A stretch of DNA of 64,000 nt from Ruminococcus sp. (GTDB lineage Bacteria; Bacillota; Clostridia; Oscillospirales; Ruminococcaceae): NCBI GenBank assembly GCA_017525915.1, contig JAFXSC010000022.1:372001-436000 (forward strand), given 5' to 3'. The number at the start of each line of letters is the position of its first letter. The first letter of the stretch is position 1. Positions 1-64,000 of this stretch are shown here, in pieces. The notes under the pieces are model-generated. The model ran no database searches. It was given only the letters and a program-made list of their open reading frames with translations, and was not told the origin of the DNA. The translations under genes and the position numbers were made by a program.

Positions 1-217
1 TCTCGTTATCGCCGTTGGTTATCATGTTGAATATCGCATTCCTCTCGGCGCAAATGCCAAGTGTGGAACAGGTGTCGATGCAGACACCGGTGTATATCTT
101 TCCGGACTTGCTGAGAACTGCCGCAGAGACTTCTCCGGCGGTAACATATTCAGATACGCGGCGCGGTGCGAGCACCGCCTTTGCCGCCGCGTACATTTCT
201 TCCCATATCTTATCCAT
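1..217 (-). CDS. Cytidine deaminase-like protein, N-terminal part
   Basis: Only the first 72 codons lie in the window; the gene continues past base 1. The product resembles small zinc-dependent nucleoside deaminases of the cytidine or blasticidin-S deaminase type, which hydrolyse the exocyclic amine of a pyrimidine nucleoside. Visible is the first half of the active site, Cys56-Ala57-Glu58, the zinc-ligand plus proton-shuttle motif, preceded by a GVCIDT stretch typical of the family. The second zinc motif (PCxxC) would lie outside. The ATG at 217-215 follows the hisF stop by 3 bases, so it is probably the last known member of the his operon. Its substrate cannot be inferred. Confidence 0.75.
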   Translation of the reverse strand, partial: MDKIWEEMYAAAKAVLAPRRVSEYVTAGEVSAAVLSKSGKIYTGVCIDTCSTLGICAERNAIFNMITNGDNE

Positions 218-220
218 AGC

Positions 221-976
221 TTACCTCACAATAACGCCCTTGCCGCGGCAGTAGTCCTTGACCTGTCCCACGGTGAGCTCTTTGAAGTGGAATAGTGAAG
301 CCGCAAGCGCAGCTGTTGCTCCTGTCTTCTCAAATACCTCGTAGAAATCGTTTATCTTGCCTGCACCGCCGCTTGCAATGACAGGTATCGAGCAATTGTC
401 GCAGACTGCCTTCAGCATGGGAATGTCGAAGCCCTCCTTGGTGCCGTCAGCATCAATGGAGTTGAGGCATATCTCCCCTGCCCCAAGCTTTTCTATCGTG
501 TGTACCCACTCGATGAGGTCGAGCTTCATATCGACCCTTCCGCCGTTGATATAGACGGTCCACTTATTGTCAGCGACCTTCTTCGCGTCAATGCCGACAC
601 ATATGCACTGACTTCCGAAGATGTCAGCACCGTCCTTTATGAGCTGCGGATTCTGCACAGCCTGAGAGTTCACGGATACCTTGTCGGCTCCGGCTCTGAG
701 CGCCTCGCGGATATCGTCAACTGTCTTGATGCCTCCGCCTACTGTCAGCGGAACGAATACCTTCTTTGCAGTATCGCGCACCACATCAAGGAACACACCG
801 CGCCCCTCAAATGATGCCGTGATATCGTAGAAAACTATCTCGTCCGCGCCCTGTTTATTATACTCGGCAGCGCACTCGACCGGGTCACCCACGTCGCGCA
901 CTCCTTCAAAATTCACGCCCTTGACTACCTTGCCGCTCCGCACGTCAAGGCAGGGGATTATTCTCTTTGCAAGCAT
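221..976 (-). CDS. hisF: Imidazole glycerol phosphate synthase, cyclase subunit HisF
   Basis: HisF (251 aa, usual length) takes ammonia delivered by HisH and converts PRFAR to imidazole-glycerol phosphate plus AICAR, the branch point with purine synthesis. It is a cytoplasmic (beta-alpha)8 barrel. Asp11 in the CLDVRSG segment and an aspartate near residue 130 (VGIDAKK) match the catalytic pair of the family, and the C-terminal IASGGAG phosphate-binding loop is present. AAGGAGG stands 6 bases before the ATG. Its partner hisH is about 3.6 kb upstream in the same operon rather than adjacent; unrelated genes are inserted between. Confidence 0.97.
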
Positions 977-994
977 TTTTCAGCCTCCTTATTA

Positions 995-1396
995 TCATCG
1001 TTCAAACGGCTTATTGAATGAGCCTATCTCAATAAGATTGCCCTCGGGGTCAGCTATATAGCATGTACGCTGTCCCCAAGGCTCTGTTTCAGGTTCCAGC
1101 ACAGGTACAGCGCCCTTTTCAACTGCCTTCCGGAACTGTTCGTCTACCTCGTCAAAGGTATCAACGTACAGCGCAAGCTCAGTGTGACCATTCAAGCCCT
1201 TGATATACTCATACTTTCTGCCGGTCATCTTCTCAAAATCCCTGCGTTCGTAGAGCAGGAACAGCGTTCCGTCCTTTATCAGATACACGTTCGAGGTGTC
1301 CTCGTCCTCCTTTATCTCAAAGCCGAGGACGTCCCTGTAAAAGCGTATCATTCTGCCCATCTCCTCAACAAACAACCCGAAACCGTCAAGTCTCAT
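995..1396 (-). CDS. VOC/glyoxalase-fold protein
   Basis: A 133-aa single-module protein of the vicinal oxygen chelate superfamily (glyoxalase I, bleomycin resistance, dioxygenases). Two beta-alpha-beta-beta-beta modules are recognisable: residues 1-55 with FYRDVLGFE, and 70-130 with YIADPEGNLIEIGSF, the usual C-terminal signature containing the last metal-ligand glutamate. A histidine and glutamate in NGHTEL could supply other ligands. The reaction is not predictable from sequence. It lies between hisF and an unknown gene with short gaps, so it is probably co-transcribed with the his genes, but nothing ties it to histidine synthesis. Confidence 0.85.
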   Translation of the reverse strand: MRLDGFGLFVEEMGRMIRFYRDVLGFEIKEDEDTSNVYLIKDGTLFLLYERRDFEKMTGRKYEYIKGLNGHTELALYVDTFDEVDEQFRKAVEKGAVPVLEPETEPWGQRTCYIADPEGNLIEIGSFNKPFER

Positions 1397-1409
1397 TCCT
1401 TACACCGCC

Positions 1410-2153
1410 TTAGTTTTCTTCCATGTATACCTTATGAGTGCGGAGCTTTTCAACGAAGTCCGTAAACCTGCCGTCCTCGATGACACTCGCGCTGATAAAG
1501 GGAAAGCGCTCCGCTATCTGCTCATTAGTCATTGTCTTGTAGAAGTTCCTCGGCAGATCATGGTGAAAGGTTCCCCCGAAGGTGTTCCCTGCCGATGAGC
1601 CAGGCGAGCTGACCTCCTCCTCGACCTGCATACTGCCGTCACGGGCAATGACGATGCTCTTGACCGTCGTCTCCTGCGCCGGTTCAAAATAGAAGTGCGA
1701 AATAACGGTATCCGACGGTCTGAAATGAAGTCCTTGCTCCGACGCGAAGTTCTCCGCAAAAGAGTCAAAGCTTCCGCGAATCAGGGTATCATTCTTTTTC
1801 AGCAGAGCTTCAAGCTCCGGCGTCATATCAATATGCGTCACGGAATCCGGAAGAATAAGCTCCCGGAGCGTTCTGAGCTGCAATAGGAACGCCGTATCTA
1901 TTTCTGTGTATCCGTAGTCGAGCTTGCATTTGAGCGTATCCTCGATGAACAGCGAAATATCCTGCGGAAAACTCCGCTTAGCCTCAACTCTGCCGAGAAA
2001 CTCCTCAAGCTTGCCCTTGTCATCTTCAAGCCTTCCGCCGCCCCATGCCGTCAGTTTCAGCTCATAGTCGGAATCCAGCTCATAGCTGAGCAGTCCCGAG
2101 CCGATGGAGATATTGCCGCTTTTACTCAGCCTTTTTGTATCGCTCACAGTCAT
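1410..2153 (-). CDS. Unrecognised protein with a short leucine-rich-repeat-like stretch
   Basis: I do not recognise a family for this 247-aa product. Around residues 100-150 a stretch of the form LRELILPDSVTHID followed by a phenylalanine-rich turn resembles one or two BspA-type leucine-rich repeat units, which are common in gut Clostridia. There is no signal peptide or membrane segment, so it should be cytoplasmic. I place the start at the ATG 2153-2151: GGAGG lies immediately before it and the ATG overlaps the GNAT stop as ATGA, implying translational coupling. A longer reading back to 2192 lacks a ribosome site. Confidence 0.7.
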   Translation of the reverse strand: MTVSDTKRLSKSGNISIGSGLLSYELDSDYELKLTAWGGGRLEDDKGKLEEFLGRVEAKRSFPQDISLFIEDTLKCKLDYGYTEIDTAFLLQLRTLRELILPDSVTHIDMTPELEALLKKNDTLIRGSFDSFAENFASEQGLHFRPSDTVISHFYFEPAQETTVKSIVIARDGSMQVEEEVSSPGSSAGNTFGGTFHHDLPRNFYKTMTNEQIAERFPFISASVIEDGRFTDFVEKLRTHKVYMEEN

Positions 2154-2680
2154 TCCTCCTGCTTTTTTATTGTCATGCGGCATCTGTCCCACGATTCGTC
2201 CCCGAATATGAACGCGCCCTCATCAGTACCGCAGTATTGAAAGCCAACGTTCTCGTAACAGCGTTTCGCTCCGGTGTTGACTGAAAGTACACAGAGACTT
2301 ACCCGCTCAGCGCCGGTGAACTCAAATGCGTACTTAACGGCAAGCCTTAACATAGCCTTTCCCACACCCTTGCCGCGATGCGAGGGGTCAACCATTACGA
2401 ATTTAAGCATACCTTCGTTCGTCTCAGTGTTTACCGAATAGCAGAAAAACCCGACAGGTCTGCCTTTGGCGGAAGTCACCACAAACGGCGCATCACCGCA
2501 GCGGACTGCGATATCGTCCAGCAACCGGCGGAATTCCTCACGCTCTATCGGGAATCTTGTCCTGTCCGCACACCACATAGCGTGCTCGCGGCGGTCAGTT
2601 ATCCAACTGCTGATTATATCAAAATCAAGTGCAGTGACATACGGTCTGAGCCTCAGGCTCTTACCTTCGGGCATACTCAA
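2150..2680 (-). CDS. GNAT-family N-acetyltransferase
   Basis: A 176-aa acyl-CoA-dependent acetyltransferase of the GCN5 superfamily. The acetyl-CoA pyrophosphate loop is visible in the middle (DPSHRGKGVGKAML, the Q/RxxGxG/A motif), followed by the usual C-terminal strand with NTGAKRCYENVGFQ. The substrate, small molecule or protein, is unknown. The start overlaps the 3' end of hisA by about 20 bases (ATG at 2680 or, two codons later, 2674), and its stop overlaps the next gene by ATGA. It is therefore embedded in the his operon between hisA and hisF. Confidence 0.9.
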   Translation of the reverse strand: MSMPEGKSLRLRPYVTALDFDIISSWITDRREHAMWCADRTRFPIEREEFRRLLDDIAVRCGDAPFVVTSAKGRPVGFFCYSVNTETNEGMLKFVMVDPSHRGKGVGKAMLRLAVKYAFEFTGAERVSLCVLSVNTGAKRCYENVGFQYCGTDEGAFIFGDESWDRCRMTIKKQEE

Positions 2681-3386
2681 CAGCCTCTCTCAGGTCAAGT
2701 GTTCCCTTGTATATGGACTTGCCGCAGATAGTTCCGTAAAGTCCCATTTCCTTGCAGGCGATTATATCGTCCATAGTGTGAACTCCGCCGGAAGCAACTA
2801 TATCCGCTCTGCCCTCGGTCGCGTCAGCAAGCTTTCTGAGCTGCTCGCGGTTCACACCGGAAAGCGTACCGTCCTTCGATATATCGGTGAAGATGAACGT
2901 CCTTACACCGGATTCTATCATCTTGTCTGCAAGGTCGATGTAATGTACATTCGAGCTTTCGAGCCAGCCCTCAGTTGCGACCATTTCGTTCATAGAGTCT
3001 ATCCCTACAACTATCTTGTCGCTTCCGAACTTCTCAACGGCTTCGCGGACAAGCTTCGGATTTTTCAGTGCAACAGAACCGAGGATAACTCTTGTGATAC
3101 CCATTTCAAGATACTCGCGAATGGTCTTTATACTCCTGATACCGCCGCCCAGCTCGACCTTCAGCCCGGTCTTCTCGGCAACGTCTGTATATATCTTCGT
3201 GTTGACAGGTCTTCCCTCTTTTGCACCGTCGAGGTCAACCATGTGTATCCACTCCGCACCTGCCGCTTCAAAGCTTTTTGCAGTCTCGAGATAGTCGGCA
3301 GCCACCTTTTCAACGGTGGAAAAATCGCCCTTATAGAGACGTACACAATTGCCGTCCTTAATATCTATCGCAGGAAATATTATCAT
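2661..3386 (-). CDS. hisA: ProFAR isomerase HisA
   Basis: HisA (241 aa) performs the Amadori isomerisation of ProFAR to PRFAR, the substrate of HisF/HisH. Asp8 in FPAIDIKDG and the aspartate in FTDISKDGTLSG match the two catalytic aspartates, and VVGID plus IVASGGVHT mark the barrel repeats shared with HisF. The ATG overlaps the stop of the upstream flavodoxin gene as TAATG, so translation is coupled to that gene, which is not a normal his gene. Confidence 0.97.
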   Translation of the reverse strand: MIIFPAIDIKDGNCVRLYKGDFSTVEKVAADYLETAKSFEAAGAEWIHMVDLDGAKEGRPVNTKIYTDVAEKTGLKVELGGGIRSIKTIREYLEMGITRVILGSVALKNPKLVREAVEKFGSDKIVVGIDSMNEMVATEGWLESSNVHYIDLADKMIESGVRTFIFTDISKDGTLSGVNREQLRKLADATEGRADIVASGGVHTMDDIIACKEMGLYGTICGKSIYKGTLDLREAVEYARR

Positions 3387-3922
3387 TATTTTTCTCCTTT
3401 ACTTTTGATAAGGTCAATAAGCGGTTCAATGTACTTTTTGTCGGTCCAGTCACATTTCTTGTCCTTTGCATCAAGGAACGGCTTTTCCCAGGCACTTATC
3501 TCAGCAGGGTCTTTCTTTGAAAGCATCTTGATATAGAGCTTGCACATAGCCTTGTCGCCGAATTTCATACCTTCGAGGTCCCACATTCCCGGACCGTAGA
3601 ACATCGGTATCCCGGAGAGTTCGTCTTTAAGGTTCTTTTTCCTTACGGATTCGATGACCTCTTCGTCATAAGGTGCAGCACCGCAGCAAAAGACGCATAC
3701 CTTTTTGCCTCTCAGACGGCTTATGTTCTTCCTGAGAAATGTGATGCCGGAGATGGAAGAAGCGTAAACACCCCCGCCAAGCACTACAACATCGAACTTC
3801 TCAACTATGTTTATGTCCGCTTTTTTAGTCTCAACTATTTTAAAGCCTGTCTCTTCGGCTATCCATTCCGCATACTTTTTCGATGCGCCGTACTTGGACT
3901 GGCAAAGTATTATCCCTCTCAT
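3386..3922 (-). CDS. Flavodoxin-domain protein
   Basis: A 178-aa protein with an N-terminal flavodoxin fold: the segment after residue 7 (CQSKYGASKKYAEWIAEETG) is the FMN phosphate loop, and VVLGGGVYASSISG is the second FMN loop. It resembles the HemG/flavodoxin-like group in Clostridia. The C-terminal third (YKMLSKKDPAEI and after) is a poorly conserved tail. It lies between a phosphatase gene and hisA with 3-base spacing and TAATG overlap, so it belongs to the his transcript. No redox partner is visible and the role is unknown. Confidence 0.85.
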   Translation of the reverse strand: MRGIILCQSKYGASKKYAEWIAEETGFKIVETKKADINIVEKFDVVVLGGGVYASSISGITFLRKNISRLRGKKVCVFCCGAAPYDEEVIESVRKKNLKDELSGIPMFYGPGMWDLEGMKFGDKAMCKLYIKMLSKKDPAEISAWEKPFLDAKDKKCDWTDKKYIEPLIDLIKSKGEK

Positions 3923-3925
3923 TAT

Positions 3926-4615
3926 TTACCTCGTCAATTTGTTTCTTATCATATCAGCGTGTTCTGCTGTCAGCCCGATACATTCAAGGTATCTCCCGGC
4001 TGTACCGAACCGCTTCGTAAACAGGTCAATAAATCCGTTCATGCTTTTCTCATTGGCAAGCACGATATCTCTGTCCACATCGGGGTGAGCTTCGAGGAAC
4101 GCATTCAGCTTCTCCCTGTTGTACTCGCGGCTGAGAATGTAATCGCTAACGATATCCTCTCTGTCAGCTCCGCACAGCATGAGGATTATTGCACTCACAA
4201 CACCTGTACGGTCTTTGCCGGCTGTGCAGTGGAACAGAACTCCGTTTTCAGCCTCCGCAAGAAGCTTCATCACCTTTGGCATATTCTCTGCCGCAGCTAT
4301 GTCCATATATGAATGCGGAACAGCTTCAAGGCTTTCCGGTACTCCGCTTCCCTCAGTTATCGGGAAATGGTGATACTCAAATCCGGGAATATCAGCAAGA
4401 ATATCCAGTGTCCTTAGTCTTTCCGCTTCCGTCCGCATATCTATTATCACAGTGATGCGGTTCGCAAGGAGCTTCTCGACGTCTTCGGAAGCCGGACAAA
4501 CCGGAACATCGCTGCGCCAGAATACGCAGTTTTTCGTTATGCTTCCGTCAGCTGTTTTTATGCCGCCAAGCTCTCTTGTATTAGCCGAAGATGAAAGAAG
4601 GCTCTTGTATGTCAT
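3926..4615 (-). CDS. Tyrosine/dual-specificity-type protein phosphatase
   Basis: A 229-aa enzyme of the bacterial Cx5R phosphatase group (IphP/LipA-like, Y_phosphatase3). The nucleophilic loop is Cys130-Thr-Ala-Gly-Lys-Asp-Arg136, preceded by histidine and followed by Thr-Gly. RELGG in residues 14-18 is the N-terminal family signature, and DMRTEAER around 60-67 is the usual WPD-like region of this subfamily. Its ATG overlaps the hisH stop by 4 bases, so it is translationally coupled within the histidine operon. Members hydrolyse phosphotyrosine, phosphoinositides or small phosphomonoesters. A role as the missing histidinol-phosphatase is possible but unproven. Confidence 0.88.
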   Translation of the reverse strand: MTYKSLLSSSANTRELGGIKTADGSITKNCVFWRSDVPVCPASEDVEKLLANRITVIIDMRTEAERLRTLDILADIPGFEYHHFPITEGSGVPESLEAVPHSYMDIAAAENMPKVMKLLAEAENGVLFHCTAGKDRTGVVSAIILMLCGADREDIVSDYILSREYNREKLNAFLEAHPDVDRDIVLANEKSMNGFIDLFTKRFGTAGRYLECIGLTAEHADMIRNKLTR

Positions 4616-5217
4616 ATAAGCTCTCCGAAGCTGCGGAGTATCTTCAAGCCTGTCTCGCCGGATTTCTCCGGATGAAACTGCGCTCCGAAAACGTATTTGC
4701 CGTCAAAGACAAGCGCAGGAACACGTCCGCCGTACTCGCTGTATGCGGCGATATTCCGGTCATCGCACTCAGCCTTGTAGGAGTGTACGAAGTACACGAA
4801 CTCGTTATCTCCCACATTTTTCAGAAGCGGACAGTCATTGAGCTTTTCGAGCCTGTTCCAGCCCATGTGAGGTATTATAAGACCGGGAGCTTCCATTTTG
4901 CGGACGCTTCCGGGAATAAGTCCAAGGCCCTCGCACTCACCGAACTCGTAGCCCTTTTCAAAAATGAGCTGCATTCCAAGACATATACCGAGGAAGGGCT
5001 TGCGCGATGCCTCCTCTTTGATAGTGTCCACAAGTCCCGTAGCTTCGAGCTTTTTCATTGCCGCCGGAAATGCTCCCACACCCGGAAGTATGACCGCATC
5101 GGCGTCCCTGACGGACTTCTCGTCGCTCACAAGCGCATTTTCAAGTCCGAGGTAGTCCAGCGCATTCTTCACACTGAAAATATTGCCTGCACCGTAGTCG
5201 ATAATGGCTATCATCAC
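4612..5217 (-). CDS. hisH: Imidazole glycerol phosphate synthase, glutaminase subunit HisH
   Basis: HisH (201 aa) is a class I glutamine amidotransferase that hydrolyses glutamine and channels ammonia to HisF. The nucleophile elbow FLGICLGMQ carries the cysteine near residue 78, and QFHPEKS near residue 180 supplies the histidine and glutamate of the triad. It starts with MMIAIIDYGAGN as usual. The ATG overlaps hisB by 4 bases and the stop overlaps the phosphatase gene by 4 bases. Confidence 0.97.
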   Translation of the reverse strand: MMIAIIDYGAGNIFSVKNALDYLGLENALVSDEKSVRDADAVILPGVGAFPAAMKKLEATGLVDTIKEEASRKPFLGICLGMQLIFEKGYEFGECEGLGLIPGSVRKMEAPGLIIPHMGWNRLEKLNDCPLLKNVGDNEFVYFVHSYKAECDDRNIAAYSEYGGRVPALVFDGKYVFGAQFHPEKSGETGLKILRSFGELI

Positions 5218-5813
5218 AGAACTCCTTTCGTGGAAAGGGTCGAACCGTCAGTGTTGTATGTGACCGCCGTTCTGAGAGCGTGTGCGACTGCCTTGTAAAC
5301 AGCTTCCGCCTTGTGGTGGTCATTGCTGCCGTAAAGAAGATTGATGTGCAGCGTCATTCCCGAATTGAAAGCAAATGCACGGAAAAACTCCTCCGTCATG
5401 CAGAGGTCATAGCTTCCGCAGCTCTGATTGCTGAATTCGCAGTTGAATACGAGGAACGGTCTGTTGCTGAGATCGAGACTCGCCATTGCAAGCGACTCAT
5501 CCATCGGGATATAGGCAGTACCGTAACGGACTATGCCGGACTTCGTGCCGAGCGCCTTTCCGAGCGCCTGACCGAGAGCGATACCGGTATCCTCTATCGT
5601 GTGGTGGCAGTCAACGTTGAGGTCGCCTGTGACCCTGATGCTCATGCTGATGCCGCTGTGTACCGAAAGTGCTGTGAGCATATGGTCAAAAAAACCTATG
5701 CCTGTGTCAATGTCAGCCATTCCTTTTCCGTCAAGTGTTACTTCAATTCTGATCTGCGTCTCCTTGGTTGAGCGTTCGACCGCTCCGGAGCGTACTGCAT
5801 ATTCTGTGCTCAT
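5214..5813 (-). CDS. hisB: Imidazoleglycerol-phosphate dehydratase HisB
   Basis: A 199-aa monofunctional IGP dehydratase, making imidazole-acetol phosphate from the HisF/HisH product. The two metal-binding motifs are present, CHHTIEDTGIALG (first) and DHHKAEAVYKAVAHAL (second), along with GIGFFDHML. There is no fused histidinol-phosphatase domain as in Escherichia coli HisB, so that step must be done by another protein. It overlaps hisC and hisH by 4 bases each. Confidence 0.97.
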   Translation of the reverse strand: MSTEYAVRSGAVERSTKETQIRIEVTLDGKGMADIDTGIGFFDHMLTALSVHSGISMSIRVTGDLNVDCHHTIEDTGIALGQALGKALGTKSGIVRYGTAYIPMDESLAMASLDLSNRPFLVFNCEFSNQSCGSYDLCMTEEFFRAFAFNSGMTLHINLLYGSNDHHKAEAVYKAVAHALRTAVTYNTDGSTLSTKGVL

Positions 5814-6868
5814 TTCCTGAAATACCTCCTTAACGCTTCTTTTACCGCAGCGTTCTCGGCTTCTGTACCTGTCGTGATCCTGATAAAGCCCGGGAACTTG
5901 CGTATCGCTATTGAGTTATCGAGAAGATACTCGTATATCTTCTGGAACTCAGCTGTTTTTATGAATACGAAATTTGTACACGGCTCATAGACCTTCTCAA
6001 AACAGCTGAATTCAGCATCGAGAGCCTTGATATCAGCGTAGAGCTTTTTGGTGGAAGCTACGATCGCGTCCCTGCACTCTGCGAGATACTCCTTCTCAGA
6101 AAGTATTTCCGATACTATGGTCTGAGCCACGGAATCGTTATTATACGGCGACTTTGCAGCTCTCAGAGCTGTGGTGATAGTCTTGTTCGCAATTGCAAAG
6201 CCGAATCTCACCGCCGCCATTCCGATAGCCTTTGAGCAGGTCTTGAGTATAAGCAGATTGTCATAGTTATTGACCTCCGGCAGGAGCGACTGATCCCAGA
6301 AATCCATATAAGCCTCATCGAGGATCACAAGACAGCCGTCAAGTGCGGAAACTATCTTCCTTACGTCATCTTTTTTCAGTCCGAGTGAAGTAGGGTTGCA
6401 TGGATTGGAGAAGACAAGTCCCCTTGCGCCGTTCTCCTTGCAGAATGCAATGAGCTTATCGGGGACGATCGTGAGGTCTTCCTCCTTCTGGTAGGTCGCT
6501 ACGTTCACCTCATAGAGCTGTGCATAGAACTGATACATCGAGAAATCGTGGGAAACGTTCACAATAGTGTCGCCCTTCTCGAAGAAACAGCTTGTGATTA
6601 TGCTGATAAGCTCGTCTGAGCCGTTTCCGGCACTGATAAGTTCCTCCGGTACTCCGTAAAGCTCCGAGAAAGCCTTTGTGGGCTTGGTCGAAAGGCAGTC
6701 CGGATAGCGGTTGAAGTCCAACTGAAAAATGCTTGTGCATATCTTCTTTTTCAGCTGATCTGTGAGGTTGAAACAGCTCTCATTTGCATCGAGCCTTATA
6801 TTGTAAGTGCCTGTTATCGGGTCATACGGTACCAGATCAACAAGCTTTTTGTTCAGTTTATAACTCAT
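5810..6868 (-). CDS. hisC: Histidinol-phosphate aminotransferase HisC
   Basis: HisC (352 aa) is a PLP aminotransferase of fold type I, converting imidazole-acetol phosphate to L-histidinol phosphate with glutamate. Visible features are LDANES near residue 28, the FSNPCNPTS segment, the aspartate in VILDEAYMDF and the PLP lysine in LKTCSKAIGMAAVRFG. A ribosome site and a 65-base gap separate it from the upstream small membrane protein gene. Confidence 0.95.
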   Translation of the reverse strand: MSYKLNKKLVDLVPYDPITGTYNIRLDANESCFNLTDQLKKKICTSIFQLDFNRYPDCLSTKPTKAFSELYGVPEELISAGNGSDELISIITSCFFEKGDTIVNVSHDFSMYQFYAQLYEVNVATYQKEEDLTIVPDKLIAFCKENGARGLVFSNPCNPTSLGLKKDDVRKIVSALDGCLVILDEAYMDFWDQSLLPEVNNYDNLLILKTCSKAIGMAAVRFGFAIANKTITTALRAAKSPYNNDSVAQTIVSEILSEKEYLAECRDAIVASTKKLYADIKALDAEFSCFEKVYEPCTNFVFIKTAEFQKIYEYLLDNSIAIRKFPGFIRITTGTEAENAAVKEALRRYFRK

Positions 6869-6933
6869 ACAATTTCCTTTCTGAAAAAACGCTTTTAGGG
6901 CGGTAAATGTTCCGCCCCATTGCGTTTATATCT

Positions 6934-7242
6934 TTACCTCTGCCGAGATATCAGTGAATTGCCCGTAAGTAATGCAATAAGAAACACCACAGTAAACAGC
7001 ACAGTTATCAGTACCATTATGACGGAAATTCCAACTACGATCGGACTGTTATGCTCCTTCTTCTGAGTTTTCAGGTCAATGAAGTTTTTCACTGCAAATC
7101 CGCTGTAAACGGCAGAAATAAGCAGAAAAATGACAGTTGCGGTGTCCATGTCACTGAATATGACGAGCAGTACTGTGTATATCACCGGCAGCGCTGCACC
7201 GACTGCGGCAAACAGCAATACCTTTTTGCGGTCGTTATCCAT
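6934..7242 (-). CDS. Small three-helix membrane protein
   Basis: A 102-aa protein without a recognised family. Three hydrophobic segments are visible at about residues 8-29, 34-52 and 67-93, separated by a charged stretch (DLKTQKKEHN). The ATG overlaps the hisD stop as TAATG, so it is translated with the histidine genes. Nothing in the sequence shows a function; a transport role would be a guess from context only. Confidence 0.75.
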   Translation of the reverse strand: MDNDRKKVLLFAAVGAALPVIYTVLLVIFSDMDTATVIFLLISAVYSGFAVKNFIDLKTQKKEHNSPIVVGISVIMVLITVLFTVVFLIALLTGNSLISRQR

Positions 7243-8528
7243 TATTCAAATCTGACCTTGATCGCGTTTGCGTGAGCAGTAAGTCCCTCGCGCTCAGCTA
7301 TGAGAACGATATCGTCTTTTGCAGCACGGAGAGCCTCCGCAGTGTAGTAGGTATAACCTGTGCGCTTTGTGAAGCTTGCAACTCCGAGCGGCGAGAAGAA
7401 ACGTGCAGTACCGCTTGTGGGAAGGACGTGGTTAGGACCGGCATAGTAGTCGCCGAGCGGCTCTGATGCGTAGTGTCCGAGGAAGATAGAACCGGCGTTG
7501 TCGAGACTTCCAAGAAGCTCGAACGGGTTCTCCATGAGGACTTCAAGGTGCTCGGGAGCGATGCGGTTCGCAAGCTCAACACACTTCTCACGGCTGTCCG
7601 CGATAATGATAGCACCGTAGTCCTCCAGTGACTTCTCGATTATCTCGCGGCGTGAGAGGTACTGCTTCTGGCGGTCGATCTCCTTGATAGTATCATCGGC
7701 AAGCTTTTCGCTGGTAGTTACCATTATTGCGGAAGCAAGCTTGTCATGCTCAGCCTGCGACATGAGGTCTGCGGCTGCGAATTTCGGGTCGGCAGTCTCG
7801 TCAGCGATGACAAGTATCTCGCTCGGACCTGCTATCATGTCGATATCAACAACGCCGTAGAGCAGCTTCTTTGCTGTGGCTACATATATGTTTCCGGGAC
7901 CTACTATCTTGTCACACTTAGGGATCTCCTCAGTGCCGTATGCAAGCGCTGCGATAGCCTGTGCACCGCCGGAAAGGAATACTCTGTCCACACCGCAGAT
8001 AGCTGCCGCAACGAGTATATCCTTGTTTGGAGTGCCGTCCTTTAGGGGCGGTGTTACCATAATTATCTCCTTAACGCCCGCTATCTTAGCAGGGATAGCG
8101 TTCATCAGTACGCTCGAAGGATAGGCAGCGGTGCCGCCGGGAACGTAAAGTCCCACTCTTGTAAGTCCGCGCACTCTCTGACCAAGTATAACACCGTTTG
8201 CCTTTGGTGCGATAAAGCTCTGCTGCACCTGTCTCTGGTGGAAGTCAGCGATATTCTCCTGCGCGTTCAGAAGTGCATTGACAAACTCCTCATCAGCCTC
8301 GGTAAGAGCGTCGTTTATGACCTCTCGCGGCACCTCATAATACTGCGGAAGATTGCCGTCGAACTTCAATGTATAGCCCTTTACAGCCTCATCACCGTTC
8401 TGTCTTACGTTCTCTATTATCTCGGTAACGACCTCTGTTACCTTCTTATTTGTTTCGCCGCTGCGCTTTTCAAGCTCGGCGAGGAAATTAACTTCGTCTG
8501 TGCCGTTTGCAAATATCTTCTTCATCAC
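7242..8528 (-). CDS. hisD: Histidinol dehydrogenase HisD
   Basis: HisD (428 aa) is the zinc and NAD-dependent enzyme that oxidises L-histidinol twice to L-histidine, the last step of the pathway. Signature regions are DMIAGPSEILVIAD, SQAEHDKLASA (zinc ligands), APEHLEVL with the catalytic Glu-His, and the C-terminal SGTARFFSPLG. It overlaps hisG by 4 bases. Confidence 0.97.
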   Translation of the reverse strand: MMKKIFANGTDEVNFLAELEKRSGETNKKVTEVVTEIIENVRQNGDEAVKGYTLKFDGNLPQYYEVPREVINDALTEADEEFVNALLNAQENIADFHQRQVQQSFIAPKANGVILGQRVRGLTRVGLYVPGGTAAYPSSVLMNAIPAKIAGVKEIIMVTPPLKDGTPNKDILVAAAICGVDRVFLSGGAQAIAALAYGTEEIPKCDKIVGPGNIYVATAKKLLYGVVDIDMIAGPSEILVIADETADPKFAAADLMSQAEHDKLASAIMVTTSEKLADDTIKEIDRQKQYLSRREIIEKSLEDYGAIIIADSREKCVELANRIAPEHLEVLMENPFELLGSLDNAGSIFLGHYASEPLGDYYAGPNHVLPTSGTARFFSPLGVASFTKRTGYTYYTAEALRAAKDDIVLIAEREGLTAHANAIKVRFE

Positions 8529-9154
8529 AGATTCTCCTCTATAAGTTTGATGAGTCCCTCAATCTCTGCCTGTCTCATTTTAAGGCTTACAGTATTGGCG
8601 ATAAGTCTTGCGGATATAGGGGCAACGTCCTCAATGACTTCAAGTCCGTTTTCCTTGAGCGTCGTACCTGTCTCAACGATATCGACGATGCCGTCAGCGA
8701 GCTCGAGGAGCGGTGCAAGCTCGACCGAACCCTCTATCTTGATTATCTCTGTATCCATGCCCTTCTTCTCAAAGAAATGGCGCGATACATTGGGGTATTT
8801 CGTAGCAATTGTCTTGATGCCATAGCCGCCGTAGAAGTCGTAGTCCTTCTTTGTTGCAAGGGCAAATTTGCATTTTCCGAATCCGAGGTCCACCAGTTCG
8901 TAGAACTTGCCGTTCATCTCCATGATAGTATCCTTGCCGACAACGCCCATATCGCACACGCCGTGCTCAACATAGGTTATTACGTCGTTTGCCTTTGCAA
9001 GAACTACTTCAAGATTGGCGTCCGGAACCGGAAGAATGAGCTTTCTGCCTTTCTCGCGGACTGCCGTACAATCAAAGCCGAGCTTTTCGAGAAGTCCGAC
9101 CGTATCTTTTTCAAGCCTGCCCTTTGTAAGAGCCATTCTTATTGGTCTGCTCAT
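8525..9154 (-). CDS. hisG: ATP phosphoribosyltransferase, short form HisG
   Basis: HisG catalyses the first committed step, PRPP plus ATP to PR-ATP. At 209 aa it is the short form, which lacks the C-terminal regulatory domain and works only as a hetero-octamer with HisZ. The PRPP loop IVDIVETGTTLKENGL is intact near residues 155-170, and MTKGRLEK-like LTKGRLEKDT starts the protein. It overlaps hisZ and hisD by 4 bases each, as expected for a complex partner. Confidence 0.96.
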   Translation of the reverse strand: MSRPIRMALTKGRLEKDTVGLLEKLGFDCTAVREKGRKLILPVPDANLEVVLAKANDVITYVEHGVCDMGVVGKDTIMEMNGKFYELVDLGFGKCKFALATKKDYDFYGGYGIKTIATKYPNVSRHFFEKKGMDTEIIKIEGSVELAPLLELADGIVDIVETGTTLKENGLEVIEDVAPISARLIANTVSLKMRQAEIEGLIKLIEENL

Positions 9155-10347
9155 AAAAGTGCCTCCTTGCTGTCTTCTCCGATGACAATGAACTTTGGTA
9201 TCCTGCGCTCTACAGCGTACTCTCTTGCAGAATCAAGGTCGGTGAACAGAGCGTTTTCAACTATCATACCCTGTTCCCTGAGAGAGGCAGCAGCCTTGAA
9301 AGCCTCAGCCTCATAGCCTTCCTCGGCAAATACTACAGCGTCCGCAGTCGGTATTTTCGGAAGCTCGCCGTGCTTCTCGATTATCTTTGTAATGGCATTC
9401 ACATTAACGGCAAAGCCTACTGCCGGAACGTCATATCCGAATTCTGAAATGAGCTTGTCATAACGTCCGCCGGAAAGCACTTCCTCACCGTGACCCTGTA
9501 AATACCCCTTTATGATAAGACCAGTGTAATAATCTGTTTTGTTTACAAGTCCGAGGTCAACTGTTATTTCGCCGCCTTCGCCGCACATCTCAACAGCATC
9601 ATGGTAGATGCCTCTGAGTTCTTCAAGGAGACCGGTGATATTGTCGTCGGACATCAGCTCCTCAGCCTTCTCGAACACCTCCTCGCCGCCGAACAACGCC
9701 GGCAGCTTTTTCAGCGCGGTTATTACGGGACTGCTTCCGATAGAATCAAGCAGATCGTTCAGCGCAGGGAAATTCTTCATCTCAATACGGCGGCGTATCT
9801 TCTCCTTCATATGATCGGATACATCGAGCTTTGCGACAAGTGCGCGGAAAATTCCTATGCTGCCGATTTCAAGTGAGAAAGGCATTCCCATAGCACGAAG
9901 GGAGTCGATAGCTGCCGATATAACTTCAAGGTCTGCTATTTTCAGCTCCGAGCCGATGAGCTCGATACCGGTCTGTACGATCTCGTCGCTCCTGCCTTTC
10001 AGAGCAGGCTCAGTGCGGTAAACTGTCTGGTCATAGCAGAATTTGAGCGGCAGTACAGCGTCCTTCAGACGGGTAGCAACTACTCTTGCGATCGGCATTG
10101 TTGAATCCGGACGCATAACAAGCAGCCTTCCCTTTGCATCTGTGAGCTTGTACATATTCTCCTGTGGGAAATACTGTGAATTGAGGTTAAAAACGTCGAA
10201 GAATTCAAGTCCGGGAGTTATCATCTCACTGTAACCTCTGCTCAGGTACAGTCCCATGAGCTTCTTCTCGACTTCGCGCCGGATAATACATTCACCGAAG
10301 AGCAGATCCTTCGTGCCTTCGGGGGTTATAAGATCATAATTTCGCAT
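9151..10347 (-). CDS. hisZ: ATP phosphoribosyltransferase regulatory subunit HisZ
   Basis: HisZ (398 aa from this start) is a catalytically dead paralogue of histidyl-tRNA synthetase that completes short-form HisG and confers histidine feedback. Class II synthetase motifs are visible: the N-terminal TPEGTKD, motif 2 around YDQTVYRTEP, and the SGGRYDKLISEFG region that replaces the histidine-binding motif. I chose the ATG 10347-10345 because TGGAGG stands 6 bases before it; an earlier methionine at 10374 has no ribosome site. First gene of the histidine operon, downstream of the promoter at 10458-10486. Confidence 0.94.
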   Translation of the reverse strand: MRNYDLITPEGTKDLLFGECIIRREVEKKLMGLYLSRGYSEMITPGLEFFDVFNLNSQYFPQENMYKLTDAKGRLLVMRPDSTMPIARVVATRLKDAVLPLKFCYDQTVYRTEPALKGRSDEIVQTGIELIGSELKIADLEVISAAIDSLRAMGMPFSLEIGSIGIFRALVAKLDVSDHMKEKIRRRIEMKNFPALNDLLDSIGSSPVITALKKLPALFGGEEVFEKAEELMSDDNITGLLEELRGIYHDAVEMCGEGGEITVDLGLVNKTDYYTGLIIKGYLQGHGEEVLSGGRYDKLISEFGYDVPAVGFAVNVNAITKIIEKHGELPKIPTADAVVFAEEGYEAEAFKAAASLREQGMIVENALFTDLDSAREYAVERRIPKFIVIGEDSKEALL

Positions 10348-10457
10348 AATTACCTCCAGTAATACTATATTCACCGCATCTCAGCGCCGCGGTAAGTACA
10401 TACTCCCTTAGCAGGGGAAACAAATACTTTAGTCTGCTAATGTGTTACTATGGTAAT
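10348..10457 (-). promoter_or_regulatory. his operon leader with dyads and a tRNA-like arm
   Basis: About 105 transcribed bases lie between the predicted start site and hisZ. They contain the dyad TTAG-CAGA-CTAA at 10440-10429 and, at 10418-10401, an 18-base stretch identical to the anticodon arm of the tRNA-Ser(GCU) gene at 21510-21599. This stretch can fold into a 5-bp stem with a 7-base loop CUGCUAA. The heptamer TTAGCAG at 10440-10434 is exactly complementary to that loop, so two exclusive structures, or a loop-helix contact, are possible. No T-box core and no U-run terminator are visible. Function is inferred only. Confidence 0.45.
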
Positions 10458-10473
10458 ATGATAACATATTACC
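10452..10473. promoter_or_regulatory. Palindromic operator candidate over the his -10 box
   Basis: A perfect 9-bp inverted repeat, GGTAATATG and CATATTACC, with a 4-base centre, covering the whole -10 box and the promoter-proximal spacer. It is not followed by a U run, so it is more likely a repressor-binding site than a terminator. The regulator is not identified; a histidine-responsive repressor would fit the position. Confidence 0.55.
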
Positions 10474-10486
10474 AAAAGAAAGTCAA
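10458..10486 (-). promoter_or_regulatory. his operon promoter
   Basis: TTGACT at 10486-10481 and TATCAT at 10463-10458 with a 17-base spacer, each one mismatch from the sigma-A consensus. It starts 2 bases beyond the polC stop codon, so histidine genes can be transcribed separately from polC; no terminator separates them. Confidence 0.75.
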
Positions 10487-10487
10487 G

Positions 10488-13400
10488 TCAAAACAATGAG
10501 AGCTGTGCAGAATCGGGTAAATCACCAAATGCACCTATGCTTTTGAGCATATCTATTGTTGTTTTTGACGCACCGCTCTGCTGCTGGAACTCCTCCACCG
10601 AGATGAAACCGCCCTTCTGTGCGGCATCGTATATACCCTTTGCAGCACTCTCACCTACGCCGCTCATTGCCGAGAACGGTATCCTGAGCTTGCCGTCCTC
10701 AACAAGATAATCCTTCGCATGAGACTTGAAAAGGTCAATTGGCAGGAACTCATAGCCGCGAGAGAGCATCTCGTTGGTTATGAGCAGAATATCGTAAAGG
10801 TCGCTCTCCTTCTTCGAGCGGTCATTGCCGAGTGCTTTCAGCTCGTCTATCCTTGCACGAACGGCAGCCTTTCCCTTAACGGCAAGCTCTGCGTCGAAGT
10901 CCTCACCTCTTATCGAGAAGTAGGTCGCGTAGTATTCCAGCGGTCTGTGAAGCTTGAACCAGCCCAGCTTTATCGCCGCGATAACGTAAGCGGCAGCGTG
11001 AGCCTTAGGGAACATATACTTGATCTTCAGACAGCTCTCTATGTACCACTCCGGAACATCGTGGTCGCGGAGCATCTGGATTATCTCCGGTGTAAACTGC
11101 TTCGGTGCCTTGCCCTTACGAGTCCACTCCATTATCTGGAACGCCATTTTCGGCTCAACGTTTTTGTATAGAAGATAGGTCATGATACTGTCACGGGTAC
11201 CGATAACCTCGGATATCGTGCAGACTCCCTGGTCTATGAGGTCCTTCGCATTGCCGAGCCAAACGTCCGTACCGTGGGAAAGTCCCGATATCTGGAGAAA
11301 GTCGCTGAACTTGGTCGGCTTTGCGTCAAGAAGCATCTGTATCGTGAAGCCTGTACCCATTTCGGGTATTCCGAGGCTTCCGGTCTGGCAATATATCTCC
11401 TCCGGCGTAACTCCGAGAACGTCGCAGTTCGTACACATACGGATAACGTCCGGGTCGGAGGTCGGTACGTCCTTTATCTTGATACCGGTGAGGTCTTCAA
11501 GATGCTTGTAGAGCGTAGGAACAACGTGTCCGAGCTCGTCAAGCTTCAGAATCGTATCGTGCAGCGAATTGAAGGTGAAGTGGGTCGTGATTATCTCGGA
11601 ATCGTCCATATCAGCAGGGTGCTGAACAGGCGTGAAGTCGTAAACGTCATAGTCGGACGGCACAACGACCATTCCTCCGGGGTGCTGACCGGTCGTCTTC
11701 TTGATGCCGGTGCAGCCGATAGCAAGACGGTTCATCTCGCTCGCGTTGAGGTTGATGCCGTTCTCCTCGCAGTATTTTTTAACGTAGCCGTAAGCGGTCT
11801 TGTCCGCGACAACAGAAATAGTTCCAGCCTTGAAAACGTTAGCCTTTCCGAAAAGCTGCTCGGTATATCTGTGAGCCCGGAACTGGTACTCATCGGAGAA
11901 GTTAAGGTCGATATCAGGCGCTTTATCGCCGTCGAAGCCGAGGAAGGTCTCAAACGGGATATCGTGACCGTCACGGCGCATATCAGTTCCGCACTCCGGA
12001 CAGTTCTTCGGAGGAAGGTCAAAGCCCGAGCCGTATTTACCGTCCATAAGGAACTCGCTGTGCTTGCACTTCGGGCAGACATAATGCGGAACAAGAGGAT
12101 TGACCTCCGAGATTCCAGCCATTGAAGCTACGAAGGACGACCCTACTGAACCACGCGAGCCCACAAGGTAGCCGTTGTCAACGGAGTTCCACACAAGCTT
12201 CTGCGCGATTATGTACAGCACAGAGAAACCGTGCTTGATAATGGATGAAAGTTCTCTGTCAAGGCGCTTCTCGACCAGCTCCGGAAGCGGATCGCCGTAT
12301 ATCTCATGCGCCTTGTCGTGGGTTATCTTTACAAGTTCCTCCTCCGCGCCCTCGATAGTCGGAGTGAACGTGCCCTTCGGTATCGGACGGACGACCTCTA
12401 TCTGGTCAGCAATGGCGTTGGTATTGGTAATAACTATCTCCTTCGCCTTGTCAGCGCCGAGGAACTCGAACTCAGCGAGCATCTCCTCAGTAGTTCGGAA
12501 GTAGAGCGGAGCCTGATTCTCAGCGTCCTTGAAACCCATTGTCGCAAGGATTATCTTGCGGAATATCGCGTCCTTCGGGTCGATGAAGTGGACGTCGCAG
12601 GTCGCGCAGACCGGTATGCCCAGCCTATCGCCGAGCTCAACTATTGAACGGTTAAGCCCGCGGAGCTCGTCCTCAGTCCAGACCGTCCCCTCGCGTATCA
12701 TGAAGTTATTGTTTGCTATCGGCTGTATTTCGAGGTAATCGTAGAACTTAGCGATACGCTCGATGTACTCCTCCGAGCGGAGATGCACCATTGCCTGAAA
12801 CAGTTCTCCGGACTCGCAGGCGCTTCCGAAAATAAGCCCCTCGCGGTACTTCATCAGCACCGATTTAGGTATCAGCGGTCTCTTGTAGAAATAATCGAGG
12901 TTGCTGAACGAAACTAGCCGGTAGAGGTTTTTCAGTCCAGCCTGATTGCGGACAAGAATGATATGGTGGTAGCTTTTCAGCTTCTTGACTTCTATCTCAT
13001 CAACAAGAGAGTTGATCTCGGCGAGTGACTTCATGCCGCGGTCGTTTTTGAGCCTTCCGGCTAGCTCTATGTATATCTTTGCAAGTATCTGAGCGTCCTC
13101 GGAAGCGCGGTGATGGTCGAATTTTCCAAGCTTCAGTGCCTTTGCTACCAGATTGAGCTTATAACGTCCCATATCCGGAAGCATCGCCTGACTGAGAATT
13201 AGTGTATCGAGCCATGAATACTCAAACTCAATGCCGTTACGCTTGCAGACCTGATTGATCATGTTCGTGTCGAAACGGGCATTGTGCGCCACAAGCACAG
13301 GCTTTTCGCCGCAGAATTCCATGAATTTCCGCAGAGCCTCAGCCTCACCGGGAGCGTTTGCAACATCAGCATCGGTTATGCCGGTCAGGTCAGTTACCTT

Positions 13401-14819
13401 CTCGGGTATGTGGAATCCCGGATTGACCTTCGTATTGAAGGTGTCGATTATCTGGAGATTTTTCAGCTTGAATGCACCTATCTCCGTAAGCCTGTCGTTT
13501 GCAAAGCTCAGACCCGTAGTCTCTACGTCAAAAACTATTATCTCGTCATCGAGGGAACGGCTGTCCTCGCCGTAAAGTATCATGTCCTTTTCGCCGTCGA
13601 TATCATTGACGACATAAGCCTCCATGCCGTAGATGACCTTGAAGTTCTTGGGCATATTGTACATACAGTCCGGGAAAGCCTGAACGTTACCGTGGTCGGT
13701 TATCGCCATAGCCTGATGTCCCCACGCGGCAGCCCTGTTGATGAGAGTTACCGGATCGGTAACGGCGTCCATAGCGGACATATTGGTATGGCAGTGGAGC
13801 TCAACGCGCTTCTCGGGATAGTTGTCCATTTTCGGTATACGCTTTACCTTTATTATCGAATGGGGAGATATAACGATATCACGGGCGTACTGGTCATAAT
13901 CGACCTTTCCGCTCACGAGCAGTGCTGTGCCGTTCTTGATGCTGCCGAGTCCCATGTCGGATATCTCCTTGTTCGAGCCGAAGACCTTGACCTTCATCGA
14001 ACCGCTGTAATCGGTGATATCAAAGGTCGCAACAGTCTTTTCGTTGCGGAGCTCCTTGATCTCAGAAGCGAAAACATCTCCGACGACCGTTATCTTCTCA
14101 CCGAGCCGCTGAACGGCTTCGTTTATCGGAAGCGGCTTCTCGCGGATAGCCCTGCCCTTTATTATCTCTGCTGACTCCGGGTCGAATTCCGTATCGAGTG
14201 AAGTTTTATCAACGGCAGCGGTCGGTATCGCTGCCTGACGCGCCTCCGCAAGCTTCTCCTGCTCCGTTTTTTCAGGAACGAGCTGGTCGCTGTAATCGGG
14301 AAGCTCGGCTTCAAGGCGCTCAATCATCTCGTCGTAATCTGCCTGAACGACCTCAGTCTTTCCGCCGAGGGAAATACTGAAACGAAGTCCGAACTGGTTG
14401 TAGATGAGCTTCGAGAGCCTGAGACTGACCTGTGCGCCCTCGAGCATATCGAGACCTCCGTGAGTAAGTCCGATATTTATAATGTCCTTGCCGAGAGTGA
14501 TATCCGCACCGTCAAGGAAGCCGTTCATTACAGGCACATCACGCTTCAGAAGTGCAATAGCCTCGCTGAAAGCCTCCGCGCCGAATCTCTCCTCCGGATA
14601 GCGGCAGTGGAGCCTTACCCTGTCCACCTTCAGCGCGGCTTCAAGTGCCTTTTCAAAGGCAAAGATGTCCGCCGAGGGAACGATTTCCGGAAACAGCGCA
14701 AAGAAATTTATATTGTCCAGCTTCTCGGTATATGTTATCTTGTATATCTCTCCGCTGCGGACGCTCTCCGGTATCTCCGCCCCGTAATCCCTGAGAAATT
14801 CAGCTAAGTTTATATTCAT
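10488..14819 (-). CDS. polC: DNA polymerase III PolC, Gram-positive type
   Basis: PolC (1443 aa, typical length) is the replicative polymerase of low-GC Gram-positives. In order: N-terminal domain; OB fold near 240-330 (ITVVGDVFASEI); PHP domain starting VELHCHTNMSAMDAVTDP; an inserted 3'-5' exonuclease IIVFDVETTGLSF with the DEDD pattern; then the rest of PHP, a zinc-finger module with CPKC and CPEC pairs, and the polymerase palm with PDIDLNFSDEY. It ends with a helix-hairpin region and a DLPDSAQLSLF tail that resembles the clamp-binding motif. It lies one base after ispG in the cell-envelope and isoprenoid operon. Confidence 0.98.
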   Translation of the reverse strand: MNINLAEFLRDYGAEIPESVRSGEIYKITYTEKLDNINFFALFPEIVPSADIFAFEKALEAALKVDRVRLHCRYPEERFGAEAFSEAIALLKRDVPVMNGFLDGADITLGKDIINIGLTHGGLDMLEGAQVSLRLSKLIYNQFGLRFSISLGGKTEVVQADYDEMIERLEAELPDYSDQLVPEKTEQEKLAEARQAAIPTAAVDKTSLDTEFDPESAEIIKGRAIREKPLPINEAVQRLGEKITVVGDVFASEIKELRNEKTVATFDITDYSGSMKVKVFGSNKEISDMGLGSIKNGTALLVSGKVDYDQYARDIVISPHSIIKVKRIPKMDNYPEKRVELHCHTNMSAMDAVTDPVTLINRAAAWGHQAMAITDHGNVQAFPDCMYNMPKNFKVIYGMEAYVVNDIDGEKDMILYGEDSRSLDDEIIVFDVETTGLSFANDRLTEIGAFKLKNLQIIDTFNTKVNPGFHIPEKVTDLTGITDADVANAPGEAEALRKFMEFCGEKPVLVAHNARFDTNMINQVCKRNGIEFEYSWLDTLILSQAMLPDMGRYKLNLVAKALKLGKFDHHRASEDAQILAKIYIELAGRLKNDRGMKSLAEINSLVDEIEVKKLKSYHHIILVRNQAGLKNLYRLVSFSNLDYFYKRPLIPKSVLMKYREGLIFGSACESGELFQAMVHLRSEEYIERIAKFYDYLEIQPIANNNFMIREGTVWTEDELRGLNRSIVELGDRLGIPVCATCDVHFIDPKDAIFRKIILATMGFKDAENQAPLYFRTTEEMLAEFEFLGADKAKEIVITNTNAIADQIEVVRPIPKGTFTPTIEGAEEELVKITHDKAHEIYGDPLPELVEKRLDRELSSIIKHGFSVLYIIAQKLVWNSVDNGYLVGSRGSVGSSFVASMAGISEVNPLVPHYVCPKCKHSEFLMDGKYGSGFDLPPKNCPECGTDMRRDGHDIPFETFLGFDGDKAPDIDLNFSDEYQFRAHRYTEQLFGKANVFKAGTISVVADKTAYGYVKKYCEENGINLNASEMNRLAIGCTGIKKTTGQHPGGMVVVPSDYDVYDFTPVQHPADMDDSEIITTHFTFNSLHDTILKLDELGHVVPTLYKHLEDLTGIKIKDVPTSDPDVIRMCTNCDVLGVTPEEIYCQTGSLGIPEMGTGFTIQMLLDAKPTKFSDFLQISGLSHGTDVWLGNAKDLIDQGVCTISEVIGTRDSIMTYLLYKNVEPKMAFQIMEWTRKGKAPKQFTPEIIQMLRDHDVPEWYIESCLKIKYMFPKAHAAAYVIAAIKLGWFKLHRPLEYYATYFSIRGEDFDAELAVKGKAAVRARIDELKALGNDRSKKESDLYDILLITNEMLSRGYEFLPIDLFKSHAKDYLVEDGKLRIPFSAMSGVGESAAKGIYDAAQKGGFISVEEFQQQSGASKTTIDMLKSIGAFGDLPDSAQLSLF

Positions 14820-14820
14820 C

Positions 14821-15858
14821 TCAAAGCTTGTCTACCTCTGCAAGAAGCTCGGCGACAATGTCCTCCTCCTTGATTTTTCGCTGTGAACCGTCCTTGCGGA
14901 AGATCACTGCACAGCCGTCACCGCCGGCAATTCCGACATCTGCTTCCCTTGCCTCTCCGGGACCGTTCACAACACAGCCCATAACGGCTACGGTTATGTC
15001 CTTTTCAACATTTTTGAGTGCTTCCTCGACCTTTTTCGCAGTTCCTATCAAGTCGATGCGTGTGCGTCCGCAGGTGGGACAGGATACCATTCTCACGCCG
15101 CCGCGCTTGCCTATACATCTGAGGATATCCTTTGCGGCTTCTATCTCCTTCACAGGGTCATCCGTAAGGGAAACGCGGATAGTTTCGCCTATGCCATCGC
15201 AGAGCAGAGAGCCGATGCCGACTGCCGACTTGATAAGTCCCATTCTCTCGGTGCCTGCCTCGGTAACTCCGAGATGGAGCGGATAGCTGCACTTCTCGGC
15301 TGCGAGCCTGTATGAAGCTATCATACGGCTTACGTCAGATGACTTTATGGATATTACTATGTCTTCAAAATCGAAATGCTCCAGCATAGCTGCATGGTTC
15401 AGCGCACTTTCTACAAGAGCCTCCGGTGTGGGAGAACCGTACTTTGCAAGCAGCTCCTTTTCGAGCGAGCCGGAGTTCACACCGATGCGGATAGGGATAT
15501 TCCTCGAACGGCAGGCTTCAACGACTGCCTTTACCCTGTCCATTCCGCCGATGTTTCCAGGATTTATGCGTATCTTGTCTATACCGGCCGCGGCAGCCTC
15601 TATCGCAAGGCGGTAGTCAAAATGGATATCCGCTACGAGCGGTATCTTCACAGCCTCCTTGATAGCAGGAATGAGCCTTACTGCGTCCATATCCGGTATC
15701 GCGGCGCGTACTATCTCGCAGCCTGCCTTTTCAAGCTCAACAGCCTGCTTTACGCTCCCTTCGATATCGTCCGAGCGGACGTTCAGCATAGACTGGATGT
15801 ATATGTGTTTTCCGTCGAGGACACAGTCCCCTATCTTAACAGGTCTGACATTTCTCAT
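14821..15858 (-). CDS. ispG: HMBPP synthase IspG (GcpE)
   Basis: IspG (345 aa) reduces MEcPP to HMBPP in the methylerythritol phosphate pathway using a 4Fe-4S cluster. The short bacterial form is seen: a TIM barrel with VADIHFDYRLA, then the cluster ligands in SCPTCGRTRID and VMGCVVNGPGEA. dxr and dxs of the same pathway are elsewhere in this window, so three of the seven pathway enzymes are present. It sits 3 bases after rseP and 1 before polC. Confidence 0.97.
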   Translation of the reverse strand: MRNVRPVKIGDCVLDGKHIYIQSMLNVRSDDIEGSVKQAVELEKAGCEIVRAAIPDMDAVRLIPAIKEAVKIPLVADIHFDYRLAIEAAAAGIDKIRINPGNIGGMDRVKAVVEACRSRNIPIRIGVNSGSLEKELLAKYGSPTPEALVESALNHAAMLEHFDFEDIVISIKSSDVSRMIASYRLAAEKCSYPLHLGVTEAGTERMGLIKSAVGIGSLLCDGIGETIRVSLTDDPVKEIEAAKDILRCIGKRGGVRMVSCPTCGRTRIDLIGTAKKVEEALKNVEKDITVAVMGCVVNGPGEAREADVGIAGGDGCAVIFRKDGSQRKIKEEDIVAELLAEVDKL

Positions 15859-15861
15859 ATT

Positions 15862-16923
15862 TTAACCTCCAGAAACAAGTCTTACGATGTCGTTATAGGT
15901 TGCCAGAAGCATGAGACCTATCAGCAGGGCGATACCTGCAAGATGAACGTATCCCTCATGCTCAGGCTTGACGGGCTTGCGGCGGATAAGCTCGATAAGG
16001 CAGAACAGAAGTCTTCCGCCGTCGAGACCGGGTATCGGGAGAAGATTGAAGATACCTACGTTTATGCTTATAAGCGCCGACATATAGAACAGCTGGAACA
16101 ATGCGTCCTTCTTGTCCTCGCTCTTTTCGGTCGCTTCACTTATCGTTGAAACTACGCCAACAGGACCGGAGACTTCCTCTTTTTCAGCCTTTCCGGTAGC
16201 AAGCTGCTTCAGCGACATTCCGACCATGTGTCCCATTGACATGAACAGCTTTGAAGAGCCGCCGATGACTGTGAGCGGAGTCTTATCCTTGTATACAAGT
16301 CCGAAATCCACCATGTCATTGTCGCGTATATCGCGGAATTCAACGTCTTCAAGCTCTATCCTCTCACCGTCGCGCTCAACTATCACGTCATGGGTATGGG
16401 TCTTGGCTGTTGCAAATATATAGCTCAGGTCAAGGTAGCTGAAAATGTGTATGCCGTCCACCTCAACAAACCTGTCGCCGTGGCGCAGACCGGTCTCGTA
16501 GCTCTTTGAATAGTAGGTTATATTTCCGGAATCGTCCTGCTTGCCGTAGAATCCCTTGACCTTGGTGGTAGCCACACCGCCCTCGGACATACACACCATG
16601 CCTATGAGCAGTATAAATCCTAGCACGAAGTTCATGAACGGTCCCGCAAAGAGAACTACAGCTCTTTTCCAGAGCTTTGCATTGCGGAAGCTCCGCGGAT
16701 CTTCCGATTCGGCATCCTCGTCCTGCATAGCACAGTAGCCGCCCATAGGTATCCAGCGCAGCGAGTACATTGTCTCTCCCTTTTTGCGCTGAACTATCTT
16801 CGGTCCCATTCCTATTGAAAATTCCAGCACCTTTATTCCGCTGAGCTTGGCGCATATGAAATGCCCGAACTCATGGACGGTCACTATCAGACCGAATATC
16901 AGAAGTGCTATGATTATACCCAT
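15862..16923 (-). CDS. rseP: Site-2 membrane metalloprotease RseP
   Basis: A 353-aa intramembrane zinc protease of the RseP/RasP type, which cuts anti-sigma factors and leftover signal peptides within the membrane. The zinc motif HEFGH is at residues 17-21 in the first helix, and the third ligand is in the LDGG motif (PIPGLDGGRLL) near residue 296. A PDZ-like region lies between (about 120-200; HGDRFVEVDGI). Helices near 95-115 and 330-350 complete the topology. In the usual Firmicutes order after dxr and before ispG. Confidence 0.96.
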   Translation of the reverse strand: MGIIIALLIFGLIVTVHEFGHFICAKLSGIKVLEFSIGMGPKIVQRKKGETMYSLRWIPMGGYCAMQDEDAESEDPRSFRNAKLWKRAVVLFAGPFMNFVLGFILLIGMVCMSEGGVATTKVKGFYGKQDDSGNITYYSKSYETGLRHGDRFVEVDGIHIFSYLDLSYIFATAKTHTHDVIVERDGERIELEDVEFRDIRDNDMVDFGLVYKDKTPLTVIGGSSKLFMSMGHMVGMSLKQLATGKAEKEEVSGPVGVVSTISEATEKSEDKKDALFQLFYMSALISINVGIFNLLPIPGLDGGRLLFCLIELIRRKPVKPEHEGYVHLAGIALLIGLMLLATYNDIVRLVSGG

Positions 16924-16951
16924 TGCTATTTATCCTTTCTTATGCCAAAGC

Positions 16952-18103
16952 TTATCTCTCTGCAACAGCTGCACGGACATAGTCTCTTGCTGCCGTGTCA
17001 GCCTTCATTACATCGTCATAGCAGTTTATCTCAGAAGCGCCGAACTTATCCAGAACGGAAGACACTATCTCTCCGATGCTTATGAAGCTTATCTCGTCGT
17101 TCAGGAAGGCGAGTACCGCCTCCTCATTTGCGGAATTCACAAGACAGGGGTATGCGCCGCCGCGCTTGATGGCCTCGATAGCAGCGCCGAGGCACCTGAA
17201 TGTATCAATATCAGGCTTCTCGAAGGTAAGTCTGCCGTAATCCGTGAGTGAGAGCCTGCCGGTCGGACAGCTCACGCGGTCAGGATAGAGCAGGGCATAC
17301 TGTATAGGTATCTTCATGTCCGGAACGCCAAGCTGTGCAATGACGGAATAGTCATTGTACTCGACCGCCGAATGTACGACACTCTGTCTGTGTACGACTA
17401 TCTCTATCTGTTCGGGTTCAAGGTCGAACAGCCATTTTGCTTCGATGAATTCAAGTCCCTTGTTCATAAGTGTAGCAGAGTCGATGGTTATTTTATTGCC
17501 CATGTCCCAGTTAGGGTGGTGAAGAGCCTGTTCCTTGGTCACACTTTTCAGCTCCTCGTAGGTCTTGCCGAAGAACGGTCCACCGGAAGCTGTAAGTATC
17601 ACCTTGCTGAGCTGTGAGCGCTTGTTGCCCTGAAGGCACTGGAATATAGCCGAATGCTCGCTGTCCACAGGGTAGAGCTTCACGCCTTTTTTCGCTATTT
17701 CAGACATAACAAGCTCGCCGCCTGCAACAAGTGTCTCCTTGTTTGCGAGAGCGATATCCTTGCCGGCATCAATGGCAGTCAAGGTCGGGAGAAGGCCGAC
17801 CATTCCGACTACTGAATTAAGCACGATATCAGTCTGCGGAAGAGCAGCGATCTCACAGAGACCTTCCATGCCGCAGACTATCTTCACGTTCATGTCTGCA
17901 AGCTCAGCCTTCAGTTCAGGGTATTTCTCCTCGTTGTAAATGCCGACATACTCGGGTCTGAACTTCCGCGCCTGTTCGGCAAGCAGCCTGACGCTGCTAT
18001 GGGCTGCAAGTGCTGTAACGCCGATATCATGCTTTTCGCAAACCTCAAGAGACTGCGTACCTATCGAACCTGTCGAACCGAGGACAGATACTGTTTTCTT
18101 CAT
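16952..18103 (-). CDS. dxr: DXP reductoisomerase Dxr
   Basis: Dxr (383 aa) converts DXP to MEP with NADPH, the committed step of the non-mevalonate pathway. The nucleotide loop GSTGSIGTQ opens the protein, and PVDSEHSAIFQCLQG and ASGGPFFG mark the metal and substrate sites. I start at the ATG 18103-18101, with AAGGTG 6 bases before it; the reading frame also offers a GTG at 18112, inside that ribosome site. It is preceded by a structured region rather than the usual tight junction with cdsA. Confidence 0.96.
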   Translation of the reverse strand: MKKTVSVLGSTGSIGTQSLEVCEKHDIGVTALAAHSSVRLLAEQARKFRPEYVGIYNEEKYPELKAELADMNVKIVCGMEGLCEIAALPQTDIVLNSVVGMVGLLPTLTAIDAGKDIALANKETLVAGGELVMSEIAKKGVKLYPVDSEHSAIFQCLQGNKRSQLSKVILTASGGPFFGKTYEELKSVTKEQALHHPNWDMGNKITIDSATLMNKGLEFIEAKWLFDLEPEQIEIVVHRQSVVHSAVEYNDYSVIAQLGVPDMKIPIQYALLYPDRVSCPTGRLSLTDYGRLTFEKPDIDTFRCLGAAIEAIKRGGAYPCLVNSANEEAVLAFLNDEISFISIGEIVSSVLDKFGASEINCYDDVMKADTAARDYVRAAVAER

Positions 18104-18115
18104 TCTGTTCACCTT

Positions 18116-18210
18116 ATTTCAGGGAATCACTTCCCGGATATTATATGTTATACTGTCTGATAAAATGCGAAAGGGACTATCGTATCTACGTTAGTCTCCT
18201 TTCCTGAAAT
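18116..18210 (-). promoter_or_regulatory. Structured dxr leader
   Basis: The 112-base gap between cdsA and dxr is bounded by a perfect 8-bp inverted repeat, ATTTCAGG (18116-18123) and CCTGAAAT (18203-18210). Inside are a hairpin with GACTA/TAGTC plus AAAGG/CCTTT stems and a hairpin GGGAA-GTGA-TTCCC that shares bases with the outer stem. The layout suggests a three-way junction or two alternative folds just before the dxr ribosome site. No U-run is present. A TATAAT lies inside, but no good -35 box. No match to a known RNA family is claimed. Confidence 0.4.
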
Positions 18211-18215
18211 GATTT

Positions 18216-19073
18216 TTAGCTTATAAGACCTGCGTCCAGTTCCTCGAGAAGTGCGGTCAGAATATAGAAAGTAGGCAGCACAAAAAGAACGCTGTCAAAG
18301 CGATCCATAAGTCCGCCGTGCCCCGGCATGATCTTTCCGTAGTCTTTGAAGCCGATCTGACGCTTTACCATTGAAGCCGAAAGATCGCCGACAGTACCGA
18401 TGACAGCACAGGTAATTCCTATAAGGAAGGCTGCCGCTGCTCTTCCGGCACTGAAACCAAAATTAACTGAAAATGCAGCAGCAAATGCAATTCCCGTAAA
18501 AGTGATGCCGCCGACAAATCCCTCAATGGTCTTCTTCGGGCTTATCTCGGGACAGAGCTTATGCTTTCCAAGCGCAACGCCTGTGAAGTAAGCTCCTGTA
18601 TCAGCTATCCACGCACCGCAGAGTCCGATTATAAGGAGAAACAGACCGTTCTCCTCGTCCATGCGCTCGATACGCACCATAGTTGACATTGCCTGAGGTA
18701 CAAGAACCATTGCCGCAAGCGCAAAGAATACCTGCTCGTAGCGAAGCTCCTTGTGCTTTTTAAGCCATGTCACAAACACAATGAAAGCGGCAAAGAGCAC
18801 CGCTGCGAAAGCGATAAGTGTGACAGCTCCGTCAGCCTTTCTGTCGTCACCGCTGTAAAAACAACTGTATATGAACGGCATTGCCATGCCGCACAGCTCA
18901 ACTGCACACAATATGGGAATACACTTTTCGAGCTTGACAGCACGGAGAAGCTCAAAGAGCATAACTGCTATCATTACCGCAACGGCGACAGGCAGGACGA
19001 CAGTGCTGTGGAAATACAGCACTGCTGCCATCATTACTGCGCCGACTGCTCCTGATATTATACGGGTAAGCAT
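18216..19073 (-). CDS. cdsA: Phosphatidate cytidylyltransferase CdsA
   Basis: CdsA (285 aa) makes CDP-diacylglycerol from phosphatidate and CTP for phospholipid synthesis. It has about eight hydrophobic segments. The C-terminal CDS signature is intact: KKTIEGFVGG, then GDLSASMVKRQIGFKDYGKIMPGHGGLMDRFDS with metal-binding aspartates. It abuts uppS (start at 19073, uppS stop at 19074). Confidence 0.96.
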   Translation of the reverse strand: MLTRIISGAVGAVMMAAVLYFHSTVVLPVAVAVMIAVMLFELLRAVKLEKCIPILCAVELCGMAMPFIYSCFYSGDDRKADGAVTLIAFAAVLFAAFIVFVTWLKKHKELRYEQVFFALAAMVLVPQAMSTMVRIERMDEENGLFLLIIGLCGAWIADTGAYFTGVALGKHKLCPEISPKKTIEGFVGGITFTGIAFAAAFSVNFGFSAGRAAAAFLIGITCAVIGTVGDLSASMVKRQIGFKDYGKIMPGHGGLMDRFDSVLFVLPTFYILTALLEELDAGLIS

Positions 19074-19817
19074 TCAGACGCCACCAAACCTTCTGTTGCG
19101 GTTAGCATATTCAATGATAGCTGCCTCAAGATCCTCGCCCTTGAAATCAGGCCAGAGGATATTTGTAAAGTAATACTCAGCGTATGCACACTGCCATATT
19201 AGGAAGTTGGAGAGACGCTGTTCACCGCTCGGACGGATAACGAGATCAACATCTGGGAAGCCTGCAGTATACAGTCCGTCAGCGACGGTCTGCTCGGTGA
19301 TATCCTCCGGCTGCAATTCGCCGTTCTTTACCATTTCTGCGATACGGCGGGCACTGTGAGCGATGTCATCTCTTCCGCCGTAATTGATAGCGAGGAAGAT
19401 TATCATTTCATCATAATTCTCAGTAACCTTCTCCGTCTGTATCATCTTATTGCGGAGTTCTTCACTGAAACGTGCCTTGTCTCCGATGAATATCATTCTG
19501 GTCTTCTCCTTATGGAGCCATGAGATATCATCAAGATAGCTGCTGAATATCCTCATGAGACCGGCGACCTCATCGTCAGGACGAGACCAGTTCTCAGTCG
19601 AAAACGCATAGAATGAAAGGTGCTTTATACCGATATCCTTCGAATGACGGACGATCTTCTTGAAGGTCTTCGCACCCTCACGATGACCGAAGGGACGCGG
19701 AAGTCCGCGCTTCTTAGCCCATCTTCCGTTGCCGTCCATGATTATTGCAACGTGCTGGGGCATCTGTTCAGGGAGTTCGGTGAGAAGCTCCTCTTTCTTT
19801 TTACCAAATAATGCCAT
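19074..19817 (-). CDS. uppS: Undecaprenyl diphosphate synthase UppS
   Basis: UppS (247 aa) is a cis-prenyltransferase that extends farnesyl diphosphate to C55 undecaprenyl diphosphate, the peptidoglycan carrier lipid. The catalytic motif is IIMDGNGRWAKKRGLPRPFGHREG, with the aspartate, and the C-terminal region has DLVIRPSGEQRLSNFLIWQ. I start at the ATG 19817-19815 (MALFGKKK), which has GAGGTG 4 bases upstream and leaves a normal 8-base gap to frr. A longer frame to 19886 overlaps frr and adds an unlikely cysteine/arginine-rich peptide. Confidence 0.96.
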   Translation of the reverse strand: MALFGKKKEELLTELPEQMPQHVAIIMDGNGRWAKKRGLPRPFGHREGAKTFKKIVRHSKDIGIKHLSFYAFSTENWSRPDDEVAGLMRIFSSYLDDISWLHKEKTRMIFIGDKARFSEELRNKMIQTEKVTENYDEMIIFLAINYGGRDDIAHSARRIAEMVKNGELQPEDITEQTVADGLYTAGFPDVDLVIRPSGEQRLSNFLIWQCAYAEYYFTNILWPDFKGEDLEAAIIEYANRNRRFGGV

Positions 19818-19825
19818 GTTACACC

Positions 19826-20380
19826 TCAGACTGTCATTATCTCTTTTTCTTTGGCAGCAACAGCCTTGTCTGCCTCGGCGCAGCACTTGTCAGTAAGGTC
19901 CTGTACCTTCTTCTCGCAGTCCTTGAGATCGTCCTCTGTGATCTCGGAATTCTTCTGCATCTTCTTGAGCTTATCCATTGTATCACGGCGGATAGAGCGG
20001 ATTGTTACCTTGCACTCCTCACCGTACTTCTTTACGGTCTTGCAGAGTTCCTTACGTCTTTCCTCTGTAAGCTGCGGGAAAGCAAGACGGATAACGCTGC
20101 CGTCGTTGGTAGGATTGATGCCGATATCGGAAGCCTGAATAGCCTTCTCAATAAGCTTGAGGGTGGACTTGTCCCAGGGCTGGATAACGAGTATAGTTGC
20201 CTGTGAAACTGATACAGCAGCCATCTGGTTTACAGGTGTGGGAGCGCCGTAGTAATCGACCATTACCTTGTCGAGCACAGCAGGATTTGCTCTGCCGGCA
20301 CGGATAGCAGCATATTCGTTTCCGAGAGCGTTGAGGCTCTTGTTCATTTTTTCCTTTGCAGAATTGATAGTCTCTTTCAT
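19826..20380 (-). CDS. frr: Ribosome recycling factor
   Basis: A 184-aa RRF that splits post-termination ribosomes with EF-G. The family pattern is complete: N-terminal helix, RAGRANPAVLDKVMVDYYGAPTPVNQMA in the hinge region, and IRLAFPQLTEERRKELCK in the C-terminal helices. It follows pyrH after 41 bases in the usual pyrH-frr order. Confidence 0.98.
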   Translation of the reverse strand: MKETINSAKEKMNKSLNALGNEYAAIRAGRANPAVLDKVMVDYYGAPTPVNQMAAVSVSQATILVIQPWDKSTLKLIEKAIQASDIGINPTNDGSVIRLAFPQLTEERRKELCKTVKKYGEECKVTIRSIRRDTMDKLKKMQKNSEITEDDLKDCEKKVQDLTDKCCAEADKAVAAKEKEIMTV

Positions 20381-20421
20381 TGGTAGATCTTCCTTTCAGT
20401 ATTGATAACGTACCTTGCAGT

Positions 20422-21132
20422 TCAGCCTTCGTATACGATAGTACCGACATTTTCGCCCATAACGGCATCGAAGATATTGTCGGGACGGCTGAGATCAAAT
20501 ACGAGCATCTTCATCTTGTTGTCACGGCACATTGCAGCAGCGGTGCTGTCCATGACAGCAAGTTCCTCGCCGATGACCTGACTGAATGTGAGCTGGTCGT
20601 ATTTCTTTGCATCAGAATATTTGTGGGGATCCTTGTCGTAAACGCCGTCAACAAGAGTTGCTTTGAGGAATATATCCGCCTCGATCTCAACGGCACGGAG
20701 CGATGCGGCGGTATCAGTGGAGAAGAAGGGGTTGCCGGTACCGCAGCCGAAGATAACTACCCTTCCCTTTTCGAGATGACGGACAGCTCTATTGCGGATG
20801 TAAGGCTCAGCGACCTGCTGCATACTGATAGCAGTCTGGACTCTGACATCACAGCCGAGGGACTCAAGGACATCTGCAAGAGCGAGAGCGTTCATCGCAG
20901 TTGCAAGCATACCGATATGATCTGCGCGAGTCCTGTCCATTGCACCGCTCGATCTGCCTCTCCAGAAGTTGCCTCCGCCGACAACAACACCGACCTGAAC
21001 GCCTGTATCAACGCATTTCTTGATGCTTTTGCAGATCTCTGTGATAACGTCGTAGTTAAGTCCTGTTTTCTTGTCGCCCGCGAGAGCTTCGCCGCTGACT
21101 TTAAGGAGTATTCTTTTAAATTTTGGTTCCAT
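20422..21132 (-). CDS. pyrH: UMP kinase PyrH
   Basis: PyrH (236 aa) phosphorylates UMP to UDP and is a hexameric amino-acid-kinase-fold enzyme. The motifs [21 protein letters not shown] and [16 protein letters not shown] are diagnostic. The start is the ATG 21132-21130 with GAGGTG just upstream; a GTG 12 bases earlier lies inside that ribosome site. First gene of the pyrH-to-polC operon, behind the promoter at 21163-21191. Confidence 0.97.
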
Positions 21133-21162
21133 ATCGCACCTCACAAAAAAATATCTATGTAT

Positions 21163-21191
21163 ATTTTACACTAAAATCAAGCATATGTAAA
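21163..21191 (-). promoter_or_regulatory. pyrH operon promoter
   Basis: TTTACA (21191-21186) and TAAAAT (21168-21163) with a 17-base spacer, placed 31 bases before the pyrH start codon. It is the only good minus-strand promoter seen in this intergenic region. Confidence 0.7.
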
Positions 21192-21327
21192 GTAATTCGC
21201 ATAAAAAATCTTATGAACCGTGATATTTTTAGATGAGTTAATAATATCATCTGTGACAAGCGTGGATTTTAGCAATTATGTACAACTTTGGCGCGGTTAT
21301 TATCCCTATTTTCGCCGTCCGGTATCC

Positions 21328-21356
21328 TTGACTTTGTGCCCGTTTCGTGTTATAAT
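21328..21356 (+). promoter_or_regulatory. Promoter of the tRNA-Ser pair
   Basis: TTGACT at 21328-21333 and TATAAT at 21351-21356, 17-base spacer, about 40 bases before the first tRNA. The bases between here and pyrH hold no gene that I can see. Confidence 0.8.
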
Positions 21357-21395
21357 AATTAAGCTGACTGGTAAGAGAACAGTCAGTTACAATAT

Positions 21396-21484
21396 GGAGA
21401 GGTATCGAAGCGGTCATAACGAGGCGGTCTTGAAAACCGTTTGACTTAACGGTCACGTGGGTTCGAATCCCACCCTCTCCGCCA
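21396..21484 (+). tRNA. tRNA-Ser(UGA)
   Basis: Acceptor stem GGAGAGG/CCTCTCC, anticodon loop CTTGAAA with anticodon TGA (reads UCA and other UCN), a long variable arm typical of serine, T-loop GTTCGAATC and an encoded CCA end. Confidence 0.96.
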
Positions 21485-21509
21485 ATATTTTCCGGTTCTA
21501 CGCCGGTTT

Positions 21510-21599
21510 GCGGATTTACCCAAGTGGTGAAGGGGCTCCCCTGCTAAGGGAGTAGGTCGGGAAACCGGCGCGAGAGTTCAAATCTCTCAATCCGCGCCA
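21510..21599 (+). tRNA. tRNA-Ser(GCU)
   Basis: Acceptor stem GCGGATT/AATCCGC, anticodon stem CTCCC/GGGAG enclosing loop CTGCTAA with anticodon GCT (reads AGC and AGU), a long variable arm and encoded CCA. It lies 25 bases after tRNA-Ser(UGA) and shares its promoter. The bases 21537-21554 recur exactly in the his leader. Confidence 0.96.
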
Positions 21600-21609
21600 A
21601 TTGCAAACG

Positions 21610-21646
21610 CTCTCAGATGGCTTTATCAAGCCGTTTGGGAGTTTTT
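21610..21646 (+). terminator. Terminator of the tRNA-Ser pair
   Basis: Hairpin CTCTCA/TGGGAG plus GGCTT/AAGCC with a small internal loop, followed by TTTTT, 10 bases after tRNA-Ser(GCU). Confidence 0.75.
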
Positions 21647-21691
21647 CTTTTGCCCACCGATTTCATTTGGGTTTTATCAGAGCCTTACATA

Positions 21692-21719
21692 GAAAAAGTG
21701 GGAACGCATAAGCGTTCCC
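21692..21719 (-). terminator. Terminator of the ExbBD-like operon
   Basis: On the minus strand GGGAACGC-TTAT-GCGTTCCC (21719-21700), then AC and a run of five T, just after the stop of the last gene. Confidence 0.8.
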
Positions 21720-21727
21720 GTAATATT

Positions 21728-22222
21728 TTATGCAGCGGACGAGTCCTCAGCAGGAGCTTCCTCAACATAATTGATATTTGTATGGCTCTTAGCAGAATTG
21801 TCAAGAGCTTCCTTGAGTTCATTCATAGCGCTGTCAGTAGCGTTATCGTCAGTCAGGTGTACAAGAACCTTGCCGTTATTGGACTCGTCAGCGATCTTGT
21901 TGACAAGTGCCTCTATTTCAAGAGTTTCGCCGTCAAGAACGTACTTTGCTCCAGAAACCGTTACATAAATGTCTTTCTGAGATGATTTATCAGCTGCTTC
22001 GGAAGTCGAAGACGAATTCTTGGAGTCTCCGTCGCCGTCACCGTCTCCGTCGCCTTTTCCCCACCAGCCGAAATGCAGTCCGAGGAGGAATGCAAGGAGT
22101 GCAAGAAGGATAAGGATGATGATTGCAACGAGGCAGCCGCCCCTCTTCTTAACAACAACTTTCTCCTTCGGAGGGGGTGCAGCAGGACGCTTGCCGTTTG
22201 CAGGTTTTTTTGAATTTGCCAT
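21728..22222 (-). CDS. Membrane-anchored protein with ExbD-like extracytoplasmic domain
   Basis: A 164-aa protein with a basic, proline-rich cytoplasmic tail (residues 1-25), one membrane helix near 29-52 and a polar linker with glycine/aspartate repeats. The C-terminal domain (YVLDGETLEIEALVNKIAD onwards) follows the pattern of ExbD/TolR periplasmic domains, in which a strand is followed by a helix and a VLVHLTDD-type strand. I start at ATG 22222 (MANSKKP) with GGAAGAG upstream. Last of three genes with the ExbB- and ExbD-like proteins; probably a structural or effector partner of that channel. Its exact role is unknown. Confidence 0.65.
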   Translation of the reverse strand: MANSKKPANGKRPAAPPPKEKVVVKKRGGCLVAIIILILLALLAFLLGLHFGWWGKGDGDGDGDGDSKNSSSTSEAADKSSQKDIYVTVSGAKYVLDGETLEIEALVNKIADESNNGKVLVHLTDDNATDSAMNELKEALDNSAKSHTNINYVEEAPAEDSSAA

Positions 22223-22236
22223 TTTTACTCTTCCTT

Positions 22237-22821
22237 TCATTTTGAAGTATCAATATAAGTACAATAGAAGCTTTTATAGACAGATCTCACGCTGTCCACA
22301 GCCGCCTTGACTTTCTTGACATGTTTATAAAGCGAATGCTCGCTGTCATATACGAGGGCGCAGAGTATCACATCGTCCTCCTTCAGCTCAGCCTTTTGCA
22401 GAGCAGCTATTATAAGGTCATAAATCTCCTGCTCGGAAGATATCCGTGCCTTGCCGAGCTCCTCGTCATAGTTGCTGATATACAGGACACCGTCAGTATC
22501 GTAGCGAATATTTAGAGTTACGAGCATGCCCTGTTCATAACCGAGGAGCGCCTGCTGGTTAGCAGCAGCATTCTTGTTAATGTTTTCAGCCATTTCCCAT
22601 GCGCTTGCGACTTCCTTATCAGCCTCCGCGCGGACAGTCCTTACCTCGTCTCTCGCCTCGATGACCTGCTGCTGAGCCGCAGCGACTCTGCTGTCAGCGT
22701 CAGCCTTTGCCTGTTCGCTGGTATCCTTGACGTTCATCATGACCCAGAACAGCATTATCATTATAACATCGAGAAGCGCGGTCAGCTCGATGACGATACC
22801 CTTGTTCTTATGAAAGCCCAT
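22237..22821 (-). CDS. ExbD/TolR-like channel subunit with coiled-coil insert
   Basis: A 194-aa protein whose single N-terminal helix (IELTALLDVIMIMLFWVMM, residues 10-28) carries the aspartate characteristic of ExbD, TolR and MotB proton-channel subunits. It is followed by an alanine/glutamate-rich predicted coiled coil (about 33-90) that separates the helix from a C-terminal mixed domain (from LVTLNIRYDTDG). The stop overlaps the next gene's upstream region, and the start overlaps the ExbB-like stop by one base. It has no OmpA-like peptidoglycan-binding domain, unlike MotB or ZorB. Confidence 0.7.
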   Translation of the reverse strand: MGFHKNKGIVIELTALLDVIMIMLFWVMMNVKDTSEQAKADADSRVAAAQQQVIEARDEVRTVRAEADKEVASAWEMAENINKNAAANQQALLGYEQGMLVTLNIRYDTDGVLYISNYDEELGKARISSEQEIYDLIIAALQKAELKEDDVILCALVYDSEHSLYKHVKKVKAAVDSVRSVYKSFYCTYIDTSK

Positions 22822-23528
22822 TACTTATCATCTCCGCGGTTGAGGGCTTTGAGTATCTCTGCGACTGAATCCCTGTCATTGATTATTATTTCGGAAACAG
22901 TCTCACCTTCCGGGCTGTCGTTATCCTTTATCTCATTTTCATGTGATGGCACGAACACCTCAACAGGTGCAGCCTCACGGACCGCCGGAGTTGACGGAAC
23001 AGCCGGAGCGACCGGCGGCGGTGTAGATATACGGTCCGGAACATTGTTCCTGTCAAGATACAGGGCAACTGTTTTTTCGTTATCCTCGATCTTTGCTGAG
23101 ATAACGCCGTCCATGAATTTGAATATGATAGCGAAGATAAGTCCCCAGAACGTAGACGTCAGTGCTCCGTAGAAATTGCCGGTAACGTCTGTATCATCGG
23201 CAACAAGTCCGAGCAGGGACACAACGGTTCCGAGAATACCGAGAAGCGGGAAAATTCCCGTAAGGTTTACAAAAATAGAATAAAGCTTTCCTGTCTGATT
23301 TCTCATTGTCACGAGATCAGTCTCACGGATATCTGATATATCGTTTTCAGCTTCACGCCTTGAAGCGCCGCCGTCCGGGACATATACTGTAAGATGAGTC
23401 TTGTTGTAAAGCTTGTCCGCAGCCTCACGGAGCTTGTAATAGACTATCCCGGTGAGAAGCGCAGCGATGAAGATTATCAGATCGTATCCCCAGAAGTTCA
23501 TAAATATTACTGAAAATAGTTTTTTCAT
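22821..23528 (-). CDS. MotA/TolQ/ExbB-family proton channel protein
   Basis: A 235-aa membrane protein with a first helix near residues 12-30 and the paired helices of the MotA/TolQ/ExbB fold at about 85-110 (GIFPLLGILGTVVSLLGLV) and 120-145 (YGALTSTFWGLIFAIIFKFMDG). After that comes a long acidic, proline-rich cytoplasmic tail. Such proteins form pentamers around an ExbD-like dimer and use the ion gradient to do mechanical work. No TonB, Tol, flagellar or gliding genes are nearby, so the driven process is unknown. Confidence 0.8.
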   Translation of the reverse strand: MKKLFSVIFMNFWGYDLIIFIAALLTGIVYYKLREAADKLYNKTHLTVYVPDGGASRREAENDISDIRETDLVTMRNQTGKLYSIFVNLTGIFPLLGILGTVVSLLGLVADDTDVTGNFYGALTSTFWGLIFAIIFKFMDGVISAKIEDNEKTVALYLDRNNVPDRISTPPPVAPAVPSTPAVREAAPVEVFVPSHENEIKDNDSPEGETVSEIIINDRDSVAEILKALNRGDDK

Positions 23529-23550
23529 CCGGACTCCCCCTCGTATAACA

Positions 23551-23579
23551 TAATAACATATTTATCTCAGGATTGCAAT
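23551..23579 (-). promoter_or_regulatory. Promoter of the ExbBD-like operon
   Basis: TTGCAA (23579-23574) and TATTAT (23556-23551) with a 17-base spacer, about 22 bases before the ExbB-like start. GAGGGGGAG forms the ribosome site. The remaining bases up to 23687 are AT-rich with no gene seen. Confidence 0.65.
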
Positions 23580-23687
23580 AGTTTTTTGAAGATTTGTTCA
23601 AAAAAAGTTCCAAGTCAGCTATACGATGCGTACTTTAATTTTCATATAAATACAAATTGTATTCTGTGATATTTTTCAGTGCGGCTC

Positions 23688-23716
23688 TTGACATTCGCCT
23701 GCCTTTGTGATATAAT
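23688..23716 (+). promoter_or_regulatory. Consensus promoter of tRNA-Leu and tRNA-Ala
   Basis: TTGACA (23688-23693), 17-base spacer, TATAAT (23711-23716): a perfect sigma-A promoter 12 bases before tRNA-Leu. Confidence 0.9.
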
Positions 23717-23728
23717 ATTTAAGTCAAA

Positions 23729-23815
23729 GCCGGTGTGATGGAATTGGCAGACGTGTCGGACTCAAAATCCGATGGTAGCAATACCGTACCGGTTCGACCC
23801 CGGTCACCGGCACCA
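23729..23815 (+). tRNA. tRNA-Leu(CAA)
   Basis: Acceptor stem GCCGGTG/CACCGGC, anticodon stem TCGGA/TCCGA with loop CTCAAAA giving anticodon CAA (reads UUG), a long variable arm, T-loop GTTCGACCC and encoded CCA. Confidence 0.96.
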
Positions 23816-23901
23816 GGCCTCGCGGGCTCACGCTTATGCGTTGACGCCCGCCTTGTACACATAATTTGATCCGGTACTTTGCTGTGCCGGATTTCATTCA
23901 C

Positions 23902-23977
23902 GGGCTTGTAGCTCAGTTGGGAGAGCGCTGCGTTCGCAACGCAGAGGTCGAGGGTTCGATCCCCTTCAAGTCCACCA
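23902..23977 (+). tRNA. tRNA-Ala(CGC)
   Basis: Acceptor stem GGGCTTG/CAAGTCC with the G3:U70 wobble pair that identifies alanine tRNAs, anticodon loop TTCGCAA with anticodon CGC (reads GCG), short variable loop, encoded CCA. Shares a transcript with tRNA-Leu. Confidence 0.95.
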
Positions 23978-23985
23978 GCGCAGTT

Positions 23986-24018
23986 CGAGCGCCCCCGTGG
24001 AAGGGGGCGCTCGTTTTT
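23986..24018 (+). terminator. Terminator of the tRNA-Leu/Ala transcript
   Basis: Perfect 11-bp stem CGAGCGCCCCC/GGGGGCGCTCG with loop GTGGAA, then TTTTT. Confidence 0.92.
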
Positions 24019-24123
24019 CACTCGCTCGTTCTGTTTTGCCTGAGGGCGAGTCAGGATCATGTTTGAGCCAGAGTGGTATACCTCTTAGCATCAAAAGTGG
24101 TACGCTCACGGCATTATATTCAG

Positions 24124-24153
24124 CAAAAACCGCCCGGTTCTGCACCGGGCGGT
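24124..24153 (-). terminator. Terminator of the GGDEF gene
   Basis: 10-bp stem ACCGCCCGGT/ACCGGGCGGT with a 5-base loop, followed on the minus strand by TTTTT. It lies 9 bases after the stop codon. Confidence 0.88.
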
Positions 24154-24161
24154 ATATTTTT

Positions 24162-26099
24162 TCACTTACGCAGATAGCGCGAGGTCTTCTTGCGCTTCTT
24201 CCGCTCATACATTATCTGGTCAGCCTGTGAGATCAGCGCGAAAAGCTTGGTATCCTGCTCGACCTTTGTTACAAGTGTGCCTATGCTCGCATCTATCTTA
24301 TACGGCTTGTCAATGATCTTGTTGAGCATCTCAAGATGCTTCCTGAAAGAAAGCTCAAACGGTTCGATGTCGTCAGCGCTTGCGCCTGCACCAAATATTA
24401 TGAATTCGTCACCGCCGAAACGGGCACAAATCTTTCCACCGCGGCTGCACTCATTAATGATCGACGCAAGACGCTGCAAAGCGAAATCGCCTTCCTTATG
24501 GCCATAATTGTCGTTGATCATTTTCAGCCCGTCCATATCTATGAAAGATATGAGGAGCGGTATACCTTCATCAGCACACTTGCGGTAAAGAGTATCAGCG
24601 TTTCTGATAAATCCGTTTCTGTTGTAGATGCCGCAGAGCGGATCAATCACATAAAGCTTGTCAAGCTCCTCGATGACGCTGTTGAGATGTATCAGCTTTC
24701 TGATATTCTCAATAGAGTTGCTGACATTCATCAGCATCGAATGACAAACGAGACTCTTTGTCGGGAAGTCGCCGTTGGAAAGTATATAGTATCCGAGACA
24801 TCTTTCGCGGAAGTGCAGCGGCAGAAAATAGCTTATATTGCCGCCGGTCTCAAAAGGCTTCGGGTACATATCGCGTGATTCAAACGATGAAACAGAGCTG
24901 ACTTTTCCGTTGTCCCATATATAAGGAGCGCTCATTTTCTTGGTATATCCGTGTATCTGGTATTCTTCAGTGCCATCATGCGACCAGCTGTCCTTGAATG
25001 CCCCCTCCCATTCCGAGCAGAGGCAAATGCTGTACTGACGGCAGCCCGTCTGAGCTATGAATTTACCGATCTGAGCTATATTCTCGTCAGCGTTCTCGAT
25101 CTCAGCAAGCTTTGAGGTCATCCTGTTGAGTATCGAAATATCGACCCTGCACTGGTTGATGAGCCTGAACGCACTTTTCTTGTACTCCTTTATATCCATT
25201 GCACTGTCATCAGCACTCGAGCAGCCGCAGCTCTCGGAATAGAGCGGTGCAGATTTCAGAACTATTTCCTTGTCAAACTTCTCACCGGCTATAAGCTTCA
25301 CTATAAGCTCGCAAGCCTTGAAGCCTGCTTCTCTGAGCGGCCTTGAAACAGTAGTGAGTGCCGGACAGTAATGCCTTGCATTATATGTATTGTCAAAACC
25401 GGTGACTATAACATCGCCGGGTATCTGGTATCCGTACTTTTCGAGAGTTGTTACAGCGGCAAGAGCCATAACATCGTTGGCGCAGATGATAGCGTCAGGC
25501 ATAGGCATTCCGGAATCAATGAAAGCCTCAACACCGTGAACGCCGTCGATAGCCCTGAACTCTCCGAAGAACACCCTGCTGTCATCAGCTTCCCTTCCGT
25601 ACTCCTTCATAACATCAAGGTAAGCCTTGTAACGGTCGGCAGCCTCAGGGTTGGCAAGCGGACCTGAAATATAATTGATAGTCTTGGCGTTGTGACAGCA
25701 TATCACATGGCGGACTATCTCGCGCATAGCCTCAGAATTATCAATACTGATATTATAGAATTCCGGATAATCATCGCAGTCGAGGACAGTAGTGGGTATG
25801 CCGGAAGCCTTTACCTTAGCGATTATCTTTTCTCTCTCAACAGGGTCACTTATGGTATTGGTAAGAAGAACAGCGCCGTCAAACTTTTCATAATTGATAA
25901 GCTCGTAAATATTGTATTCACCGATATCGAAAAGGCTGCTCGTCATAACTCCGCCGAATGCAGAGAAGCACGAGATATTTATATTACTGACTTTTGCACA
26001 GTCAATAATGCCTTCGAGAACTTCGTTCTGGTATTCTTCGTCAATACCGGCAACTATAACTACGATCTCTTTGATCTTATTATCAGACAAATCTATCAC
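24162..26099 (-). CDS. LacI-type periplasmic-binding-fold sensor with GGDEF diguanylate cyclase domain
   Basis: A 645-aa cytoplasmic fusion without signal peptide or membrane helix. Residues 8-285 are a type I periplasmic-binding fold of the LacI/GalR sensor kind (ICANDVMALAAVTTLEKYGYQIPGDV, LTTVSRPLREAG) but lack the DNA-binding helix-turn-helix. A cysteine cluster SCGCSS follows, then a linker/GAF-like region (about 310-455) and a GGDEF domain with FIDMDGLKMINDNYGHKEGD and intact GGDEF at 562-566. The RxxD inhibitory site is absent (RGGK there). It should make cyclic di-GMP in response to a small ligand, possibly a sugar. The start is uncertain: GTG at 26099 touches its AGGG ribosome site; TTG at 26090 is better spaced. 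Confidence 0.88.
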   Translation of the reverse strand: MIDLSDNKIKEIVVIVAGIDEEYQNEVLEGIIDCAKVSNINISCFSAFGGVMTSSLFDIGEYNIYELINYEKFDGAVLLTNTISDPVEREKIIAKVKASGIPTTVLDCDDYPEFYNISIDNSEAMREIVRHVICCHNAKTINYISGPLANPEAADRYKAYLDVMKEYGREADDSRVFFGEFRAIDGVHGVEAFIDSGMPMPDAIICANDVMALAAVTTLEKYGYQIPGDVIVTGFDNTYNARHYCPALTTVSRPLREAGFKACELIVKLIAGEKFDKEIVLKSAPLYSESCGCSSADDSAMDIKEYKKSAFRLINQCRVDISILNRMTSKLAEIENADENIAQIGKFIAQTGCRQYSICLCSEWEGAFKDSWSHDGTEEYQIHGYTKKMSAPYIWDNGKVSSVSSFESRDMYPKPFETGGNISYFLPLHFRERCLGYYILSNGDFPTKSLVCHSMLMNVSNSIENIRKLIHLNSVIEELDKLYVIDPLCGIYNRNGFIRNADTLYRKCADEGIPLLISFIDMDGLKMINDNYGHKEGDFALQRLASIINECSRGGKICARFGGDEFIIFGAGASADDIEPFELSFRKHLEMLNKIIDKPYKIDASIGTLVTKVEQDTKLFALISQADQIMYERKKRKKTSRYLRK

Positions 26100-26179
26100 A
26101 CCCTGTTAACTGTCAGTACCTTACTTACTGCATACACGCAGTGCAGGCAATGACAGCAGAATTGAACGCTGTTCAGAGA

Positions 26180-26199
26180 GTGACCTTCAATAAGGTCAC
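26180..26199 (-). promoter_or_regulatory. 8-bp hairpin or operator after the GGDEF promoter
   Basis: Perfect inverted repeat GTGACCTT-ATTG-AAGGTCAC starting about 13 bases downstream of the -10 box. No U run follows. It could be a repressor site or a 5' stabilising hairpin. Confidence 0.45.
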
Positions 26200-26212
26200 A
26201 TAAATCATAATA

Positions 26213-26241
26213 ATTATACCACATATATTCATGGAAATCAA
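26213..26241 (-). promoter_or_regulatory. Promoter of the GGDEF sensor gene
   Basis: TTGATT (26241-26236), 17-base spacer, TATAAT (26218-26213), giving a leader of about 105 bases. The flanking DNA up to 26293 is very AT-rich and holds no gene. Confidence 0.75.
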
Positions 26242-26293
26242 CAACTTTTTTATAGAAAATATATAATTAAATTTTAAACCAAATTAGATACTG

Positions 26294-27895
26294 TCACGCC
26301 GTTCCCACTCGCTTAGTTATCCTCTCAGCTATGTTCCTGAAAACCGGCGCTGCTGCCTTATTGCCATACCCTCCGTCCTCGGCGAGTACGGTAACAGCAT
26401 ACTCCGGAGCTTCAGCAGGAAAGAATCCCGTTATCCACGCATGGCAGAGTTCCTCTCCCTCCGCATCATATCTTCCGGTCTGTGCCGTAGAGGTCTTGGC
26501 GCCGCAGTCAACTATCCCCGATACTGCATTGGACTCGCTGTTGCCGCGCACTGCCGCGGTCATCATCTGCCGGAGAAGCCGCGCTGTCCTCATTTCCATC
26601 ACCCTTACCTTCTGTGGGGACTTCTCCCCCGATATCTCCTTACCGTCTGCTGTAAGTCCCCTTATGAGACGCAGCTCGGGCATTTCCCCTCCTCCTGCTA
26701 TCGCACAGGTGAAGCGGTTTATCTGGAGCGGCGTTGCTGTGAGCCTGCCCTGACCGAACGAAAAATTCGCAAGCTCTGCCGGTACGCTCAGTTCTTCCGC
26801 TCTCGGCAGAACTCCGGTAGAACCCGTTATCCCTGCACACAGATCATTCTCCCTGCCGAAACCGAGCTCCTGAGCCTTCTTCCGGAAACGCGCGGTATCA
26901 AGCTGCTGGCTCAGACTGATGAAATATGTGTTGCACGAATTCGTTATCGCCCTCGACATATTCTGTGCACCGTGACCGTCAAGTCTGTGGCAGTTGAAAT
27001 TCTGTCCGTTCACGTTGATTGAACCTTTGCAGTCGTAGATGATGTCTCCCTTGCCCTCCTCAATAGCCTCGCACGCTGTAACGAGCTTGAAAATCGAGCC
27101 GACGCCATAGGAATACAGACAGCGGTCAATGAGCGGACAGTCCGGATCGTCAAGCGCTTCCGCGATGCTCCCGGCAGTATACTGCGGAAAACTCACCATT
27201 GCAAGTATGTCCCCAGTCGAAACATCGGATACAACTATGGCGCCTTTATTCATCTCCCTGCCGCACTCCTCGCATATCATCTGTATCTCACGGTCAATGG
27301 TCGTGACCACGCCGCTCGCACCAACGCTGCTCCGCGTAACTTTTTTTCCGTCTCCGATGATAACTCTGCCGAAACCGTCAACGGAATACCCGACACTGTT
27401 CTCACCGCCGTTTCCGCGCAGTATCGTGTCATAGGCATACTCAATGCCCGCTACACCTTTGCCCTCTGAAATATAGCCGATTATATGCTGTGCAGGCTGC
27501 CCGTCGGTATAGCGTTCAGGCACAGGGAACACCGTCAGCGCGTCCGACTCCGGAGTATCGTTCCTGCACTCAAACACAAACGGCACTCCCTTTTCAAAAG
27601 CAGTCCGGAAGGCTTCACGGTCAACGGCATAGTCCGCTGTTTTCTCAAAGTTCAGTGCCCGCGGAACTGCGACCGCTTCGTACCTCTCAACAGTGTTGCA
27701 CAACGGCTTCATGTTCCTGTCGTAGACAGTCCCCTGACTGTCGGAAGCCCTCACCGTCAGCACTTCACGCTCCGCCGCCATGTCTGCATAGCTCTGCCTG
27801 CACGCAATGCTGAAATAGTCAGCTGAGATCAGTCCGAACATCAGCAAAAAGGCTGCTGCAAGTATAAGTACACCATGCTCTCCGCGCTTACGCAT
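26294..27895 (-). CDS. Penicillin-binding transpeptidase (class B)
   Basis: A 533-aa class B penicillin-binding protein that crosslinks peptidoglycan. One N-terminal membrane anchor (residues 8-28) precedes a dimerisation domain (about 50-200). The transpeptidase domain has all three motifs: Ser267-Ile-Phe-Lys270, Ser320-Cys-Asn322, and KTS in GAKTSTAQTG near 465. It resembles the PbpA/FtsI-like proteins of Clostridia; no FtsW/RodA partner is adjacent. The start codon comes directly after a terminator-like hairpin whose 3' arm supplies the ribosome site, so expression may depend on opening that hairpin. Confidence 0.93.
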   Translation of the reverse strand: MRKRGEHGVLILAAAFLLMFGLISADYFSIACRQSYADMAAEREVLTVRASDSQGTVYDRNMKPLCNTVERYEAVAVPRALNFEKTADYAVDREAFRTAFEKGVPFVFECRNDTPESDALTVFPVPERYTDGQPAQHIIGYISEGKGVAGIEYAYDTILRGNGGENSVGYSVDGFGRVIIGDGKKVTRSSVGASGVVTTIDREIQMICEECGREMNKGAIVVSDVSTGDILAMVSFPQYTAGSIAEALDDPDCPLIDRCLYSYGVGSIFKLVTACEAIEEGKGDIIYDCKGSINVNGQNFNCHRLDGHGAQNMSRAITNSCNTYFISLSQQLDTARFRKKAQELGFGRENDLCAGITGSTGVLPRAEELSVPAELANFSFGQGRLTATPLQINRFTCAIAGGGEMPELRLIRGLTADGKEISGEKSPQKVRVMEMRTARLLRQMMTAAVRGNSESNAVSGIVDCGAKTSTAQTGRYDAEGEELCHAWITGFFPAEAPEYAVTVLAEDGGYGNKAAAPVFRNIAERITKRVGTA

Positions 27896-27933
27896 AAAAA
27901 ACCACCTCCGGAGTATTGTCTGCTCCGGAGGTG
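27896..27933 (-). terminator. Terminator-like hairpin carrying the PBP ribosome site
   Basis: An 11-bp perfect stem CACCTCCGGAG/CTCCGGAGGTG with a 9-base loop (27933-27903), then G and six T, then the ATG at 27895. The 3' arm contains GGAGGTG, the only ribosome site for the penicillin-binding protein gene. It lies 8 bases beyond the dtd stop, so it should end the recN-dtd transcript and hide the next gene's ribosome site. Confidence 0.85.
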
Positions 27934-27940
27934 AAGTTAT

Positions 27941-28387
27941 TCATATTTCCTTGCTGTCAAGTATTAACGTGAACGGTCCGTCATTGAGAAGCGAGACCTT
28001 CATATCCGCGCCGAAAATCCCCGTCTCAGCACTGCCGTATTTCTCACGGCAGTAGCTCACGAAATACTCATAGAGCCGGTTGGCTTCATCGGGCTTTGCA
28101 GCCTGTATGAAATTCGGACGCTTGCCCTTGCGGCAGTCTGCGTAAAGAGTGAACTGCGGAACTATGAGCAGCCCTCCGCCGACATCGCTGAGCGAAAGGT
28201 TGATCTTATCCTCGCTGTCCGGGAATATCCTCAGGCCTATCATTTTGTCGGCAAGCCTGCGGCATTCCTCCTCGGTATCGCCTTCACCTGCACCGAAAAG
28301 CACAAGATAGCCCTTTCGTATCTCGCCTGTAACATTGCCGTCAACGCGGACGCTTGCTGATGTCACCCTCTGCAATACAAGTCTCAT
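27941..28387 (-). CDS. dtd: D-aminoacyl-tRNA deacylase Dtd
   Basis: Dtd (148 aa) cleaves D-amino acids from mischarged tRNAs. The protein starts [17 protein letters not shown], has the catalytic [20 protein letters not shown] segment and the C-terminal [17 protein letters not shown] motif with the Gly-cisPro-like region. Full length. It follows the GH42 gene by 2 bases. Confidence 0.97.
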
Positions 28388-28389
28388 GC

Positions 28390-30360
28390 TTACTTCCTCA
28401 CAATATCCATCTCAAACGGCTTGAGCTCGATAGTGTCCTTTCCGGCGGAGTCAATGATGCTGAACATAGCCTTCGGAAGGGTTATCTTCGCGTTCTCCTC
28501 GGAATTGTTGAAGAAGAATATGAAATCGTCAAGACCGTTCGTGCGGGTAGTTACCTCAACGCCCCTGGGAAGTCCCTTCAGACGCGGCATACCTGTCTGG
28601 CGCATGATATTTCCGGCAAAGCTCTCGTAGAAATCGGACTTGCACACTGTTCCGACATAGTATACAACGCCGCTGCAATACCTGTTCATGGTAACTGCCG
28701 GACAGCAGCGGTAGTAATTATCGCAGTATTCTGCATAAGCTTTAGCAGTAGTAAGTCTGAGGATATCGCACCACTGACGGCACACGAATTCGTTTCCTGC
28801 GAAGTCCTTGATCTTCTGCTCAGTGCTGCCTATCGGGTCATATTCTGTGACCTCCGCGCCCACAAGCTCCTTGAAGACAGTGGGAAGAGTCTCCATGATG
28901 CAGTTGTTGCTGCTGTCCTTGACACCGCTGCGGTTGGTGAGGATAAGAGTGCCACCGTTTATAACAAAACGGTAGACATTCTCAGCAGCAGCTTTTTTAT
29001 AAACGTACATCTCAGGTGCAACTACGACCTTATATCCCGAAAGATCGGCTTCCGGCGAAACAACGTCTATATTTGCTCCGTATCTTGCAAATGCTCCATG
29101 GAAGTACCTGAGCTGATCGAGATAATTGAAGCCCTCGGTCTGAGGCTGTATTCTGAGTGCGTGTTCATTCTCCGGAGAATAGAGTATCGCAACATCAGAA
29201 ACGAGTTCCGTTGTGTCGATGACACCGAGCTTCGCAGCTGTCTTGCAGAGCTCGGTAAACTCAAAGAACCTTCTTCCGGGAACGTTGCTGTGGTCTATGA
29301 GGCCGTGCCAGTGCATCTCCGCACCGGCAACGGCAGTTCTCCAGCGGAAGTGAAGCACCGTATCCGCACCGTGTGCAAGTGCCTGCAATGAATAGCCCAT
29401 TATCATGCCCGGACGTGTCGTCGGAGACATCGGTGCCCAGCTGCCTGTCGGACCGCTGAGCTGCTCCATTATCCAGAAATTCTTGCCCTTGATACCTCTC
29501 ATGAGGTCAAGGAAAAATGCGTGGGAGTAAAACTCCTCCGGATCCTCAGGCAGCCTTACCGGCGGATAGTTGTCATATGCTACGAAGTCGAGCGGCTCGT
29601 ACATCTTGTAGTAATCAGGATTGTTCTCACTCGTCCATGTATTCGTAGTTATCTTGATCTTCGGGACTTCACGGCGCATTATAGTTGCAAGCTCGCGTAC
29701 ATAGTTGTTCACACTGTCACAGCAGAAGCGGTACCAGTCAAGACAGAGCGCAGGGTTCTGCCATGATGAGGGATAAGCCGTGGGAGGCTGTATCTGCGTC
29801 ATACTGGAGTATTCACCGCTCCACACGCTCGTTCCGAACGCCGCATTTATATCCTCAAGGCTGTCATATTTATCGAGCAGCCAGTTGCGGAAACGTGCCT
29901 TGCATTCGTCACAGCAGCACGGATAGGCTTCAAGCTCATTGTCTATCTGCCATGCCTTGACAGCAGGGTGATTGCCGTATCTCAGAACGAGCTGAGTTGC
30001 GATACGCTTTGCATACGAAAAGAACACAGGCGAATTTATACATCTGTGACCGCGTATTCCAGTCTGTATCTGCTTTTCGTCAGAACCGACCCTGATGATC
30101 TCAGGGTGCTCCTCATACAGCCACATAGGCGGACAGCAGGTAGGCACGCTCATAACGACCTCCATGCCAAAACGCTGAAGAACTGCTATTACGTCATCAA
30201 GCCATTCAAAGGCAAATACACCGTCCTTGGGCTCTATCCTTGACCATGCGAACTCGGCTATGCGGACCACCTTTACACCGGTCTGCGCCATGAGTGCTGC
30301 ATCTTTTTCCCACAGTGACCTGTCCCACTGTTCGGGATAATAATCAACTCCTATTTTCAT
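28390..30360 (-). CDS. GH42-family beta-galactosidase
   Basis: A 656-aa glycoside hydrolase of family 42, which releases terminal beta-galactose from galacto-oligosaccharides. The N-terminal TIM barrel ([20 protein letters not shown]) carries the acid/base glutamate in [11 protein letters not shown] and the nucleophile in [15 protein letters not shown]. The cysteine cluster CCCDEC after the acid/base matches the zinc site of GH42 enzymes. A trimerisation domain (from about 390) and C-terminal beta domain follow. No signal peptide, so it acts inside the cell on imported sugars. It overlaps the upstream phosphatase gene and sits, unusually, in a DNA-repair and housekeeping operon. Confidence 0.95.
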
Positions 30361-30907
30361 AATTTCCTCCGGTTATATCATAGGCGATCAGCTGACAGTT
30401 GCCCATGAACCAGTTCGAGAAGCTCTCCGTCGTCATGTCGTTGAAATAAGTCTCTATGACGCGGCAGACTCCTCCGTGGCTCACGATGAGCACCGTCCTG
30501 TCGCCGTATTTTCTGATTATATCATCAAGTGCGGAATAGACTCTGTGTGCAAGAGCGAGGAGCGATTCACCGCTGCCTCCCATTTTCACACCGAACTCAG
30601 TCTTTCCTTCGGCAAAGCCCTCCGCATATCTTGTCTTGCCCTCATAGCTGCCGTAATCCCATTCACGCAGCCTTTCGTCGGTGATTATCTGAAGGTTGCA
30701 GCGCACGGAAATGAGCGTTGATGTCATCATAGCTCTCTGCATCGGCGATGATATTATGAGGTCGATACCGCCAATTCGTGCGATCTCCTCAGCAAGCGCT
30801 GCTGCCTGATTCATACCTGTCCTGTTGAGCGGCAGGTCGGTCGTTCCGAGGATAATATCCCTGCTGTTGTAGTCGGTCTCGCCGTGGCGTGTAGAATATA
30901 TCCTCAT
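30344..30907 (-). CDS. Histidine phosphatase (phosphoglycerate mutase-like)
   Basis: A 187-aa member of the RHG-motif histidine phosphatase superfamily. Arg7-His8-Gly9 near the N-terminus carries the phospho-accepting histidine, and VLIVSHGGVCR holds the second histidine. The length and RHGETDYN pattern fit alpha-ribazole phosphatase or a broad-specificity phosphatase; the substrate is not predictable. It overlaps recN by 4 bases and the GH42 gene by 17. Confidence 0.9.
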   Translation of the reverse strand: MRIYSTRHGETDYNSRDIILGTTDLPLNRTGMNQAAALAEEIARIGGIDLIISSPMQRAMMTSTLISVRCNLQIITDERLREWDYGSYEGKTRYAEGFAEGKTEFGVKMGGSGESLLALAHRVYSALDDIIRKYGDRTVLIVSHGGVCRVIETYFNDMTTESFSNWFMGNCQLIAYDITGGNYENRS

Positions 30908-32565
30908 ATCTCCATAGCCCTCCCGATCTCAGCACGCGCATTTTCGAGCATCAGCTCACTCGGGTCTTCGCCGCCCATGATACGCGCTATCTCGGCAACT
31001 CTGCCGTCCATATCAAGCTCGGCGACACGGGTCTCGGTGCGGTCGCCCACGATGTTCTTTTCTATCATGAGATGATGGTCAGCCATTACCGCAATCTGAG
31101 AAAGATGTGTAACGCAGATGACCTGACGCACCTTGCCGATGCCGCGAAGCTTAATGCCTATTTTCTGGGCAGCCTTGCCGCTCACGCCGGTATCTATTTC
31201 ATCAAATATCATCGTCGGGATACTGTCCTTGTCGGCGATGACGCTTTTCAGTGCAAGCATGATACGCGACAGCTCACCACCCGATGCTATCTTGGAAATG
31301 GGCTTGGGTTCCTCACCTTTGTTTGCCGAAATAAGGAACTCCACGGTATCCATGCCGTTCACTGTGAGCTTGCCCTTTTCGTGGCGGACGGCTATGATAA
31401 CGCCCGACATATTGAGAAATTCAAGCTCCGCACCGACTCTTTCCGCAAACCTCTGAGCCGTTTCCTCACGATAGTCATAAAGTGCCTTCGCACGTTCGGT
31501 AACAATATGGAGCAGCTGCTCCCTTTCTGCGGCAAGCTCCTCTATCTCGCCGCGTGAGCTTTCGAGCAGGGATATCTCAGCGGAGGCTTCATCATAAAGC
31601 TTTATGAGCCCTGCACAGTCCTCCGCATACTTGCGTTTCAGCTTGTTTATTGTATTCAGCCGCTCGGAAAGATATTCAAGCCGCTGACCGTCAAGCTCGA
31701 CCTTATCAGCAAGCTCCTCAAGTCCCGATGCTATGTCCGCAAGCTCAATCTCAGCGGCAGTAAGCCTTTCGTAGAGCTGTGAAAGTCCCGGAACGTCGTC
31801 TGTATATCCTGATATCTCCTGTTCGGCAGAAACGAGCATATCATTTGCGGCATTTTCACCGGTTATCGCCTGTACTGCGTTCTTGGCGGCGATAATGGTC
31901 CGCTCGGAATTCTTCGCGGCAGTGTATTCACGTTCAAGGGTCTCGTCCTCGTTCTCACGGATTTCAAGACCGCCGATATCGCTTATTACCTCGTTGAGAT
32001 AGCGGCTGCGCTCAATGCGGCTCTGCTCCTGCTTTTTCAGCTCACCGAGCCTGCGGGCAGTGCTCTGGAGCTGCCGGAAAGCCTCCCTGTAACTCATAAG
32101 GAGGGTATCGTCACCGCCGAAGCTGTCGAGTATCTCAAGGTGCTTCTCGCTGTCAAGGAGTACCTGATTGTCGTGCTGACCGTGGATATTTATGAGCAGC
32201 AAGCCTATCTCCTTCAGAAGCGATACGGAAGCCGTCCGGTGGTTGATGCGGGAAACGCTTCCGCCGTCCGCGCTTATCTCACGGGTAACGGTTATCTCTC
32301 CGTCCTCATGCTCAAATCCGAGCTCATCGAGCTTCGCACACACCTCCGGACTGAGGTCGGTAAACAGTGCCGTTATCTCTGCCTTGTCGCAGCCTGTCCG
32401 GACGATATCCTTCGTGGAACGCTGACCGAGAACGGCATTGATCCCGTTAATAAGTATGGACTTGCCTGCTCCGGTTTCGCCGGTGAATATGTTGAGCCCT
32501 GCTGTAAGCGGTATCACAGCTTCCTTTATAACGGCAAGGTTCCTGATGTACAACTCCTTTAACAT
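30904..32565 (-). CDS. recN: DNA repair protein RecN
   Basis: RecN (553 aa) is an SMC-like ATPase for double-strand break repair. Walker A FTGETGAGKSILI is near residue 30, a long coiled coil spans about 160-380, and the C-terminal ABC signature SGGELSRIMLALK, Walker B TMIFDEIDTGVSG and CVTHLSQIA are complete. It follows argR by 3 bases, a standard Clostridia pairing. Confidence 0.97.
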   Translation of the reverse strand: MLKELYIRNLAVIKEAVIPLTAGLNIFTGETGAGKSILINGINAVLGQRSTKDIVRTGCDKAEITALFTDLSPEVCAKLDELGFEHEDGEITVTREISADGGSVSRINHRTASVSLLKEIGLLLINIHGQHDNQVLLDSEKHLEILDSFGGDDTLLMSYREAFRQLQSTARRLGELKKQEQSRIERSRYLNEVISDIGGLEIRENEDETLEREYTAAKNSERTIIAAKNAVQAITGENAANDMLVSAEQEISGYTDDVPGLSQLYERLTAAEIELADIASGLEELADKVELDGQRLEYLSERLNTINKLKRKYAEDCAGLIKLYDEASAEISLLESSRGEIEELAAEREQLLHIVTERAKALYDYREETAQRFAERVGAELEFLNMSGVIIAVRHEKGKLTVNGMDTVEFLISANKGEEPKPISKIASGGELSRIMLALKSVIADKDSIPTMIFDEIDTGVSGKAAQKIGIKLRGIGKVRQVICVTHLSQIAVMADHHLMIEKNIVGDRTETRVAELDMDGRVAEIARIMGGEDPSELMLENARAEIGRAMEI

Positions 32566-32568
32566 TGC

Positions 32569-33021
32569 TCAGTTATGCCTCCCCGAAGGAAACAGCTCGC
32601 TCCTGAACTGCTTGGACAGCTTCTTCGCGTCCGCTTCGCTCCGTACAAGTATGAATATGGTGTCATCGCCGGCGATAGTTCCGACAACGCCCTGATGCTC
32701 GACCGAATCTATCGCTGCACAGGTACCCTGTGCCATGCCAGCCCTGCATTTTAGGACAATGGTGTTCAGAGCGTAATCCACCGATATCACAGCCTCCTCG
32801 AATATGCTCTTTTCAGCGGCAGAGGTAGGCGGCAGCACATAGCGGTATACCCCCGCAGCGTCTCTCTGTTTAAGGAGCGAGAGCTGCTGGATATCGCGCG
32901 AAAGAGTTGCCTGCGTGGTGGAAATGCCTCTTTCCGAGAGCAGCTCGAGGAGCTGTTCCTGTGTTGCGACGGGCTGCTCTGATATTATTTCAAGTATTGC
33001 TTCATGTCTTTTATTTTTCAT
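32569..33021 (-). CDS. argR: Arginine repressor ArgR
   Basis: ArgR (150 aa) represses arginine synthesis and activates catabolism as an arginine-bound hexamer. The N-terminal winged helix (residues 1-70) includes SERGISTTQATLSRDI, and the C-terminal oligomerisation and arginine-binding domain has GTIAGDDTIFIL. Arginine genes are absent here, but arginine is the precursor of the polyamine cluster at 53-61 kb. Confidence 0.96.
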   Translation of the reverse strand: MKNKRHEAILEIISEQPVATQEQLLELLSERGISTTQATLSRDIQQLSLLKQRDAAGVYRYVLPPTSAAEKSIFEEAVISVDYALNTIVLKCRAGMAQGTCAAIDSVEHQGVVGTIAGDDTIFILVRSEADAKKLSKQFRSELFPSGRHN

Positions 33022-33033
33022 AGCCTGCTCCGT

Positions 33034-33888
33034 TTATTTGAAGGGTCTGCAAAGCTTGCGGCAGAGCGATTCATGGAAGGAATTGCCGATAACATTCACA
33101 AAGTTGATATTGTTTCTTCCGCGGCAGATATCTATCGACTCATTCTCTTTAAGGCTGATATGCAGCGCTCCGTCTACATTTATGACGATGCTGTCGCCGC
33201 CTGAAGTCCTGTCCGTAAGCCTCAGACGGCGTCCGGCTGAAAAGAGAGTTGCCCTTGAAAACAGCGAATGCGGACATATTAGCGTCATTTCAATACATTC
33301 AAGGTCGGGTTCGATGACCGGTCCGCCGGCAGAAAGCGCATAGGCGGTTGAGCCGGACGGGGTGCTGAAAAGCACGCCGTCAGCGCGGTATCTTCCGATA
33401 AGGTAGCCCTCGGAATACACATCGAAATCGCATATCCTGAAGCTTCCGGAACGCGCGGAGACTTCATTTAGGGCAGTATACACCTCATCGCCATTCTCAC
33501 CGTGGTAGGTGATATCGAGGGTCATTCTCTGCGATACCTCATAATCTCCGGTTATGAGCAGTCTGAGCTTGTCGAGCTGGTCTGCTTCAAGTCCTGCCAT
33601 AAATCCGAGGGTTCCGGTATTTATGCCGAGGAGTTTGGTATCGGTGCCCATAAGGAATTTGGCACAGCGGAGGATAGTGCCGTCACCGCCTATCGCTATT
33701 ACGAAATCCGCGCTCTTTGCAGACGTCTCAATATTCTCAAAAACCACGAACGGCTTGTCTTCAAAATCCTTCCGGAAATCACCGCTCACCGAGACCTCTG
33801 CACCGTAGGAATGAAGGACATCACAGACCTCTCTCGCACATCTGAGAGCATTCGGCTTCTGGAAATTCGGATATATTACTGTTTTCAT
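33034..33888 (-). CDS. nadK: NAD kinase
   Basis: NadK (284 aa) phosphorylates NAD to NADP. The signature VIAIGGDGTILRC contains the GGDG motif with the catalytic aspartate, and the NE/D-containing LNEVSARSG and STPSGSTAYALSAGG regions bind NAD. Lies between tlyA and argR in the conserved order. Confidence 0.96.
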   Translation of the reverse strand: MKTVIYPNFQKPNALRCAREVCDVLHSYGAEVSVSGDFRKDFEDKPFVVFENIETSAKSADFVIAIGGDGTILRCAKFLMGTDTKLLGINTGTLGFMAGLEADQLDKLRLLITGDYEVSQRMTLDITYHGENGDEVYTALNEVSARSGSFRICDFDVYSEGYLIGRYRADGVLFSTPSGSTAYALSAGGPVIEPDLECIEMTLICPHSLFSRATLFSAGRRLRLTDRTSGGDSIVINVDGALHISLKENESIDICRGRNNINFVNVIGNSFHESLCRKLCRPFK

Positions 33889-33897
33889 ACAAACTCC

Positions 33898-34683
33898 TTA
33901 CAGGTCACTGAAAGCGTTCCCGACAAGCTGTCTGAGATCGTGGACCTTTTGTTCTCCGGCAGTCTTCCGGAGCTTTACAAGATACTCTATATTGCCGCTT
34001 CCGCCCTTCACGGGGGAATAGATATACTTCTCACAGACAAATCCGAGACCGGCGGCAAAGCTGTCTATTTCGTGCAGCACACGGAGGTGTACGCTCTTGT
34101 CACGAACGATGCCGTTCTTCCCGACACCTTCCCTGCCTGCTTCAAACTGAGGCTTTATCAGGACAGCGGCAGTTCCGCCGTCAGTAAGCAGCTCGTAAAT
34201 CTTCGGAAGTATGAGCCGCAGGGATATGAACGATACGTCTGCTGAAATAAAACCGGCTTCTCCACCGATATCCTCCGATGTGACACTGCGGATATCGGTG
34301 CTTTCCATGTTGACTACCCTGCTGTCGTTCCGCAGGACTTCTGCAAGCTGTCCGCTTCCGACATCTACCGCAAACACCTTGGCAGCGCCGTTTTTCAGCA
34401 TGAGGTCGGTAAAGCCTCCCGTGGAAGCGCCAATGTCAACACAGACCTTTCCTGTGAGGTCGAGCCCGAACTCGGTCACTGCCTTTTCAAGCTTGAGCGC
34501 TCCCCTTCCGACGTACTTTTCCTCCTCGGACGAAACAATGATATCCTCCGGCACAATCTCCTGCGAAGGTTTCTTCGCTGTAACTCCGTTGACTTCAACG
34601 CATCCGGAAAGTATCATTTCCTTTGCACGCTGACGGCTTCGGGCAATGCCTCGTGACACCAACTCAGCGTCGAGCCTTGCCAT
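33898..34683 (-). CDS. tlyA: TlyA-family rRNA 2'-O-methyltransferase
   Basis: A 261-aa protein with an N-terminal S4 RNA-binding domain (residues 1-60, SRQRAKEMILSGCVEVNG) and an FtsJ-like methyltransferase domain with the SAM motif VCVDIGASTGGFTDLML. Mycobacterial TlyA methylates 16S and 23S rRNA. Some homologues have been called hemolysins, which is probably a misnomer. It overlaps dxs by 20 bases. Confidence 0.93.
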   Translation of the reverse strand: MARLDAELVSRGIARSRQRAKEMILSGCVEVNGVTAKKPSQEIVPEDIIVSSEEEKYVGRGALKLEKAVTEFGLDLTGKVCVDIGASTGGFTDLMLKNGAAKVFAVDVGSGQLAEVLRNDSRVVNMESTDIRSVTSEDIGGEAGFISADVSFISLRLILPKIYELLTDGGTAAVLIKPQFEAGREGVGKNGIVRDKSVHLRVLHEIDSFAAGLGFVCEKYIYSPVKGGSGNIEYLVKLRKTAGEQKVHDLRQLVGNAFSDL

Positions 34684-36568
34684 TTTTACCGAACCTTCCG
34701 CGGATATAATCCGCTATTTTTTCAGCGGTGAGCCCGAGGAGCTCAAGGCTGTCACGAACAGGCGCCTGCTTAACAAATCCCGAAGCGGTAACGCGGCTGT
34801 AATCGCCCTTGTAACCGCATTCAACGAGCCTGTCGCCAATCATTTCGGATATGCTGCCCTCGCCGCAGGATTCTTCAAAGAATACGATCTTCTTATACTT
34901 TGATATCTCGTCGATTATGCTCCGGCAGAGCGGATATATCTTTGTGAGCTTCAGCAGATCGCATTTCAGTCCGCAGCCGCCGAGCGCCTTCTGTGCAAGG
35001 AAAGCCTCGTTGTAAAGCCTGCCGTATGTTATTATAAGTATATCTCCCTTATCCTGACGCATGAAGAGATAATCGGTATTGAGATAGTTCGTGTTGAAGG
35101 AAGCGTTTTCAGCGCCGCGCGGATAACGTATCGCTGCAAGTCCCTTACAGACGTAAACTGCCTTCTGCATACACATTTTCAGTTCCTCATAGCATGAGGG
35201 AGAGTATATCACTGTATTCGGAATAGTCGTGAGCATGGGAACATCGTACATTCCCTGATGAGTTTCGCCGTCCTCACCGACAATACCTGCACGGTCAACA
35301 GCAAGGACTACATGAAGTCCGCCTATAGCAACATCGTGGATAAGCTGGTCGTATGAGCGCTGGAGGAATGTCGAATATACAGCAAATACCGGTATCTGTC
35401 CCATTGAGGCAAGTCCTCCTGCAAAGGTAACAGCGTGCTGCTCGGCAATGCCTACATCAAAAAAGCGCTCCGGGAAACGGTTGTGGAAAAACTGGAGACC
35501 AGTGCCGTACTTCATAGCAGCAGTTATCGCGCATATCCTGTCATCCTTCTCGCCCATAGCGACGAGTTCCTTGCCGAAGACTGTTGAATAGCTGTCGGTA
35601 GGACAGACCTCGGGGTTGCCGGTCTCGACATCAAATCTGGATATTCCGTGATATTCGCCGGGATTGTTCTCAGCCGGCTGATAGCCCTTTCCCTTCTGGG
35701 TCTTCACATGGATGAAAACGGGACAGTGGTAGGACTTGGCAACGTGAATGACCTCCTCGAGCTCCTCAAGACTGTGACCGTTCACAGGTCCGAGGTAGAT
35801 AAAGCCCATGTCCTCGAACATCGTACTCTGCTCGAGAAGCTTGTACTTTACAGAGTCCTTAACGTACTTCACGCCCTTTGATACGCCCTTTCCGACGATC
35901 GGGACCTTGCCCAGTCCCTTTTCGACAGTACGCTTTGTGCGGAGGTATTTCTCAGTATTTCTGAGCGAGGTGAGATATCTCGCAACTGCGCCAACGCTCT
36001 TGGATATCGACATATTGTTGTCGTTGAGTATGACTATGAGGTTGAGGTCCTTTTCACGTCCGGCATTGTTCATTGCCTCATAGAACATACCACCGGTCAT
36101 TGCGCCGTCACCGATTACGGCTACGGAATAGTTCTCGCTTCGCTGCATCTTCATTGCCTCGGCAATACCGCAGGCAACGGATACCGATGTGCTGCTGTGG
36201 CCGCTTATGAAGCAGTCGTGGTCAGATTCGTCAGGCTTGGGGAAGCCGGAAATACCGTTCTTCTGCCTTAATGTACCAAAGCGCTGATACCTTCCCGTGA
36301 GTATCTTGTGGGTATAGCACTGATGCCCGACGTCCCATACTATCCTGTCGTCAGGCGAACTGAAATTACGGTGTATAGCCATTGTGAGCTCAACGACACC
36401 GAGATTTGAAGCAAGGTGGCCGCCATTCTTCGACACAGTCGTGATAAGTGTCTTCCTTATCTCACCGCACAGCCCCCTGCACTGTTTTATAGACAGCTTT
36501 TTCAGATCTCCGGGAAGTTCAAGCTCAGCAAGCGTGACCTTTTCTTCCTGAATTGTATTATCTTTCAT
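34664..36568 (-). CDS. dxs: 1-deoxy-D-xylulose-5-phosphate synthase Dxs
   Basis: Dxs (634 aa) is the thiamine-diphosphate enzyme joining pyruvate and glyceraldehyde 3-phosphate, the first step of the MEP pathway. Visible are GGHLASNLGVVELT, WDVGHQCYTHKILTG, the ThDP motif VIGDGAMTGGMFYEAMNNAG and the glutamate in RFFDVGIAEQHAVTFAGG. No ribosome site lies at the normal distance: AAGGAG is about 28 bases upstream, with a small GGAG/CTCC hairpin (36581-36593) in between, so the start at 36568 is likely but not certain. Confidence 0.96.
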   Translation of the reverse strand: MKDNTIQEEKVTLAELELPGDLKKLSIKQCRGLCGEIRKTLITTVSKNGGHLASNLGVVELTMAIHRNFSSPDDRIVWDVGHQCYTHKILTGRYQRFGTLRQKNGISGFPKPDESDHDCFISGHSSTSVSVACGIAEAMKMQRSENYSVAVIGDGAMTGGMFYEAMNNAGREKDLNLIVILNDNNMSISKSVGAVARYLTSLRNTEKYLRTKRTVEKGLGKVPIVGKGVSKGVKYVKDSVKYKLLEQSTMFEDMGFIYLGPVNGHSLEELEEVIHVAKSYHCPVFIHVKTQKGKGYQPAENNPGEYHGISRFDVETGNPEVCPTDSYSTVFGKELVAMGEKDDRICAITAAMKYGTGLQFFHNRFPERFFDVGIAEQHAVTFAGGLASMGQIPVFAVYSTFLQRSYDQLIHDVAIGGLHVVLAVDRAGIVGEDGETHQGMYDVPMLTTIPNTVIYSPSCYEELKMCMQKAVYVCKGLAAIRYPRGAENASFNTNYLNTDYLFMRQDKGDILIITYGRLYNEAFLAQKALGGCGLKCDLLKLTKIYPLCRSIIDEISKYKKIVFFEESCGEGSISEMIGDRLVECGYKGDYSRVTASGFVKQAPVRDSLELLGLTAEKIADYIRGRFGKNGKARR

Positions 36569-36662
36569 TTTAAACGATACGGAGACGTGCTCCGAGCTCC
36601 TTATTATTATTTAAGTTTCATCAGATATTCCGCATATCTCTATGTAACGGTCTTCGTTCTTC

Positions 36663-36866
36663 TCATTTTCCGGGAGCAGTTTCTCCTCTGTCTTCCGTTA
36701 TTTTTATCTGTGCCTCGTCAAGCTTTTTACGGCAGGCAGCCGCGAGCTTCACGCCCTCGCCGTACAGCTCTACCGCTTTTTCAAGCGGGACATCTCCTCT
36801 TTCGAGCTCTGAAACTATCGTACCGAGCCTTGAAAGGTCATCCTCAAAAGTTACTTTTTCTTCCAT
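36663..36866 (-). CDS. xseB: Exonuclease VII small subunit XseB
   Basis: XseB (67 aa) binds XseA to form exonuclease VII, which degrades single-stranded DNA from both ends. FEDDLSRLGTIVSELERGDVPLEKAVELYGEG, in residues 6-38, is the family pattern. It follows xseA after 4 bases. In many Clostridia ispA lies between xseB and dxs; here the 94-base gap contains no gene, only an imperfect hairpin AGATAT/ATATCT. Confidence 0.95.
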   Translation of the reverse strand: MEEKVTFEDDLSRLGTIVSELERGDVPLEKAVELYGEGVKLAAACRKKLDEAQIKITEDRGETAPGK

Positions 36867-36870
36867 TTTA

Positions 36871-38061
36871 TCACCATTTACTGATTATCTCTGCCTCAGC
36901 GCCGCCGTTTCCGAATCTGAGACTGATCCGATCGCCCTGTGCGAGCGTATCGGAACTGTTCAGAAGTTTATCTTCCTTATATACGAGCGAATAGCCGCGC
37001 GACAGCACCTTCAGCGGACTAAGGCTCTCGAGCCTTGCCGCGTTTTCGGATATCCTTGCGGAAAGCCTTTCGATATACCTTGAGAACGCCTGACTGCTGC
37101 GTTTGATGAGACTTTCAAGACGTTCACCGCTGAGCCTGAGTCTGTTCTCCGGCGACTGCGCCGCAAGTCCTGCACTGAGGGCATCGAGTCTGTTTTTAGC
37201 TGATTCATATTTCATCTCCGCAAGCTTTCTGCATCTTGCTTCGAGCTGGTCAACCTTTTCACGGAGCGCATCTGCCGAAGGCGAAGCAAGCTCCGCAGCC
37301 GCAGAAGGTGTCGGTGCACGCATATCTGCTGCAAGATCGGCGATAGTAGTATCAGTCTCATGTCCGACTGCTGATATGACCGGCACCTTTGCGCCGTATA
37401 TCGCTCTTGCGACCTTCTCGTCATTGAATGCTCCGAGGTCCTCGCTTGAACCACCGCCGCGTCCGACGATTATAACGTCACAGCCGGCATTTTCTGCACG
37501 CAGTATCCCCCGGCAGATCGAGTCCGGAGCACCCTCGCCCTGAACGAGAGCGTTCACGGCATAGATCTCGCAGAGAGGATAGCGCCGCGTGAGAACATTG
37601 ATAACGTCCCTGACCGCCGCACCGCTGAGCGATGTCACAACGCCTATTTTTCGCGGCATTGAAGGGAGCGGACGTTTATGGGACTGATCGAATATCCCCT
37701 CTTTGAGCAGCTTCTTTTTAAGCTGTTCGAGCGCAGCATTAGCAGCGCCAACACCCTCCGGGATGATATCATTTGCATAGATCTGGTAAGCGCCGTCTCG
37801 CTCGTAAACTCCGATGCTGCCGCTGACTATGATGGACATACCGTCCTCCGGCTCGAATTTAAGCCTTGAAGCCGCCTGTGCGAACATGACAGCCTTGACA
37901 GCGCTCTCGCCGTCCTTCAGCGTGAAATAGATATGTCCGCTCTTGCAATGGCGGACATAGTTCGAGATCTCGCCTTTTACCATTATCCCCTGGAGGTTCT
38001 TGTCGCCCTTGAGGATAAATCCGATGTATTTGTTTATCTGTGATACTGTGATTACAGGCAT
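36871..38061 (-). CDS. xseA: Exonuclease VII large subunit XseA
   Basis: XseA (396 aa from this start) is the catalytic subunit of exonuclease VII. An N-terminal OB fold (residues 1-100, VSQINKYIGFILKGD, VKGEISNYVRHCKSGHIYFTLKD) is followed by the catalytic domain with GGGSSEDLGAFNDE and VGHETDTTIADLAAD, then a coiled-coil region. I start at the ATG 38061-38059, with GGGGTGG upstream and a 10-base overlap with the preceding gene. A longer frame to 38232 lies entirely in that gene. Confidence 0.96.
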   Translation of the reverse strand: MPVITVSQINKYIGFILKGDKNLQGIMVKGEISNYVRHCKSGHIYFTLKDGESAVKAVMFAQAASRLKFEPEDGMSIIVSGSIGVYERDGAYQIYANDIIPEGVGAANAALEQLKKKLLKEGIFDQSHKRPLPSMPRKIGVVTSLSGAAVRDVINVLTRRYPLCEIYAVNALVQGEGAPDSICRGILRAENAGCDVIIVGRGGGSSEDLGAFNDEKVARAIYGAKVPVISAVGHETDTTIADLAADMRAPTPSAAAELASPSADALREKVDQLEARCRKLAEMKYESAKNRLDALSAGLAAQSPENRLRLSGERLESLIKRSSQAFSRYIERLSARISENAARLESLSPLKVLSRGYSLVYKEDKLLNSSDTLAQGDRISLRFGNGGAEAEIISKW

Positions 38062-39008
38062 TTTTCCACCCCTGTATGCTTCATGCAGCCGAATATCGCA
38101 ACTCCGGCGGCATTGTCGCAGGAAAACTCCGGTGCGGCAAAGCCTGCTCCCGGAAATAACGATACTAACCTGTCGCGAATTATGGTATCGGACATAACTC
38201 CACCTGCATAAACGAGCGGAAGTCTGCCGCATTTTTCAATTGCCGCGTCAGTCATACCGGCAACAGTCGCCGCTACGAGGTCAAGACAGTATCTTGCGAT
38301 ATTTTCAGGACTTTCGCCCTTTTCAAGCATGGTACGGCACTTGTTCTCCGCTCCCGAAAGGCAGCAGCTGCCGTCTCTGATGACCGGCTTCACGTTGAAT
38401 GTCCTGTCCGCACGCGCGGCAAGCTTTTCAAGCTCCGCACCGCACGGAAACTTCAGGCCGAGCATAACTCCGCAGCGGTCAACAGCCTGTCCTGCTTTAA
38501 GATCAAGGGAAGTCCCGAGCTCTGTGACCTTCACGATGAGCTCATCGTCCGGCTCGCACAGAAGGCAGTCGGTAGTACCTCCGCTGACATGAAAAGCTAT
38601 GAATCTTTCGCGCACAAGGCTGAGCTTTTCCGCTGAATACAGTGCGGCAAGGATATGTCCGACCTGATGCGATGTGCGGTATACCGGAAGCCTGTCCACT
38701 GCCGCAAGCGAACGCGCAAAACCCTCGCCGCACAGGAAGCACGGCATATACGAGCCTTCAAGATTTCGCGGTCTCACCGAAGCCGATACAACCGCCGGTC
38801 CGGACAATCCGTTCGTGCTGAAAAGCTGCTCAATCATATCAGGGAGCTGCTTTGTATGGTGGAATACAGCATCGCTCTGACGCAGACCGAGCTCGCCCTC
38901 CTTGACGGGCAGAAGGCGCTTCACCTGAAATATACGCTTCTCAGTGCTGTCATAAACAGCCGCGGACGTAGTATAGTTGCTTGTATCAACGCCTAAGTAT
39001 TCAGGCAT
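38052..39008 (-). CDS. Kae1/TsaD-like domain protein
   Basis: A 318-aa protein of the ASKHA/Kae1 fold, a paralogue of the tRNA threonylcarbamoyl-transferase TsaD seen in the same nusB-xseA setting of many Clostridia. The metal-binding HxxxH pattern is kept (SHQVGHILAALY) and the protein begins EYLGVDTSNYTTS. It is slightly shorter than TsaD (about 335-345 aa), and no TsaB or TsaE is nearby, so it may not be the tRNA-modifying enzyme. It overlaps nusB by 8 bases and xseA by 10. Confidence 0.85.
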   Translation of the reverse strand: MPEYLGVDTSNYTTSAAVYDSTEKRIFQVKRLLPVKEGELGLRQSDAVFHHTKQLPDMIEQLFSTNGLSGPAVVSASVRPRNLEGSYMPCFLCGEGFARSLAAVDRLPVYRTSHQVGHILAALYSAEKLSLVRERFIAFHVSGGTTDCLLCEPDDELIVKVTELGTSLDLKAGQAVDRCGVMLGLKFPCGAELEKLAARADRTFNVKPVIRDGSCCLSGAENKCRTMLEKGESPENIARYCLDLVAATVAGMTDAAIEKCGRLPLVYAGGVMSDTIIRDRLVSLFPGAGFAAPEFSCDNAAGVAIFGCMKHTGVEKCL

Positions 39009-39417
39009 TTTTCACATCTTCCTTCTGACGGTCGCGTGAGAATGCTCCGAGCACGCCGTTGATGAAGGAGGTATCCTCCTGATAGGTATATGTCATGGAG
39101 AGCTTTATAGCTTCACTGATCGCCGCATTCATAGGGGTATTGTCGTCGTAGAGCGACTCATAGAGGGCTATCCTCAGGATAGCAAGGTTGAGCTTTGATA
39201 TTCTCGAAACAGCGCGTGACTTGCTGTAACCGGAGATAATACCGTCAAGCTCGTCAGCGTGTGCGAGAGTACCCTCAACGATCTTCTTCACTTCGTCATT
39301 GACGGTTATCTCGTCGATCTCCTCTGCAATCTCGTAAAGCTCATTGATATCATCGTCGCGCAGAAGCTGCTCGAAAACCAGCTTGAATGCGCTGTCTCTT
39401 ATTTCGCGTCTTGTCAT
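39001..39417 (-). CDS. nusB: Transcription antitermination factor NusB
   Basis: NusB (138 aa) binds boxA RNA with NusE in rRNA antitermination. The start at 39417-39415 (MTRREIRDSAFKLVFEQLL) has AAGGAG 7 bases upstream. DGIISGYSKSRAVSRISKLNLAILRIALYE and the C-terminal FINGVLGAFSR are diagnostic. It follows asp23 after 34 bases. Confidence 0.96.
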   Translation of the reverse strand: MTRREIRDSAFKLVFEQLLRDDDINELYEIAEEIDEITVNDEVKKIVEGTLAHADELDGIISGYSKSRAVSRISKLNLAILRIALYESLYDDNTPMNAAISEAIKLSMTYTYQEDTSFINGVLGAFSRDRQKEDVKNA

Positions 39418-39451
39418 TTGTACACTCCTTATCTTTATACTGCGGCTGCTG

Positions 39452-39787
39452 TCATTCAAACACAACGCCGCATACCGTAACGTTCACTCTTGCAACAGCA
39501 ATGCCAGTCATATTCTGAACGTTCTCCTTGACGGCGGTCTGAACTTCCTGAGCGACCGTGCAAGCCTTCTCTGTGCTTTTGATAACTATTTTCATATCAA
39601 TAGCGGCAACATCGCCCATCATTGTGATACTGATGGGGCCGTTCTTTCTGACCTTGCTCATTTTTCCGACTTCACCGGCGAGGCTTGCAACGCCCTTGAC
39701 ATCGAGCGCGGCAAGTCTTGCAACAGTGATGATAACGTCATCTGATATTTTAAGTCTGCTCTTTACAGCTTCTTTTGCAACTTCCAT
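39452..39787 (-). CDS. Asp23/Gls24-family envelope stress protein
   Basis: A 111-aa protein of the Asp23/Gls24 (AmaP partner, YqhY) family: VIITVARLAALDVKGVASLAGEVG at residues 19-42 and the C-terminal GIAVARVNVTVCGVVFE. These small proteins associate with the membrane and, for YqhY, affect acetyl-CoA carboxylase. YqhY is usually encoded just before nusB, as here. First gene of the operon behind the promoter at 39879-39907. Confidence 0.92.
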   Translation of the reverse strand: MEVAKEAVKSRLKISDDVIITVARLAALDVKGVASLAGEVGKMSKVRKNGPISITMMGDVAAIDMKIVIKSTEKACTVAQEVQTAVKENVQNMTGIAVARVNVTVCGVVFE

Positions 39788-39832
39788 ACTGAACCTCCGG
39801 TCTGTACATTTTTGAGTGTAATATTTAACTTT

Positions 39833-39854
39833 ATGCCGGCTGACGGCATTTTTT
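39833..39854 (+). terminator. Plus-oriented terminator-like hairpin
   Basis: ATGCCG-GCTGA-CGGCAT followed by TTTTTT on the plus strand. No plus-strand gene is seen nearby. On the minus strand it becomes a hairpin in the asp23 leader without a U run. It could stop antisense transcription. Confidence 0.4.
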
Positions 39855-39878
39855 CAATAAAAACACTCCCTCATTTAT

Positions 39879-39907
39879 ATTATACCAAAAAAATTCATAT
39901 TTTTCAA
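39879..39907 (-). promoter_or_regulatory. asp23-nusB operon promoter
   Basis: TTGAAA (39907-39902), 17-base spacer, TATAAT (39884-39879). The -35 box is adjacent to the spoIIIAH stop codon at 39908. Confidence 0.78.
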
Positions 39908-40459
39908 CTACTTTACTTCAAAAATTCTGATATTTTCTGCCGGTATCTGAGTTTCGCCGAGAATTATCTCCTTTATCGAGGCTGCCTGTGACTTGTCGAG
40001 CCCCTCGGTCTTAACTACGACCTTCGCTGTTTTGCCGTCGAGATAGGCAACACAGTCATCGAAGCCCTGCGCTTTCACGAGAGATTCGATCTTTCCCTCC
40101 GACTCGATGAGCCTGGATACATTCACAGCATCGAGCGCATTTACCACCATTTCGTTCTCTGTAAGGTCACCGCCACCGATGATAGTCTGCAAGGTCTGGA
40201 CTGCTTCATCCCTTCCGCTCATCTTGTCGAGCCTTGCCTGAGCAAAGTAGTCCGACGCCGGTGATGCATCCGCGTTCACGAACTCGCTCTCACCGTAATG
40301 TGAAATGTCTCCGCTGTCGCCCACGCTTACTGTCTTGCCGCTGTTTTTGCCGAGTTTCGGAGCAGTTGCGTAGTTTATGTATACCGCTACCGCAAGCATG
40401 AGCGTAAGGCAGGTCATGATTATCTGCTTTTTTCCTATGATGATCGTTGGTTTTTTCAT
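39908..40459 (-). CDS. spoIIIAH: Stage III sporulation protein SpoIIIAH
   Basis: A 183-aa forespore-channel protein. It has one N-terminal helix (about residues 12-28) and a C-terminal YscJ/FliF-like ring domain (ALDAVNVSRLIESEGKIESLVKAQGFDDCVAYL). In Bacillus it binds SpoIIQ from the forespore to join the two membranes. I start at the ATG 40459-40457 (MKKPTIIIGKK) with GGAGAA upstream; a longer frame to 40579 lies inside spoIIIAG. Last gene of the operon. Confidence 0.93.
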   Translation of the reverse strand: MKKPTIIIGKKQIIMTCLTLMLAVAVYINYATAPKLGKNSGKTVSVGDSGDISHYGESEFVNADASPASDYFAQARLDKMSGRDEAVQTLQTIIGGGDLTENEMVVNALDAVNVSRLIESEGKIESLVKAQGFDDCVAYLDGKTAKVVVKTEGLDKSQAASIKEIILGETQIPAENIRIFEVK

Positions 40460-40461
40460 TG

Positions 40462-41001
40462 TTATTCTCCTTTTCCGTTTAATGCGGCAACGTATATACG
40501 CGCCGTTGGTATACCAAGAGCCGCAGAAGCCGCTCTGTATATCCTCTCCTGAACGACAGGAATGCTCCCGCCGCTGCAAAGTATGACCGCCCCCTCTATC
40601 TCCGGAGCCTGAATAGTCTCTATCAATGCGGATCTTCCGCTGCTTCCGCCTATCAGTACATACTTTTCCTCCTCCTCGGCCCTGTTTTCTGAACGGCTCT
40701 GCTTTCCCTCGGTCGCATAGACATATCTCTGCTCACTGCTGACTTTCAGGAAGACCCTTACCCTGCCGGCGCCGTCCACCTGAGAGAGGAAAGCTTCGAG
40801 CCTCTGCTGAGTATCCTCACAGTATTCCCCGGAACTGACAGTGCTGAGCTCAGGTATTGATTCCGCAGCTTTCTTCTTACTTCCTCCGCTGAAAACCGAT
40901 GAGAGCATTATCAGGATAAGCCCTGCAAGTCCGAGTACAACGACAGCCGTCATCATACGCTTATCCTTTTTCATCGACCTGATCTTTTCAGAGACTTCCA
41001 T
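40462..41001 (-). CDS. spoIIIAG: Stage III sporulation protein SpoIIIAG
   Basis: A 179-aa mother-cell ring protein with one helix near residues 17-37 and a ring-building domain (SQVDGAGRVRVFLKVSSEQRYVY, VILCSGGSIPVVQERIYRAASAALGIPTARIYVAALNG). It forms the large ring of the SpoIIIA-SpoIIQ channel. Overlaps spoIIIAF by 14 bases. Confidence 0.94.
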   Translation of the reverse strand: MEVSEKIRSMKKDKRMMTAVVVLGLAGLILIMLSSVFSGGSKKKAAESIPELSTVSSGEYCEDTQQRLEAFLSQVDGAGRVRVFLKVSSEQRYVYATEGKQSRSENRAEEEEKYVLIGGSSGRSALIETIQAPEIEGAVILCSGGSIPVVQERIYRAASAALGIPTARIYVAALNGKGE

Positions 41002-41458
41002 TGACTACCTCCGTTCCGCTCCCGAGACTGTTCCTTATGATCTCCTCTGCCGCTGTAAAGTCATCTGAACTGACTGTTACCATACTAATAGATATGCTGC
41101 CGTCCGCTGAAATATTAACATCTATGTCCATTTTTTCGCACCCGATACCGGCAGCCGAAAGCTGTCCCATAAGCACCGAACCGACGTTTTCTGCGGCAGT
41201 CCTGCTCAGGCTCTCATTGTAAAGTCCTGCTGCATAGCTGCTGTCCGGCCCGGGAATGCTCCCCGTATCAGGCAGTTCAAGCCCTGCACTGCCGTACACG
41301 AACGGATTTATCATCACTATCGCAAGGACTGCATCAAGAAGCACCTTCATCTGCCTGTGCAGGCGCGTTCCCGAGACGAGATTTTCCGTAAGGCATATCC
41401 CTGCCGATGCAACAGCTACTGCCATTACTGCGTTTCTGAACTGTTCCGTAATCTTCAC
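40988..41458 (-). CDS. spoIIIAF: Stage III sporulation protein SpoIIIAF
   Basis: A 156-aa protein with two N-terminal helices (about residues 8-28 and 36-55) and a C-terminal ring-building-like domain (CEKMDIDVNISADGSISISMVTVSSDD). Position and size match SpoIIIAF. It follows spoIIIAE by 3 bases. Confidence 0.9.
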   Translation of the reverse strand: MKITEQFRNAVMAVAVASAGICLTENLVSGTRLHRQMKVLLDAVLAIVMINPFVYGSAGLELPDTGSIPGPDSSYAAGLYNESLSRTAAENVGSVLMGQLSAAGIGCEKMDIDVNISADGSISISMVTVSSDDFTAAEEIIRNSLGSGTEVVNGSL

Positions 41459-41461
41459 CCC

Positions 41462-42547
41462 TCACTGTATGAGTATAGCCGTGCTGATGATGAACATGAC
41501 AGTATAGCAAATCAGGACGCTCTGAGCAATCGCAAGTCCGCTGTCAAGTCCCTTCAGCAACTTCACGAGCGGCGCAGCCGAGAACATCTCCGCTGCCGCC
41601 GCACCTATCCACATGACTGCACGGTAAATCACAAGCTCAGCGACCGGTGCGAGCATGATGAGCGTTACAGCTATGATACCTGCTGTTCCGACTGTTCCAC
41701 CTATGACGTCAAAGCTACCGCGGACTGTTGAATAAGCGTCAGAGACCGCGCTGCCCACCACAGGGACGAACCCGGATATCATGAACTTTGCGGTCTTAGT
41801 TGCCGCACCGTCAGCCTTTGAAGCAAGAGTGCACCTCAGCGTTACAAAGCCTGTGAAAAGCGTCATAACTACGGTCATTCCCCAGGTCATGAACTTCTTC
41901 ATCAGAGCCAGAAATCCCTCAACCGAAGCATTCGGAAAGACGCTCCCAGAGACTGCAAGAACTGCTGAAAGCCCGAGAACAGGCACAAGATAGCTGCGGG
42001 AAAGTCCCACTATCATCTCTGATGCAGTGACTGCCGCGATGTTATAGAAGCCGCCGGAAGTTATACTGCCCGACACTATCATTATGCCTGCAAGCACAGG
42101 CACAAACACCATTATGAAGCAGCCGAGGCGTTCTATCGCTTCAAGTGAACGGCCGTAAACTCCGGTAAGCTGCGGAGTTATCACGGTCACGGCAGTTATC
42201 ACGCACACCATATCGTACATCTGCGATGCTCCGTCCGATGGAAGGATACTCTCACCGGCACTTCTCACGACTGCCGTAAATACAGAGACTATCAGCAGTG
42301 CGGCAAGCATTTTCAGCGGAGCTTCTGCCCTCTCCGCAGCGGCACGCCGCAGTTCGCCCATTATTTCGCCAAAAGTCATTCCGCTGAGCTCGGACACTCC
42401 GTAACCGATGCCATAGTCCGCAAGCAAGCCTTCGACCTGGCTGCTTATTTCAGCTTCCTCCTGCTCATATGATGCATACGCGCTGCACGGTGAAGCAATT
42501 AACAGAAGAATGATGAATGAAACTGCTGCGATGATAAAATTCCTCAT
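41462..42547 (-). CDS. spoIIIAE: Stage III sporulation protein SpoIIIAE
   Basis: A 361-aa polytopic protein with an N-terminal signal-like helix and about seven further helices. Typical features are the SGMTFGEIMGEL start of the mature part, FVPVLAGIMIVSGSITSGG, and SGFVPVVGSAVSDAYSTVRGS. It is proposed to be the export core of the SpoIIIA channel. Confidence 0.95.
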   Translation of the reverse strand: MRNFIIAAVSFIILLLIASPCSAYASYEQEEAEISSQVEGLLADYGIGYGVSELSGMTFGEIMGELRRAAAERAEAPLKMLAALLIVSVFTAVVRSAGESILPSDGASQMYDMVCVITAVTVITPQLTGVYGRSLEAIERLGCFIMVFVPVLAGIMIVSGSITSGGFYNIAAVTASEMIVGLSRSYLVPVLGLSAVLAVSGSVFPNASVEGFLALMKKFMTWGMTVVMTLFTGFVTLRCTLASKADGAATKTAKFMISGFVPVVGSAVSDAYSTVRGSFDVIGGTVGTAGIIAVTLIMLAPVAELVIYRAVMWIGAAAAEMFSAAPLVKLLKGLDSGLAIAQSVLICYTVMFIISTAILIQ

Positions 42548-42552
42548 ATTCC

Positions 42553-42942
42553 CTACACTATCCCGTTTATGAGTTCAACGAGCGCTCTTACTACGGGAAG
42601 GCTCATAAACGTTATCGCTCCCCTTCCCCACAGCTCGGCTGCCGATCCGATTGCAGTCTCTCCGCAGTCGCGGCATATCTCACAGGTCATCTGCGTTATG
42701 AAGCATATCGCTGCCGCTTTGAAAATAAGTGAGATATAACACTGTGAGATGCCTGCCTCCCCAAATATGACTTCTATCTCTGATATCATCGGCTCGGCTG
42801 TCAATGCAAATGCACAGAGTACAGCTCCGCACGCACCGAGAGCTGTGAGCATTGCCTGCTCGCGGCTGTACTGACGGAGCAGAACCGCAAGAAGTGCCGA
42901 TGCCGTGCAGAATACAGCAACCGAAAAGCAATTGTCTACCAT
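42553..42942 (-). CDS. spoIIIAD: Stage III sporulation protein SpoIIIAD
   Basis: A 129-aa membrane protein with four predicted helices, matching SpoIIIAD by position and by ISLIFKAAAICFITQMTCEICRDCGE with the conserved middle of the family. It overlaps spoIIIAC by 7 bases. Confidence 0.92.
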   Translation of the reverse strand: MVDNCFSVAVFCTASALLAVLLRQYSREQAMLTALGACGAVLCAFALTAEPMISEIEVIFGEAGISQCYISLIFKAAAICFITQMTCEICRDCGETAIGSAAELWGRGAITFMSLPVVRALVELINGIV

Positions 42943-43133
42943 AGTCCGAACACCGTTTTCACAGTTTCAAAGAGGTTGCCGATCTCCTGAACAATGACCA
43001 CAAGGACAACGATCAGTCCGGCAAGCGTTGTCATCATCGCCTGTTCCTCACGCTCAGCACGTTTGAGGACAAGATTGAGCACCGCTACGATTATTCCAGT
43101 TCCTGCGATTTTGAAAATCAGATCAATGTCCAT
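42936..43133 (-). CDS. spoIIIAC: Stage III sporulation protein SpoIIIAC
   Basis: A 65-aa protein with two helices (residues 5-23 and 34-55) and the short REEQAM loop; length and sequence fit SpoIIIAC. Confidence 0.93.
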   Translation of the reverse strand: MDIDLIFKIAGTGIIVAVLNLVLKRAEREEQAMMTTLAGLIVVLVVIVQEIGNLFETVKTVFGLW

Positions 43134-43145
43134 TCCGAACCTCCG

Positions 43146-43646
43146 CTATATTACAAGAATCCCTGCCATAACGCCGAAAAGTATGCCCACGCTCCGGTAC
43201 ATCCTGCCCTTCCGGTCATATGCTTCCTCTCGCGCTGATGTTATTCGTTTTAGCCGTTCATTAAGTCCTTCAATGAGCGAGAGCTGCCCCTCTGCATCGC
43301 TCCTGCCGAGAGCACTGCCTAACTCGGACAGTATCTGCCTCTCCTCGTCCGGCATTTCCTGAGCAGACAGCGCTTCGCTCCATACCTCATGAAAGTCACG
43401 TCCCGGTTCAAATCGTTCCGGCAGTTCACCGATAAAGCTTAGGGCCGAAAGTCCGGGAGTGATGCGAAGTCTGCCCGTCAGCTCATACACGTCAGCGGCA
43501 GTACATCTTATCATTATTGCTGTATTGTTAAGCATTAGCCCTATGCACCTGCAAAGCTCTCTCCTCTCACGCAGTCTGAGGGATACTGCGCTTCCGGAAA
43601 GTGCACCAGCCGCAGTGAACATCAGCGCTGCAAATATCCTAAGCAT
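43146..43646 (-). CDS. spoIIIAB: Stage III sporulation protein SpoIIIAB
   Basis: A 166-aa protein with N- and C-terminal membrane helices and a helical middle similar to type II secretion GspF-like proteins (FHEVWSEALSAQEMPDEERQILSELG). AGGAGG precedes both a GTG at 43652 and the ATG at 43646; I use the ATG. It overlaps or abuts spoIIIAA. Confidence 0.92.
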   Translation of the reverse strand: MLRIFAALMFTAAGALSGSAVSLRLRERRELCRCIGLMLNNTAIMIRCTAADVYELTGRLRITPGLSALSFIGELPERFEPGRDFHEVWSEALSAQEMPDEERQILSELGSALGRSDAEGQLSLIEGLNERLKRITSAREEAYDRKGRMYRSVGILFGVMAGILVI

Positions 43647-44568
43647 TTTCACTGATCCTCCTGATCTCACTTATCTGTGAAGGCGAATTACTTCCGCTGA
43701 GTATCACTATGTGGGTGAATACGCCATTTGAAAGCAGCATTGAAGCTATTTTACGCGAAATAAGATCAGTGTAACTAACAGCGTGAATAGTTGCCGCAAA
43801 CCGTACACCGCTGCCGTGAGCTGAGAGAATCGCTTCAGCATCTTCCTCAGAAGCTATCTCGTCACAGAAAATCATATCCGGAGAAAGTGTACGCAGAGCT
43901 GCTGTGATGCCAGAACTCCTTTTGCAGCCGGTCAGGATATCAGTCAAAGCACCTACATCGTTGGAAGGAAGTCCGCCGGAAGAAGAGGCGATCTCGCTCC
44001 GCTCATCAATGAGCGCTGTTTTGAAGGTATTGCCGTAAATGCGGCAAAGATCGCGAAGAACAGTCGTTTTTCCGGAATTTACGCCGCCTGAGATAAGTAT
44101 ACCCGCATCACTGCCGCACATTTTGTATATTTCCTCGCCGCACCCTATGACCTCCCGCGCAAGGCGAAAATTAAGTGAGCTTATATCCCGCAGCAGTCCG
44201 GTACCAGTCTCAGAGACTGTTCCGGCAAGTCCTACCCTGATTCCGCCCGGCAGTACGAACCAGCCTTCAGTAAGTTCACGGGTACAGCTGTACAGAGAGA
44301 AACGGCACAGCTTTTCAACCGAAGAAGAAATATCTTCCGCAGAAGCCATTACACATTCAGCATTTGAAGGACTCATGGTAAGTCTACCTGCTGAGGTAAG
44401 GAAGCGGCTTCCGTCCGGGTATGTCAGAGAGACCGGTCTGCCTGCACGAAGTCTGATCTCAGATATCATTCGGCGGTCAGTCTCACGAACGAGTTCAAGC
44501 GCTGAACTGATTTTCAAAGGCAGGTAACCGCGTACCGTCTCAAAGCTTGTACGTCTTTTCACTTTCAT
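43639..44568 (-). CDS. spoIIIAA: Stage III sporulation ATPase SpoIIIAA
   Basis: A 309-aa cytoplasmic ATPase of the type II/IV secretion kind, thought to power or gate the SpoIIIA channel. Walker A is ISGGVNSGKTTVLRDL near residue 170, Walker B is TLSPDMIFCDEIASEEDAE, and the C-terminal ATIHAVSY motif follows. The start is uncertain: ATG at 44568 is only 2 bases from its GGAG, and GTG at 44562 is better spaced. It is transcribed from the sigma-E-like promoter at 44584-44613. Confidence 0.95.
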   Translation of the reverse strand: MKVKRRTSFETVRGYLPLKISSALELVRETDRRMISEIRLRAGRPVSLTYPDGSRFLTSAGRLTMSPSNAECVMASAEDISSSVEKLCRFSLYSCTRELTEGWFVLPGGIRVGLAGTVSETGTGLLRDISSLNFRLAREVIGCGEEIYKMCGSDAGILISGGVNSGKTTVLRDLCRIYGNTFKTALIDERSEIASSSGGLPSNDVGALTDILTGCKRSSGITAALRTLSPDMIFCDEIASEEDAEAILSAHGSGVRFAATIHAVSYTDLISRKIASMLLSNGVFTHIVILSGSNSPSQISEIRRISENA

Positions 44569-44583
44569 CACTCCTTCCACTAA

Positions 44584-44613
44584 ATTCTATTCCCGTACAA
44601 GACGTAATATTAC
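44584..44613 (-). promoter_or_regulatory. Sigma-E-like promoter of spoIIIA
   Basis: On the minus strand GTAATATT (44613-44606), 14 bases, AATAGAAT (44591-44584). This fits the mother-cell sigma-E pattern ATA-N16-CATAnAnT with one main mismatch, and spoIIIA is a sigma-E operon in Bacillus. No sigma-A pair is seen here. Confidence 0.6.
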
Positions 44614-44639
44614 AAAAAAAATGGACGCTGATGCGTCCA
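44614..44639 (-). terminator. Second terminator after the sugar ABC operon
   Basis: 7-bp stem TGGACGC-ATCA-GCGTCCA followed by eight T on the minus strand. It ends next to the spoIIIA -35 element. Confidence 0.85.
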
Positions 44640-44640
44640 C

Positions 44641-44668
44641 AAAAAAACAGCACGCCGAAGCGTGCTGT
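44641..44668 (-). terminator. First terminator after the sugar ABC operon
   Basis: 9-bp stem ACAGCACGC-TTCG-GCGTGCTGT with a UUCG tetraloop followed by about seven T on the minus strand. Together with the next one it forms a tandem block that insulates the spoIIIA operon. Confidence 0.9.
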
Positions 44669-44676
44669 AATTGGTA

Positions 44677-45573
44677 TTATTCCTTTACACCGCCGAGTGC
44701 AACACCGGCAATAATGAACCTTGAAAGTGCAATGTAAGCAATGATGATCGGAATGATAGAGAATGCGATACACATATAGTTTACACCGTAATCGTAAACC
44801 TTATCATTTGAAGAAATAGCCGAGATCATCATAGGAAGCGTACGCTTGTGCTTTTCGCCGCCAATAAGGATCATAGAAGGTGTATAGTAGTTGTTCCATG
44901 ACGCAACGAATGCGAAGATAGCCTGTACTGCGATAGCGGGCTTCATCATGGGGATAGCAATTGTAAGGAAAGTTCTGAACTCACCAGAACCGTCGATACG
45001 TGCTGCCTCAACGATATCGAGCGGGAACGAAGACTTCATGTATGATCGCATGAAGAAGACTACGCCCGGCGCAGCAACTGCGGGGATTATCAGAGGCCAG
45101 TATGTATCATGGAGGTTCATCTTTATCATGAACTGGATAAATCCGGCAGAAGTAACCTGTACAGGTACCATCATGATAACGAGAATAAATGTGTAGGAAA
45201 TTTCCTTGAGCTTGAAATCATAAACGTGGATACCGTAAGCAGTCATAGCCGAGAAGAATACGGTGAGGAAAGTAGCTGAACATGTAATGATCAAGCTGTT
45301 TCTGTAACCGTAGAACGGCTGGAATGCTGACTTGAACGGCTCATCGTGGAACATTGTATGAATGTTCTTTGTGAAATATCCACCGGGAAGAACTGAGAAG
45401 CCGCCAGCAATATCTACCGAGCTTCTTGTTGCATTAACAAGCAGAATATAGATAGGGAAAAGACAGATTATCGTAAGGATAACGAACCAGATGACCAAGA
45501 GCGTGGACTTGAGTCTGATCTTGAACATATAGTTATCTTTGCCCTGTCCGTAAACAGAATCCATTTTACTCAT
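44677..45573 (-). CDS. Carbohydrate ABC permease, MalG type
   Basis: A 298-aa inner-membrane permease of the CUT1 sugar ABC family, with six predicted helices and the EAA loop near residue 190 (EAARIDGSGEFRTFLTIAIPMMKPA) that docks the ATPase. It ends in AGVALGGVKE, the common C-terminus of MalG-like proteins. GGAGGTC precedes the ATG by 7 bases, and the start overlaps the MalF-type gene by 4 bases. Last gene before two terminators. Confidence 0.94.
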   Translation of the reverse strand: MSKMDSVYGQGKDNYMFKIRLKSTLLVIWFVILTIICLFPIYILLVNATRSSVDIAGGFSVLPGGYFTKNIHTMFHDEPFKSAFQPFYGYRNSLIITCSATFLTVFFSAMTAYGIHVYDFKLKEISYTFILVIMMVPVQVTSAGFIQFMIKMNLHDTYWPLIIPAVAAPGVVFFMRSYMKSSFPLDIVEAARIDGSGEFRTFLTIAIPMMKPAIAVQAIFAFVASWNNYYTPSMILIGGEKHKRTLPMMISAISSNDKVYDYGVNYMCIAFSIIPIIIAYIALSRFIIAGVALGGVKE

Positions 45574-46745
45574 ACACTCAGACCTCCAAACTGCTTGCTC
45601 TGCATTTTAGCCTGTTTTTCAAGCTTCTTGCGCTGCTTCTTCTTAGCGATCGCGTCAACATCTCTGTTGAGATAGAACGTGATAGAGCCGAGAGCAGAAG
45701 TAATAATAAACAGGATAACAGAAGCTGCACCTGAATAGCCGTACATATAGTCTTCGTTCGGCCTGTTCTTGAAGCTTTCATAGATATAAACCGCAACAGT
45801 TCTGAGGTGCTCGTTTACAAATCTGCCGTTCTTGTACATGAACGGGATATCGAACATCTGGAGACCACCGATCATGGATGTAACGAGAGTGTAAACCATG
45901 ATAGGGCTGAGAAGCGGGAGAGTTATCTTTCTGAATACCTGTCCGCTGCTTGCACCGTCGATGCTTGCAGCTTCAAAAAGTGACGGGTTGATGCCCATGA
46001 TACCAGACATGAGCATGATCATAGTATTACCGAACCAGAGCCATGTCTGTATAAACATTACAACAAAACGCGGCGGCCATGTACCGGTTATGTGCATTAC
46101 AGAGGCTTTTTCGGATCTGACATCATCGAGCATACCGAGACTGTGCATAACCTGTCTCAGAGCACCGAACTCGTTCTGCTGACAAATAGACAGGAAGAGA
46201 ACGGCAACTGATGCTGCGGTAATGATATTCGGCATATACATTACGACTTTGAAGAAGCCCTTTCCGGGTATCTTCAGCTTTGCATCCGTAAACCATACGG
46301 CAAGCGAAAGCGAAAGTAAGATCTGGGGGATAAAGTTACCTACCCAGAGGATAATAGTGTTCTTGAGAGACTGAACAAAGGTGTTATGCTGTTCGTCATA
46401 ACCCTGCTTCTGGTTCTCAGCTTTGATAATAGGAGTCTGCTCTTCCTTGGGAAGATCCTTGAGGGGAACCATCTCACCCTCACTGTTCTTTACAAGAGAA
46501 GTAGACTGACGCTTATTATTAACTATATCCTTATCATAATCAGTTGCGAAAACAATTCTGGTGTAGTTATCAAGACCTACGAACTTGCTAGTCTCGGTAT
46601 CGTTACCGTAGAAGCTCAGCTTAAAGGTGTTGATAAGCGGCCAGAGCTGGAAAAAGAAATAAACAAGAAAAAACGGCAATATGAACATATAGCCGTACTT
46701 AGCATAGCTAATGGACTTGATACGTCTCTGTGCAGCTGATGCCAT
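45570..46745 (-). CDS. Carbohydrate ABC permease, MalF type
   Basis: A 391-aa CUT1 permease with the EAA loop EAASIDGASSGQVFRKITLPLLSP. It is longer than the usual 290-310 aa because of an insert of about 65 residues after the first helix (residues about 60-135), a polar extracytoplasmic segment. The start is the ATG at 46745 (MASAAQRR) with AAAGGGTG upstream. Partner of the MalG-type protein. Confidence 0.93.
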   Translation of the reverse strand: MASAAQRRIKSISYAKYGYMFILPFFLVYFFFQLWPLINTFKLSFYGNDTETSKFVGLDNYTRIVFATDYDKDIVNNKRQSTSLVKNSEGEMVPLKDLPKEEQTPIIKAENQKQGYDEQHNTFVQSLKNTIILWVGNFIPQILLSLSLAVWFTDAKLKIPGKGFFKVVMYMPNIITAASVAVLFLSICQQNEFGALRQVMHSLGMLDDVRSEKASVMHITGTWPPRFVVMFIQTWLWFGNTMIMLMSGIMGINPSLFEAASIDGASSGQVFRKITLPLLSPIMVYTLVTSMIGGLQMFDIPFMYKNGRFVNEHLRTVAVYIYESFKNRPNEDYMYGYSGAASVILFIITSALGSITFYLNRDVDAIAKKKQRKKLEKQAKMQSKQFGGLSV

Positions 46746-46786
46746 AGCACACACCCTTTCATAAGGATTTAGAGATTATAAATAGC

Positions 46787-46814
46787 TGCCTATGGAGCAT
46801 AAGCTCCACAGGCA
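46787..46814 (-). promoter_or_regulatory. Intercistronic hairpin between binding protein and permeases
   Basis: TGCCTGTGGAGC-TTAT-GCTCCATAGGCA, a 12-bp stem with one G-U pair and no U run. Such hairpins after binding-protein genes usually stabilise the upstream message and lower permease expression. Confidence 0.7.
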
Positions 46815-46848
46815 ACCATTCAGTTTAAGTTATTTAGTAGGACTTGGA

Positions 46849-48303
46849 TTAGTCAAGTGTCGGGTTATCCTTATTTACCTTCTTGTTGAATGCATCCTTG
46901 CAAGCTTCCCAATCTTCGCCGTTTGTGCAGTAGTTTTTAGTAACAACGTCGAGGAATGCAGCCTTGATAGAAGCATCGTAAGGTGTGATGAGTCCCTTGA
47001 GGTCGATCTTCTGAGCGTTAGCGTGGAGAGGCTCGAAGTAGTTCTCGCCGCCGAAGTTAGCCTTAACTTCTTCGTTAACGTCGCCAGAGCTTACAACATC
47101 GTTCATAACTGAAACGCTGTTTACATACTCAGGCTTGCTCTTGGAGTAATCCTTCATGGACTCAGGATTTACAACTGCTGTGTAGATGAGCTCCTGAGCT
47201 TCCTTAGCGTTATCTGTCTTCGGGTTAACAACCATCCATGTGCCGCCCCAGAAGTACGGATCCGGTCCCTGGATGAGCTTCCACTTGCCCTGTGAGTTAG
47301 CAGAAGCATCCTTAACGAAGCCGCCGAGGCCCCATGTAGAAGCGAAGTAACCCATGCAAGCGCCAGATGCACCAGCAGGTACCCAAGAATTATCCCACTG
47401 GCTGTTGTGTGTAACACCGCCGTTGTCCCAGAGGGTCTTAGCGTAGTCAGCAAATGTCTTGCAGCTCTCATCGATCTCGAGGATACCGTCGTCTACCCAA
47501 GCAGACTTTCTGTTAGCTGCGAATACCTGCCACATACCACCGAGGGAGTCAGCAAGAGCAACAGACTTGTTGGACTTTGTAGCAACTTCTGTAGCAGCAG
47601 CTACGAACTTATCCCAGTCGCCAACCTTCTCCTGCATCTGCTCAGGTGTGTCAACGTCGAGGTACTGCTTAGCGAGCTCAGCATTGTAAGCGAAACCGCC
47701 GGGGCATGACTGCCATGAAGCACCTACCATCTTGCCAGCGTACTTACCCTTTGTAGCTCTACCGATCTCGTTTGTGTAAGCGAATGTATCTGTGAAGTTG
47801 TCCTCAGAGAAACCAACTTCTTCGAGAGCAGCAGCTCTTGTATCATCGTTGATGAACTTGAGAGCCCAGTCAGCTTCGCAGAAGTAAACGTCGATATCTC
47901 CGCCAGCGAGGAAGAGGTTATCGAGGTTGCCAGCAGCTTCGCCGCCAGGGCAGTCCATGCTGTGGAAGTTCTCCTTGGAAGCATCTCCGCCGTACTTTTC
48001 CCAAAGCTTGAGAAGAGCAGGACCGTCGTTAGAGTCCCAAGCAACTACTGTGAACTTGTCGCCGCCTGTAGCGAGCTTAACTTCGCCAAGGTCAAGGGAA
48101 TTGCCCTTTGAAGCGGGTGCATCAGTTGCAGCCTGTGTGTCAGCCTGAGTGTCAGCCTGAGTGTCAGCCTGTGTGCCATCAGTAGCAGCCTTTGTTGTTG
48201 TCTTAGCATCATCGCTTGAATCGCTGCTGCCGCAAGAAGCAAGAGCTGTAGCGGACATAGCAAGAGTTGCAACGAGTGCTAATGTTCTCTTAAGTGTGTT
48301 CAT
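46849..48303 (-). CDS. Extracellular sugar-binding lipoprotein of a CUT1 ABC transporter
   Basis: A 484-aa solute-binding protein (family 1). The lipobox LASC ends at Cys24, giving a membrane-anchored lipoprotein. It is followed by an alanine/threonine-rich linker with three TQAD repeats (about 40-60). The mature domain has the periplasmic-binding fold, with many tryptophans (WDNSWVPAGASGACMGYF) typical of oligosaccharide binders. The ligand is unknown. AAGGAGG precedes the ATG, and a 10-bp hairpin sits just before it. No ATPase gene is adjacent, so a shared MsmK/MalK-like ATPase elsewhere is expected. Confidence 0.94.
   Translation of the reverse strand: MNTLKRTLALVATLAMSATALASCGSSDSSDDAKTTTKAATDGTQADTQADTQADTQAATDAPASKGNSLDLGEVKLATGGDKFTVVAWDSNDGPALLKLWEKYGGDASKENFHSMDCPGGEAAGNLDNLFLAGGDIDVYFCEADWALKFINDDTRAAALEEVGFSEDNFTDTFAYTNEIGRATKGKYAGKMVGASWQSCPGGFAYNAELAKQYLDVDTPEQMQEKVGDWDKFVAAATEVATKSNKSVALADSLGGMWQVFAANRKSAWVDDGILEIDESCKTFADYAKTLWDNGGVTHNSQWDNSWVPAGASGACMGYFASTWGLGGFVKDASANSQGKWKLIQGPDPYFWGGTWMVVNPKTDNAKEAQELIYTAVVNPESMKDYSKSKPEYVNSVSVMNDVVSSGDVNEEVKANFGGENYFEPLHANAQKIDLKGLITPYDASIKAAFLDVVTKNYCTNGEDWEACKDAFNKKVNKDNPTLD
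48131..48178 (-). repeat. 12-bp tandem repeat in the binding-protein linker
   Basis: Four copies of a 12-base unit (two exact, two variant), encoding TQAD units in the lipoprotein linker. Copy number could vary by slippage without shifting the frame. Confidence 0.8.
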
Positions 48304-48542
48304 TGGTATTTTCCTCCTTAAATATGTATATTATGCTTCACTGGTAGCATAATATGAATGGATAAGATTTTCGGCACGGCATTCGGCTTATTTCCGCTGC
48401 GGAATGTACTCCGCTGCATATTTCAGCTTTTACCCCGCCGACGCTGACCATAGAGGGCAGCTATTACCAAGACGTTTGGGTCTGTGTAATCTTTCCACAA
48501 CGCCAGCCGCAGTTAACCCGCAAGCATAGCTGTTGCTTTTGT
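48304..48542 (-). promoter_or_regulatory. Long structured 5' leader of the sugar-binding protein gene
   Basis: About 240 bases from the predicted start site to the ATG. The leader is GC-richer than the surrounding intergenic DNA and contains several hairpins (for example GCGGA/TCCGC near its middle and the 10-bp hairpin at 48328-48355). No U-run terminator or reading frame with a ribosome site is seen. I could not match it to a known riboswitch. Confidence 0.4.
48328..48355 (-). promoter_or_regulatory. 10-bp hairpin before the binding-protein ribosome site
   Basis: ATATTATGCT/AGCATAATAT with an 8-base loop, ending 10 bases before AAGGAGG. It could affect ribosome access or mRNA stability. 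Confidence 0.6.
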
Positions 48543-48548
48543 ACTTCA

Positions 48549-48577
48549 AATATACAGCATTTTTTGTGCAAAGTCAA
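48549..48577 (-). promoter_or_regulatory. Promoter of the sugar ABC operon with direct repeats
   Basis: TTGACT (48577-48572), 17-base spacer, TATATT (48554-48549). The spacer includes one of two identical 12-base elements, TGCACAAAAAAT, the other lying 40 bases further upstream (48610-48599). The rest of the gap to 48739 is AT-rich with no gene. Confidence 0.7.
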
Positions 48578-48739
48578 TGCTTTATATCGTTCTTTAATAT
48601 TTTTTGTGCACCATGTACATTTTCAACACCGTTTTATCGTTAATAATAACACAAATCAAATCAGCATTTTTAAAAAGTTACAAATTGGTAAAAGCTATTT
48701 TCACTCTTATTTCACAAATAATTCACCTGGATTTTATGC

Positions 48740-49465
48740 CTATTGACCAACGGTTACAAATTCTTGTATCTCAGCGACCTGTTTTTGTGTCAGTTCGTCT
48801 ACATATAACAATTCGTATGTGCTTCGGAAGCCTCCCATGCCTTCGCGGAGGTAAATTATCTTGTCCGCGGCTGCTTCATCAACGTGCGGAAGCAGCATGA
48901 GTTCTTCCTTTGTTGCCTTGTTTAGGTCGATGGGCGCGATCTCCTCCAGAGTTGGCTCATGCTCAGTGGAAGGCTCTGTTTCGGCACCGTTCGTTTCTGT
49001 TTCAGTTATTGTTTCTGTTTCAGCCTCAGTTGCAGGCTCCGGCGCCCAGGCATAGATGTGCTCTGCTATCACTGCATAGGTCTCGCTGCCTATCCCCGGA
49101 ACTTTCATTATCTCGTCAGCGCTTCGGAACGGTCCGTTTTCCTCCCGATAGCTGATTATCGCCCGTGCCTTGACCGGACCTATCCCGTCAAGGCGGCAGA
49201 GTTCGTCCTCCCCTGCTGTATTCAGATCGACCACGAGGTCATCATAACTGACCGTGTTATCTTCTGTCATTATTTGTGTTGCTGCTGACGAAGTCTCCTT
49301 CTGAGTGACCGGCACAGTCTCTGTCTCAGATGTCACGGGTCCGAGCCTGCTTATGGATATCTCCTCACGCGTGTATTTACTGTTATTCTTGACAGACAGC
49401 GTAATGAGCCCTGTTATCATGGATATCAGCAAAAGCAGCAACACACGTTCATATTTGCTGTTCAT
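48740..49465 (-). CDS. ComEA-like protein with two helix-hairpin-helix domains
   Basis: A 241-aa membrane-anchored DNA-binding protein: a hydrophobic N-terminal anchor at about residues 8-24, then two HhH domains. The first, near 78-140 (VDLNTAGEDELCRLDGIGPVKARAIISYREENG), and the second, near 180-240 (IDLNKATKEELMLLPHVDEAAADKIIYLREG), are separated by an acidic threonine/glutamate linker. ComEA binds incoming DNA in competence; the linker and doubled HhH are unusual. No comEC or comEB is adjacent. It lies 14 bases after the dockerin protease gene. Confidence 0.88.
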   Translation of the reverse strand: MNSKYERVLLLLLISMITGLITLSVKNNSKYTREEISISRLGPVTSETETVPVTQKETSSAATQIMTEDNTVSYDDLVVDLNTAGEDELCRLDGIGPVKARAIISYREENGPFRSADEIMKVPGIGSETYAVIAEHIYAWAPEPATEAETETITETETNGAETEPSTEHEPTLEEIAPIDLNKATKEELMLLPHVDEAAADKIIYLREGMGGFRSTYELLYVDELTQKQVAEIQEFVTVGQ

Positions 49466-49478
49466 CGCGGTTTACCTG

Positions 49479-52400
49479 TCAAGCTGCGTCCGCAGCGGCT
49501 ATGAGAACAGCAGTTGCGTCCGTAGCATTTATGATGCCGTTCCCGGTCATATCAGCAGTATAGCTCCATTCTTCAGGCAGGATACCTTTTTCGTCTTCCG
49601 CAAGAGCAGCGCAGTGTCTTAGAAGCAGAGTTGCATCTCTTGCATCTATCTTGCCGCTCCTGTCAGTATCTCCGACCTCATAGCATTGGAACTTTTTCGC
49701 TTTTGAAGCAAAGCTCGTCGCTGTCGCCGGAATTCTTACCCAGAATTCCTGACCGAAGTCAGCAGCAGCACTGAATGTCCACTCGCCGTCGCGGAACACA
49801 TGAAGCAATTCTTCTGGACAGCTGCTGTAATAGCCGCTCAGATGCTCGACGTACCTGTTCTTTGTATCATAGCCCCAGGTATATGCGTCATAGTCAATGT
49901 CATAGTCTTCACTTACAGCCGAATCACTGCATACGAACACTTCATAGCTCCTGTCACTGACAATGTTCAGCTTTCCGTCCTCACCGCGGACCGTTTTCGG
50001 AAGTATACGCGGTGCATCGGGCGCTTCCGGTATCTCGTATGTCACCTTCTCGCTCGGGAAGAAGCCATTTCCACCCTTTATGAAGAGTTCGAGCTTCTCG
50101 CCGGGTATCACTCTGAAAGCTTTTTCGAGCACAGCGCCGGAAGTCACTCTGCTGCCGGGGATAAGCCTTTCGGCTGCACTGTGGAAGTAGTTGTCCTGAG
50201 AAGCGTCAAGCGGCCTGAATCTAAGGAGCTCTGCCTGTGAATTCGGTATAAGACCGAGGGTTTCCGACACATAGTCCAGCGTGAGCTGAGGCATCACCGC
50301 ACGCTCCGGGAGCTGAACCTCCTCAGTTCCTTCAGATGTAATAAGTGTGAGCTTCTTTCCTGCGTACTGTCCGACTTCCGCACCGTCTTCGAGCTTAGTG
50401 CCGTCCGGCGCATAGAGTTCACAGTCCCATGAGAATGACACTCTTTCATATTCAAGGTCAACATCCACAAAATTTCTGATAATATTCACCTTCACCTCGC
50501 AGGGGGGATTGTCCCCGTCGGTAAGGTAGAACGATATCTCGTTATTTCCGTATTTCAGTTCGATAGGCTCACTCATCTTGTAAGCTTCAAGTCCGTAAGA
50601 ATTTGCTGATATTTCTGCTCCAGTTACAGGATAGAGCCACACCGAGCCTGAATATGTCGGCATAGTTATCTCATAGCTGCCGTCTTCCTTTAAAGCCGCA
50701 GGTACATATCCCTTGTATTCATATTCGGAGTACATCAGGGCATTGAGCCGGACAGTCGCGGGGGTAAATTCCCTCTCATAGAAGTTTATCCTGTCAGATG
50801 TCGCAGATATCTTCATCTTTCTGGTTATTGCTATCGGCTCTGTATAGGGCTCGTAAGCGCCGCCGTTTACCGAGACAAGAATCTCGGCATCGCTGCCGGA
50901 GGTTATACTTACCTTTTCATCGGCAGGTACCTGACCGGAGATATGCGAAAAATCCACGCTTCCGACATCATCGCAGAGCACCTTTATAGGGAAGTTTCCG
51001 AGCATTCTGTATACGTCGCAGGAATTGAAGAGATCAACGTATTCCTTATAGCTTTTTTCTGCCTGAATAGAAAGCTGCTGATCCTGCGGAAGAAGGTCCT
51101 TGAAAAGGCTTTCTTTTATCGTTTCAAGAAGCATCACCTTTTCATCTTCATCAAACATACAGTCACCTTCCCTGACATCTTCCCATGTTACGCCATCCTC
51201 ACTGCAAAAGCTTCCGCCGCGTTCAGAGGACGAGGAAAGTGCATCAGGTGTACAGCCGCCGAACAGAGTGTGAAGCTCGCCGGTTTTCTTGTCGATGGCG
51301 TAATAGCAGCCCTCAGCCGCTGTAATAGTTGAGACCTCGGGACAGGTGAGCTTAATGACAACGCTGAATTTTTCACCCTTTGCGACGTTTATCCTGCTGT
51401 CAGCGTCAAACGTCAGGTACCCGCTCACCTCAGCAGTACCGACAGCAGCAGAGCACGGTTCGCCGGATACAGGGTCACCCGGGGCGGAAAGATCCTTATA
51501 TACCGAGATACTGTAATCTGTTCCTGGAGTAAGGATATATGTACCTACCGACTCAATGTCCATATCACACGGTGCTTCATAGACATTTGCAATATAGAGG
51601 CAGTCGCTCGAAAGATTCTGGGTCGGCGGATAGTTGTCGTGTCTGAGCTCATACTTATGCTTATCGCTTTCGGTAAGGTCGTATGCAACGAAATCGCACA
51701 GTGACTTGTCATAGTAGGATATCCAGAGGTAGCCGTCCCCGAACGGGTCTAAGCCCCAGCTGTTCTTGACGAGCCATGCACCGTCGCCCTCCGGAACGTT
51801 CCTGAAGAGCGAAGCGGACTTGTGGTCGTCCCAGCCGACTATTGTGACCGCATGATTCGCAAATCTCGGCGGCCGGCTGCTGTTTGTGGTGTGGTCGATA
51901 TTATTGCTCAGCTCAGTGTCCGACTGGAAGGAAACATCTATCGCCTGACCGCTGAATACGAGCTGCTTTATCTTTGCATTCACAGCATCGGCATCGGAGC
52001 GGTCTTCGTTATAGTCAAACCTGTAAGCGTTCTCGAGTATATAGTCGTGGTCGTTGAAATGCTCTCCGCTTCTGATCGCTTCCTCATAATCAGTATATGA
52101 ACTGTAAGGCAGTTTCTCATCGAGGACCGGTCCGCACCAGTTCGACCACATATTCACTACAAGGGTAGAGTTTCCGCCCCTGTCCATGACGTCATGAACG
52201 CTGTCAGGGTTTTCGCCGAACGGATCATAATAGGAGTAGTAAGCGGTGTGGAGCTCGGAAAGGTCTATATCCGGCACGGCATCAATAACGCTTGATTCCG
52301 CGCTTGCCGCTGACGAGAACGTCCAGCAGCTGTTGAAGAAGCCCTGATCCTTTACCGAGGATACCCTTCCCTGCTTACGCAGGTCAAAGCTCTCCGGAAG

Positions 52401-52631
52401 TTCTTCCGTACCGTCAGCAGAAGCGGTATTAAACGAAGCATAAGCCGGCTGGAGTGTGAGCTTGCCCTCATAGCTGCCGCTCGTTATCTGTGAAAAACGA
52501 AGCACCGGTTCAAGCTTCATTGGAGAGATCGAATCAGCCGTGACAGCCGTTGCCGGAAATGCCGCAAGGCAAGAACTTCCTATCGCAGCAGCGGCAGTGA
52601 CAGAGATGATGTTTTGTAGCAGCCTTTTCAT
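49479..52631 (-). CDS. Secreted papain-like (C1) protease with lectin-like domain and C-terminal dockerin
   Basis: A 1050-aa secreted protein with a signal peptide (1-30). The C1A peptidase domain (about 78-320) has Gln96, Cys102 in DQGFFNSCWTFS, the histidine in NHAVTIVGWDD and the asparagine in VKNSWGLDPFGDGYLWISYYD. A lectin-like beta domain of the kind that follows C1 peptidases in Clostridia spans about 340-460. Further beta-rich domains fill 570-960. A type I dockerin ends the protein: calcium loops DTDRSGKIDARDATLLLRH and DMTGNGIINATDATAVLIA. So it should be cell-surface or cellulosome-bound through a cohesin. GAGGAGG precedes the start. Confidence 0.9.
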   Translation of the reverse strand: MKRLLQNIISVTAAAAIGSSCLAAFPATAVTADSISPMKLEPVLRFSQITSGSYEGKLTLQPAYASFNTASADGTEELPESFDLRKQGRVSSVKDQGFFNSCWTFSSAASAESSVIDAVPDIDLSELHTAYYSYYDPFGENPDSVHDVMDRGGNSTLVVNMWSNWCGPVLDEKLPYSSYTDYEEAIRSGEHFNDHDYILENAYRFDYNEDRSDADAVNAKIKQLVFSGQAIDVSFQSDTELSNNIDHTTNSSRPPRFANHAVTIVGWDDHKSASLFRNVPEGDGAWLVKNSWGLDPFGDGYLWISYYDKSLCDFVAYDLTESDKHKYELRHDNYPPTQNLSSDCLYIANVYEAPCDMDIESVGTYILTPGTDYSISVYKDLSAPGDPVSGEPCSAAVGTAEVSGYLTFDADSRINVAKGEKFSVVIKLTCPEVSTITAAEGCYYAIDKKTGELHTLFGGCTPDALSSSSERGGSFCSEDGVTWEDVREGDCMFDEDEKVMLLETIKESLFKDLLPQDQQLSIQAEKSYKEYVDLFNSCDVYRMLGNFPIKVLCDDVGSVDFSHISGQVPADEKVSITSGSDAEILVSVNGGAYEPYTEPIAITRKMKISATSDRINFYEREFTPATVRLNALMYSEYEYKGYVPAALKEDGSYEITMPTYSGSVWLYPVTGAEISANSYGLEAYKMSEPIELKYGNNEISFYLTDGDNPPCEVKVNIIRNFVDVDLEYERVSFSWDCELYAPDGTKLEDGAEVGQYAGKKLTLITSEGTEEVQLPERAVMPQLTLDYVSETLGLIPNSQAELLRFRPLDASQDNYFHSAAERLIPGSRVTSGAVLEKAFRVIPGEKLELFIKGGNGFFPSEKVTYEIPEAPDAPRILPKTVRGEDGKLNIVSDRSYEVFVCSDSAVSEDYDIDYDAYTWGYDTKNRYVEHLSGYYSSCPEELLHVFRDGEWTFSAAADFGQEFWVRIPATATSFASKAKKFQCYEVGDTDRSGKIDARDATLLLRHCAALAEDEKGILPEEWSYTADMTGNGIINATDATAVLIAAADAA

Positions 52632-52676
52632 ATTAGCCTCCTCAGAGCCTTAACTGCAAACGGCTCTATATACATA

Positions 52677-52699
52677 TGCCGCAGTACAAAACTGCGGCA
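52677..52699 (-). promoter_or_regulatory. Hairpin between nspC and the protease gene
   Basis: 9-bp stem TGCCGCAGT/ACTGCGGCA with a 5-base loop and no U run, followed by a second AGAGCC/GGCTCT hairpin. It could attenuate read-through from the polyamine genes into the protease gene. Confidence 0.5.
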
Positions 52700-52721
52700 C
52701 TTTATTATTCTCCGCGCAGCG

Positions 52722-53861
52722 TCACAGCCTGCTGCGGAAATCCTCATACCCGAAACCGGCAAGAAGTTCTGTGCTGCCGTCCTCGTTCAGAAGATAGATG
52801 TCAGGCAGCGGCATACCGTTGAAGGTATTGTTCTTGACCATAGAGTATATCGCCATATCGCCGAAAACGAGCCTGTCACCAATAATCAGCGGCGCATCGA
52901 AGGAGTATTCCCCTATAACATCGCCTGCGAGACAGGTCTGCGAACCGAGCCGGCAGCTGTATGGCTTCTCCCCGGTTTTCCCGGAACCCATAAGCGGCGG
53001 ACGGTAGGGCATTTCCAGCACATCCGGCATATGACAGGCTGCAGAGGTATCGAGTATGGCAATCGGCATATCGTTCTCTGTAAGGTCGAGCACCTCTGTC
53101 AGCAGATATCCGGCATTGAGAGCAACAGCCTCGCCGGGTTCAAGGTATACCTCCAGACCGTACTTCTCCTGCATATGGCGTATGCAGCGTTCAAGCCGCG
53201 GTATATCGTAATCAGAACGGGTGATGTGATGACCGCCGCCGAAGTTTATCCACTCCATAGCCGGCAGTATATCACCGAATTTTTCCTCGACAGCATCAAG
53301 TGTGCGTTCGAGGTCGTCCGAATTCTGCTCACACAGTGTGTGGAAGTGCAGACCGCTCACACCCCTGAGATCGTCCGGCTGGAAATTCCTCCGGGTTATG
53401 CCGAGCCTTGACTTTTGCGAGCAGGGGTCATATATCTCATGTCCTTCCTGCGTGGAAAACTCGGGATTTATGCGAAGACCTATCTTTTTTCCGGCTGTAA
53501 GCACACGGTCACGGTACTTATCGAGCTGAGTGAAGGAATTGAAGATGATATGGCCGCAGTAATCGATGATCTCGTCGATCTCGCTTTCACGGTAGGCGGC
53601 GGAGAACACATGATTCTCCTTTCCCATTTCCTCATAGCCCAGTCTTGCCTCGAACAGTCCGCTGCACGCAGTTCCGGCAAGGTACTCCCCTATCACCGGA
53701 TAAAGATGATAGCAGGAGAAAGCCTTCTGTGCAAGTAATATCTTAGCGCCGGTACGTTCCTGCACGCCCTTCAGTATCTCCAGATTGCTCCGGAGCTTAG
53801 CCATGTCGATGACATAGCACGGAGTAGGCAGAGCCGCAGTTTTTTCAAGTATGCCGTTCAC
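52722..53861 (-). CDS. nspC: Carboxynorspermidine/carboxyspermidine decarboxylase NspC
   Basis: A 379-aa PLP enzyme of the alanine racemase fold (group IV decarboxylases) that decarboxylates carboxyspermidine or carboxynorspermidine to the polyamine. PLP lysine is Lys46 in ILLAQKAFS, the glycine-rich WINFGGGHHITR and the C-terminal SAACHMPDVLEMPYRPP are diagnostic of CANSDC. Its partner dehydrogenase is two genes upstream. Overlaps the YbjQ gene by 4 bases. Confidence 0.94.
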   Translation of the reverse strand: MNGILEKTAALPTPCYVIDMAKLRSNLEILKGVQERTGAKILLAQKAFSCYHLYPVIGEYLAGTACSGLFEARLGYEEMGKENHVFSAAYRESEIDEIIDYCGHIIFNSFTQLDKYRDRVLTAGKKIGLRINPEFSTQEGHEIYDPCSQKSRLGITRRNFQPDDLRGVSGLHFHTLCEQNSDDLERTLDAVEEKFGDILPAMEWINFGGGHHITRSDYDIPRLERCIRHMQEKYGLEVYLEPGEAVALNAGYLLTEVLDLTENDMPIAILDTSAACHMPDVLEMPYRPPLMGSGKTGEKPYSCRLGSQTCLAGDVIGEYSFDAPLIIGDRLVFGDMAIYSMVKNNTFNGMPLPDIYLLNEDGSTELLAGFGYEDFRSRL

Positions 53862-54172
53862 TGTACGAACCTTACGGCAGTACCGTAAGCAACTACCTCA
53901 GCCGCCCCCTGTGCGACCTCTGATGACATATATTCAAAGCCAACGATAGCATCAGCCCCCATTGACTGTGCCTGTGCGATCATACGGTCTCTGGCGATCC
54001 TGCGAGCTTCGTTCATCATTTCTGTGTATCCCTTGAGCTCACCGCCGACAAGGTTTTTAAGTCCGGCCATAAAGTCTCTGCCGACATTCTTAGTCTGAAC
54101 AGTAGCACCTTCAGCGATGCCGAGTATCTCAAAATTTCTTCCGGGGATCATATTTGTTGTTGTAATTATCAT
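53858..54172 (-). CDS. YbjQ-family (UPF0145) protein
   Basis: A 104-aa protein of the YbjQ/UPF0145 family, with ITTTNMIPGRNFEILGIAEGATV at the start and ARDRMIAQAQSMGADAIVGFEY in the middle. Family members form pentameric shells; their function is unknown. Between the two carboxyspermidine genes and overlapping nspC. Confidence 0.93.
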   Translation of the reverse strand: MIITTTNMIPGRNFEILGIAEGATVQTKNVGRDFMAGLKNLVGGELKGYTEMMNEARRIARDRMIAQAQSMGADAIVGFEYMSSEVAQGAAEVVAYGTAVRFVQ

Positions 54173-54195
54173 TTTTCATCACCATACCTTTTCTA

Positions 54196-55398
54196 TTAGT
54201 CAACGAGTACCGGATTGAAGTCTTCCTCCCACGGAAGTCCCCACTTGTTGAGAGCTTCCATGAACGGATCGGGATCGAATTCCTCAATGTTGTATACGCC
54301 GGCTTTTTTCCATGTGCCGGTCATTATCATCATTGCGCCTATCATTGCAGGAACACCGGTAGTATAGGAAATAGCCTGCGAGCCGACTTCCTTGTAGCAC
54401 TCCTGATGATCGCATATATTATATAAGTAGTAATTCTTGTCCTTGCCGTCCTTCTTGCCGCGGAAGATGCAGCCGATGTTGGTCTTGCCGACTGTTCTCG
54501 GGCCGAGCGATGCAGGATCAGGGAGCACTGCCTTGAGGAACTGGAGCGGTACAATCTCCCTGCCCTCATACATGATAGGCTCGATAGAGGTCATGCCTAC
54601 ATTTTCAAGACATTTTAAATGTGTAAGGTAGCTCTGACCGAATGTCATGAAGAAGCGTATGCGCTTAATGCCCTTGATGTTGAGAGCGAGTGATTCAAGC
54701 TCTTCATGGTGGAGAAGATACATATCCTTCTCGCCTACACCCTTGAAGTTGTAGACGCGCTTTATCTCCATAGGCTCAGTCTCTACCCACTTGCCGTCCT
54801 CGATGTAGCTGCCCTTTGCGGACACCTCGCGGATATTTATCTCGGGGTTGAAGTTGGTTGCGAACGGGTAGCCGTGGTCGCCGCCGTTGCAGTCGAGAAT
54901 ATCTATATAGTTTATCTCATCGAACTGGTGCTTCATGGCATAGGCGGAGTAAACGCCTGTTACGCCGGGGTCGAAGCCGCTTCCGAGAAGGGCTGTAATG
55001 CCTGCCTTCTCAAATCTCTCGCGGTATGCCCACTGCCACTTGTATTCAAACTTTGCGGTATCAAGAGGCTCATAGTTGGCTGTATCGACATAATGGGTCT
55101 TGGTTGCAAGACAAGCGTCCATGATCGTAAGGTCCTGATAAGGCAGGGCAAGATTGAGCACAACGTCAGGCTTGTAGCTGTTGATAAGAGCAACGAGTTC
55201 GTCAACATTGTCAGCATTGACCTGTGCAGTTTCGATAACTGTCTTTGTTGTAGGCTGAAGCTTTTCCTTGAGCGCGTCACACTTTGACTTTGTGCGGCTC
55301 GCTATCATTATGCCCTCAAATACCTCGCTGTTCTGGCAGCACTTGTGGATCGCAACGGAAGCAACGCCTCCGCAGCCGATGATCATACATTTTCCCAT
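54196..55398 (-). CDS. Carboxynorspermidine/carboxyspermidine synthase (dehydrogenase)
   Basis: A 400-aa enzyme of the saccharopine-dehydrogenase fold, joining putrescine (or diaminopropane) with aspartate semialdehyde and NADPH. The Rossmann loop IIGCGGVASVAIHKC begins the protein, and GSGFDPGVTGVYSAYA plus CNGGDHGYPFATNFNPEINIREV distinguish carboxynorspermidine synthase from lysine-forming enzymes. Full length. It starts the second spermidine route in this cluster. Confidence 0.93.
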   Translation of the reverse strand: MGKCMIIGCGGVASVAIHKCCQNSEVFEGIMIASRTKSKCDALKEKLQPTTKTVIETAQVNADNVDELVALINSYKPDVVLNLALPYQDLTIMDACLATKTHYVDTANYEPLDTAKFEYKWQWAYRERFEKAGITALLGSGFDPGVTGVYSAYAMKHQFDEINYIDILDCNGGDHGYPFATNFNPEINIREVSAKGSYIEDGKWVETEPMEIKRVYNFKGVGEKDMYLLHHEELESLALNIKGIKRIRFFMTFGQSYLTHLKCLENVGMTSIEPIMYEGREIVPLQFLKAVLPDPASLGPRTVGKTNIGCIFRGKKDGKDKNYYLYNICDHQECYKEVGSQAISYTTGVPAMIGAMMIMTGTWKKAGVYNIEEFDPDPFMEALNKWGLPWEEDFNPVLVD

Positions 55399-55413
55399 TG
55401 AAATAAAACCTCC

Positions 55414-55962
55414 TTATAAATTATATGCATCTTTTTTCTTGTAGCAGATGAATATTACAACACCGGCAAATACTGCCGAAGTTATTGCAAGCAAAGTGAA
55501 AAGTCTCGCGTACATTCCGTCCGTCACACTCTCGGCGCGGGCAGTTTCGAGGATATCGCCCTCTTCAACGTCCGACGACTTCATGATCTCGTTATACCGT
55601 GTGTCCCAGTGCTTCAGATAGGCAACACTTACCATATCTCCTATTTCATCGTCCGCACTTCGCGGGATATAGAACGATCTCGTCTGTCCGCCGGCGAATG
55701 TCACATCGACCTTGCACACGCGGTAGAGATCAAGAAGAGTAAGCGAATTGCAGTTCGTACCGTTGAGCGTTTTGAAGCTCTTTATCGGCACCTGAACAAC
55801 TGTATAGCTTTCCGGGGTGCTCTTGTAGTCCTCGTAATCGCGGTTCACCCAGTCCTTGCCGAGCTGACTGTTAGCATAAGCGAAAACTCCGCTAATTATC
55901 ATAATCAGGACAGCTCCGATGAACAGTCCCTTCTCTAATTTTGTCTTTAATATTTTACCCAT
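55414..55962 (-). CDS. Unrecognised membrane protein in the polyamine cluster
   Basis: A 182-aa protein with helices near residues 12-30 and 150-175 and an extracytoplasmic domain of about 115 residues between them. I do not recognise a family. The layout resembles the DUF3592 protein encoded just upstream, of which it may be a divergent relative. It is 12-15 bases from its neighbours, so it belongs to the polyamine operon. Confidence 0.7.
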   Translation of the reverse strand: MGKILKTKLEKGLFIGAVLIMIISGVFAYANSQLGKDWVNRDYEDYKSTPESYTVVQVPIKSFKTLNGTNCNSLTLLDLYRVCKVDVTFAGGQTRSFYIPRSADDEIGDMVSVAYLKHWDTRYNEIMKSSDVEEGDILETARAESVTDGMYARLFTLLAITSAVFAGVVIFICYKKKDAYNL

Positions 55963-55974
55963 ATCGTTTCTCGC

Positions 55975-56544
55975 TTAGTCATAGCGGCTGTCTTCATCTT
56001 CATACCTGTTGTATTCAGCAACGGAACTGATATAATCACCGTCCAAAGCTCCGTCAGAACGTTCATTGCTGACATATACCAGTTCTTCTCCGCTTCCGGC
56101 TTCACGCCTTCCTCTCGCAATTGCGATCGCCAGCGGTATGAACAGTCCGAGTGCAGCAAAAACAAAGCCTAATATCGTGAATACCAGCGAAACCGTTCTA
56201 GTCGTTTTATCGTCAGGAACGAAGAACACCTTCGGATCATCAGGGTCTATGTACATTTCGACCTTCTCACCGACACTGAACTGCGGCGGATATGAACCGG
56301 AGCTGCTTCTGATCCGGTATTGCTGACCCTTGTATGTATAGCTGTAAACAGGATAGACTGCTTTGCTGTCCGAATCTCTGCTGCGTACATTTTCGCATAC
56401 AGTAGCCGTCAGCTTGTATGTGCAGCGCTTTTCCCTGTTTTTCCTCACAACGCCCAGTATCATCCCCACAGCTGCAAATATCGCTCCGAAGAGTATGACT
56501 GCTGCCGAGACAATGGCAAGTACCTTATTGTATTTTATCTTCAT
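55975..56544 (-). CDS. DUF3592-family membrane protein
   Basis: A 189-aa protein with two helices (about residues 8-32 and 118-145) around an extracytoplasmic domain with YPVYSYTYKGQQYRIRSSSG and VEMYIDPDDPKVFF, the pattern of DUF3592. Function unknown. It overlaps speB by 4 bases. Confidence 0.82.
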   Translation of the reverse strand: MKIKYNKVLAIVSAAVILFGAIFAAVGMILGVVRKNREKRCTYKLTATVCENVRSRDSDSKAVYPVYSYTYKGQQYRIRSSSGSYPPQFSVGEKVEMYIDPDDPKVFFVPDDKTTRTVSLVFTILGFVFAALGLFIPLAIAIARGRREAGSGEELVYVSNERSDGALDGDYISSVAEYNRYEDEDSRYD

Positions 56545-57392
56545 GACATTGCAAGCAGCATCTCACGAATGACCTTGCAGGCAACCGCGGTCGATACTCC
56601 ACTCTGGTCGTAGACGGGGCTGAGCTCGTTGACATCGCAGCCGACTATGTTCAGCTCGCTGCAAACGAGAGTGAGTGCCCTTCTGAGCTGGTCGAATGTA
56701 ACTCCTCCGGCTTCGGGTGTGCCTGTGCCGGGGAATACCGACGGGTCAAGGACATCAAGGTCGATCGTGAAGTAAACGTTCTTCCCCTTCAGCCTTGCAA
56801 CAACGTCTTCAAGTCCTTCAAAGCCGAACCTGTGCATCTCGGTATGCTCATCTGCAAAGCGGAACTCGTCCCTATCGCCGCTCCTGATGCCGAACTGGAA
56901 GATATGACCGTCACCGACGCGTTCCCAGCAACGGCGCAGGACGCAGGCGTGAGAGAGCTGCTGACCGAGGTAGTCGTCCCTGAGGTCGGCATGGGCATCA
57001 AAGTGTACGATATAAAGGTCATCGTATCTGTCCTTTACTGCCATGACAGAGCCGAGAGTTACAAGGTGCTCGCCGCCTATCATGAACGGTATCTTTCCGT
57101 CGGATAGTATCGCGCCCGCACGGATCGCAATATCCGCGACTGCTCTGCTCGTACTGCCGAACGGAAGCTCAATGTCTCCGCTGTCGAAATATGAATAGTC
57201 CAGCATATCCTTGTCCTGATAGGGACTGTAAGTCTCAATGCCGAAGCTCTCGTTCCTTATCGCGGAAGGACCGAAGCGCGTTCCCGGACGGAAACTTGTA
57301 GTGCCGTCGAAGCCGGCACCGAAAAGAACGATCTTAGCGTCCGCATACTCGCTGTCACAGGCGATGAAGGTCTGTATATTCTTATTCAACAT
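56541..57392 (-). CDS. speB: Agmatinase SpeB
   Basis: A 283-aa ureohydrolase that hydrolyses agmatine to putrescine and urea. Binuclear manganese ligands are in IGGEHLVTLG, the VHFDAHADLRDDYLG block and TIDLDVLDPSVFPGTGTPEAGG. Start at ATG 57392 with GGAGGAG 10 bases upstream; it overlaps speE by 10 bases. Agmatine rather than arginine is the expected substrate because a decarboxylase lies in the same operon. Confidence 0.95.
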   Translation of the reverse strand: MLNKNIQTFIACDSEYADAKIVLFGAGFDGTTSFRPGTRFGPSAIRNESFGIETYSPYQDKDMLDYSYFDSGDIELPFGSTSRAVADIAIRAGAILSDGKIPFMIGGEHLVTLGSVMAVKDRYDDLYIVHFDAHADLRDDYLGQQLSHACVLRRCWERVGDGHIFQFGIRSGDRDEFRFADEHTEMHRFGFEGLEDVVARLKGKNVYFTIDLDVLDPSVFPGTGTPEAGGVTFDQLRRALTLVCSELNIVGCDVNELSPVYDQSGVSTAVACKVIREMLLAMS

Positions 57393-58233
57393 CTTTGAGA
57401 AGCTCCTCCACATAGTTCGGCAGCGCGAATGAACCGACGTGCAGCCTTGAATTATAGTATTTTGTCTTTATCCCGAGCATATTCCATTTTGAACCGCTGT
57501 AATCGTTGGTCGGGTGATACTTCTTTGAAGCAAAGCCGAACAGCCAGTGCCCCGAGGGATATGTCGGGATATGTGCCTGATATACCTTGCTTATCGGGAA
57601 GCTCTGGACTATCCTCTTGTGCGAGCGCTGCATAGCCGCAGCGTCCTCAGTGTAGAACGGACTTTCGTGCTGATTGACCATTATGCCGTCTTCATGCAGG
57701 GCATTGAAGCAGCTTCCATAGAATTCCTTGGTGAAAAGTCCCTCTCCCGGTCCGAACGGGTCGGTCGAATCAACTATTATCACATCGTATTTGTCTGTGC
57801 AGCGGCGTATGAACTTCACGCCGTCCTCATAGTAAACGTGTACCCTCGGATCATCGAACCGACAGGCTGTTGTCGGCAGATACTGCTTGCATACCTCAAC
57901 GACAAGCTCGTCTATCTCAACGAGGTCTATATTCTCAACAGAACTGTACCTTGTAAGCTCGCGGACGACTCCGCCGTCGCCTGCACCGATAACGAGGATA
58001 TTCTTCGGGTCAGGGTGTACAGCCATAGGTACATGAGTTATCATCTCGTGGTAGATGAATTCGTCCTTTTCTGTCAGCATCATGTAGCCGTCAAGCGTGA
58101 GAAAGCGTCCGAACTCCTTGGAATCAAAAACGTCAATACGCTGGAATTCACTGTTGCCGCTGTAAAGCTGATGATCTACCTTTATTGAAAATTTAACATT
58201 GGGAGTATGACGCTCCGTAAACCAAAGTTCCAT
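57382..58233 (-). CDS. speE: Spermidine synthase SpeE
   Basis: A 283-aa aminopropyltransferase that transfers the aminopropyl group of decarboxylated SAM to putrescine. The N-terminal beta domain is followed by VIGAGDGGVVRELTRY and VDSTDPFGPGEGLFTKEFY, the SAM and catalytic signatures. It overlaps speB, as usual for coordinated production. Confidence 0.96.
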   Translation of the reverse strand: MELWFTERHTPNVKFSIKVDHQLYSGNSEFQRIDVFDSKEFGRFLTLDGYMMLTEKDEFIYHEMITHVPMAVHPDPKNILVIGAGDGGVVRELTRYSSVENIDLVEIDELVVEVCKQYLPTTACRFDDPRVHVYYEDGVKFIRRCTDKYDVIIVDSTDPFGPGEGLFTKEFYGSCFNALHEDGIMVNQHESPFYTEDAAAMQRSHKRIVQSFPISKVYQAHIPTYPSGHWLFGFASKKYHPTNDYSGSKWNMLGIKTKYYNSRLHVGSFALPNYVEELLKDVE

Positions 58234-58248
58234 ATTTTCCTCCGTTTC

Positions 58249-58743
58249 TTATTCATCTTCCCTGTCTCCGGCATGAGGCGGAGGTCCGCTCGGCACCTCG
58301 CCCTTCATAGCTATTTTTAGGTATACAGGCGTGAGCAGGAAAGCGAGAATGAAGCCTACGACAAGACCTATTCCCAGCGAGGTGAGCAATGCCGGCAGGA
58401 AATTCATCTCAACATCGTGCTTCTTTGACATCATATAGGCGTATGAAACCATTGACAATGTCATAACAGGCGTGAAGATAAAGTCCATTACAAGGCTTTC
58501 AAGTACCCTTGCACCTGTCGAGCCCCTTTCAAGTCCGCACCTGCTGCTCGCACCCTTCGCAATGCTACCGACCGGTACAAAGAAGCCTATCACAAGGCTT
58601 ATGGCCACACTTATGAGAAAGCTTATGAGAAAACCGGGAACAGAAAAATGCCCCGACATCAGGTTGCCTATGAGCGACATACAGAAACTCATAGTAATCC
58701 CCATCATCACCGACATCTTTCTTCCGACTCTTTTCATATTCAT
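58249..58743 (-). CDS. Four-helix membrane protein of unknown function
   Basis: A 164-aa protein with predicted helices at about 11-31, 36-58, 88-107 and 118-142 and an acidic/histidine C-terminal tail. I do not recognise a family with confidence. It is in the polyamine operon between speA and speE, 13-15 bases from each; transport of polyamines is possible but not shown. Confidence 0.7.
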   Translation of the reverse strand: MNMKRVGRKMSVMMGITMSFCMSLIGNLMSGHFSVPGFLISFLISVAISLVIGFFVPVGSIAKGASSRCGLERGSTGARVLESLVMDFIFTPVMTLSMVSYAYMMSKKHDVEMNFLPALLTSLGIGLVVGFILAFLLTPVYLKIAMKGEVPSGPPPHAGDREDE

Positions 58744-58755
58744 AATAAAAACTCC

Positions 58756-60209
58756 TTAAATCAGTACATTCAGTCTCTCTATGTTTATGTCCTCAGTACC
58801 CGTCATCTGACAGCCCTTTTCCTTGGCATATTTGATATACTCTATTATCTCCGGTGTTATCAGCTCGCCGGGAGCGAGTATCGGTATTCCGGGAGGATAG
58901 CACATAACGAACTCAGTGCAGACATTTCCGGCAGCCTCGTCGAGCGGGAGCGAACGCTTCTCCGCGTAGAATGCCTTTCGCGGAGTTTCCGCAACTATCG
59001 GGTTGATATACTCCTGAGTGAGCATACCAGCACCGGACTTACCGAATCTGCGTTTTATCTCTGCCATTGCACTTATAAGTCGCTCTATATCGCGCTTGCG
59101 GTCACCTACCGAGACATATGCAAGGATATTGCCTATATCACCGAATTCGATCTGTATATCATACTCGTCCCTGAGAAGGTCATACACCTCGATGCCTGCA
59201 AGACCAAGCGGAAGTGTGTGTACGGAGAGCTTTGACACATCAAAATCGAATATACTGTCGCCGTTAATAAGCTCGCGCGAAAAAGCGTAATATCCGCCGA
59301 TAGCATTTATCTCCTCACGGGCGTACTCTGCCATTTCAACGGTCTTTGCGAATATCTCCCTGCCGCTGAGGGCAAGCCTCTTGCGCGAGATGTCCAGACT
59401 TGAAAGCAGCAGATACGAAGCACTGGTGGTCTGGGTGAGGTTGACTATCTGGCGCATATAGTCCGAATTGATAGCCTTTCCCATGAGCAGGAAAGAGCTC
59501 TGTGTAAGGCTTCCGCCGGACTTGTGCATACTTGCGGAGGCTATATCCGCTCCGGCAGCCATTGCCGATACCGGAAAGCCCTCTCCGAAGTAGAAATGTG
59601 TGCCGTGCGCTTCGTCCACAAGAACGAGCATACCGTGAGCGTGAGCGAGCTCAGTAATGCGTCTGAGGTCGGAACAGATACCGTAATATGTGGGATTGTT
59701 GACCATTATCGCCTTGGCATCAGGGTTTTCCTTTATAGCCTGCTCGACCTGTGCAACGGACATTCCAAGGGCTATACCCAGCTGATGATTGACGTCCGGA
59801 TTGACGTATACCGGCACAGCGCCGGTGAGGATTATCGCATTTATAGCGCTCCTGTGAACGTTTCGCGGCATGATTATCTTGTCGCCTTCCTTGCAGGCGT
59901 ACATTACATACTCTGTACCGCTGATGTTGTACCTCCGACCATGAAGAAGGCGTTTTCCGCACCGAAGGCCTGTGCCGCAAGCTCCTCCGCGTCCTTGATG
60001 ACGGATACGGGGTGGCAGAGGTTGTCCAGAGGCTTCATGGAATTGACGTCAACGTTCATGCAGTCTTCGCCGAGGAACTCCGTAAGCTCCATATTTCCCC
60101 TGCCGCGCTTATGGCCGGGAACATCGAACGGAACTATCCTCATTCTGCGGAACCGCCGCAGAGCCTCATATATCGGGGCATCGACCTGTGTAAGCTCAGT
60201 CATTGCCAT
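58756..60209 (-). pseudogene. speA: Arginine decarboxylase-like gene speA, split by a frameshift
   Basis: A group III PLP decarboxylase of the Orn/Lys/Arg family (about 485 aa if joined, like Bacillus SpeA), probably decarboxylating arginine to agmatine since speB follows. The first part, 60209-59904 (101 aa, [18 protein letters not shown]), ends VGGTTSAVQSM and a TAA. The second part, 59904-58756 (382 aa), resumes at MYACKEGDKIIMPRN and carries the PLP lysine in SMHKSGGSLTQSS. Homologues run through this point, usually as SM-x-MY, so one G seems to be missing near 59906. The TAATG overlap could allow reinitiation; a sequencing error is also possible. The start overlaps speD by 14 bases. Confidence 0.85.
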
Positions 60210-60966
60210 ACACGTTCCTTCCGCTGAATATTTCTATCATCTCTCGCCTGAGAGCATTTGTGATATCGAGCCTGCTCCTCGGCGGAAGCTCATGGACATC
60301 GGTATTGAACAGATAATTCTGGAGGACGATATCCTTTATGAGCATCTTGGTATGGAACATATTCGCCTGATATACGTTGATATCAACAGCGTCGTACTTA
60401 TCGAGAATAGACTCGTGTATATAATTCTGTATCGAAGTAATATCGTGGTCGATAAAGAGCTTTCCGCCGCCGATATCGCGCGTGAATCCGCGCACGCGGT
60501 AATCCATCGTTATGATATCCGAATCGAAGCTTCCTATTAAATAGTCAAGTGCCGTGAGAGGAGTTATCTTACCGCAAGTGGCAACGTCGATATCCACGCG
60601 GAATGTGGCGATGCTTGTATCCGGATGGTATTCCGGATAGGTATGCACTGTTACATGGCTCTTGTCAAGGTGGGCAACAGTCTCGCTGCCGCCTGCCGGT
60701 ATCATGGTATCATCGGCGATAAGGAAGGTCGCGGAAGCGCCCTGCGGGTCGTAGTCCTGCCTTGAAACACTGAGCACCTGAGCTCCGATCATCTCGGTAA
60801 GGTGCGTCATGATATCTGTTATACGCTCGGAGTTGTACTGCTCGTCAACATAAGCGATATACTCTTGCTGAGCCTTCGGGGTCTTGGCGTAACAGACGTC
60901 GTAGATATTGAAGCTCAGGGACTTTGTTAGATTATTGAAGCCGTAAAGCTTGAGTTTATTTTCCAT
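60196..60966 (-). CDS. speD: S-adenosylmethionine decarboxylase SpeD
   Basis: SpeD (256 aa, the longer Escherichia coli-type) makes decarboxylated SAM for SpeE. It is a pyruvoyl enzyme that cleaves itself before a serine; Ser103 in [13 protein letters not shown] is the expected site. The start is the ATG at 60966 with GAGGTG upstream. First gene of the polyamine operon, 15 bases after the terminator at 60981-61012. Confidence 0.94.
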
Positions 60967-61262
60967 AACACACCTCATATAAAAAAACGCACAGGCTTTG
61001 TCAGCCTATGCGCGTAGTCAAATCTATGCCGATAGCACGGATATGCCTTGGTTTCAGAGTCTATATAAGCAAGAAATTTCACCTTTTACTACTCTTATTG
61101 ACCTTTCACAAGCTGATGAAAACTTATAAAAACGTATCGGCAGACAGCCGAATCAATAAGGCAACAGAAGTTGCCAGCCGGTATTATCCTGCACGTTCTC
61201 CATTCTGACCGGATTGCGTGAGCCGGCGGTCTTGCTTTGAAACCGAAGCTTCTTTTGCAACT
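60967..61262 (-). promoter_or_regulatory. speD leader: candidate riboswitch or attenuator
   Basis: About 295 transcribed bases between the speD promoter and ATG. Its 5' half can pair AAGTTGC with GCAACTT around several internal hairpins, including GGCAAC-TTCT-GTTGCC and GACCG/CGGTC. The 3' end is an intrinsic terminator. The segment CAGCTTGTG (61115-61107 minus) can pair with CATAGGCTG of the terminator 5' arm (two G-U pairs), a candidate antiterminator, and competes with a TTTCA/TGAAA hairpin. I compared it by eye with SAM, SAH, guanidine and T-box patterns and found no match. Confidence 0.6.
60981..61012 (-). terminator. Intrinsic terminator in the speD leader
   Basis: CGCATAGGCT-GACAA-AGCCTGTGCG (10 bp with one G-U pair) followed by seven T on the minus strand, then only ATATGAGG and the speD start. 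It would block the whole polyamine operon when formed. Confidence 0.88.
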
Positions 61263-61268
61263 TGTCTT

Positions 61269-61297
61269 ATTTTATCATATTTTGCGGCTGATGTCAA
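61269..61297 (-). promoter_or_regulatory. speD (polyamine operon) promoter
   Basis: TTGACA (61297-61292), 17-base spacer, TAAAAT (61274-61269). The -35 box lies within the last codons of the YfhO-family gene. Confidence 0.82.
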
Positions 61298-63902
61298 GGG
61301 TTTTATTCAAATCCTTCACACTTTCTTGTTCCGGACGCTTTCTCCGGTCGTACACTAAGAATACCGCAAGCAGGAGCAGTGTCAGAAGAGCGCCTCCAAG
61401 TGAGATATAAGCGCCTTCTTTACGCATCGGCGCGTTGTACTCAAGCTCTATCTCATGTTCACCGGCAGTTATCGGGAAACCGATGAATGCAAGGTCAGTC
61501 TTGTAATACTCCGTTTTCTCACCGTCGACCCTGATAGTGAAGCCCTTGTCGTATGGTATTGTAAAGCAGAACCAGCCGTCCCTGCTTACATTGACCTTGC
61601 CGGAAATCCTGTCGCCGAGAGCCTCGCTGTTGTCAATGATAAGCGGGTCCTTGTTTGAATTGGCGCCGGTAATGACAGAGCCGTCCATAGTGTAAGCCTC
61701 AAAGCCGGAAATATTATAGTAGCCGGGCGAGAATTCCATATCGAGAGCTTCAATAGGCTCGTCGGAGGAAATGATATAGGAGAATACAAAATTACCGTTG
61801 TTGTACTTCCATTTCGGGTCGGTCAGCTTGTTGCTGATGCCGTTGATTTTCAGAATAACGTCAGACTGATAGGCGATAGCTCCGATCCTGTTGTCCGCAA
61901 AGGCAGTGACTATAAGCACCTTGTCCCTGACAGGCTCATCGAGCTCTACCCTCGCCTTGACTTTCTTGCTGCTGTTGACCGTAAAAATCCGGTTCTTGAG
62001 TGATATGCCGTCGTAGTCGGTGAGGTCATTGAAGTCGATATCGAGCTTTTTCGTCCTGTCAGGCTTTTTCCCTTCGGACGCAAACTTCTTCGGAACGATT
62101 ATATTCGTGAGTATGGCTTCGTGCTGGAGCTCGTACTGGAGGTGTATGAATTTGTCCCTCGACATCACATCACCAGAAGCAAAACCTACCGGAAGGGCGC
62201 TGGGATTTTTCATTACCCTGTAACCGCCGTCCGATGCGACCTCAGTCTCGCCAAACATATCAGGGTCTTCCTTTGCGAGCCTGTACCGGCAGCCCATGAG
62301 TGTATTGAAAATAACATTGAGCGGCTGGCGGTGGATAGCATTGTTTCTGGTGCTTATCTCGCTTCCCGATGCGTAGAATCTGAAATCGCGATATTCCGGG
62401 TTAGAAAGCGATGAATAGATATTCGTGGTAAGATAGTCCGAACCGTAGACCATATTAACGCTCATCTCGGAAGTGCTGTCCTCCGCAAAACGGTACACTT
62501 CCCTGTCGCTGTCAAGAATATCCTCTGCAAGATTACGCGGAACATCACTGTACTGCTCGTCAAGTTCCTTCTTTTTTACAAATGAATCCACAAAGCAGAG
62601 TGACACGCAGACTGAAAACGACATCAGCAGCGTCAGGGCGAACAGCAGCTTCTTCCTGTTCTTTCTGATGCAGAAATTCAGAGTCGAAATGAGTATGACC
62701 GTATCCGCTATTACGAATACCGTCTGGATAGTATTGTATGTACCGCTTGCGAACGAAAGTACTACCAGTGCCGGGAACACCCACTTCATAAAACGTATGT
62801 CCGCGCTGCCGTCGAGGTATTTCACGAAAAAGCAGCCGCAGAGTATGAGCAGCAGCGGTATGAACGGTATGAATGCCTTTCCGTCAACATACATGGTGCC
62901 GTTGAACAGGTATGCGATGAGCGGAAAGAGTACGCTCACGGCAATAAGTCCGGAAAGGAAACGCTCGGCACGGCTGCCCTTTCTGAGAAGGGAGATCACC
63001 GATGCCGGAACTATACAGGTAAGACCGGCAGAGTATGCGGTATACAGAAGCACGCCGAAGTTGAGTGTCGGCATGATAAGCGCAGGAAGCGATACATCAA
63101 CAGACGTCGAAGCTCTGCCGTTTGTGATAGCAGCCAGCGACGGAAGCCAGAATCTTGCTGCACATACGCAGCCAAGAACTGCAAACAGAGTCTTCTTCCA
63201 TATCTTCCCGACAATGCCGCTTATGCGGATATCCGGTTCTCTTTCGAGACAGAGGTATATCATGTAGATACCTACCGCAAAGAACGAACCTACACTGTAA
63301 TAATAGCTCGTACACATCAGACAGTAAGTCATGACCGATATCAGCGCGAGCCTTATTACACTGTCGCGTCCTCTGACAAGGAAGAGCAGTCCCAGAAGGA
63401 ACGGATAGTAATTCACGAACATTATGTGCCTGTGGCTGTGGAATATAACAGGTCCCGCAAACAAAAACATAAATGCAAGTATGAGCGGTATCTCCCCTGA
63501 AAAATGCTTTCTCAGGAGGAAGTATACCATTATGGCAGATACAAGCACCTCCGCCATGCTGAGCACCTGTATGTAAAGCGCCATGCTTACGCCGGGCATC
63601 AGATATGCCGGCATATAGAGCGGATTTGCAATGCCGTAATATGCAAGGTTGTAGATATTTTGTCCGCCTCCGAGCTGAAGTGCGAAATCGGGATATCTGT
63701 CACCGGTATCGAAATACCTCGTCCTGAGGTACTCGGGTATCATAAAATGCTGACTGTCCCAGTCAAGTGTTGAGCCCCATACGCAGCCGCGGTTTATGAC
63801 GAGCAGTTCCAGCACGACTATCGCAGCAAATGTCAGTGTCAGAAGGAGCACCGCTGTTAAGCACGGTCTCCTGCTGTAAGAATTCCTGATCCTTTTTATC
63901 AT
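61275..63902 (-). CDS. YfhO-family membrane protein
   Basis: An 875-aa protein with an N-terminal helix at residues 15-37 and about 11 more hydrophobic segments up to about residue 440. A long extracytoplasmic domain (about 440-850) and a final C-terminal helix follow. The start MIKRIRNSYSRRPCLTAVLLL and WDSQHFMIPEYLRTRYFDTG and LGGGQNIYNLAYYGIANPLYMPAYLMP match YfhO, a GT-C-like family implicated in glycosylation of lipoteichoic acid or lipids. No glycosyl substrate is shown here. Its start is 20 bases after mutS2. Confidence 0.9.
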   Translation of the reverse strand: MIKRIRNSYSRRPCLTAVLLLTLTFAAIVVLELLVINRGCVWGSTLDWDSQHFMIPEYLRTRYFDTGDRYPDFALQLGGGQNIYNLAYYGIANPLYMPAYLMPGVSMALYIQVLSMAEVLVSAIMVYFLLRKHFSGEIPLILAFMFLFAGPVIFHSHRHIMFVNYYPFLLGLLFLVRGRDSVIRLALISVMTYCLMCTSYYYSVGSFFAVGIYMIYLCLEREPDIRISGIVGKIWKKTLFAVLGCVCAARFWLPSLAAITNGRASTSVDVSLPALIMPTLNFGVLLYTAYSAGLTCIVPASVISLLRKGSRAERFLSGLIAVSVLFPLIAYLFNGTMYVDGKAFIPFIPLLLILCGCFFVKYLDGSADIRFMKWVFPALVVLSFASGTYNTIQTVFVIADTVILISTLNFCIRKNRKKLLFALTLLMSFSVCVSLCFVDSFVKKKELDEQYSDVPRNLAEDILDSDREVYRFAEDSTSEMSVNMVYGSDYLTTNIYSSLSNPEYRDFRFYASGSEISTRNNAIHRQPLNVIFNTLMGCRYRLAKEDPDMFGETEVASDGGYRVMKNPSALPVGFASGDVMSRDKFIHLQYELQHEAILTNIIVPKKFASEGKKPDRTKKLDIDFNDLTDYDGISLKNRIFTVNSSKKVKARVELDEPVRDKVLIVTAFADNRIGAIAYQSDVILKINGISNKLTDPKWKYNNGNFVFSYIISSDEPIEALDMEFSPGYYNISGFEAYTMDGSVITGANSNKDPLIIDNSEALGDRISGKVNVSRDGWFCFTIPYDKGFTIRVDGEKTEYYKTDLAFIGFPITAGEHEIELEYNAPMRKEGAYISLGGALLTLLLLAVFLVYDRRKRPEQESVKDLNKTLDISRKI

Positions 63903-63922
63903 GTTATTCCCCTTGTGGGTAT

Positions 63923-64000
63923 TTATTTGAGTTCGGCAACGGTAACGCCGTCCTCTCCCTCGCCGTAAACTCCAAGACGGAAGCTCTTGACAGAGGGGTG
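63923..64000 (-). CDS. mutS2: MutS2, C-terminal end
   Basis: Only the last 25 codons are in the window. HPSVKSFRLGVYGEG followed by EDGVTVAELK and TAA is the C-terminal end of the Smr nuclease domain of MutS2, which acts against recombination and collided ribosomes. The gene extends beyond base 64000. Confidence 0.82.
   Translation of the reverse strand, partial: HPSVKSFRLGVYGEGEDGVTVAELK

Follow-up and report, generated by a model that had tools for sequence, protein, structure and literature searches.

The speD leader and the polyamine gene cluster

The 64,000-nt stretch of Ruminococcus sp. DNA analysed here (the window) carries on its minus strand a cluster of polyamine genes, in which speD is followed by a split speA-type gene, a small gene, speE, speB, two more small genes (one of them with a DUF3592 domain family assignment), a gene resembling that for carboxynorspermidine synthase (CASDH), and nspC. 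The main assignments are as follows:

60196..60966, minus strand: speD, S-adenosylmethionine decarboxylase (TIGR03331, 395 bits against a cut-off of 256)
58756..60209, minus strand: speA-type Orn/Lys/Arg decarboxylase, split over two open frames (60209-59904 and 59904-58756)
58249..58743, minus strand: small protein, without an NCBIfam or Pfam family at E 0.001
57382..58233, minus strand: speE, spermidine synthase (passes the NCBIfam cut-off)
56541..57413, minus strand: speB, agmatinase (passes the NCBIfam cut-off)
54196..55398, minus strand: carboxynorspermidine synthase-like (CASDH) gene (NF043000; 406 bits, short of the cut-off of 800)
52722..53861, minus strand: nspC, carboxynorspermidine decarboxylase (TIGR01047, cut-off passed)

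Both routes to spermidine, the one through speD and speE and the carboxy-polyamine one through CASDH and nspC, lie in this single cluster (52722-60966, minus strand). The two speA-type frames overlap at a TAATG near 59904, and the early stop was seen at one of 30 genus loci checked, that of the window; it may reflect an assembly error, a real mutation or recoding. The preliminary description of this DNA spoke of a complete polyamine operon, which is correct for speD, speE, speB, nspC and the CASDH-like gene, and incorrect for the speA-type gene with its frame break near 59904.

Ahead of speD, all leader elements lie on the minus strand:

61269..61297, minus strand: promoter, TTGACA, a 17-nt spacer and TG-x-TAAAAT (extended -10), with 11 of 12 consensus matches
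60967..61262, minus strand: leader transcript, its start placed about 7 nt past the -10 box
61239..61252, minus strand: 5' hairpin GAAGC-UUCG-GUUUC, drawn from the sequence and a comparison of genus leaders
60981..61013, minus strand: intrinsic terminator, hairpin 61013-60988 and U7 at 60987-60981 (dG -19.3 kcal/mol)

With the -35 TTGACA at 61297 and the TAAAAT, preceded by TG, ending at 61269, transcription would start at about 61262, leaving about 296 nt up to the speD ATG (60966); the SD of speD, GAGGTG, occupies 60976-60971, and the U tract of the terminator ends 15 nt ahead of the ATG. The consensus promoter, the leader of roughly 295 bases and the terminator ending 15 bases before the start codon, which had been proposed from the letters alone, were all borne out by this mapping. 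A promoter of like form (at most two mismatches) stands ahead of the core RNA described below at all 81 core-bearing genus loci. In the window it overlaps the 3' end of the upstream gene for a YfhO-family membrane protein (61275-63902), the -35 box lying within the last codons of that gene and its stop codon just ahead of the -10 box (61275-61297, minus strand). The fold of the window leader beats those of 200 out of 200 dinucleotide shuffles (z -3.2). To judge from its sequence, the GUUUCAAAG of the 5' hairpin (61243-61235) can alternatively pair with CUCUGAAAC (61059-61051), and the two structures may compete.

A conserved core and its distribution

Comparison of speD leaders and a search with R1, a covariance model of the core built from 14 sequences and covering 147 positions, gave the following elements in the window:

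61054..61178, minus strand: conserved core, matching R1 at 90 bits (E 1.2e-15), the sole match in the genome
61230..61236, minus strand: P1 5' strand AGCAAGA, pairing with 61076-61068 (P1 partners vary together across 104 loci)
61068..61076, minus strand: P1 3' strand UUUCUUGCU, covarying with its partner
61176..61229, minus strand: variable module, at the site of RF02440 in most genus relatives and without RF02440 here
61160..61175, minus strand: P4 hairpin GGCAAC-UUCU-GUUGCC (double changes in 5 of 5 pairs)
61095..61159, minus strand: P5 domain, closed by UUAUUGA (61159-61153) and UCAAUAA (61101-61095) and holding P5a and P5d (nearly invariant, little covariation)
61137..61151, minus strand: P5a hairpin (changes on both sides in relatives)
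61104..61132, minus strand: P5d helix, 5' strand 61132-61121 and 3' strand 61115-61104 (double changes in 1 of 9 modelled pairs, one-sided changes in 4)
61107..61116, minus strand: antiterminator strand UCAGCUUGUG, in the P5d 3' strand, complementary to 61010-61001
61056..61095, minus strand: P6, AGAGU (61095-61091) and ACUCU (61060-61056), enclosing the conserved strands GUAGUAAAAG and UAUAUAG (double changes in 2 of 5 pairs)

In general the core consists of P4 (GGCAAC/GUUGCC), of P5 (UAUUGA/UCAAUA), which holds P5a and the long P5d (UUUUAUAAG/CUUGUGAAA), and then of P6, and most members beyond the genus have two additional P5 helices, P5b and P5c. The window copy is a diverged member, scoring 90 bits where Bacilli score as high as 163; it is without the ldcC module (see below), P5b and P5c, and its junction is shorter, with GAAAGGUC where others have GAAACGGUC.

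Stem cells were paired in 97.1% of cases among 96 aligned members, against 38-49% when the structure was slid along an alignment that was itself fitted to the covariance model and is thus biased toward it; a smaller MAFFT alignment gave 95.3% against 37-47%. Among the 96 members, 19 of 35 pairs were double-changed, compared with 8.7 in shuffles and 1-9 in slid structures, and the covariation score was 0.131 against 0.014-0.032 for the latter. Double changes are concentrated in P4, P5a and P5b (5/5 pairs in each), while P5 (1/6), P5d (1/9) and P6 (2/5) come close to invariance, so that for P5 and P5d, the helices key to the proposed switch, support leans on conservation and complementarity.

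The remaining helix, P1, connects the strand ahead of the ldcC module to the strand ahead of UAUAUAG, and its partners are diverse yet complementary (AGCAGAUAAUU/AAUUAUUUGCU, GCAAAUAUU/AAUAUUUGC, AAGAAUU/AGUUCUU). At 104 loci, strands from the same leader formed a mean of 8.0 pairs against 5.7 for swapped strands, with at least six pairs in 78 of them; this set has fewer near-copies, and its swaps are restricted to unlike partners, compared with an earlier version on 176 loci (8.7 against 7.4). As drawn, P6 crosses P1, which implies either alternation between the two or a pseudoknot. Invariant columns numbered 40 among 43 full-length members, a set chosen by pattern and reduced from 187, and three long, highly conserved strands, GUAGUAAAAG, UAUAUAG and CAUACGGACA, are drawn unpaired.

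This arrangement replaces the one first suggested, a 5' multi-hairpin domain closed by AAGTTGC/GCAACTT. Most relatives keep the TTGC and not the AAG before it, and GGCAAC instead pairs locally with GTTGCC as P4, all five pairs of which are double-changed in some members. A conserved structured domain is indeed present; it comprises P4, a P5 with several branches, and P6, and P1 closes it.

Several loci depart from the common plan. Insertions of tens to about 160 nt lie between P5a and P5d in one locus (L034) and in the ldcC hairpin in three others (L013, L015 and L016) with the core undisturbed, and since such long insertions are tolerated there, these sites appear to be peripheral. Two genus leaders (L077 and L084) have shrunk to little beyond P5 and the terminator, without GUAGUAAAAG and P6; both keep the UCAGCUUGUG strand, and L077 also a CACAAG terminator arm. 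In L194, L154 and similar Bacilli loci the leader is longer and has an extra 5' hairpin (UUGGAAAG/CUUUCCAA), and the Bacilli loci read have further conserved 3' sequence ahead of the terminator.

Within the genus, speD was found in 88 of 100 genomes, and 87 speD loci were read (L001-L087), the six partial or weak ones among 93 speD matches being left out. The core is present at 81 of the 87; R1 found none elsewhere in the genomes of the other six, so the switch must be dispensable. Two genomes (G006 and G070) have two speD loci each, every one with a leader. L060 has a tRNA gene upstream of its speD (Rfam match at 313-385), and in L070 and L071, which are without the core, a tRNA-like sequence was seen by eye directly before speD. 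R1 misses two of 98 sources, namely the shrunken L077 and L084.

Beyond the genus, R1 had a match in 48 of the 391 genomes from the window's own class, in 30 of the 299 from that of Bacillus testis (L140, which we take as Bacilli) and in 6 of the 61 from the phylum that includes a Synergistaceae record (L147), always once per genome and under strict filters that lose weak matches. Even the seven lowest-scoring loci of the Bacillus testis class (L273-L279) have a recognisable core ahead of a decarboxylase gene. A search of a plasmid collection and a scan of viral contigs for one exact core string found nothing. The conservation and covariation among relatives whose absence was to have spoken against the original proposal are thus seen across three groups, and, as expected of a riboswitch, the conserved covarying structure lies in the 5' leader of genes linked by function.

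The ldcC module and known RNA families

The covariance search that had been suggested for this leader returned no Rfam family on the window leader (60900-61400) up to E 5, the sole match up to that value being a weak CRISPR repeat on the opposite strand, inside speD. Its outcome differs for the genus relatives, most of which contain a known family: at 58 of the 81 core-bearing genus loci the P1 5' strand and P4 are separated by an additional module (by pattern, with at most two mismatches), and at six of six such loci scanned it scored 49-72 bits as RF02440, 'SpF59_sRNA (ldcC RNA)'. The gathering score of this family was reached by 9 of 11 relatives scanned (49-74 bits), and up to E 1 Rfam found only RF02440 on the leaders of these 11 and nothing on their cores. 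The RF02440 model has 54 nt and is typed as an sRNA gene, and it leaves out the core, P1 and the expression platform of an RNA of about 210 nt; in most genus relatives it sits in that same leader. In the window RF02440 has no match, either at the gathering score (37.2 bits) or up to E 5, and there are 0 matches in the whole genome; by a criterion defined here, and not by Rfam, the core directly 3' of the module position is present in the window (90 bits).

The window is not alone in this, as 23 of the 81 genus members (the window and 22 others) are missing the module and retain the core. On a speD tree of 81 partial sequences, in which 25 of 77 inner branches are well supported, the label 'core without module' changes eight times, at least four of these changes being forced by well-supported branches, which suggests that the ldcC module was repeatedly lost or replaced with the core staying. 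RF02440 matched 27 of 117 genomes of the order, once each, and the core follows at 12 of the 12 loci read (11 by pattern and one by eye). Among loci found by an ldcC string (at least 120) the core lies directly behind in 79 of the 80 listed, with two cut by a contig end. Those listed include Bacillus, Paenibacillus, Neobacillus, Cohnella, Fusibacter and others.

Because most genus relatives contain RF02440, the RNA has to be regarded as partly catalogued, and because the Rfam name 'ldcC RNA' suggests a prior description, we do not claim novelty for that part. The earlier statement that no known class could be assigned agrees with the absence of Rfam matches on the window leader and on the cores scanned. 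Among the open-licence literature matches listed, a set with most subscription papers and all preprints outside it, there was no description of the core or the ldcC RNA, and 'SpF59' occurs there, in the parts of the texts covered, as strain and residue names.

Lysine and other large riboswitches place a large multi-branched aptamer ahead of a terminator, and the RNA described here would work in a similar manner; no Rfam match to them was found in the window leader or on the core of 11 further loci. Neither was there a T-box match in Rfam up to E 5 in 60900-61400. According to PMC10853860, the proven riboswitch for spermidine is a variant of SAM-I known from 13 examples, an off switch in which spermidine triggers termination ahead of polyamine genes including ldcC, speB, speE and speD; the paper adds that further classes seem certain to exist. 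The RNA described here would resemble it as an off switch that uses a terminator before polyamine genes. The spermidine riboswitch has the four-stem SAM-I fold, whereas the window leader has a stem arrangement of its own; membership in the SAM-I variant was rejected on the indirect ground that the Rfam SAM models gave no match up to E 5. The speF leader motif of Alphaproteobacteria, which PMC11477304 treats as unproven as a riboswitch, resembles the window RNA in preceding a polyamine decarboxylase gene. It comes from another bacterial group, and the window leader has no Rfam match to it up to E 5.

A predicted termination switch, its likely ligand and alternative readings

In the window, 61107-61116 can form 10 pairs with the terminator 5' arm at 61010-61001 (-14.5 kcal/mol), a pairing reached by 2 of 1000 shuffled arms and ranking first of 219 leader windows. 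The candidate antiterminator put forward before (61107-61115 with the terminator 5' arm) was therefore recovered, and it is kept across relatives. A terminator-like hairpin was found behind 211 of 226 unique cores, and none behind the other 15. At these 211 loci the complementarity of the terminator 5' arm to the P5c/P5d 3' strand had a mean z of -2.92 against shuffled arms (-4.8 for the window), with z below -1.5 in 176 (54 of 67 in the genus and 122 of 144 elsewhere) and no clear complementarity in 35, and own arms paired at -13.3 kcal/mol compared with -10.7 for swapped arms. Control windows at -130, -100, -70, -45 and +27 gave z of -0.29 to +0.25, with 8 to 25 of the 211 below -1.5; the control at +40 also scored, at -0.85, with 73 of 211 below -1.5.

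Arms follow the core loosely. Several members with a P5c GGCAUA have a UAUGC arm, and in the genus, CAGCUU cores (38 loci) go with a terminator reading GGCUG in 25, GUUGA in 10 and otherwise in 3, the GUUGA arms pairing more weakly. A first, cruder terminator finder misplaced many terminators and had the P5d window as best in just 37 of 155 loci; on those 155 the improved finder yielded 148 loci with a mean z of -3.02, 131 of them under -1.5. As that set left out 72 of 227 unique cores, the window included, where the first finder saw nothing, the full recount took in all 226 unique cores and the window with them, and its figures are slightly weaker than those of the 148-locus test. Read from complementarity, the two pairings would make mutually exclusive expression-platform structures, a second feature of riboswitches, and folded P5 is predicted to go with termination and open P5 with read-through.

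The genes downstream indicate what such a switch might respond to. Considering only loci that were found via the RNA (L001-L087, fetched through speD, are excluded), the next gene, defined as the first open frame of at least 150 aa within 700 nt, is a polyamine gene in 153 of 154 unique loci: CASDH in 74, SpeD in 31, a SpeA/lysine-decarboxylase-type gene in 26 and PotA in 22. These counts leave aside 45 of 232 unique cores without such an open frame, many at the end of a fetched piece. Gene classes were assigned by BLAST against seven reference proteins, and NCBIfam supplied the names of representatives: two PotA proteins pass the potA subfamily cut-off, and the CASDH and decarboxylase representatives fall below curated cut-offs. 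The remaining locus (L099, from the order-level search) has an altered GUAGUAAAAG strand and an M28 peptidase as its next gene, possibly reflecting a change of target or decay. PotA serves polyamine import, and CASDH belongs to a spermidine route that does without decarboxylated SAM. On this pathway knowledge, the PotA and CASDH contexts point to an end product as the signal rather than to SAM or arginine; what unites the genes is the supply of polyamines, through two synthesis routes and uptake, and spermidine is the likeliest single signal.

We consider that the window leader is probably one of the diverged members of a cis-regulatory RNA with a wide distribution, an OFF switch that terminates transcription and so provides feedback on the synthesis and uptake of polyamines, most likely in response to spermidine. 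When P5d is unformed, its 3' strand UCAGCUUGUG (61116-61107) would pair with the terminator 5' arm (61010-61001) and polymerase would read through. A polyamine, likeliest spermidine, may stabilise the folded core and keep the UCAGCUUGUG strand within P5d, and with plentiful polyamine the terminator would form. That a ligand drives the folding, and in this direction, is suggested by the logic of the genes. The ldcC module inside P1 may be an accessory or a second sensor that was lost or replaced in the window's lineage, in which case the core alone must carry the basic switch there. The ligand-sensing attenuator first suggested ahead of a polyamine operon is the reading with the best support, with two corrections: the domain is not closed by AAGTTGC/GCAACTT, and most genus relatives contain the catalogued RF02440.

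Unlikely, in our judgement, is that the conserved attenuator is read by a protein or by the transcription/translation machinery, the protein sensing the polyamine and the RNA being its binding site. The conserved strands drawn unpaired (GUAGUAAAAG, UAUAUAG and CAUACGGACA) could be contacts for such a protein, and some genomes keep speD without the RNA; yet multi-helix conservation over about 200 nt, with the 40 invariant columns in 43 members, is typical of large aptamers, and none of the window genes scanned was recognised as a regulator, two of them being without any family. It also seems quite improbable that the signal is some other metabolite, be it SAM, decarboxylated SAM, agmatine, arginine, lysine or a carboxy-polyamine. 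With speD next in 31 of the 154 loci and a decarboxylase in 26, a substrate or intermediate would be a conceivable signal, but potA (22) and CASDH (74) are more in keeping with an end product than with SAM, arginine or lysine, and the leader has no match to a SAM, lysine or guanidine riboswitch up to E 5.

There is a slim chance that the window copy is a decaying remnant that lost switching after losing the ldcC module: its genome is without RF02440, its P5 is shortened, and the downstream speA-type frame break is seen in 1 of 30 genus loci. Such decay is hard to reconcile with a core scoring 90 bits and with core helices, promoter, terminator and antiterminator that are all present, or with the 23 of 81 genus members that are without the module after at least four forced changes, the core staying. 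Ribosome-mediated attenuation via a leader peptide can be given almost no weight, for while the window leader has short open frames, such as one of 16 codons from the ATG at 61203, that frame lies mostly in the variable module, no frame shared with relatives was seen by eye, and clades differ by one base in the stretch that is most conserved (GAAACGGUC and GAAAGGUC), a change that a conserved frame would not tolerate.

Returning to the feedback OFF switch, we tentatively propose, from the sequences compared, that it may belong to a large, undescribed riboswitch class for spermidine or polyamines in general, with a core of about 150 nt in Bacilli, Clostridia and Synergistota and an exchangeable inner ldcC module, perhaps a second sensor, most members being composite and the window single-module. 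It is a candidate riboswitch class of unusual modular build, and not a new principle. It has been suspected for a long time, and has been difficult to prove, that RNA senses polyamines directly; the many natural variants found here, some of them without the ldcC module, can serve for testing ligand and mechanism. The candidate RNA is far more widespread than the validated class, for which PMC10853860 gives 13 examples, and is tied to genes for both synthesis and uptake. The cataloguing of a 54-nt sRNA would fit a prematurely terminated leader, and that 'sRNA' entry would become a piece of a regulatory RNA of about 210 nt.
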